NCBI GenBank assembly: GCA_021818615.1
Contig: JAKATT010000217.1
Location: 1 to 34,690, forward strand
Source of the DNA: Actinomycetes bacterium
Lineage (GTDB): Bacteria > Actinomycetota > Acidimicrobiia > Acidimicrobiales > Bog-793
Length of the DNA: 34,690 nt
Reading direction: 5' to 3'
Shown: piece after piece, positions 1 to 34,690 of the stretch
Position numbering within the stretch: position 1 is the first letter of the stretch
How the letters are laid out: the number at the start of each line of letters is the position of its first letter
The notes under the pieces: generated by a model
Seen by the model: only the letters and a program-made list of their open reading frames with translations
Told to the model about the DNA's origin: nothing
Database searches by the model: none
Translations under genes and position numbers: made by a program

Positions 1-510
1 CGTGTAGCGGTGCGAGACAAGGTGGCCGAGGAAGTCCGACAACGTGTGGTCGGGAAGCGGCTCGGTGGCAAGATCCAGCGCCGTTCGACATGGCGTGGTC
101 AGCCGTATCCCTTCCTTGGAGCAGACCTGACCGACCGGGGAATAGCGCACGAAATGGAGGGTGACGCCATCGGGCGCTATCCTGCCCCGGCCTGCTCTCG
201 GCACGCTGACATGGAAGCTCTCCAGATCCACCAGGTCGAAGCCCCACAGCCTGGCCGCGGTCGCGTGCGAAGCCCAGCCCCCCACCTGCGTGACGACCCA
301 CCCCACCTGCTCGGACCACGACCCCTGGAGCGAGCCGAGCCGGTAGACAGCCCGGCCGTAGCGGATGAGGATACCGCTCTTCACAAGGACCTCGAGCCGG
401 TACCGACTCAGGCCGAGCTCGTCGAGCTGGTGGCGAGTAATGACGCCGTCACGGGCCGCCGCAACGCGGACGACGCTGCCGACGAGGGCTGCAGAGGCTG
501 ACGGTCGCAC
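1..510 (-). CDS. AbiEi-like antitoxin-domain / DUF559-type family protein, 3' end beyond the window
   Basis: Manual minus-strand translation from a GTG at 510 (missed by the ORF track): VRPSASAALVGSVVRVAAARDGVITRHQLDELGLSRYRLEVLVKSGILIRYGRAVYRLGS...; open to the window edge. The DGVITRHQL..GLS...L...G.L.R...GVY-type N-terminus is typical of AbiEi-family antitoxin-domain proteins. Confidence 0.7.
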   Translation of the reverse strand, partial: MRPSASAALVGSVVRVAAARDGVITRHQLDELGLSRYRLEVLVKSGILIRYGRAVYRLGSLQGSWSEQVGWVVTQVGGWASHATAARLWGFDLVDLESFHVSVPRAGRGRIAPDGVTLHFVRYSPVGQVCSKEGIRLTTPCRTALDLATEPLPDHTLSDFLGHLVSHRYT

Positions 511-581
511 GGCACAAGGATCGCGCGTGGTTGTAACACCGCCCTGAGCCTGCCGGAGCCTGCCCGGGCAGAGCCGGGACC

Positions 582-650
582 ACTTCGGTCAGAGAAAGTC
601 ACTTCGGTCAGAGAAAGTGGTGCCCTGTCAGCACTTTCTCTGACCGAACT
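582..650. repeat. Duplicated 18-bp motif plus inverted copy, strong hairpin
   Basis: ACTTCGGTCAGAGAAAGT at 582-599 and 601-618; near-inverted ACTTTCTCTGACCGAACT at 633-650. Perfect 16-bp stem 603-618/633-648 with a 14-nt loop. Confidence 0.9.
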
Positions 651-678
651 CATCTGCCAGGTCGGGCGGGCTCCCAGG

Positions 679-860
679 CCAGGGAGACAGGCCAGGGAGA
701 CAGGCCAGGGAGACAGGCCAGGGAGACAGGCCAGGGAGACAGGCCAGGGAGACAGGCCAGGGAGACAGGCCAGGGAGACAGGCCAGGGAGACAGGCCAGG
801 GAGACAGGCCAGGGAGACAGGCCAGGGAGACAGGCCAGGGAGACAGGCCAGGGAGACAGG
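679..860. repeat. Tandem repeat, 14 perfect copies of 13-bp CCAGGGAGACAGG
   Basis: Read directly; 14 x 13 = 182 bp without a mismatch. Confidence 0.97.
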
Positions 861-968
861 CACGTGGCACTGCAGCTCGGGTCGAGCAACGGCGGCGGCA
901 GCGGCAAGCGGCGCAGGGGGGAAAGCCGGGTGGCCCGCGACGAGATGCTCCCGGCACGGCCCCCGAGC

Positions 969-2192
969 TCAAACGCCGGCTGCGGCGGAGGCGGAAGCCT
1001 GGACCGGAGCAGGCGGCCGCGATGCGATCGACGGTGCCGCCGGGTGCGGCATGCACAGCTCGTCGTACTCGGCGATGACGATCGGGCCGGCGGATTCGCC
1101 GCACGCCGGGCACGAGGGATCTCGTCGGACCTTGAATTCCCTGAACGACTCCTCGAGAGCGTCGTACGCGAGCAGCCGCCCCACGAGTGGGTCACCGAGA
1201 CGGAGGAGAAGCTTGATGGCCTCCATCGCCTGCATCGAGCCGATGATGCCCGGAAGTACGCCGAGGACGCCGGCCTCGGCACACGACGGGGCCAGCTCGG
1301 CGGGCGGCGGCTCGGGGACGAGGCAGCGGTAGCACGGGCCCTCGTACGGCTTGAAAACGGTGATCTGCCCCTCGAAACGAAAGATCGACCCGTGCACGAC
1401 CGGGATCCTCTCAAGGAGCGAGGCATCGTTCACGAGGTAGCGGGTCGGAAAGTTGTCCGTTCCGTCCACGATCACGTCGTAGCCATCGATGATGCCGAGA
1501 ATGTTGTCGGCGCCGAGACGGGTGTCGTATGTGACGACGTTCACGTCCGGGTTCATAGCCGTGAGCGTCCTCTTCGCCGAGTCCACCTTGCGCTCACCGA
1601 TTCTGTCGAGGTTGTGCAGTACCTGCCGCTGCAGGTTGGAGGCATCGACGACGTCCATGTCGATGATGCCCAGGGTCCCGACGCCGGCGGCAGCGAGGTA
1701 CAGGGCCGCCGGCGACCCGAGCCCACCGGCTCCGAGGAGCAGCACCTTCGACTCGAGCAGGCGCTGCTGACCTGGCTCTCCCACCTCCGGGAGGAGGAGG
1801 TGGCGGTGGTAGCGGTTGCGCTGGTCGGCGTTGAGCGTCCGCGGCACCACCCACTGGCGCCCCTCGTCCTTCCACTTGTTGAAACCGCCGGCCATGGAGG
1901 CGACGTCGAGGTAGCCAAGGTCCTGCATCGCCTTGGCGGCAAGAGCCGAGCGAGTCCCACCCGCGCAGTAGACGACGATCGGCTGCGACTTGTCGGGCAG
2001 CCGGCCCTCGACCTGCAGCTCCACATAGCCCCGCGGCAGGTGCAGCGAGCCCGGGATCGTCCCCTGGCTGTACTCGTCCGCCTCACGCACGTCGAGGAAG
2101 ACGGCTCGGTCGCGCTCAGCGTCGGCGCCTGCCGGATCCACCTCTCGGATGGCCTGCTTCACCTGGCTGAGCATGTCCCTGAAGCTCGGCAC
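969..2192 (-). CDS. moeB: Rhodanese-ThiF/MoeB fusion (molybdopterin-synthase/sulfur-carrier adenylyltransferase)
   Basis: N-terminal rhodanese (VFLDVREADEY...VVYCAGGTRS) followed by ThiF/MoeB (LLLGAGGLGSPAALYLAAAGVGTLGIIDMDVVDASNLQRQ...; CPAC). Confidence 0.88.
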   Translation of the reverse strand: MPSFRDMLSQVKQAIREVDPAGADAERDRAVFLDVREADEYSQGTIPGSLHLPRGYVELQVEGRLPDKSQPIVVYCAGGTRSALAAKAMQDLGYLDVASMAGGFNKWKDEGRQWVVPRTLNADQRNRYHRHLLLPEVGEPGQQRLLESKVLLLGAGGLGSPAALYLAAAGVGTLGIIDMDVVDASNLQRQVLHNLDRIGERKVDSAKRTLTAMNPDVNVVTYDTRLGADNILGIIDGYDVIVDGTDNFPTRYLVNDASLLERIPVVHGSIFRFEGQITVFKPYEGPCYRCLVPEPPPAELAPSCAEAGVLGVLPGIIGSMQAMEAIKLLLRLGDPLVGRLLAYDALEESFREFKVRRDPSCPACGESAGPIVIAEYDELCMPHPAAPSIASRPPAPVQASASAAAGV

Positions 2193-2284
2193 GTGCCCCT
2201 CCTCCTCGTCGTCGACTCGTCCCAGTACGAAACCCTACCTGATCACTCAACATTCCCCGTCCTGTTCCGGTACCCTGCGCGGCT

Positions 2285-2899
2285 GTGGAGTTCAGGCAAG
2301 TCGTCGCCAGGCGGCGCATGACACGGTCCTTCGCCGAGGGTGCCATCACCGAGGAGCAACTCGCCCGGATGCTGCAAGTGGCGCTGCGAGCACCGTCGGC
2401 GGGTTTCGCGCAGGGAGTCGATTGGCTGGTGCTCACGGACGAAATGGGGCGGGGACGCTTCTTCCGAGCCACGTGCGATCCCGCCTTCCTAGCCGAGCCA
2501 GGGCCTGCGGCGGGCATTCTTCGTGCCGGTGCGATCCTCGTGCCTGTCGCCGACCCGTCCGCCTACGAGCGACGTTACGACGACACCGACAAGGAGACTT
2601 CGGGCCTCGCCGGACGTTCGGCCCAGGACTGGGACGTCCCCTACTGGATCGTGGACGCGGCCTTCGGCGCGATGCTGGCCCTGCTCGCGGCCGAGGACGA
2701 GGGGCTCGGCGCACTGTTCTTCCGGCTGCACCGCGGTACCGCCGGGCTCGAGGCGGAGTTCGGGATCCCGGCGGGACGCGTTGTCATCGGCGCCGTCGCC
2801 GTGGGCCTCCTCGAAGATGGCAACAGGGGACCGGTCGGGTCACCGGGTCACCGGCCGCGGCGGGCGGCCGGCGACGCCACACACTTCGGCAGCTGGTAG
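2285..2899 (+). CDS. Nitroreductase family protein
   Basis: GTG start; EFRQVVARRRMTRSF...LQVALRAPSAGFAQG..., typical nitroreductase N-terminus. Confidence 0.8.
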   Translation: MEFRQVVARRRMTRSFAEGAITEEQLARMLQVALRAPSAGFAQGVDWLVLTDEMGRGRFFRATCDPAFLAEPGPAAGILRAGAILVPVADPSAYERRYDDTDKETSGLAGRSAQDWDVPYWIVDAAFGAMLALLAAEDEGLGALFFRLHRGTAGLEAEFGIPAGRVVIGAVAVGLLEDGNRGPVGSPGHRPRRAAGDATHFGSW

Positions 2900-2906
2900 C
2901 ACCGGC

Positions 2907-3335
2907 TCAAGCCATCGCCTCGCCACCGTTGGGCCAGTCGGCCATCCGGCAGGGGATGTCGGCATCCTCGTCGAGGTGGTAGCTCGCACAGATCCTGTGG
3001 TAGCCGTCGGCAACGGTGAGGGGGAGATCAGCGTCGAGGTCGCCCCGTACGACGAGCACCGGAGAGAGCCGCTCGCCGCGCCGGACCTTGTCGAGATCGG
3101 CCCGAACGTGGAAGTCATCGGCGGCGAGCAGCGGGAGCCGGCTCGCGCGAAGCAGGTCCTTCGCCTTGCGATGCACGAGTTGGCCGTTCCGCAACCCGTC
3201 GATGAGCTCGGCCACCCGGCCGGGCGCAAGGAGGAGGCTGAGATAATCGGCGGCCGCCGGGTAGTCGTGCTTGTCCGGCTGCTCCTTCCAGTGCTCGGTG
3301 GGGCTGCGGCTGCCGCCCTCGTGGTGCGGGGTCAC
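2907..3335 (-). CDS. Conserved small protein with a ParB/Srx-like motif
   Basis: ...LSPVLVVRGDLDADLPLTVADGYHRICASYH...; GTG start overlaps the preceding stop (GTGA). Confidence 0.6.
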   Translation of the reverse strand: MTPHHEGGSRSPTEHWKEQPDKHDYPAAADYLSLLLAPGRVAELIDGLRNGQLVHRKAKDLLRASRLPLLAADDFHVRADLDKVRRGERLSPVLVVRGDLDADLPLTVADGYHRICASYHLDEDADIPCRMADWPNGGEAMA

Positions 3336-4243
3336 GGCCGCTCCTCAGGATCGCACGGGCGGTCGTCTGTCACGATCGTGCCGAGCGTACCCTGCGCCGC
3401 CCGCGCCGCCGCCGGGTCCCCGCCCTTGCCGCGAAGCCCGTAGGCCACTGCCACTGCCACGAGCATCCCCAGCGTCGGTCCGGCGAGGTAGACCCAGTAG
3501 CTGCCCCAGCGACCGGTGACGAGGTCGGGCGCGAACGAGCGCACCGGGTTCATTGAGGCCCCGCTGATCGGAGCCGACCACAGGCCCGCAAGAGCGATGT
3601 AGCCGCCGACAGCAAGCGCCGACAGCGGTCCGACGTTCTGGGCTCCCGAAGCTGTCCCGAGGATCGTCGTCAGGAGCCCGAAGGTGAGGACCGCTTCCAT
3701 GAGCATCGCGTGGAGCGCATCCGTCGAGGCGGCGGGGACGGTTGCCCCGAGCCGTCCCACCTTGCCGAACATCGCCCAGAGGAAAAGGCCGGCGAGCGCC
3801 CCGCCGGCAACCTGCGCGACCACGTAGGGCGGAACTCGGCGCCAGGGGAACTCGCGCCGGAGGGCGAAGGCGACGCTCACGACTGGGTTGAGGTGAGCCC
3901 CCGAGACCGCACCGATGGACAGGATCACAGCCATGACCATCAATGCCGGTGCGACGACCTGTTCGGTCAGGGTGACCGAGCCGTGGCTGAGCTGCCCGAC
4001 GACTACCGCGCCCGCAGCCACGAGCACCAGCATGAACGTGCCGACCACCTCGGCGAGAAGGCGCCGCCACTCATAGGACAGGTCGGCAAAATCACCGACC
4101 GGTGGAGGTCCGGCGCCGAGGACCAGATGAGCGAGCTGCGGCGAGACCGCCTGCACCGTGCGGGTGCGGCGCTCGTTGCCGGCGCTCGACTGACCGGCTC
4201 GCGGCCTCCCGGCGGCTTCGGGCAGCTCGGGGTCAGCCGTCAC
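3332..4243 (-). CDS. MIP/aquaporin-family channel
   Basis: SGAHLNPVVS and SGASMNPVRS half-helix motifs, several hydrophobic helices; GTG start near 4243 overlaps the upstream gene's stop. Confidence 0.85.
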   Translation of the reverse strand: MTADPELPEAAGRPRAGQSSAGNERRTRTVQAVSPQLAHLVLGAGPPPVGDFADLSYEWRRLLAEVVGTFMLVLVAAGAVVVGQLSHGSVTLTEQVVAPALMVMAVILSIGAVSGAHLNPVVSVAFALRREFPWRRVPPYVVAQVAGGALAGLFLWAMFGKVGRLGATVPAASTDALHAMLMEAVLTFGLLTTILGTASGAQNVGPLSALAVGGYIALAGLWSAPISGASMNPVRSFAPDLVTGRWGSYWVYLAGPTLGMLVAVAVAYGLRGKGGDPAAARAAQGTLGTIVTDDRPCDPEERP

Positions 4244-5588
4244 GGGAGACGGCCCACTTCGCCACGTGCGCTGCGAGAAGGTCCGCCAGCGTAGGCTCAC
4301 CGATCTCCGACAGCTCGTAGCGCGCCCGGCGCGCAGGGTGGCCGAGATCGACAAGGCGGACCAGGTCAATCGGGGTCCCGACGACGACGACGTCACACGC
4401 CGCCCGCCGTGCCGTCTCCCCGAGCTCAGCCAGCTGCTCGTCCCCGTAGCCCATCGCTGGCAGGACCGCTCCGATCGACGGGAAGCGCCGGTAGGTCTCG
4501 GCGATCGAACCGACGGCGTAGGGACGCGGGTCAACAAGCTCTGCTGCCCCCTCCGCTCGTGCGGCCACGGTGCCCGCGCCGAAGGGCATACCTCCGTGGG
4601 TGATGGTCGGGCCGTCCTCGACAACCAGGACGCGCTTGCCTGCAAGCGACGGACCCTCGTCGAGGGTGACAGGCGACGCCGCCATCACGACCGGGGTAGC
4701 CGGCTTGACGCGGCGGATGTTGGCCAGGACCGTCTCGATGCCCTCCGGCGAGGCAGAGTCCACCTTGTTGACGACGAGCACGTCAGCCATGCGAAACGTC
4801 GTCTCCCCCGGGTGATAGGCGAGCTCGTGGCCGGGACGGAGCGGATCCATGACCGTGATCAGCAGGTCCGGCACGTAGAAGGGGAAGTCGTTGTTGCCGC
4901 CGTCCCAGACGATGACGTCGGCTTCTGTTTCGGCCTGCCGCAGGATCAGCTCGTAGTCAACGCCGGCGTAGACGACGATGCCCTGCCGCACGGGTTCCTC
5001 GTACTCCTCGCGCTCCTCCACCGTCGGGTGCGACGCGTCGATGTCGGCCACCGATGCGAAGCGCTGCAGTCGCATCTTCTCGAGCTCACCGTAGGGCATC
5101 GGGTGGCGCACGAGCGCCACCTTTAGCCCGGCTTCGCGGAGGATGCGGCCAACTCGCCGAGACGTCTGGCTCTTGCCGCAACCAGTCCGGACTGCGCAGA
5201 CGGCCACGACGGGCCGAGTGCTCTGCACCATCGTGTCGGAAGGCCCGAGCAGCCGGACGCTCGCGCCGGCGGCGAGCGCGACGGAGGCCTTGTGCATGAC
5301 GTCCACGTGGGCCAGGTCCGAATACGCGAGAACGACGTCGTCTATGGACTCGCGGGCGATCAACCCGGGCAGCTCTTCCTCATCGAGGATCGGGATCCCG
5401 TCCGGGTAGGCGGGCCCGGCGAGAGACGCCGGGTAGCGGCGGCCGGCGATGCCGGGGATCTGGGCGGCGGTGAACGCCACGACCTTGGTGCGCGGGTCAC
5501 CGCGGAACACGGTGTTGAAGTCGTGGAAGTCCCGCCCACCTGCCCCGACGACCACGACCCGGCGAGGGGGTGCGACAGTTGGCGACAT
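4233..5588 (-). CDS. Cyclic 2,3-diphosphoglycerate synthetase-like GTPase (COG2403 type)
   Basis: MSPTVAPPRRVVVVGAGGRDFHDFNTVFRGDP...AVRTGCGKSQTSRRV...VIVWDGGNNDFPFY.... Confidence 0.8.
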   Translation of the reverse strand: MSPTVAPPRRVVVVGAGGRDFHDFNTVFRGDPRTKVVAFTAAQIPGIAGRRYPASLAGPAYPDGIPILDEEELPGLIARESIDDVVLAYSDLAHVDVMHKASVALAAGASVRLLGPSDTMVQSTRPVVAVCAVRTGCGKSQTSRRVGRILREAGLKVALVRHPMPYGELEKMRLQRFASVADIDASHPTVEEREEYEEPVRQGIVVYAGVDYELILRQAETEADVIVWDGGNNDFPFYVPDLLITVMDPLRPGHELAYHPGETTFRMADVLVVNKVDSASPEGIETVLANIRRVKPATPVVMAASPVTLDEGPSLAGKRVLVVEDGPTITHGGMPFGAGTVAARAEGAAELVDPRPYAVGSIAETYRRFPSIGAVLPAMGYGDEQLAELGETARRAACDVVVVGTPIDLVRLVDLGHPARRARYELSEIGEPTLADLLAAHVAKWAVSRDG

Positions 5589-5659
5589 GGTGCCACTGTG
5601 CTCCCTCGAGCTTCGGCACGCTAGGGCCAGACGGCCCCCGCGCTGGAGCTGTTCAACAT

Positions 5660-5707
5660 GAGATTGCATGAAAACTATTGACAGTCAGCCAATAGGGTGG
5701 CAATCTC
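5660..5707 (+). promoter_or_regulatory. Putative promoter/operator with nested inverted repeats
   Basis: TTGACA (5678-5683), 17-nt spacer, CAATCT (5701-5706); GAGATTGC/GCAATCTC at 5660-5667/5700-5707 and CTATTG/CAATAG at 5675-5680/5690-5695. Confidence 0.5.
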
Positions 5708-5743
5708 TTGCTGCACTGCCCCTCGAGGTCTCCTGGAGGAACG

Positions 5744-6394
5744 ATGACCACCCTGCTCAGCTCCGAGCCCCTCTCAGCTGCAAGCGCGCCGACGGACGGC
5801 GCCACCGCATCACTTTTCGTCGAACCCTGGTCCGACCCCGTCATCGACGAGATCGGGCACGACCCGAGGTCGCTCTACGCCGAGCGGTACTGGCTCCCCG
5901 TGCTCGGCCCATCCACGACATGGATGCTGCGGCGCTTCGCCAGCTCTCTCGACGACTCGCCGGACGGCGTCGAGCTCAGTGTCGAGGAGCTGGCGAGGGG
6001 ACTCGGCCTCGGCGAGCGCCTCGGACCGAACGCCCCTTTCGGCAGGACCCTCAGGCGTTGCGTCGACTTCGAGATGGCGGAGTGGCGGGGCAGGGCGCTC
6101 GCGGTGAGAAGGCGCCTCCCTGCTCTCGCCCGCCGGCACCTCAAACGCCTCCCCGAATCTCTCCAGGTCGAGCACGAGAAGGAGGTCGAGGCGGCGCTGC
6201 ACGCAGCCCCGGTCCACCAGCGCCTCCTCTCACAGGGCCATGACCTGGCCCTGTGCCTCGTCTCGTACGGCGACGACCGCGCCGGTGCCGAGCAGCAGCT
6301 GGTCCGATGGGGATTCGAGCCGGCGGTGGCAGCCCAGTGCGCCGACTGGGCCGCTCTCGAGCTGAGAAGCCGGCACCGGCCGACCGTCGCCTAG
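5744..6394 (+). CDS. Conserved actinobacterial hypothetical protein
   Basis: MTTLLSSEPLSAASAP...FVEPWSDPVIDEIGHDPRSLYAERYWLPVLGPSTTWMLRR...; RBS-like GGAGG upstream. Confidence 0.75.
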   Translation: MTTLLSSEPLSAASAPTDGATASLFVEPWSDPVIDEIGHDPRSLYAERYWLPVLGPSTTWMLRRFASSLDDSPDGVELSVEELARGLGLGERLGPNAPFGRTLRRCVDFEMAEWRGRALAVRRRLPALARRHLKRLPESLQVEHEKEVEAALHAAPVHQRLLSQGHDLALCLVSYGDDRAGAEQQLVRWGFEPAVAAQCADWAALELRSRHRPTVA

Positions 6395-6488
6395 ATCGGC
6401 TCGGCCGGGCGAGGTCCACGTAGATCGGCCGGCCCGGGCGAGATCCGGCGTCTCTTGAAGCTGCGAGCGAGGTCATTAGTCTGTCGCA

Positions 6489-9400
6489 GTGGCTCCGAGC
6501 ACCAGGTACCTCGAGCTCGCCCGCGAACGGGTCGTCATCTTCGACGGCGCGACCGGCACGAACTTGCAGCTTCGCGACCTCGGCCCCGACGACTTCGGTG
6601 GCGAGGCCTACGAGGGCTGCAACGAGATGCTCGTGCTCACCCGCCCCGACGTCGTGCGCGAGCTCCATGCCTCGTTCCTCGACGTCGGTGTCGACGTGGT
6701 CGAGACCGACTCCTTTGGAGCCCTGCCCGTCGTGCTCGCCGAGTACAGGCTGGAGGCCAGGGCCGAGGAGATTGCCCGACGCTCTGCCCAGCTCGCCCGC
6801 GAGGTCGCCCGCGACTACTCGGGGTCCGGCCGGCAGCGTTACGTGGCAGGGTCCATGGGGCCGGGCACGAAGCTTCCCACCCTGGGTCAGATCTCCTTCG
6901 CTGAGCTGAGGGATTCCTACGAGGTGCTCGCCCGCGGGCTCCTCGAGGGCGGCGCTGACCTCCTGCTCGTTGAGACCGTGTACGACACCTTGCAGGCCAA
7001 GGCCGCCATTCAGGCCGCCAGGCGGGCGATGCGGGCCACGGGAAGGTCGGTGCCGCTGCAGGTACAGGTCACGATCGAGCTCACCGGACGGATGCTTCTC
7101 GGTACCGAGATAAATGCGGCGCTCGCCGCCCTGGAGGCGCTCGATCCCGACGTCGTCGGCCTGAATTGCGCGACGGGACCGGTCGAGATGCACGAGTCGC
7201 TCCGCTACCTGAGCGATCACGCGCTCACCCCCGTCTCGGCTCTCCCGAATGCCGGCCTGCCTTCGGTTGTCGACGGCAGGATGCACTACGACCTGACGCC
7301 TGACGATCTCGCGAGGCACCTCCGCTCCTTCGTCGAAGAGCTTGGCGTGAGCATCGTCGGCGGTTGCTGCGGGACCACGCCCGAGCACCTCCGTCAGGTC
7401 GTCGGGGCCTGCGGCGACCTCGTGCCCGCTGAGAGGACCCCGAGCCACGAGCCGGGCGCCGCCTCGCTCTACGCGCACGTCCCCTTCGAGCAGGATGCCT
7501 CGTTCCTCGTGATCGGCGAGCGCACGAATGCGAACGGCTCGAAGAAGTTCCGCGAAGCGATGCTCGCAGGCGACTGGGACACGACGGTCGCTATGGCGAA
7601 GGACCAGATCCGCGAAGGCGCCCACCTGCTCGATGTCTGCGTCGACTACACGGGCGCCGACGGCGTCGCCGACATGACCGAGGTCGCGTCGCGTTTCGCG
7701 ACGCAGTCGACGATCCCTCTTGTGATCGACTCGACCGAGCCGGCAGTGATCGAGGCGGCACTGCGGCACATCGGCGGGCGCGCCGTGCTCAATTCGGTCA
7801 ATCTGGAAGACGGCGACGCGCCTGGCACGCGCTTGGACCGCTTCCTCGGCCTCGCGAAGGACTATGGGGCCGCCGTGATCTGCACCTGCATCGACGAGGA
7901 GGGCCAGGCGCGCACCGCTGACTGGAAGCTACGAGCAGCTCGGGCGATCCACGACATCGCGATCGAGCGCTACGGGCTGAAGCCCGATGACCTCCTCTTC
8001 GACCCGCTGGCGCTGCCGCTGTCGACCGGCATGGAGGAGTCTCGCCGGGACGGCATCGAGACGATCGAGGCTATCCGGCGCATCAAGGCAGAGCTTCCGG
8101 GTGCCCATACTGTGCTCGGCCTCTCGAACGTCTCCTTCGGGCTCGCGCCTGCCGCCCGTCAGGTGCTCAACTCCGTCTTCTTGTACGAGAGCATCGAGGC
8201 CGGGCTCGACGCCGCCATCGTGCACGCCGGCAAGATCCGGCCGCTGCACCGCATCTCTGAACGCGAGCGGGAGCTGTGCCTCGACCTGGTCCACGACCGC
8301 AGGCGCGAGGGCTACGACCCGCTCGCCGAGCTGATCGCCCTCTTCGAGGCGCGGACCGGCTCCGAGCCTGGCGAGCTGGAGGACCGCAGCAGCTGGCCGA
8401 TCGATCGCCGCCTCTCCCAGCGCATCATCGACGGCGACAGGAACGGCCTCGAGGACGACCTGGGCACGGCGCTCGAGCTCGGCCACAGCGCGCTCGAGAT
8501 CGTGAACGACATGCTGCTCGCGGGCATGAAGACGGTCGGCGACCTCTTCGGCTCGGGCAAGATGCAGCTCCCCTTCGTGCTGCAGTCGGCAGAGACGATG
8601 AAGGCATCCGTCTCCTACCTCGAGCCCCACATGGAGAAGGCCGACGCCGGCGGGCGGGGCAGGGTCGTGCTCGCCACGGTGAAGGGCGACGTACACGACA
8701 TCGGCAAGAACCTCGTCGACATCATCCTCACGAACAACGGCTACGAGGTGGCCAACCTCGGCATCAAAGTCGCGCTCGCGGAAATGGTCGCCAAGGCGGA
8801 CGAGATCGGCGCCGACGTCATCGGGATGAGCGGCCTGCTCGTCAAGTCGACGCTCATAATGCGCGAGAACCTGGAAGAGCTGAACCGGCTCGGCAGGTCG
8901 TCGATCCCGGTCGTCCTCGGCGGCGCGGCGCTCACTCGCACGTACGTCGAGAAGGACCTGCGCGATGTCTACGAGGGAAAGGTCTTCTACGGCAAGGACG
9001 CCTTCGAGGGACTTCGCGTGCTCGACCGTCTGATGGAGATAAAGCGCAGCGGCGTCGACGACCCGACCTTCGGGACCGAGCGCTCCGGGCGGGTGCTCCC
9101 TCCGCGACAGAGCCAGCAGCTCGGTGCACTCGACGTCTCGACTCTGCCGAAGCGCTCGCTTGGGGTCGAAGCGGACAACCACGTCTTTCTGCCGCCTTTC
9201 CTCGGCAGCCGCGTCGCCAAGGGGCTGCCGCTCGACGACGTCGCCGCCCACCTGAACGAGACCGCCCTCTTCCGCAACCAGTGGGGCTACCGGCCAGTCG
9301 GTGGTGAGACCGACCAGGACTTCAAAGAGCGCGTGCGGGCCGAGCTGCGCGCCCGTCTCGACGAGGCGAAGGCGGAGGGTGTGCTCGTGCCATCGGTCGT

Positions 9401-9968
9401 GTGGGGCTACTTCCCGGCCAACTCCGACGGCCAGGACCTCGTCGTCTACACGGACGACACACGCTCTGCTGAGCAGACCCGCTTCAGCTTCCCACGCCAG
9501 CGCAAAGAGCCATATCTGTGCATCGCAGACTTCTTCCGCTCGGTCGCTTCCGGCGAGAAGGACTACGCCGCCTTCCAGGTCGTGACGATGGGCGCGAGGG
9601 CCTCGGTCCGCACCGCCGGGCTCTTCAAGGAGGACCGCTACCTCGACTATGTGAGCCTGCACGGCCTCTCGGTCGAGATGACCGAGGCGCTCGCCGAGCT
9701 CTGGCACCGCAGGATCAGGGAGGAGTGGGGCTTCGCCGACGAGGATGCCCCGACGTTGACCGGCCTGTTCCGCCAACAGCACCGCGGCGGCCGCTACTCC
9801 TTCGGGTACCCGGCCTGCCCCGATCTGGAGGACAACGCCAAGGTCGTCGAGCTGCTGCAGGCGGGTCGCATCGGGGTCTCGGTGTCCGAGGGCTTCCAGC
9901 TGCACCCGGAACAGACCACCCTCGCGATCGTCTGCCATCACCCGAAGGCGAAGTACTTCGTCGCCTGA
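6489..9968 (+). CDS. metH: Cobalamin-dependent methionine synthase
   Basis: Homocysteine-binding ([11 protein letters not shown]), pterin-binding ([14 protein letters not shown]), B12-binding ([17 protein letters not shown]) and C-terminal activation domain. Confidence 0.97.
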
Positions 9969-9997
9969 GCTGCCCGGAGCGGCGGTACTCTCCCGGC

Positions 9998-10723
9998 ATG
10001 CCAGCCGTTGACGTCACCGACGCGACCTTCGAGTCGGAGGTACTCGAGCGATCCGACACGCTGCCTGTCGTCATCGACCTGTGGGCGCCGTGGTGCGGAC
10101 CGTGCCGCACGCTCGGCCCGATCATCGAACGGGTCGTCGAATCCACGGGCGGACGCGTCGCCCTCGCCAAAGTGGATGTCGACCAGAACCCGCGGATCCA
10201 GGCGGCCTTCCAGGCACAGTCCATCCCGGCCGTCTTTGCCATCTCGAAGAGGCAGATCGTCGACCATTTCATCGGGGCAATCCCGGAACGGGCCGTGCAG
10301 GAATGGGTGGACCATCTCGTGGCGGAGCCGAGCGAGGCAGATTCGCTTGTGGAGGCAGGCGACGAGGACTCTCTGCGAAAGGCGCTCGAGATCGAGCCGG
10401 CGCACGAAGGCGCCATCGTCGCTCTCGCCGAGCTCCTCGCCGGGCGGGGCGAGAGCGACGAGGCACTCTCGCTCCTCGCGCGGATTCCCGAGTCCAGCGA
10501 CACCCGCCGCATCGGCGCGATCGCCCGCCTCGCGCACTCGCACGGGGTGCCCGGAGCCGGGGCGGAGGCGGAGGAGCTCGACGAGCGACTCGAGTCCCTT
10601 CTCGAGCGCGTGCCGGCAGACGACGAGGCGCGCCAGGAGATCGTGGACCTGCTCGAGACGATGCCGGCGGACGACCCTCGCCGCGCTCGCTGGCGCCGGG
10701 CGCTCGCCGCCAAGCTCTTCTGA
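9998..10723 (+). CDS. Thioredoxin-TPR protein (CnoX-like)
   Basis: VVIDLWAPWCGPCRTLGPIIE... plus a C-terminal alpha-helical repeat region. Confidence 0.85.
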   Translation: MPAVDVTDATFESEVLERSDTLPVVIDLWAPWCGPCRTLGPIIERVVESTGGRVALAKVDVDQNPRIQAAFQAQSIPAVFAISKRQIVDHFIGAIPERAVQEWVDHLVAEPSEADSLVEAGDEDSLRKALEIEPAHEGAIVALAELLAGRGESDEALSLLARIPESSDTRRIGAIARLAHSHGVPGAGAEAEELDERLESLLERVPADDEARQEIVDLLETMPADDPRRARWRRALAAKLF

Positions 10724-10733
10724 CGCCACCGCC

Positions 10734-11588
10734 GTGCCGGCACAGCTCGTCGCGCTCGGCGCACGCACCATCGACGTCACGTCGCGGGCACTCGTCATGG
10801 CCATCTGCAACCGCACGCCGGACTCCTTCTTCGACCAGGGCAGCTACTTCTCCTTCGACGGCTTCCTCGCCCGCGTCGACGCCGCAGTGAGCGAGGGCGC
10901 CGACCTGCTCGACGTGGGAGGCGTCAAGGCCGGGCCAGGGCCGGAGGTCTCGCTCGGCGAGGAGCTGGAGCGTGTCGTGCCGGCCGTGGCTGCCATCCGA
11001 GAGCGCTTTGACGTGCCGGTCTCGGTCGACACCTGGCGGGCGGATGTGGCCAGTGCCGCCTTCGAAGCCGGCGCGGTCCTCGGCAACGACATCAGTGGCT
11101 TCGCCGATCCGCGCTACCTCGAGGTTGCGGCGGCTGCCGGAGCGAGCGTCGTGGCCACCCACATCCGCCTTGCCCCCCGGGTGCCGGATCCCGAACCTGT
11201 CTACGGCGACGTCGTCGTCGAGGTTCGCGACCGGTTGGCCGTGCTGGCCCGAAGTGCCGTCGACGCCGGCGTCAGCCCCGCGGGCGTGATAGTCGACGCA
11301 GGCCTCGACCTCGGCAAGACGCCCGAGCAGTCCCTCGAGCTCCTGCGGGCCTCACAGCGCCTAGCGGTGCTCGGTCATCCCCTGCTGCTGTCGGCTTCGA
11401 ACAAGCGCTTCCTCGGCGATGTCCTCGGCCTCGACGTCGATAGCAGGCGGGAGGCGTCCCTTGCCGCAGTGGCACTCGGCATTGCGGGAGGCTGCCGGCT
11501 CTTGAGAGTGCACGATGTTGCCGGAACGGTACGCGTCCGTGATGTGCTGGCGGCGATCCTCGAGGAGCAAGGTGACGACGCCTGCTGA
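10734..11588 (+). CDS. Dihydropteroate synthase-like protein, FolP2 type
   Basis: MAICNRTPDSFFDQGSYFSFDGF...DLLDVGGVKAGPGPEV...SVDTWRADVA...SNKRFLGDVLG; closer in motifs to mycobacterial FolP2 than to canonical FolP. Confidence 0.82.
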   Translation: MPAQLVALGARTIDVTSRALVMAICNRTPDSFFDQGSYFSFDGFLARVDAAVSEGADLLDVGGVKAGPGPEVSLGEELERVVPAVAAIRERFDVPVSVDTWRADVASAAFEAGAVLGNDISGFADPRYLEVAAAAGASVVATHIRLAPRVPDPEPVYGDVVVEVRDRLAVLARSAVDAGVSPAGVIVDAGLDLGKTPEQSLELLRASQRLAVLGHPLLLSASNKRFLGDVLGLDVDSRREASLAAVALGIAGGCRLLRVHDVAGTVRVRDVLAAILEEQGDDAC

Positions 11589-12636
11589 AGTGCTCCCACC
11601 CGCGTGCCTCGTCACCGGTGATGACGCGTCGCTCGTGAGCGAGGCGGTCGCCTCCTTGCTCGAGGAGCTGACCGGTGCCGGCTCGGGTGGCTTCGTGCCG
11701 GTCGAGGAGCACGGAACCGATGCCTCGGCTCCCGACGATCCTCTCGACGTTTCGCCGGTGCTCGACGCCCTTGCCACCCCGCCGTTCCTCTCAGACCGTC
11801 GCGTCATCGTGCTGCGAGGGGCCGAGCGCCTGGTCGCCGCCCAGGGCGCCGAGCTCGCCGCCCGCCTCGGCGACCGAGTCGAGGGCAACGTCCTCGTTGT
11901 CGTGGCGAACGGGAGGATCCCCCAGAATCTCTCGAAGGTCATCAAGGCAACCGGGCGGGTCGTCGACGCCTCCCCCGGGCAGGGTAGGGCGAGGTCCGGC
12001 TGGGTGATGTCGCGCCTTGCCGCCTCGAGGCTGCGTCTCAACGCCGCGGCCGCACGGCTTCTCGCCGACCATCTCGGCGAGGATGTCGCTCGGCTGTCGT
12101 CGGTCCTCGACATGCTCGAGGCCGCCTACGGCGAGGGCGCCCGCGTCGACGCCGCTCAGCTCGAGCCGTTCCTCGGCGAGAGTGGAAGCGTTCCGCCCTG
12201 GGACCTCACCGACGCCATCGATCACGGCGACAGTGCCGCGGCGCTCCATGCGCTCCACCGCTTGCTCGGGCCAGGTGGCCGGCACCCGCTGCAGGTGATG
12301 ATGACGCTGCACCGCCATTTCTCGGCGATGCTGGCGCTGGACGGATCGGGCGTGCGCAGCGCTGACGCAGCGGCGTCGCTCCTGAAGATGTCGCCCTTCC
12401 CGGCAAGAAAGGTGCTCGAGCAGGGCCGCCGCCTCGGCCACGAGAGGATCGCCAGAGCCGTCGAGGTGCTCGCCGGAGCAGACATGGATCTGCGTGGCAG
12501 GCTCGGATGGCCACCAGAGCTCGTGATGGAGGTCACGGTCGCCCGCCTTGCCCAGCTTGGCCGTTCGACCGCTGTGCCGCCAGCCCGCTCCGGCGGCGGA
12601 CCGGGCAGGCCACCTCGGGGAAGGACGCCGAACTGA
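11572..12636 (+). CDS. holA: DNA polymerase III delta subunit
   Basis: GTG start overlapping the folP-like stop; PPACLVTGDDASLVSEAV...DRRVIVLRGAERL...AARLLADHLGEDVARLSSVLDML; HolA layout. Confidence 0.82.
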   Translation: MTTPAEVLPPACLVTGDDASLVSEAVASLLEELTGAGSGGFVPVEEHGTDASAPDDPLDVSPVLDALATPPFLSDRRVIVLRGAERLVAAQGAELAARLGDRVEGNVLVVVANGRIPQNLSKVIKATGRVVDASPGQGRARSGWVMSRLAASRLRLNAAAARLLADHLGEDVARLSSVLDMLEAAYGEGARVDAAQLEPFLGESGSVPPWDLTDAIDHGDSAAALHALHRLLGPGGRHPLQVMMTLHRHFSAMLALDGSGVRSADAAASLLKMSPFPARKVLEQGRRLGHERIARAVEVLAGADMDLRGRLGWPPELVMEVTVARLAQLGRSTAVPPARSGGGPGRPPRGRTPN

Positions 12637-13457
12637 GCGCCGCCGTCGACCTCCTCGCGCTGGCGCAACTGGCTGGCGACCTGGCACGCGCCGCCGGAGA
12701 CCACCTGCTGGGCTACAAGGAGCAGCAGGGCAGCGAGAGCGACCTGGCAGCCAGCGCCGAGACAAAGTCGTCGCGCACCGACCTCGTCACCGCAGCCGAC
12801 AGAGCGAGCGAGCAGCTCATCGTCGACCGGCTGCGCGAGCTACGCCCGGACGACGCCATTCTCGCCGAGGAGCGCGGTGGGCTCCCCGGCGCCTCCGGCC
12901 TCACCTGGGTCATCGATCCGCTGGACGGGACGACGAACTTCCTCTACGACTTTCCGGCCTTCGCGGTCTCCATCGCCTGCGAGGACGCCGAGGGCAGCAT
13001 CGTCGGCGTGGTGCACGACCCGCTCAGGGCGGAGACCTTCCGAGCGGCCCGCGGCCTTGGCGCCTGGCTCGGCAATCGCCGCCTCGTGATCGGTCCGGGT
13101 CCCCAGACCAGTGAGGCGTTGATCGGGACGGGTTTCGCTTACGGAGCGGAGCGACGCGCACTCCAAGCAAGCCTTCTGCTGAGGGTACTGCCCTCGGTGC
13201 GCGACATCAGGCGGGCCGGCGCCGCCGCCCTCGACCTGTGCTGGGTGGCGGCGGGGCGGTTGGACGCCTTCTACGAAGGCGGCCTGCAACCGTGGGACCA
13301 TGCCGCCGGAGCGCTCGTCGTGCGCGAAGCCGGAGGCACGGTCGATTTCGTGGACGGCCTGCTGCCGGCGGTCGCGACTATCGTGGCCGGTCCGGCATCC
13401 CTCTGCTCTGACCTGCGGAGACTCCTCTCGGCCGCGGGTGGCAGCGACGGGGCGTAG
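12633..13457 (+). CDS. Inositol monophosphatase family protein (start uncertain)
   Basis: SRTDLVTAADRASE...ILAEERGG...WVIDPLDGTTNFLYDFPAFAVSIA...GGLQPWDHAAGALVVREAGG. No ATG/GTG immediately at the coupled position. Confidence 0.85.
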   Translation: MSAAVDLLALAQLAGDLARAAGDHLLGYKEQQGSESDLAASAETKSSRTDLVTAADRASEQLIVDRLRELRPDDAILAEERGGLPGASGLTWVIDPLDGTTNFLYDFPAFAVSIACEDAEGSIVGVVHDPLRAETFRAARGLGAWLGNRRLVIGPGPQTSEALIGTGFAYGAERRALQASLLLRVLPSVRDIRRAGAAALDLCWVAAGRLDAFYEGGLQPWDHAAGALVVREAGGTVDFVDGLLPAVATIVAGPASLCSDLRRLLSAAGGSDGA

Positions 13458-13494
13458 GGCGGTAGGGTCCGCCACGCACGAGTCCCGGCGCAGC

Positions 13495-14817
13495 TCAGTG
13501 CACGTGGAGGTTCACCCGCCAGGCGGTTTCCATCGGCTTCACGAGAGCGTTCGCCAGGAGGTCGTAGCCGGCGGGGTAAAGGTGCACACCGTCCGACGAG
13601 CGAATCTGCACAACGCTCCCGTTGACTGTGAGGTAGATCGTGAAGCCCCCGCTGCTGTTCGAGAGCAGGTTCCACGATGGTACGTAAGTGACCCCGGGAT
13701 GAGAGGCAGCGGTCTCCTCGAAGATCAGGTTCACCTGCTTCGCGAAGGCCGACGAGACGTTCTGCCCAGCCATCGGGGGAAGGCCGACCCAGATGACTCT
13801 CGCGTGAGCGGCCACCGCCTCGTCCATCACGAGCGCCACTCGGCTCGTGTACGCAGCTTTCCACGCCGCCGTGCCGACCGGGACGAAGCCGCCGTTGGCG
13901 TTGAGGGCCTGGTCGTCGTTGGCTCCCAGCATGACCACGACTGCCTGGGGGTGGTAGGTGTTCAGGTCCGTCTCGAGCTGGGCGGGCCAGTTGTAGTAGT
14001 CGGGACGGGCGAGGCCGGTGCTCTCGACCCCTTTCTGGATGATCCGCACGTACGGGTCCGTGCCAAAGACGTCGCCGAGCCCGAGCCCGAGGTCCTCTCC
14101 GATCGAGTCGCCGATGTCGAGGATGGTGAGCGGGTGCGCGAGGGTGGGCTGAGGGACCGGGGCCAGGTTGAGCTGGCTGGGCGGCCCGCCCCCGCCTGGG
14201 TTGTGCACCCTCACGCCGTGTCCGGGGAGGTGCGGGAAGGGCGCAACGCCGTTCGGCCCCTCGCTGTTCGGGCCCCGCGAAGGGCCGAGGGCGATTGTGG
14301 GGTTCGGCACGGTCGTGTAGCCGCCAGGAGCTCCGTTCGACTTCCCGAGAGCCTGGTCGCCCCAGTTCACGAGCCCCGAGAGCCCGAGGGCGTTCGACAC
14401 TGCCGCCATCGGCCGCAGGATGGTGATGGCGACGCTGCGACGAGTGCCCTCCGGCGAGGCCAGGGCCGAGTGGTAGAGCTGGTTGGCGTCGAAGAGCGAC
14501 CAGAGCGCGAAACAAAGGAGGCCGACACCGAGGATGCGACCGGCTGGCGCCGAATGCCCGCTCGGCTGGCGGAACAGCTGGCGGTCGACCCGCTCTGCGG
14601 CCGGCTCGTGCCGCTGCCGCCGCCGGCGAAGCGACGGGCGGCCGGCAACCGCCCGGCGGATCGCACGATCCCCGTTCTCCCTCCGGGCGCCGCCGGCAGG
14701 AGCAGCCCTGCGGGCCGCGGAGGCACTAGGCGCCGAGGTCCGTGATGCGTCGCTCGACGGAGGCGGAGGAGATGGCGGTGGAGATGGCGGTGGAGATGGC
14801 GGTGGTGGTAGTGGCAT
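13495..14817 (-). CDS. SGNH/GDSL (DUF459-like) membrane-anchored hydrolase
   Basis: TM segment ILGVGLLCFALWSLFD; ILDIGDSIGEDLGLGL, VVMLGANDDQAL, DGVHLYPAGYDLLA catalytic blocks; proline-rich N-terminus. Confidence 0.8.
   Translation of the reverse strand: MPLPPPPSPPPSPPPSPPPPSSDASRTSAPSASAARRAAPAGGARRENGDRAIRRAVAGRPSLRRRRQRHEPAAERVDRQLFRQPSGHSAPAGRILGVGLLCFALWSLFDANQLYHSALASPEGTRRSVAITILRPMAAVSNALGLSGLVNWGDQALGKSNGAPGGYTTVPNPTIALGPSRGPNSEGPNGVAPFPHLPGHGVRVHNPGGGGPPSQLNLAPVPQPTLAHPLTILDIGDSIGEDLGLGLGDVFGTDPYVRIIQKGVESTGLARPDYYNWPAQLETDLNTYHPQAVVVMLGANDDQALNANGGFVPVGTAAWKAAYTSRVALVMDEAVAAHARVIWVGLPPMAGQNVSSAFAKQVNLIFEETAASHPGVTYVPSWNLLSNSSGGFTIYLTVNGSVVQIRSSDGVHLYPAGYDLLANALVKPMETAWRVNLHVH
14771..14806. 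repeat. 3 x 12-bp in-frame repeat (GATGGCGGTGGA) encoding PPSP units
   Basis: Read directly; last copy differs at its final base. Confidence 0.8.
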
Positions 14818-14841
14818 GAGGGTGGAGCGCTGCCTGAGCTG

Positions 14842-16338
14842 TCAGAAGCGGAAGTAGATGAACGGTGCGACACCGGGAGGACCCATCGTCGTGATGACAA
14901 GCAGCACGGCTGCGAGCGAGGTGCCCTGCAAGACCGGTCCGAGACGGGAGAACACCTCCTGCACACGCGCCGAGAAGCCCCTCGGCACATATTGAACGCC
15001 AATCCCGAACGCGATGGCGAGCAGCACCGGCAGGCGGACGAGCGGGGCTGGTTGCCCCCACGCCGTGAAGAGCCGCTCGAGGATCGCCCACGCATTGCCG
15101 AACGAGGTGGCACGAAAGAACACCCAGCCGAGGCAGACGAACTGGAAGGTCGCGAACCGCTGCCATGCCACCGCGAGCGGGCGGTCGTCAGCGGCCGGCA
15201 GCCCGCGGGCGACCCGCCTCTGGCGACGGTAGTGCCCAACGCACTGGCCGATGCCGTGCAGTGCACCCCACGAGACAAACGTCCACGCCGCCCCGTGCCA
15301 GAGCCCGCCGAGCACCATCGTGATCATGAGGTTGCGGTAGAGCGTCCACCTCGAGCCGCCCTGGCTACCCCCAAGAGGAATGTAGAGGTAGTCGCGGAGC
15401 CAGAACGACAGCGTCATGTTCCAGCGGCGCCAGAAGTCCTGCAGCGAGCGCGCCGTGTAGGGGGAGTTGAAGTTCTCCGGGAAGCGGAAGCCGAGCAGGA
15501 GCGCACAGCCGATCGCGATGTCGGTGTAACCGCTGAAGTCACAGTAGATCTGTACGGCGTAGCCCCAGATGGCGAAGAGGATCTCGGGCGCCGAGTGCAG
15601 GTTCGGGTTCCCGAAGACGGGATCGACGATGGCCGAGGAGACATAGCTCGACAGCACGATCTTCTTGAACAGACCGCCGAAGATGAGATAGGCGGCCCGC
15701 GGGAAGTCGATGTGGCGCGGGTTTCTTCGGTGTGAGCGGTGGATCTGCGGCAGCAGCTCGGCGCCACGCACGATTGGCCCGGAGTCGAGGTGCGGGAAGA
15801 AGGCCACGAAGACAGCGACGTCGAGCGGCGAGGAGGGCTCGAGCTTGCCCCGGAAGATGTCGATCACGTACGACAGCCCCATAAAGGTGAAAAAGGAGAT
15901 GCCGACTGGAAGCGTGATGTTGAGGAGCTCGAGCGGCGGGGAGAGGCCGAGGTGGTGGAAGGCGTTGTCGACCGACACGGCGAGGAACCCGTAGTACTTG
16001 AACCACCCGAGAAGGCCGAGCTCGACGACGATGGTGGCCACGAGATAGAGCCGCGCGCCCGGCAGGCCGCGCAGGGTGGGGCGGGCGAAACGGCCGAGGA
16101 GGGGTCGCCGCTCTGGCTCCGGCATGGAGCGTGCCCTGTGGACGAGGACCCCGCCGAGGGTCGTCGCCACCGTGGAAGCCGCCAGCAGGAAGATGAAGCG
16201 CCAGTCCCACCAGGCGTAAAAGACGTAGCTCGCAAGGAGGATGAACAGCTTCCAGCGCCGCGGAAACGGCGCAAGCAGCCAATTGAGGACGAAGACGATC
16301 CCGAAGAAGACAGCGAAGTCGATGGTTGGAAAGAGCAC
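14842..16338 (-). CDS. MBOAT-family O-acyltransferase (AlgI/PatA-like)
   Basis: MLFPTIDFAVFFGIVFVLNWLLAP...YVFYAWWDWRFIFLL...FSGYTDIAIGCALLLGFRFPENFNSPY...GGLWHGAAWTFVSWGALHG. Confidence 0.93.
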   Translation of the reverse strand: MLFPTIDFAVFFGIVFVLNWLLAPFPRRWKLFILLASYVFYAWWDWRFIFLLAASTVATTLGGVLVHRARSMPEPERRPLLGRFARPTLRGLPGARLYLVATIVVELGLLGWFKYYGFLAVSVDNAFHHLGLSPPLELLNITLPVGISFFTFMGLSYVIDIFRGKLEPSSPLDVAVFVAFFPHLDSGPIVRGAELLPQIHRSHRRNPRHIDFPRAAYLIFGGLFKKIVLSSYVSSAIVDPVFGNPNLHSAPEILFAIWGYAVQIYCDFSGYTDIAIGCALLLGFRFPENFNSPYTARSLQDFWRRWNMTLSFWLRDYLYIPLGGSQGGSRWTLYRNLMITMVLGGLWHGAAWTFVSWGALHGIGQCVGHYRRQRRVARGLPAADDRPLAVAWQRFATFQFVCLGWVFFRATSFGNAWAILERLFTAWGQPAPLVRLPVLLAIAFGIGVQYVPRGFSARVQEVFSRLGPVLQGTSLAAVLLVITTMGPPGVAPFIYFRF

Positions 16339-16607
16339 TGAAGAGCCTTCTAGGTGGCGTGCCCCGTGCGCGCCGACTGGGGAACCCTAGTCAGCGGGAC
16401 GGGGTCGGCTCTGCACGCGACGCCGGGCGCGACCCCTCGGGCCGCGCTGCCGGCGTCCGGTCCTGTTGGTCTTCTGGTCCACGACATCGCCTGGACTGAC
16501 GACCGAGCCCATGTCCGCCTTGCAGACCGGCTCACCCAGATCTTCCGGCCCTCGAACAGTCCCACGAGTCCTCCGTGGAGCGCGATGGCCTCCGGGGAAA
16601 CAGTGGC

Positions 16608-17573
16608 TTACGAGTGAGCCTTCACCGCCTCGATGAGCTTCGGAAGGACCTTGTGCACGTCGCCCACGACGCCGAGATCGGCGATCGAGAAGATCGGGGC
16701 ATCCTGGTCCTTGTTGATGGCGATGATGTTCTTCGAGCCCTTCATACCGACCATGTGCTGGGTCGCGCCGGAAATGGCGCACGCGATGTAGACGGTCGGC
16801 TTGACCGTCTTGCCCGTCTGCCCGACCTGGTGCGAATAAGGAACCCATCCGGCGTCGACGATCGCCCGCGAAGCGCCCGGAGCGCCTTTCAGAAGCTTGG
16901 CCAGCTCCTCGATCATGGCGTACGCCTCAGCTGCACCAAGTCCCCTGCCCCCCGAGACGACAACTGGTGCTTCGTCGAGCTGCGGCCCGGAGCGCTCTTC
17001 AACGTGGCGCTCCACGATCCTGGCGGCGTCGGTGGCGCCGGTGTCGGGGAGGTCGATGGGGACAACCTCTGGCTCCGAGCCTCCAGATGGCTCTGCCGCG
17101 AACGACTTGGCTCGGACGACGAAGATGCCTGGGCCATCCCCCGTGAAGCGGGCCCTCAACACCTGAGCACCGCCGAAGATGGCATGCTCGGACACGATCG
17201 AGCCGTCATCCGCCTCGAGACCGACCACGTTCGTGAGGACGGGGCGGTCGATCCGGGCCGAGAGGCGCGCCGCGATGTCGCGGCCGTCGTAGGTGGCAGC
17301 CACGAGCAGCGCGTCCGGGGCGCCCTGCGATTCGACGAGACCGGCGATGGCCGCTGCCACGCGGGGGCCAGGCAGTGAGTCGCCGAGATCGCCGGCGTCG
17401 AAGACCTTCGTCGCGCCGTACTCCCCCAGGACCGAGGCCGCAGCGGATGCGCCCGTCCCATATGTCACTGCCTCGACCGCCGCGGCGAGGCCCCGAGCCG
17501 CGCTCAGCAGCTCCAAGACAGTGCCGAGCGGCGAGGCCTCCTGCTGCTCGGCCAGAACCCAGATCTTGTCCAC
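16608..17573 (-). CDS. etfA: Electron transfer flavoprotein alpha subunit
   Basis: ...[24 protein letters not shown]...[46 protein letters not shown]. Confidence 0.95.
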
Positions 17574-17581
17574 GTCTCCTC

Positions 17582-18361
17582 CTAGAGAACTTTGATCTGC
17601 TCGAGGAACGCCACTACCCGCTCGTGGGCGTCACCCTCGTCGACGACGATCTCTCCGGCCTTGCGCTCATCGGCAGGCTGGACTGAGACGACCTCCTGCC
17701 TGGCGCCCGCCTCGCCCACCTGGGCGGGGTCCACGCCGAGATCAGAGACGGTCAGCTCCTCGACCGTCTTCGAGCGTGCCGCCATGATCCCCTTGAACGA
17801 GGGATAACGTGGCTCGACCACGCCTGCGGTCACGGTCACGACGGCGGGCAGCGGGCACGTCACCTCGTCGTAGCCAGCTTCGGTCTGGCGCTGCACCTTC
17901 AAGGTGCCGTCGGCGATCTCGACGTGCTTTGCGAACGACACGGCTGGCCAGCCGAGCAGCTCGGCAAGCTGGATCGGAGTCGTGCCCGTGTAACCGTCAG
18001 TCGACTCGGTGGCAGCGATGACGAGGTCGGGCTCGACGCGCTTCACAGCCGCCGCGAGCACCTTTGCAGTGCCGAGGGCGTCGGAGCCGGCGAGCAGTGG
18101 GTCGCTCGCCAACACCGCCCTGGCGGCGCCCATGGCAAGCGCCGTGCGCAGGCCGCTCGTTTCGCCGTGCGGTGCCATCGAGACGAGGATCACGTCCCCA
18201 CCTCCTGCCGACTCGACTAGCTGGAGAGCCATCTCGACTCCGTACGCGTCCGAGTCGTCGAGGATGAGCTTGCCCTCACGCACGAGGGTGTGCTTCCCGG
18301 GGTCGAGAGCGAGCTCCCCGGCTGGGTCAGGGATCTGCTTCACGCAGACAGCGACGTTCAT
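17582..18361 (-). CDS. etfB: Electron transfer flavoprotein beta subunit
   Basis: MNVAVCVKQIPDP...DSDAYGVEMALQL...ATESTDGYTGTTPIQLAELLGWPAVSFA. Confidence 0.95.
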   Translation of the reverse strand: MNVAVCVKQIPDPAGELALDPGKHTLVREGKLILDDSDAYGVEMALQLVESAGGGDVILVSMAPHGETSGLRTALAMGAARAVLASDPLLAGSDALGTAKVLAAAVKRVEPDLVIAATESTDGYTGTTPIQLAELLGWPAVSFAKHVEIADGTLKVQRQTEAGYDEVTCPLPAVVTVTAGVVEPRYPSFKGIMAARSKTVEELTVSDLGVDPAQVGEAGARQEVVSVQPADERKAGEIVVDEGDAHERVVAFLEQIKVL

Positions 18362-18470
18362 GAGTTGATTGTTCCCGAAACGGGACCGTCCTGACCAACC
18401 GAGTCGACCGCGCCAGCCGATCGTCTCGTGCCTCGCTGCCCGGCGACTGCTCCGCCCGAGCTAAGGGGGC

Positions 18471-19190
18471 CTACGCGAAGCGGCTCGCTTTTCGAGCCCG
18501 ACCGAGCGCCAGGAGCGCTTCCTCGACGTCGTTCGTGATCACGGCGTCCACCCCTAGACGGGCGAGCGCGACGATGTCCTCGCGACGATCGACTGTCCAG
18601 GGACGAAGCGACAACCCGGCCTCCCTCGCTCGAGCGGCGAGCTGCTGATCGACCATCTGGAAGAAAGGGTGCAACCCGGACCACCGGTTCGACGAGACCA
18701 CCTCGAGAGCCCGGGAGGCATACGGGCTGCCTGGTTCGACCAGCAGTGCGAGATCGAGGCCGCTCTCCTCGGCCGCCACCACCTCGAGGGCGGGGAGCGA
18801 GAACGACGAGACGACGAGCGCGCCGCCCGCCCCGCTGCGCTGCCGGGCGGCGCAGAGCTGGGCGGTGAGGCGCGCAGTTGGCTCGTACGACCCCTCTCCC
18901 GGCTCGAACGGATCGCTCTTTATCTCCACGTTCACGAGCAGATCGCCGCATGAATCGAGCGCCTCGCCGAGCTCCGGGACGAACTCAGGCAGACCGGAGA
19001 GCAGGCTCTGGCCTATGACCGCGCCGTCGGGCGTGACCGCGTCGTGATGAACAACAAGATGGCCGTCGAGCGTCACCCGGACGTCGAGCTCCACTCCGTC
19101 GGCGCCGAGGCGGCGTGCCTCCCCGAAAGCGCCCAGCGTGTTCTCTTGCTGGGCTTTGGCGCTGCCACGATGAGCAAGGACCTGGGTCAT
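18471..19190 (-). CDS. Glycerophosphodiester phosphodiesterase
   Basis: MTQVLAHRGSAKAQQENTLGAFGEARRLGADGVELDVRVTLDGHLVVHHD. Confidence 0.92.
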   Translation of the reverse strand: MTQVLAHRGSAKAQQENTLGAFGEARRLGADGVELDVRVTLDGHLVVHHDAVTPDGAVIGQSLLSGLPEFVPELGEALDSCGDLLVNVEIKSDPFEPGEGSYEPTARLTAQLCAARQRSGAGGALVVSSFSLPALEVVAAEESGLDLALLVEPGSPYASRALEVVSSNRWSGLHPFFQMVDQQLAARAREAGLSLRPWTVDRREDIVALARLGVDAVITNDVEEALLALGRARKASRFA

Positions 19191-19220
19191 GCTTCCACCG
19201 CCTCAGATTATGGGCATTAT

Positions 19221-19236
19221 TGTGCTCGTGCGCACA
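19221..19236. promoter_or_regulatory. CRP/FNR-like palindrome TGTGC-N6-GCACA
   Basis: TGTGCTCGTGCGCACA read directly, just upstream of a -35 element. Confidence 0.45.
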
Positions 19237-19239
19237 TGC

Positions 19240-19268
19240 TTGCGACAGCGGTGGTATCGATCTATAGT
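19240..19268 (+). promoter_or_regulatory. Putative sigma70-type promoter for whiB
   Basis: TTGCGA (19240-19245), 17-nt spacer, TATAGT (19263-19268). Confidence 0.5.
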
Positions 19269-19334
19269 TTTCGCGCCCGCCGGTCCCCTGTCGGCACCTG
19301 GTTCATACCGGTAGTGGGGTTGCGTGGTCCAGTT

Positions 19335-19350
19335 TGTGACTGAGTTCACG
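19335..19350. promoter_or_regulatory. CRP-like site TGTGA-N6-TCACG
   Basis: TGTGACTGAGTTCACG; one mismatch to TGTGA-N6-TCACA, about 50 bp upstream of the whiB start. Confidence 0.5.
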
Positions 19351-19397
19351 AAGCAGGGTGGGCACACGCACCACAGCAACACTGACGAGGAGGCAGG

Positions 19398-19691
19398 GTG
19401 GCTTTGACCTGGACCCGCTCGATCGAGTGGGACACCGACGACTGGCGCAAGACCGCCGCGTGCCGGGATACAGACCCGGACCTGTTCTTCCCAGTGGGCA
19501 CCACTGGCCAGGCCATCGAGCAGATAGAGGCAGCCCGCGCTGTCTGTCTTGCCTGTGAGGTCCGCGAGCCGTGCCTCGAGTTCGCCCTGGCCACGAACCA
19601 GGAGTCGGGAGTTTGGGGGGGTGCCTCCGAGGAAGAGCGGCGCAAGCTGCGCAAGGCTTGGCTCGCCGCCCGCAGGCGTCGGACGGCCTGA
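19398..19691 (+). CDS. whiB: WhiB-family Fe-S transcriptional regulator
   Basis: WRKTAACRDTDPDLFFP...AARAVCLACEVREPCLEFAL...ESGVWGGASEEERRKLRK; four Cys and the GVWGG turn. Confidence 0.96.
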   Translation: MALTWTRSIEWDTDDWRKTAACRDTDPDLFFPVGTTGQAIEQIEAARAVCLACEVREPCLEFALATNQESGVWGGASEEERRKLRKAWLAARRRRTA

Positions 19692-19769
19692 GCCTTCGCC
19701 CCGAACCGTCACACCGCCCACAGCCCCGCTCTCCCGGGAGCCGCAAGGCTGTCTCGACGGGCCCCAACG

Positions 19770-20948
19770 CTATGATGCCGACCCTTTGGGAGGGCCCTGT
19801 GGCGTCCACCTGCCCGCGGCGCCGAGAACGGCGGTGCCCGTCTGCCAGAGACCGGCGTGCATCCGGTAGACGACCTCTGCCCGGGTGGCCGACACGAACG
19901 AGACCTGGCGTACAGCGACGGCGGGCAGCGTCTCGCCGACTGTGCCGCTGTCCCCGGAGAGCGGGCCCTGCGCCATGGCGTGCTGGAAGATCGCCTCGTA
20001 GGCAGCGACCACCGCTGCTGCTGCCAGTCGCGGGTCGCCCGGCTGGCTCGAGGTGGCCGAATCGGGCAGTGGCGGCAGCGGGAGCACGGCGCACGCACTC
20101 GGCGCTGGGGTGCCCGACGTACCGCTGCCTCCCTCGGAGCTCGCCGGCTGCTCCCCTGCCACTTTCGGACCGGAGCCCATGACGACAGCGAGCGAGGCAA
20201 GGCTCTGGCCTTGTGAGTCCTCGGCGACCGCGCTGATGTCGGTGATGCCGGCGCTGCTCGCGACCTGGCTGCCTGCGAGGAGAGCCAGTCCGTCGCGAGG
20301 CTGCGCCGTCACGACCTGGCCGCCGGGTCCCTCCGCCGCCACCCGGGCGACTGCGCTGCCGGCTGCAGCGGTCAGCCACCACACCTCGCCACCGGTCTGC
20401 GTAGGCAGCACACCGGAGTCGACGACCTCGAGCCCCCAAGGCGCGAGGGCAGGCAGGCCGATGATCCCCGACGCCCCAGCGAAGGCGCCCGATCGCCCCA
20501 CAGTGGTGGTCACGAGCACCGCCCGGTTGCACGACACGGCGCTCGACCACTGGGTAGTCACTGCCACCGGGCTCGGGAGCGACCGCCCGATCGCAAGCAG
20601 GCTCACACCCGAGACCGAGAGCCGGAGCTCGGTCGCAGGGCGGCGCGTCGAGCGCCCTCTCTCCCGATGGGCGTTCGCGTGATCGGGCCGGATGTTGCCG
20701 CCGACGACGCCGGCCGAGGGCGAGGCGACAGGCTCGGTGCCCGCCGGGCGGGTGGCGAGCGCACCGGCGAGGCCACCGAGCGCGAGCGCGAGAGCGAGCG
20801 CCGCCCCGCCGATGACGAGCCGGTCTCGGTGCTCCGCGCGCACCGCGACCCGCTGCAAGCGCGCCGAGAGGTCAGCCAGGTCGGGTGAGGCCCTGAGAGA
20901 CGCCGCCCGAGCCTGCAGCTCTCTAGCTATGTCGTCCTCGTAGCTCAT
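19770..20948 (-). CDS. Membrane-anchored protein encoded with an ECF sigma factor (possible anti-sigma/sensor)
   Basis: ATG overlaps the sigma stop (ATGA); one TM segment (VIGGAALALALALGGLAGALA) and a large extracytoplasmic region. Confidence 0.65.
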   Translation of the reverse strand: MSYEDDIARELQARAASLRASPDLADLSARLQRVAVRAEHRDRLVIGGAALALALALGGLAGALATRPAGTEPVASPSAGVVGGNIRPDHANAHRERGRSTRRPATELRLSVSGVSLLAIGRSLPSPVAVTTQWSSAVSCNRAVLVTTTVGRSGAFAGASGIIGLPALAPWGLEVVDSGVLPTQTGGEVWWLTAAAGSAVARVAAEGPGGQVVTAQPRDGLALLAGSQVASSAGITDISAVAEDSQGQSLASLAVVMGSGPKVAGEQPASSEGGSGTSGTPAPSACAVLPLPPLPDSATSSQPGDPRLAAAAVVAAYEAIFQHAMAQGPLSGDSGTVGETLPAVAVRQVSFVSATRAEVVYRMHAGLWQTGTAVLGAAGRWTPQGPPKGSAS

Positions 20949-21532
20949 TGCGACAGCGCCCTTCGCAGGCGCTCGAGCCCGCGGTGGATGAGCGACCCAA
21001 CGGTCCCCGGCCTGCAGCCCAGCACCTCGGCGATCTCTGCCTCGCTCAGGTCGGAGTAGAAGCGCAACACGATGGCGGCCCGCTGGCGATATGGCAGCGC
21101 CAGCAGCACGTCGCTGAGCTCGCCGGGCTGCTGGCAGCTCGAGCCGTCGATGACGTAGAGCAGCGGGCGCTTGTCCCGCTCGCGCGCCTTCTGGCGGAAG
21201 TGCGATCGACAGGCGTTGACGACGACCTGGCGCGCGTAGCGATCCGGCGAGCCGACTCTCGAGAAGTGCCCGTGCATGCGGACGAAGGATTCCTGGACGA
21301 GATCCTCGGCGACCTCCTTCGAGCCGGTCAGGATGAAGGCGAGGCGGACGAGCCGTTCGAAATTCTCGAGGTAGAAGGTCTCGAAGGACTCGTCGGGAAA
21401 GCTCTCCTCACGCCCGGGCGCGCCCGTCACAACCCCCTCGAGCGACTCCAGGTACGCCGGCCGTACCGGCGATGTGGCGCCGAGCTTGCGGGCAGCTCCC
21501 TCGGACGCCTCGGCCCGGGCAATAGTCATCAA
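20945..21532 (-). CDS. ECF (SigE-type) RNA polymerase sigma factor
   Basis: FETFYLENFERLVRLAFILTGSKEVAEDLVQESFVRMH...LLALPYRQRAAIVLRFYSDLSEAEIAEVLGCRPGTVGSLIHRGLERLRR. Confidence 0.92.
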   Translation of the reverse strand: MMTIARAEASEGAARKLGATSPVRPAYLESLEGVVTGAPGREESFPDESFETFYLENFERLVRLAFILTGSKEVAEDLVQESFVRMHGHFSRVGSPDRYARQVVVNACRSHFRQKARERDKRPLLYVIDGSSCQQPGELSDVLLALPYRQRAAIVLRFYSDLSEAEIAEVLGCRPGTVGSLIHRGLERLRRALSQ

Positions 21533-21625
21533 GGGGATCGACGCTGCTCGACCCGGGTTCCTTGCATGTGATGTCCATGGACGATCTAGCCGGCCTGGCG
21601 GCTCCTCCTTGCTCGTTGGACGAGC

Positions 21626-23137
21626 TCAGCGCCCCGTGTGCGGCGATGTGCCCGCAGGGAAGTCGATGTGCACCATCGTGCCACGCTCGGTGACCATCGA
21701 GATGGTGCCCTCGAGCTGGGAGCGCACGAGATCGCGAACGATCGAAAGCCCGAGGCTGCGGTTCCTCTCGATGTCGAAGCCCTCAGGCAGCCCGACGCCG
21801 TTGTCGTGCACCACAACGTCATAGCTCTCAGGATCGTGGCGAAACACGACGTCGATCCGCGGCGTGTCCCTTAGCGCCCCGGAGCCAGCCGAGGTGTCCG
21901 GATCGGGGAAGGCGTGCTCGACGGCGTTCTGCAGCAGCTCGGCGATTACGACCGAGAGGGGCGTCGCCATGTCGGCGGGAATGTCCCCCAGATGGCCGTC
22001 CACACGAACGGCGATCGGCTGCGCACCGACGTTCGACTCCTGGGCGGTGCGAACTAGTGCATGGACGATCTCGTCGAAGGGTACCTGGTCACCCGCGTCA
22101 CGCGACAGGATCTCGTGCACCAGGGCGATCGCGCGGATGCGCCGCTCGGCCTCCGCCAGGGCGACGCGGCCGGCGGGATGGTGGATCCTCCTCGCCTGCA
22201 GCCGCAGCAAGGACGAGATGGTCTGGAGATTGTTCTTCACACGGTGGTGGACCTCGCGGATGGTGGCGTCCTTGGTCAACAGCAGGCGATCACGCCGTCG
22301 CACATCGGTGACGTCCCGGACGAGGACAGCACCTCCCGTCACCTCTCCCCGATCGACGAGAGGTATGCACCGCAGCATGAGCGTCATATCCGAGCGGCGC
22401 TCGATCTCCTCGACGACAGGCAGCCGCTTGGCGAACGACTCCTTTATGATCGTCGTCTCGAGCCCGAGCGCAGAGAGCGTCGAGCCGTTGATGGCGCTCA
22501 TGATCCCGATGCGGTGGAGCGCGCTCACCGCGTTCGGCGAAGCGAAGGTGATCCGCCCCTTTTCGTCGACGACAAAGACACCGTCTCCCACCCGGGGAGC
22601 GGCCTCGCCAGGGAGATCGTCGTCGGGGAACGGGAACAGACCGTCGGTGACCATCACCGAGAGCCGTTCGAAGAGGTCCAGATAGGTCTTCTCGAGCGAG
22701 CCGCGCCGCCGGGCCGTGGAGGGTGACCAGACTCTGCACATGACGCCCAGCACCTGCCCGGAGTACCGGACCGGTATGCACTCGAGGCGCAGGTGGCCCT
22801 CACCGGCATCGCTGCGCTGCTCACCGACGGCGATCGCTCCCGTCCGCAGCGCTTCAGCCACGAGGGGCGACTCGCCGACCGCGACGACCTGGCCGACCAG
22901 GTCGACGTCGAACAGCGTCTGGCTGGTCGTCGGCCTGACCTGGCCGAGGACGACTAGATGGGTGTCGCCCCGTCCCGTCTCACGCGCCGCAAGCCGGTCG
23001 GTTGGTGCATATAGGAGGATGTCGGAGAAGCACAGGTCGGCGAGCAGGTTCCAGGAGGCCATGAGACGGTCGAGGTGACGCCGGGCGCCAGGATCGAGGG
23101 CGGCGTTTTGCCAGGCGAGGTCGAGCGGCGTCGTCAC
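21626..23137 (-). CDS. PdtaS-like sensor histidine kinase (GAF-PAS-HisKA_2-HATPase)
   Basis: KDATIREVHHRVKNNLQTISSLLRLQARR...VIAELLQNAVEHAFPD...VVHDNGVGLPEGFD..SLGLSIVRDLV. Confidence 0.9.
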   Translation of the reverse strand: MTTPLDLAWQNAALDPGARRHLDRLMASWNLLADLCFSDILLYAPTDRLAARETGRGDTHLVVLGQVRPTTSQTLFDVDLVGQVVAVGESPLVAEALRTGAIAVGEQRSDAGEGHLRLECIPVRYSGQVLGVMCRVWSPSTARRRGSLEKTYLDLFERLSVMVTDGLFPFPDDDLPGEAAPRVGDGVFVVDEKGRITFASPNAVSALHRIGIMSAINGSTLSALGLETTIIKESFAKRLPVVEEIERRSDMTLMLRCIPLVDRGEVTGGAVLVRDVTDVRRRDRLLLTKDATIREVHHRVKNNLQTISSLLRLQARRIHHPAGRVALAEAERRIRAIALVHEILSRDAGDQVPFDEIVHALVRTAQESNVGAQPIAVRVDGHLGDIPADMATPLSVVIAELLQNAVEHAFPDPDTSAGSGALRDTPRIDVVFRHDPESYDVVVHDNGVGLPEGFDIERNRSLGLSIVRDLVRSQLEGTISMVTERGTMVHIDFPAGTSPHTGR

Positions 23138-24039
23138 TTGGAGAGCTCCGGTGGAACCGGGCCCAGCTCCACGTCGTAACCCACCCTGGCGCTAAATGCC
23201 CGGAGCGAGACATATCCCGCCATGCTCGCGGCGTCGTGCAGGTGCCGGACGTCGAGGGCGATGCGGCTGATCCCGTGGGTGTCCGAGGCCGTTGTCACCG
23301 GGACGGCGAGATCCGAGAAGCGCTGCAACAGGCTCTTGGAGGGGAAGGCCTCTCTTGCAGGCTTGAGGAGCCCGGCCGAGGAGATCTCCGCCGCCATCCC
23401 CGAGGTCGCGGCCGCCTCGGCGATGCGAGTCTCGACCTCGCGGACCACGCCGCTGTCCGGTCGCCTACCGGCCACCTTCACGAGGTCGGGGTGTGCCAGC
23501 ACGTCAGTCGTGCGTGTCGCTGCCAGCTCCTCGAGAGCCTGTCCGTACGCGCGCCAAGCGTGCTCGATGCCGCGGGAGTCCCACTCACGCTGTTGGACCG
23601 GGGAGTCGATGAGGTCGAACATCCAGGTGCCGAGCCAATGGATCGAGCCGAGCAGGACGTCGAAAGGGTACCCGTCGAGCAGCGAGGCGACCCGGTCCAT
23701 ACGACCCGGGTAGTAGTCGACCTCGAGCCCCGCGACCACTGGCAGCCCTGCCGCCTTCGCCTGGTCGACGGTCTCCATGTAAAGGTCGAGATCTGCGGTC
23801 GCGTGGTGATCGAAGTACGCCGCCATGTATTCCCGGAGCGCCTCGTCGGGCTCGTCCGCCCAGAAACCCTCCACGATCTCGCGGCCGCGACGGAACCGGA
23901 ACAGATGCTCGGTGAGGGCGATCTCCCGCACACCCCTCTTGGACGCCTCCTCGCAGTACTCGGAGAGCCGCTCGACGGTCAGCTCCCTCTCGGTGGCCTT
24001 GTCCTCGTGCGGCCAGAGGTGGACGTGGTAGTCGAGCAC
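23134..24039 (-). CDS. PHP-domain phosphatase (histidinol-phosphatase-like)
   Basis: MLDYHVHLWPHEDK...IALTEHLFRF...GLEVDYYPGR...LGSIHWLG..., VLAHPDLVK, TTASDTHG. Confidence 0.85.
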   Translation of the reverse strand: MLDYHVHLWPHEDKATERELTVERLSEYCEEASKRGVREIALTEHLFRFRRGREIVEGFWADEPDEALREYMAAYFDHHATADLDLYMETVDQAKAAGLPVVAGLEVDYYPGRMDRVASLLDGYPFDVLLGSIHWLGTWMFDLIDSPVQQREWDSRGIEHAWRAYGQALEELAATRTTDVLAHPDLVKVAGRRPDSGVVREVETRIAEAAATSGMAAEISSAGLLKPAREAFPSKSLLQRFSDLAVPVTTASDTHGISRIALDVRHLHDAASMAGYVSLRAFSARVGYDVELGPVPPELSK

Positions 24040-24714
24040 TCAGGATCGACCCCCACCGTCCATCGTGGTACGGCCAGCGATCGGCCGGATCAGCGTCACG
24101 CCGTCGCGGACGGTGAGCTGGACGCATCGCACCCTCGGATCGCGGGCGACGTAATCGTTGAAGCGCCGTATGGCCACGGTGCTCGTCGACGTGTCGTCAT
24201 CGTCGAGGACTCGCCCCGACCACAACGTATTGTCGGCGACGATCAGCCCCCTCGGGGAGAGCTTCGGCAGCGTGGCCTCGTAGTAGTCGAGGTAGCTCTC
24301 CTTGTCGGCATCGATGAAGACGAGGTCGATCGGACCCCGGATCGAGGCGATCGTGTCGATAGCCGGACCCTCCCTAAGCTCGATCCGCTCACCCAGTCGA
24401 GTTCCGGAAAAGCTCTGCCGGGCGTGCCGGGCGTGCTCCGGGTCGGCCTCACAGGTGATGATCCGACCGCCGGCCGGCAGCGCCTCGGCCATCGCGAGAG
24501 CCGAGTACCCGGTGAACGTACCGATCTCGAGGACGAGCGCCGGCGACACGGCGTGGACGGTCATGGCGAGGAGGGCCCCCTCGAGCCTGCCCACCATCAT
24601 CTGGTGATCGTCGTGATCCGCACGGGTCGCGGCCGCGACCTCACTCAGGTGCTCCGGCTCGGGCGAGCTGTGCTCCGTCGCGTACCGCTCGATAGCGGCG
24701 TCAGCAATGTCCAT
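24040..24714 (-). CDS. Class I SAM-dependent O-methyltransferase
   Basis: LVLEIGTFTGYSALAMAEALPAGGRIITCEADPEHA...IDLVFIDADKESYLDYYE...GLIVADNTLWSGRV. Confidence 0.93.
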   Translation of the reverse strand: MDIADAAIERYATEHSSPEPEHLSEVAAATRADHDDHQMMVGRLEGALLAMTVHAVSPALVLEIGTFTGYSALAMAEALPAGGRIITCEADPEHARHARQSFSGTRLGERIELREGPAIDTIASIRGPIDLVFIDADKESYLDYYEATLPKLSPRGLIVADNTLWSGRVLDDDDTSTSTVAIRRFNDYVARDPRVRCVQLTVRDGVTLIRPIAGRTTMDGGGRS

Positions 24715-24754
24715 CTGCCCTCCCTGGGCTCTCTCGGCAAGCCACGGCTGCACC

Positions 24755-26188
24755 TCAACGCTCCCGGGGGCTGGTGCCACCTGGCTGTCCTCCCGTGCCC
24801 CGGGTGCGCTCTGCCCGGCGCATGTCCGCGGCTTTCTCTCCATGCCCAGCTGGCGGCGCGGTCCCAGCTGGCGGCGCGGTCCCACCCTCTGCCGTCTGAC
24901 GGCGCGGCCGGCGCCGCTGTCCGCCGGGTCGGGGGCCCGGCTCACGGCGCGGCTGACCCTGCCGTCTGGTTGAGCGCGGAGCGGGCGGCTCTTCGACCTC
25001 CTCGTCGCCCCAGATCCTCGCCCCCATCGCCAGCAGGCCGGCGAGGTCGGTGATGTTGCCCGCTCGATAGCCGACCGTCGCGCTCACCTCGTGGGCGGCC
25101 GAGAGCTCCCCGAGCAGCTCGGCCTCTCTCGTCGCGACCAGCCTGAAGTTGGCGAAGCTCGACGCCACCTCCCCGAGCACCGTGGCGACCACGTCAGCCG
25201 AGGCGTTCGGCACGCCGTCGCCGAGCATCTCCGCGATCTGCCCTGCCAGCTGCGGCGCCTTCTCGGCCAGCTGCTCGGCCGCCCTGGAAACCGCCGGATC
25301 CGAGAGCAAGGAGGGCAGCACCTTGTTGCAGACGAGCAGGCCGAGATGGAGGCGACGCTTCTGCAGCGCCTCGAGCATCTCCTCGGCCTCCCGGGCGGGC
25401 ACCGCTTCGAGCGTGGTCACGAGCAGGAAGGTCGTTCGCACATCCCGTAGCAGCCGGTTCACGGCCTCCGCCCTGGCGACAAAGCCATCGCGCATCGTTT
25501 GGAAGAGGATGAAGAAGTCGGCCAGGTCCTGCAGGAACTGGCTGCCGAGCACACGGTCGGCGACCTGGTAAAAGGGTCTCGACGCCACGTTGACCAGCCG
25601 CGACCTGTAAGGGACCGTGAGCCAGCGAAGGAGCCGAGAGGAGAAGAACTCGGACATGCGCTCCGGCGCGTCGAGCAGGTCGAGGGCGTTACGCGAGGGA
25701 GGGGTGTCGACGACGAGCAGGTCGTACTCGCCGCCCTCGTGAAGCTCGTACAGCCGCTCCATCGCTATGTAGTCATGGCCCTGTGCGAAGCGCCTGGTGA
25801 TGTTCTGGTACAAGGGGTTGCCAAGGATTTGATCAGCTGTGCGACTGTCCGGTGCGTGACGTCTCACGAGAGCGTCCCAGGATTCCGACATGTCGAGCAT
25901 CGCCGCCCAGAGCTCGCCGCGTGGCCGCACGCCGGCGGCCGAGAACGCCTCGTCCGGCACCTTGATGGCGGCGTTGCCGAGGCCACCGATGCCGAGCGCA
26001 TCGGCCAAACGCCGAGCGGGGTCGACCGTGAGGACCAGGACCCTGCCTCCGACCCGGGCCACGGTCGTTGCGGCGAGCGCGGCAGCAGTCGTCGTCTTCC
26101 CGACGCCACCGGGCCCGCACGCGACCACCACCTCCCGCGCCGCCAGCAGCTGCTCGACCTGCCGCTGGCGGGCGGTCCCCGGCGCCAT
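24755..26188 (-). CDS. ArsA/GET3-like ATPase (paralogue 1)
   Basis: VVACGPGGVGKTTTAAALAA...VLTVDPARRLADALG...YDLLVVDTPPSRNALDLLDAPERM; start codon overlaps the upstream stop; low-complexity C-terminal tail. Confidence 0.88.
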   Translation of the reverse strand: MAPGTARQRQVEQLLAAREVVVACGPGGVGKTTTAAALAATTVARVGGRVLVLTVDPARRLADALGIGGLGNAAIKVPDEAFSAAGVRPRGELWAAMLDMSESWDALVRRHAPDSRTADQILGNPLYQNITRRFAQGHDYIAMERLYELHEGGEYDLLVVDTPPSRNALDLLDAPERMSEFFSSRLLRWLTVPYRSRLVNVASRPFYQVADRVLGSQFLQDLADFFILFQTMRDGFVARAEAVNRLLRDVRTTFLLVTTLEAVPAREAEEMLEALQKRRLHLGLLVCNKVLPSLLSDPAVSRAAEQLAEKAPQLAGQIAEMLGDGVPNASADVVATVLGEVASSFANFRLVATREAELLGELSAAHEVSATVGYRAGNITDLAGLLAMGARIWGDEEVEEPPAPRSTRRQGQPRREPGPRPGGQRRRPRRQTAEGGTAPPAGTAPPAGHGEKAADMRRAERTRGTGGQPGGTSPRER

Positions 26189-27138
26189 CACAGCTCTTCC
26201 CCCAAGCTCTGTGCCACCCGCCGGATCGCCCGCAAGCCATGCGCCCTCCCGAAAAGGTACGGGAGGTACATGAGGGGAACTTCGTCGGCGAGCTCCCGGC
26301 GAAGGTGCTCGAGGTGTGCCGCCCCGTCCCGCCGGATCGTCACCGCCAGGCTGGCAGCGGCGAACACCGCCGCGATCTCGGCATCGCCGGCGCCGACGCT
26401 TCTTGCAAGCTCGGCGCGTCGACCCGGGAGGGCGATCTCGTCGAAGACGTGCTCCTCCCCGCGCCCGAAGAGCTCGGGGAGCACCCTGTTGGCGATGACA
26501 CAAGCGAGGTGTACAGGAGTCTCCTGCTGGAGACGTCCGGCAAGGTCGACTGCCTCGCTCACCGGCATCTCCTCCGGCGTCGTCACGATGACTGCTCCGG
26601 TGCGAGCGGGATCGCGCAGGATGTCGAGCATCCACCTCGTCTGCGACTGGACGACACCGACTTTCACGAGCTCGTTGATCCCCGTCGGCGCCGCAAGCTG
26701 CCCGACGATGTGACCGGTCGCCGAGGCGTCGACGACCACCAGGTCATAGTGCTGGGCCCTCACCTCGTAACAGAGCTTTCCGATGGTGAGGATCTCCCGT
26801 ATCCCGGGCGCAGCCGTGGCGACGAAGTCGAAGGCACGGGCGACGGGACCTATGCGACCGACGACGGGCACCCTCAGGATCATGCGCAGGTACTCCCGCA
26901 GGGACGCCTCGGTGTCCATCGACATGGCCGTCAGCAAAGCCACCACCTTGCGGCCCTCGAAAGGAGTCGGCCCGCACTCGTAGGCAGCCGACAGGTCGCC
27001 TTTCGGCTCCACCTCGCAGACGAGCGTGCGCCGCCCGGTCCCCGCCGCCAAGAGACCGAGAGCCGCCGCGACCGTGGTCTTCCCTGTCCCGCCCTTGCCG
27101 GTGACGAACAGCAGCTGGCGCTCGAGCAGGTCGATCAC
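26188..27138 (-). CDS. ArsA/GET3-like ATPase (paralogue 2)
   Basis: QLLFVTGKGGTGKTTVAAALGLLAA...LVCEVEPKGDLSAAYE...YDLVVVDASATGHIVGQLAAP. Confidence 0.88.
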   Translation of the reverse strand: MIDLLERQLLFVTGKGGTGKTTVAAALGLLAAGTGRRTLVCEVEPKGDLSAAYECGPTPFEGRKVVALLTAMSMDTEASLREYLRMILRVPVVGRIGPVARAFDFVATAAPGIREILTIGKLCYEVRAQHYDLVVVDASATGHIVGQLAAPTGINELVKVGVVQSQTRWMLDILRDPARTGAVIVTTPEEMPVSEAVDLAGRLQQETPVHLACVIANRVLPELFGRGEEHVFDEIALPGRRAELARSVGAGDAEIAAVFAAASLAVTIRRDGAAHLEHLRRELADEVPLMYLPYLFGRAHGLRAIRRVAQSLGEEL

Positions 27139-27164
27139 TGAACAGATGGCCGGAGGCTGCCGGC

Positions 27165-27401
27165 CTACGGCGCGCCGAAACCGACGCGGCGCTCGTCCAC
27201 CGCCGCGCCCACCTCGACATAGGCGATCCGCGCTGTGGGCACCGCTACCCGTCGACCCCGCTTGTCAGTCAACCAGAGCACGCCGTCGGGGTTGCCGAGG
27301 GCCTCTTCGACGTCCTGCAGGACCTTTTCCCTATCGGTGCCGTCGGCGAGCTCGACGTCGAGCTCCTTAGGCGTCTGGATGATCCCGATGCGAACGTCCA
27401 C
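27165..27401 (-). CDS. DUF3107 family protein
   Basis: GTG start; VDVRIGIIQTPKELDVELADGTDREKVLQDVEEAL...GVLWLTDKRGRRVAVPTARIAYVEVG. Confidence 0.85.
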   Translation of the reverse strand: MDVRIGIIQTPKELDVELADGTDREKVLQDVEEALGNPDGVLWLTDKRGRRVAVPTARIAYVEVGAAVDERRVGFGAP

Positions 27402-27787
27402 TCTCGCTCCTTCTCGTCGGGTACCGGTTATGTGCACGTCGGGGCTACCGGCCCCTCGGACATGGACGCGCCGGCTCGCCGCGCCCGAACGCCGTGCCGG
27501 CGGCGGTGACCACCTGCGAGACCTCACGTGCCGGAGCGGCATGGCCGGCCCGGCACCGGTCGATCCGAGCCCTTCGGCCCGACCGGGACGCCAGTCCTGA
27601 CAGGGCCATCGTAGGGGTTGACGAGGCGGATGGCGCCAACAGGGCAGACCGTGGCTCCTCCGTGCCCCGCCTGGAACCGCCATGGGTCTGGTGGAGGCTG
27701 GTTGCCAACAAGGTCCCTCGGTCTGGGAGCTTGTTGGCGAGCGCAGCTTGCGCTGGCATCGACATCAGCCGCGGTTGAGGGCGGCGA

Positions 27788-28150
27788 TCATTCAGCATAG
27801 GTTGACCCGTCGTGGAGCAGAGCCACATGGCCTTGACTCTGCTGAAGAAGGCCTTCGATCGCTTGGCCGTCGTCGAGGTCGAGCCCGCTGCGGTGGGTGT
27901 CGGTCAACTCGAGGGCCACCACCTTCACCGCCTCTCGCCAGCGCCCGGAGCGCTCAGAGAGCCATCGTCGCAGCGTGGCGGTACTTTTTCCCTTGAACAG
28001 GTGGATCACCTTGCGGCGATCGAGATCGACCAGGATGGTGGCGTAGATGGTCGGGTGCTCGGGGGTGGCACTCAGGAACCCGTGCTCGTCGACCCCGAGC
28101 GCACGTACCCGAACCACCCGTCTGGGGTCGTCCACGAGGGGGGCAGCCAT
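27788..28150 (-). pseudogene. ISL3-family transposase fragment
   Basis: RVRALGVDEHGFLSATPEHPTIYATILVDLDRRKVIHLFKGKSTATLRRWLSERSGRWREAVKVVALELTDTHRSGL; central DDE segment only. Confidence 0.75.
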
Positions 28151-28155
28151 GGAAG

Positions 28156-28825
28156 GTGACGACCGCCCAGGTCGTCTCCCAGCCGACCCCCTATTCGCGT
28201 GACACCGAGGCGACCGAGCGGCGCTGCTCCCCGACGACCTCGAGGCCCTGCTGCGCCGTCTCCGCCTGCCTCACATCCGAAGGAGCGCACCCGCGGCGCT
28301 GGCGACCGCCAAGTCCCAGCGCCGGAAGCCGGCCGAAGTGCTCCGCAGCCTGCTCGGAGAGGAGCTCGCCAGGCGGGAGCGGTCGGCGTTCGCCACCCGA
28401 CGCAAGGCAGCCAGCTTTCCGACCGGCAAGACCTTCGAGGCCTGGGATCAAAAGGCGTCCTCCATCCCGGCACCGACCCAGTCCGCCCTGCGCACCCTGG
28501 AGTGGGTACGGCGCCGCGAGAACGTCGTGGTATGCAGACCGTCGGGCACGGGGAAGACGTTCTTCCTCGAAGCCATTGGCCAGGCCGCCGTCGAGGTCGG
28601 CATCAAGGTCGCCTGGTTCGTCCTCGAGGATCTCGGCGTTCTCGTGCGGCGCCACCGGGCCGACGACACCGTAACGAGGGCCGTCGGGCGGATCCTGCGA
28701 TCGGAGCTGATCGTCTTCGATGACATTGGCCTGTTGCCGGTGAGCCTCGATGCGGCCGAGGGTCTCTACCGACTCGTCGACGCCGCCTACGAGCGGCGCA
28801 GCGTCGCCGTCAGCTCGAACCTGCA
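28156..28825 (+). pseudogene. istB: IS21-type IstB helper ATPase, 5' part (frameshifted, interrupted)
   Basis: LLPDDLEALLRRLRLPHIRRSAPAALATAKSQ...FPTGKTFEAWD...SIPAPTQSALRTLEW...PSGTGKTFFLEAIGQAAVEVG...LIVFDDIGLLPVSLDAAEGLYRLVDAAYERRSVAVSSNLH, then homology stops. The N-terminus lies in a different frame. Confidence 0.85.
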
Positions 28826-28878
28826 CCAGGTGAAAGCGCACACGTTCGGGCGAACCTGTGCAAGGCGGCACCTGAAGC

Positions 28879-30498
28879 TCACACGTTCGAGCTGGCGAGC
28901 CGGTCAGGATCGACAGTGTCGGCAACGTAGGCAAGGAGACCGCCGGCATTCATGCCGAGCGCCTCGCTGACGAGCTTGGGGTTCAGACTGATGAGGAGGT
29001 CGACGATGCGCGTCGAGCGCAACGTCTTCGTCGTGACGCCTGCTGGGTCGAGGACGTGGGTGAGATAGGCCGGTGACGCCGGAGTCATGCGTGGCTTGGT
29101 GACCTTGGTGACGATCAAGTGAGGGTTACGCGTTCCGAGCGCCTTTCGGTGCACCAGGCAGGCCTCCACTGCTGCCATCGATGCGGGGTCGAGGGGAACT
29201 GGGTGGGGACGACCCGCGACGCGGATGGTTCGACCGACCAGGTCGACATCGTCGACCCACAGCGAAGCGAGCTCGGAGACGTTGAGTGCGTGAAGCATCG
29301 CGAGCATGCCGACCACGGCTTCGTGGGGATGAACGTTGTCGCCGGTCCAACGCCTGAACAAGCGACGCTGCTCGGCGATCGTCAGGGTGGCCCCGGCGAA
29401 CCCCGCCCTGGGGGCGGAGGTGATCGCCACCGTGGGGTCGACGAGCACCAGCTTGTCGTGACGGGCCCACCGGAAGAACTGGCGAGCGGCGCTGAGACGC
29501 CGGCGCCGGTTCGCTGGCTGAGCGTTGAGGAACGCCTCGACATCGACCATCTGCACCAATGCCCAGTCGGTCTTGGCTCGTTCGCCGACGACGAAGACGG
29601 CGAGATCCCGGACATGGGCGAGCGCGCTTTCGATCGTCGAGTCCGATCGGACATGAGTGCCGGCACGCCTCGCGCGTTGTTGGGACCGGACAAGGTGTTC
29701 GCAGAACAAGGCCACCACCGGTCGCAGCAGCTCCGGGGTGCCGTCGACGCGCCGTTGTCTGCGGCCAGTGGCGAGCCGGGCTGCCTGGTCGAGCCCGAAG
29801 GCCAGCTTGTGGTGGACGAAGAAGTCTTCGAGCGTGCGGGCCAACGTGCCGGCCGATCGACCGGGCTGACGGGATCGCTCCAGAATGGCTTGCGGGTAAC
29901 GGGACTTGCCGTCACACAGCAACCGCCCGAGTGCGGTGATCATCACGCAGGCGCGACCCATGCAGTGGCGCTCGGCGGCGAACTCGGCGAAGTCGGCGAG
30001 CCACCACGGCGGGTTCTCGAGGCGGGCAGCGAGATTGTCGGCTTGGTTCCGGGCACGGTCAGGGTGTCGCTGCCAGCAGCGCCCGCACAGCAATCCTTCC
30101 CGTTTGGGGGCCAGTGCCCCGCACGCCGCGCACGGCTGGGCCGGCAGGGGCACCGGGCCGGGATTCGAGCAAGAGCCACACCAACCGGTCGTGGGCCGGA
30201 TGAACCCCGGACGCCCGCACCGAGGGCAAGGCCGCTTTGCCGTCTCTGCATCCCGCCGGCGCCGGCAGGCCCGGCAGCGCACACTGGACTTGAAGCGCAG
30301 CACGTGGCCGCAGTCGATACAGGTTCTCGAGCAGGTGACACAGCGACTCGTGTCCGGAGCCAACCGCCGGACACGCCCACACGTTGGGCAGCACGCCCGG
30401 CGGGCGGCCTCCGCGTCGGCGGCACGGCAGCGGTGGCACAGCTCGGTTCCCTTGCGGCCGATCCCGCTGCCACACCGGACGCAGTCGGCGATCCTCAT
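28879..30498 (-). CDS. Multi-zinc-ribbon protein with a degenerate tyrosine-recombinase C-terminal domain
   Basis: MRIADCVRCGSGIGRKGTELCHRC...CCPTCGRV...CVTCSRTCIDCG...CRACRR...CPRCGR...CGSCS...CAACG...CGRCW followed by a SAM-like and catalytic-like fold; the usual R/HxxR/H positions read N, KTLR and M. Confidence 0.8.
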   Translation of the reverse strand: MRIADCVRCGSGIGRKGTELCHRCRAADAEAARRACCPTCGRVRRLAPDTSRCVTCSRTCIDCGHVLRFKSSVRCRACRRRRDAETAKRPCPRCGRPGFIRPTTGWCGSCSNPGPVPLPAQPCAACGALAPKREGLLCGRCWQRHPDRARNQADNLAARLENPPWWLADFAEFAAERHCMGRACVMITALGRLLCDGKSRYPQAILERSRQPGRSAGTLARTLEDFFVHHKLAFGLDQAARLATGRRQRRVDGTPELLRPVVALFCEHLVRSQQRARRAGTHVRSDSTIESALAHVRDLAVFVVGERAKTDWALVQMVDVEAFLNAQPANRRRRLSAARQFFRWARHDKLVLVDPTVAITSAPRAGFAGATLTIAEQRRLFRRWTGDNVHPHEAVVGMLAMLHALNVSELASLWVDDVDLVGRTIRVAGRPHPVPLDPASMAAVEACLVHRKALGTRNPHLIVTKVTKPRMTPASPAYLTHVLDPAGVTTKTLRSTRIVDLLISLNPKLVSEALGMNAGGLLAYVADTVDPDRLASSNV

Positions 30499-30800
30499 AC
30501 CGGCGGCATGGAGCGTCCTCGCGCCACCTTGGGTTGCTCGCGCTTCGGCTTCGCCGGTTTGGTGACGGCGATAGGGGTCGTGTCGACCTCGAACAGGTCG
30601 TTCGGGGTGCATTCCAATGCAGTGCACAACGCAGCCAGCGTCGACAGCTTCACCTGCGACGGTTCCTTGGTCATCAACGCCGACACCGACGCCGCTGAAA
30701 GTTGCGTCCCGGCCCGCTCCGACAGCAAACGCCGCAGCTCCGCACCCGTCCACACTTCTCGCTGCGCGGCGGCCATCCGCAGCTTCCAGCGCACGTTCAT
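30495..30800 (-). CDS. XRE-family helix-turn-helix regulator
   Basis: MNVRWKLRMAAAQREVWTGAELRRLLSERAGTQLSAASVSALMTKEPSQVKLSTLAALCTALECTPNDLFEVD; ATGA overlaps on both sides. Confidence 0.85.
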   Translation of the reverse strand: MNVRWKLRMAAAQREVWTGAELRRLLSERAGTQLSAASVSALMTKEPSQVKLSTLAALCTALECTPNDLFEVDTTPIAVTKPAKPKREQPKVARGRSMPPV

Positions 30801-31857
30801 TCCTCCACCTCCAGCTCCGCGAGCGTGGTCGACACCGCCCGCCGATACGCGTCCTCGATGAACGTTGACGATGGCGTGACGTAACGCATAGTCGTTCCCA
30901 CATGCCAATGACCGAGCATCTGCTGAATCGCAACAAGATCGACTTCGCGCTCGTAGTTGCGGGTCGCGCATGCATGACGCAATCCGTGGGGGGAGAACCG
31001 CTCGACGTCCGATCGGCCTTCCAACTCGAGCAGATGGTGAAGCCGATTGCGGATCGTTCCTCGATGCAGGACTCCACCACCCTCGTCGCAGAACAGCGCC
31101 GTCGACTCGGCAATCCGCGGTCGGACGTCATCGAGATACCAGCGCAGCACCAGGTCGAGCTGGTCGAGCATTGGCACCCAGCGGGGTCTGGGCCCCGATC
31201 CACGCGCTGCCTTGCCGAAGCGGACGTGGATCTTGCCGAACGGGCCGCGATCGAAATGGAGGTCCGACTGCTCGAGCGACGCAGCCTCATCTGCGCGCAG
31301 ACCACAGTGATAGAGGGTCCTGAACAACGCATAGTCGCGGCCGGCTGGGCCAAACTTGCGAGCCGTAGCCACCCGGTCGCGCAAGAACCCGAAGAACTCC
31401 TCCATTCGCTCTGGCGTCGGCGGGGGACGGGTCGACGGTGACCCATCGTTGCCGACATGGCGAGCGGCGTTGAACTCGTCCACCGGATCGTCGAGCACCA
31501 CCCCGAACGTCACCTCGATCTCAGCCGCCTTGCGCGCCACCAAGAATCGGTGAAAGTCCTTGAACGCCTGCACATAGCCGCGGCGGGTCGACGCCGCCAT
31601 CCGCCGCGCTACGAGCTCACCGACGACGCGGTCGACGTCGTCCACGCCCGCCTCCCACGCTGGAATGCGCAGCAGCTCCAAGAAGCCTCTAACACGCCAG
31701 TGTTGTTCGCGATCGTCACCGGGCTGAAGCCCCGAGCCGACCACGACGCAACGAATGCCTCCACGCACGCCGCCTGGAATGCATCGGCGTCGAGCGGGCT
31801 CGCCCCCGCTGCAGCGGAGCCGGCAATCAGCCGCAAGCCACGACCGTTCACCTGCAC
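30797..31857 (-). CDS. Tyrosine recombinase/integrase with an apparent -1 bp frameshift near 31690
   Basis: Catalytic part: GLRADEAASL, GKAARGSGPR, HGLRHACAT, LGHWHVGTTMRY. N-terminal part MQVNGRGLRLIAGSAAAGASPLDADAFQAACVEAFVASWSARGFSPVTIANNTGVLE is in another frame. Confidence 0.85.
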
Positions 31858-31991
31858 ACCTTCTTCCCGCCACGGTTTCTAAAGGTGGCACCTAACTATT
31901 GCGCATGTTGCCTTGAGAAGCGCGGACCCTCGGTCAGCCCCTCTTTCCCCAGCCAGCAGCACGAATACCCGCGAGTGAACCTGTGCCACTT

Positions 31992-32145
31992 CCAGGTGGC
32001 TTCGACGAGCTCATGGCGAAGACACTGGCGAGCGCGACAGTCGGCCGGCTCATACACCACGCCCACGTCCGCGTCACGACCGGCGACAGCGTGCGGTTGC
32101 AGCAGGCGACGACCGGCACCGGTGAAGCCACTCACCTGAGGCTGA
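31992..32145 (+). pseudogene. istB: IstB, 3' part (detached C-terminus)
   Basis: PGGFDELMAKTLASATVGRLIHHAHVRVTTGDSVRLQQATTGTGE matches the canonical IstB C-terminus. Confidence 0.85.
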
Positions 32146-32154
32146 GCGGCAGAA

Positions 32155-32195
32155 CTGGCCGCCAGCGCGCGGCTCACCTGGCCGCCAGCGCGCGG
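32155..32195. repeat. Direct repeat CTGGCCGCCAGCGCGCGG x2 at the presumed IS21 right end
   Basis: Copies at 32155-32172 and 32178-32195, followed by the perfect palindrome TCAATGGCCATTGA (32199-32212). Confidence 0.75.
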
Positions 32196-32208
32196 AGCTC
32201 AATGGCCA

Positions 32209-32236
32209 TTGACAACATCTCCCGGGGGCGTATGGT
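32209..32236 (+). promoter_or_regulatory. Putative promoter for the secreted-protein gene
   Basis: TTGACA (32209-32214), 16-nt spacer, TATGGT (32231-32236), 35 bp before ATG 32271. Confidence 0.5.
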
Positions 32237-32270
32237 GATGGCACCGTGACATAGTCTGTGAGGTCCAGGG

Positions 32271-33236
32271 ATGGGAACACGGATCGTATGCCTGCCGGCA
32301 GCCGTCCCTGTCGTCGCGGCGATGGCTTTGGTCGGAGCGTCAGCCGACGCATCCACGCGGCCTGGCCCATTACGCGACGGCCCGTCGGGCTATTGGTGGG
32401 GCACAGACAGCAACGGACCCGCACCGTCCGGCTCTGTGTCGCCTTGCCCATCGAGCTCGGCTCCATGGTTCGAGCCGAACATCTCGAACAACGGCTGCGG
32501 CCGCTACGGAGGCTACTTCGGAGAGATCGGCGGATACTGGGACCTCAACAACACAGGTTGCAGTAGTACCAACGCTTACAACTCAACCGCCTCGAACGAC
32601 GCTCACACAAACGCTGCAACCTACTCTGACGGCATCGGCCGGACTCCCTATTGGTTCGGTGGCGGCCCGGGACTCGACCCGAACTATGACGGCACGGCCA
32701 CCGAGGCCCACACTTGGGGATACGATCAAGCCGCGGAGGCGGCCAAGCTGGCCTCTGACCTTGGTGTCAGCTGGGACTTTCCTCTCCTGTGGATCGACGT
32801 CGAGCCACACTTCGGTTGGAGACATGTCTACAGCAGTTGTGGCAACATTGTCGGGACGCTAGCAAGCGGACTTGCCCGCGACACGTTCAACGGCTACTGG
32901 GACTACCTGGAACACGACCAAACTCTCTACTTGCCAGGCGTCTACTCGAACCACTCGTTCTGGGACGACCCCGGAGGCACCTCGGGGATGGGCACTCTTT
33001 CGGGCACATCGGAGTGGACGGCAAACTGGGCGGCCAACGACAACGCCTGTGACAATCCTGGCCCGTACGACTGGACACAAACGTTTAGTCCAAGCTGTGC
33101 TGGCTTTACGAGCTACAGTGCGGTGTTCTTTGGCGGAATCACCTCAAGTAATGCCTGTGCGTTCGCTTGGCAATGGTCCGGCGGCCCGGGAGACTACGAT
33201 CAGATCGATGCAAACAGGGAGGACTCCTGTGCATAG
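32271..33236 (+). CDS. Secreted protein, possibly glycoside-hydrolase-like (GH25/DUF1906-like TIM barrel)
   Basis: Signal peptide-like N-terminus; ...AAKLASDLGVSWDFPLLWIDVE..., LYLPGVYSNHSFW, EWTANWAAN, AFAWQWSGGPGDYDQIDAN, Cys-rich. Confidence 0.6.
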   Translation: MGTRIVCLPAAVPVVAAMALVGASADASTRPGPLRDGPSGYWWGTDSNGPAPSGSVSPCPSSSAPWFEPNISNNGCGRYGGYFGEIGGYWDLNNTGCSSTNAYNSTASNDAHTNAATYSDGIGRTPYWFGGGPGLDPNYDGTATEAHTWGYDQAAEAAKLASDLGVSWDFPLLWIDVEPHFGWRHVYSSCGNIVGTLASGLARDTFNGYWDYLEHDQTLYLPGVYSNHSFWDDPGGTSGMGTLSGTSEWTANWAANDNACDNPGPYDWTQTFSPSCAGFTSYSAVFFGGITSSNACAFAWQWSGGPGDYDQIDANREDSCA

Positions 33237-33819
33237 CGATGTCGCGCGGACGGCTGCCCGAGAACCTGCTCGCTGGGGACCCTTGGCGCTGGCTGCCGTA
33301 GTTGTCGCCGTAAGCGGTTGCGGGAGCCTCGCTGGCTCGCGTGCACCCAGCAGCGAGGTGCCGCGGGCCGCTAGCCTTTGCACGTCCTCACAGCTACGGC
33401 TGGTCATGACAACCGAGGAGCCCTGGAATGCCGAGGTCCTCTGGGTGCTGGGGTTCCAGAATACAGGAACGAGCGCCTGCTCAGTACAAGGAGGTGATCC
33501 TCACTTCACCGTGCTCGAGCAGTCGGGGCAACAGGCACCGGTGACTCCCGACTATGTCGACCAGCTGCAGGGCGTGTGGCCACCAATGTCCATTGTGACC
33601 ACGGCTCTCCAACCGGGGGATATAGCGGGGTTCTTTGTGGTCTCTGTGCACAATCCGGCCTACGTGTGCGACGGCACTCCTACTACCCTTGAAGCCACCC
33701 CGCCTGGTTCGGACCAGGCTCTCACTTTCGGCTCCAGTGGATTCATCGTCTGCAGCGGTGACGAAGTATGGGTTTCACCGGTACACGCAGGCGACGCGCC
33801 ACCAACACCGCCATCATGA
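33229..33819 (+). CDS. Putative lipoprotein (DUF4232-like)
   Basis: GTG start overlapping the previous stop; lipobox VAVSGC; LVMTTEEPWNAEVLWVLGFQNTGTSACSVQGGDPHFTVL. Confidence 0.65.
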   Translation: MHSDVARTAAREPARWGPLALAAVVVAVSGCGSLAGSRAPSSEVPRAASLCTSSQLRLVMTTEEPWNAEVLWVLGFQNTGTSACSVQGGDPHFTVLEQSGQQAPVTPDYVDQLQGVWPPMSIVTTALQPGDIAGFFVVSVHNPAYVCDGTPTTLEATPPGSDQALTFGSSGFIVCSGDEVWVSPVHAGDAPPTPPS

Positions 33820-33949
33820 CCCAGCCCTCCATATTCGACCGGTGCGGCTCTCCGAGAGTGACGGCCCTGATCGGTCTGCAGCATCGCTGACCAGGCGGTA
33901 GATCGCCGGAGTAGACAGCAGCCGAGTGGCGGCTTGATATGTTGAGCCG

Positions 33950-34385
33950 GGATTCGGCTCCCTCAAACGGCTACGGCCGTTCTCGGAGACGCTGGGGTCG
34001 ACCGGACGGGCCCCGGTGTTGCCCGGCTCGCTGATCTCGCTGCGGCGCAAGTGCGGCAAGCCGGGATGTCGGTGCGCGACGGGCACGCCAAGGTCCCCCT
34101 CGGTGAGGTCCATCCCGAGGCGGCTCGGCTCGAGCCCGAAGCCAAGCGGATCTGCGATGCCATCAGCATCTCCGCCTACGACGCCGAGACCACGCTGGCG
34201 CGCATGCTGCGCCCGCACTTCGCCCGCGCGAAGGACGAGGCACGCACGCTCGCCCAGGAGATCTGCGCCGCGCCGGCCGGCATCGAAGTCGTCGGCAAGC
34301 GCCTCGAGGTTCGCATCGAGCCGCTGTCCGACCCGCGTCGAACGAGAGCACTCGCCGCCCCGGTCGTAGGACAAGGAGGAGCTCA
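33950..34385 (+). pseudogene. Degenerate transposase/DUF6788 remnant
   Basis: LPGSLISLRRKCGKPGCRCATGTP (DUF6788-like) abutting, in another frame, PEAKRICDAISISAYDAETTLARMLRPHFARAKDEARTLAQEI...LEVRIEPLSDPRRTRALAA (transposase C-terminus-like). Confidence 0.55.
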
Positions 34386-34445
34386 TGTCAGTCGACTCGG
34401 TTGGGATGACCTGCACGGGTCAAAGGGGGTCGGAGAGCGGCCCGC

Positions 34446-34690
34446 TCAGCCGGCGTCGAAGCCTCGCGGGAGCCGGTCCGAAGTCCAGCCAAGGCGCGCC
34501 ACGGCCTGGACGCAGGCGAACCGGTCCGTCATGCCGGCGACGTAGCCGACCGCGCTTCGCAGTGGATCCCGCTCGGACTCGCGCCGCTGCTCGGCTGGCA
34601 TCTCGCTCGGATGAGACTCAAAGTGCTCGACAAGAGCACGCAACATCTCGATCACGCGCCGTGACTGCTCGATCGAGGCTTGCCTCAGGT
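34446..34690 (-). CDS. dgt: Deoxyguanosinetriphosphate triphosphohydrolase C-terminus (partial)
   Basis: LRQASIEQSRRVIEMLRALVEHFESHPSEMP...RDPLRSAVGYVAGMTDRFACV; open to the window edge. Confidence 0.75.
   Translation of the reverse strand, partial: LRQASIEQSRRVIEMLRALVEHFESHPSEMPAEQRRESERDPLRSAVGYVAGMTDRFACVQAVARLGWTSDRLPRGFDAG

Follow-up and report, generated by a model that had tools for sequence, protein, structure and literature searches.

A three-gene tyrosine-recombinase transposon family of Actinomycetota found mainly in istB, the helper gene of IS21 transposons

The window analysed here, a stretch of 34,690 nucleotides from a genome of the Acidimicrobiales, carries a mobile element of three genes that interrupts an istB gene and encodes a catalytic tyrosine recombinase, an XRE-type helix-turn-helix protein and a Cys-rich protein with a degenerate recombinase fold, here called ZnRec. 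The element is very probably a site-selective tyrosine-recombinase transposon, of which the window holds one copy of a family spread through the Actinomycetota, and the existence of the element and its target specificity are at least as secure as this overall reading. The family is apparently widespread in actinobacteria and apparently undescribed. Multi-protein tyrosine-recombinase transposons form a small set, which gains here a compact and recently mobile family that prefers to insert into istB, the helper gene of another transposon (IS21).

The whole element spans 28833..31997 on the minus strand (3,165 bp) and runs from its left end, 31997, to its right end, 28833, limits that are based on the conserved ends of the family and on the open istB frame obtained when the flanks are joined. 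The interrupted gene lies on the plus strand, its N-terminal part (28335..28832) containing Walker A, Walker B and the sensor-1 sequence SSNLHQV, and its C-terminal part (31998..32129) beginning with GFDELMAKTL. Removal of the element yields an open istB frame reading SSNLHQV^GFDELM, and the joined halves form a single IstB domain (PF01695, E 6e-40) that aligns without gaps to an intact istB from a related genome. The initial annotation had described three minus-strand genes with 4-nt overlaps between two istB halves, which is confirmed, and had drawn the element at 28826-31991 with the junction at SSNLH/PGGFDELM; the insertion into a split istB holds, but the element lies about 6 bp further rightward and the junction falls at SSNLHQV/GFDELM. 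A 7-bp target duplication (CACCTGG is present at both ends in the window) was considered and rejected, because it breaks the istB frame, which a flush junction keeps open.

Within these limits, the tyrosine recombinase gene (30797..31857, minus strand) carries the R-K-HxxR-H-Y set (PF00589, E 4e-25). The second gene (30495..30800, minus strand), which adjoins the recombinase gene in relatives as well, encodes a protein of 101 aa whose earlier assignment as XRE agrees with a match to HTH_26 (PF13443, E 3e-12). The third (28879..30498, minus strand) encodes ZnRec, 539 aa in length, in which a Cys-rich, zinc-ribbon-like N-terminal half is joined to a tyrosine-recombinase fold without the first catalytic Arg and without both His. 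Elements of the family measure ~3.2 kb and contain three genes. In many Streptomyces copies (e.g., L034-L062), the interval from ZnRec to the right end contains an additional ~0.4-1 kb of DNA, which in one copy (L017) holds an annotated GNAT acetyltransferase gene, a possible cargo.

The ends of the family, a left AnnTGG, a right GTGCGCTTT and 11-bp arms, are conserved in 67 left and 80 right ends. Read in the orientation of the element, the left end of the relatives compared consists of A-n-n-T-G-G, five bases and GCACnnGTTC, and the right end of GCACnnGTTCG, a short core, CGAACnnGTGC and GCTTT. The corresponding parts in the window, all on the minus strand, are the left-end 6 bp ACCTGG (31992..31997), which from its position and its flanking inverted arms is the probable overlap (crossover) sequence; an 11-bp arm, GCACAGGTTCA (31976..31986), 5 bp inward of this block; and a right end (28833..28861) with two inverted 11-bp arms (28838-28848 and 28851-28861) and GCTTT at its edge. 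The possibility that the right-end arms act as a folded single strand was set aside, as the hairpin of the window folds no better than shuffled sequences (z -0.04), although one perfect copy does fold better. Two near-palindromes also lie on the minus strand near the ends: AGGTGCCACCT (31883..31893), at position 105 from the left end, and AGGTGCCGCCT (28863..28873), adjoining the right end. A near-palindrome resembling AGGTGCC(A/G)CCT is found at 104-105 from the left end in 50 of the 55 copies compared and ~40 bp from the right end in 15 copies, with 0.16 per copy elsewhere, and it is the natural candidate for XRE binding.

Evidence for mobility comes from natural empty sites. The copy on a plasmid of Rhodococcus sp. 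NJ-530 (L006) is an insertion of 3,218 bp relative to pN9T4-2, and that of L021 an insertion of 3,175 bp relative to pRWAY02, each pair of molecules being 100% identical over 3,250 bp on each side, and a third copy (L004) has an empty twin istB on its own plasmid, identical over 266 and 234 bp around the point of insertion. At the natural empty sites, zero bases are duplicated and zero are lost. Recent movement is likewise indicated by copies that are 99.97-100% identical in different istB genes within one strain, as in L034/L035 (3,663 bp, 100%), L006/L007 (3,218 bp, 100%) and L068/L069 (3,307 bp, 99.97%), all at different sites, and by a pair that is 100% identical over 3,181 bp across species (L010/L084). 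A comparison of the trios from actinobacteria, empty istB sites included, shows that they do not occupy a fixed locus, and the proposal that they form a self-contained mobile unit is borne out by the exact empty sites and the identical copies in different istB genes. With its R-K-HxxR-H-Y set, defined ends and mobile history, the element is a tyrosine-recombinase transposon in the broad sense. Neither a circle joint nor tandem copies were seen in 40 genomes or records; in ordinary assemblies no circle joint would be expected.

Most copies lie in istB at one position and istA often adjoins on plasmids, as would be the case if the trio were the cargo of one IS21 lineage, acquired once within istB and spread by IS21 transposition and descent. 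This explanation is nonetheless rejected as extremely improbable, since exact empty istB sites exist and the relationships of the elements do not match those of the istB genes. An element that moved solely with an istA/istB host would not be expected in the arrangement of L068 and L069, where the same element, 99.97% identical, lies on one chromosome in two IstBs that are merely 34% identical and have none of six bases in common to the right of the junction, nor flush within IS256, ISAzo13, PLD and DUF2637 genes.

Among 54 copies with both ends and flanks, 47 lie in istB, six in an IS256-type (PF00872) transposase gene and one in a DUF2637 gene, and the joined target frames are all open; as the loci were gathered via the third protein, this tally is free of search bias. 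The 47 istB insertions fall at one codon, directly past the sensor-1 Ser-Asn, in very different istB genes, and the IS256-type insertions lie between a Gly-Glu and an Ala-Lys motif. Other targets are PLD-like genes and an ISAzo13-type transposase gene, the latter in a genome from the same family as the window. In a tree of ZnRec that was built by a quick method, with good support for 32 of its 64 inner branches, copies with IS256 or PLD targets fall in parts of their own and those in istB make up the remainder, a pattern from which target choice appears to be heritable with a few switches. In one Streptomyces copy (L100, Streptomyces sp. Ru62), the left and right flanks come from two different istB types, which suggests a rearrangement between copies.

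Relatives occur on 56 plasmid records found by tblastn and at 77 genome loci, nearly all in Actinomycetota, that were recovered from GTDB genomes with an alignment-based profile of the third protein, whereas a single-protein query (P0003) confirmed no relatives. The trio is present in 2 of 398 sampled genomes of the phylum, that of the window included, and a search of phages gave no match. Several assemblies include contigs that have almost exactly the element's length (L040, L065, L078, L084 and L085), as expected when a repeated sequence collapses in assembly. Two Streptomyces linear plasmids (L011 and L023) carry a divergent trio, with ZnRec ~38% identical and ends without the GCGCTTT motif; this trio adjoins a truncated gene for a TnsC/TniB-like ATPase, itself preceded by a Mu-type transposase. 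A contig of 1,177 bp that is filed under Pseudomonas viridiflava (L103) carries a piece of ZnRec and is probably contamination.

The junctions also carry information on how the element may move. At the left istB junction, CCAgcC of the target and GGcTGG of the element are arranged as an inverted repeat with the element's ATCTGG at its centre, a position that makes these 6 bp the probable overlap. In all copies seen, which represent 46 distinct istB and 5 distinct IS256 target sequences, the 6 bp of the element lie on the left and those of the target on the right, and a right end followed by the element's 6 bp was found in none of the copies compared. An unbiased two-strand exchange followed by replication should give the two arrangements about equally, and the constant placement is therefore read as a strand-biased exchange. 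In the proposed pathway, the catalytic recombinase would excise the element as a circle with the joint CGAACnnGTGC-GCTTT-[6 bp NNNTGG]-NNNTG-GCACnnGTTC, that is, 11+5+[6]+5+11 bp; for an intact copy of the L006 or L034 type, the predicted joint is GTGCGCTTT-ATCTGG-...GGCTGGCAC or its like. The circle would then recombine with a related istB half-site across the 6-bp overlap, with no need for the overlaps to match, and exchange with a preference for one strand would result in a left end with the 6 bp of the element and a right end with those of the target. Probable roles of the XRE protein are repression of the operon or assistance in the assembly of the complex at the fixed palindrome. ZnRec probably fills the non-cleaving place in the synapse and helps to choose the target, and the three proteins would be used heteromerically.

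Such a strand-biased 6-bp mechanism, as judged from the junctions, is narrowly probable. Less probable, though a serious alternative, is a transposon of the kind described that uses ordinary two-strand recombination, its constant 6-bp placement resulting from later repair or selection. Exact empty sites suit cut-and-paste as well as copying, and Tn916-type integrases also tolerate mismatched overlaps; yet unbiased resolution would leave about half of the copies in each arrangement, and the placement is identical in all of them, with none reversed.

The integrase domain of ZnRec gives a weak (degenerate) match, and a sequence search in the PDB gave no meaningful match. A predicted model built from 24 sequences (mean pLDDT 84), in which the arrangement of the domains is uncertain (pTM 0.35), matches the folds of XerA, lambda Int and Tn1549 Int in a fold search. 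Across the aligned sequences of the family, Ser, Thr or Asn mostly stands in place of the first catalytic Arg, HxxR has lost its His, and all 13 sequences of the first alignment have Met at the third His position. By contrast, the second Arg (R494) is invariant, the Tyr (Y524) is invariant or nearly so and many Cys are nearly invariant. Comparison of the ZnRec profile with that of the active recombinase was not significant, so that it is mainly the order of the motifs that locates the lost residues. ZnRec thus has a recombinase fold that lacks key catalytic residues family-wide. As the loss is common to all copies of a live family, it argues for a structural or targeting role rather than decay, and whether that role is in targeting is evenly poised.

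In its gene set the family differs from the known systems that it most resembles. Like SEs, it is a multi-protein tyrosine-recombinase element with a recombinase-fold partner that lacks catalytic residues (Tfp in SEs), imperfect inverted repeats at its ends, a 6-bp spacer and few selected targets. SEs circularize with strand bias, and recombination between their ends leaves no empty site behind; for the trio, a probable bias is read from the junctions. SEs, however, are gammaproteobacterial and combine two catalytic recombinases with Tfp and Srap, in contrast to one catalytic recombinase, XRE and ZnRec in a family that is nearly all from Actinomycetota, and the intA, tfp, intB and srap gene set is absent from the trio and its relatives. 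When SEs move, 6 bp of the donor site are also carried over to the right side of the new one, whereas the trio keeps its element-side 6 bp unchanged within a clade, and the empty-site comparisons show an exact restoration of the target's 6 bp. Tn554 and the actinobacterial Tn554-like elements (PMC3414803) share with the trio three genes and site-specific insertion without target duplication, but Tn554 encodes TnpA, TnpB and TnpC, the first two of which carry the catalytic motif, and a Tn554-like pair of long and short recombinases in L021 has little or no similarity to the trio. RIT elements are likewise mobile and have three overlapping genes for recombinase-like proteins, but RitA, RitB and RitC are all tyrosine recombinases, whereas here the second gene encodes an XRE/HTH_26 protein and the third a degenerate recombinase without the catalytic residues. 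The earlier statement that this was not recognised as a classic RIT or Tn554 trio is upheld by both gene sets. GInts resemble the trio in high target specificity and in GinC, a recombinase-like protein without the first Arg that stands beside catalytic ones, but they comprise four genes with two fully catalytic recombinases, form islands of up to 76 kb and are bounded by imperfect 10-11-nt direct repeats (PMC5385486). The gene content of the trio is not that of a ginABCD operon with three integrases, and no direct repeat is present at the exact empty sites. No match to a described element family was found, nor any account in open-access full text of a tyrosine-recombinase element aimed at istB, with priority still to be established against subscription papers, ISfinder and TnCentral.

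Taken at its fullest, the evidence would describe a hyperparasite family of Actinomycetota, a three-gene transposon in which a catalytically dead ZnRec steers the one active tyrosine recombinase to the codons for sensor 1 in the helper ATPase genes of IS21, and which, by a one-strand-biased, scarless exchange across a mismatched 6-bp overlap, spreads through other transposons and inactivates them; this full account is as easily doubted as believed. As the ends have been mapped to the exact base and the flanks of two copies match natural empty sites over kilobases, the role of non-catalytic recombinase-fold partners becomes directly testable. Exact insertion without overlap homology into a common, dispensable target could also interest builders of actinomycete integration tools.

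The copy in the window is probably defective, unless its assembly is in error. The initial annotation gave its recombinase as one gene with the full motif set, which is indeed present, but 31857->30797 is 1,061 nt long and not one open reading frame, roughly the first 57 residues lying in another frame; alignment to relatives, the closest being L033 from an Acidimicrobiaceae assembly (ZnRec 67% identical), places one missing base near 31685. The host gene does have the IstB domain expected of an IS21 istB, but no istA was recognised among the open reading frames of the window, which makes it an orphan. Whether the copy is a decayed relic without any activity, and the trio there a fossil, is finely balanced. 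The frameshift, the orphan istB and a genome in which no second copy was found are in keeping with decay; against it, XRE and ZnRec have open frames, the two ends agree with the consensus of the family and, in a genome assembled from a metagenome with 86% completeness, the one-base gap may be an error of assembly. If it moves at all, a copy with an orphan istB and a frameshifted recombinase would do so solely in trans.

Several smaller features of the window and its relatives may be recorded. Next to the right end, positions 28827-28832 read CACCTG in the orientation of the element and encode Gln-Val in istB, where the related istBs of this type that were seen have Pro-Ser codons. At the right junction of a Streptomyces copy (L052, Streptomyces sp. 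8K308), the istB flank seems six bases short relative to L045, a deficit that has the size of the proposed overlap and lies in the same place as the odd CACCTG. Rare traces of an alternative strand outcome, a donor footprint or errors could account for both. A minus-strand fragment (27788-28150) immediately upstream of the orphan istB resembles, by eye, part of an ISL3-type transposase. Elsewhere in the window, positions 675-861 consist of a perfect 13-bp tandem repeat, CAGGCCAGGGAGA, in 14.4 copies with 100% matches.
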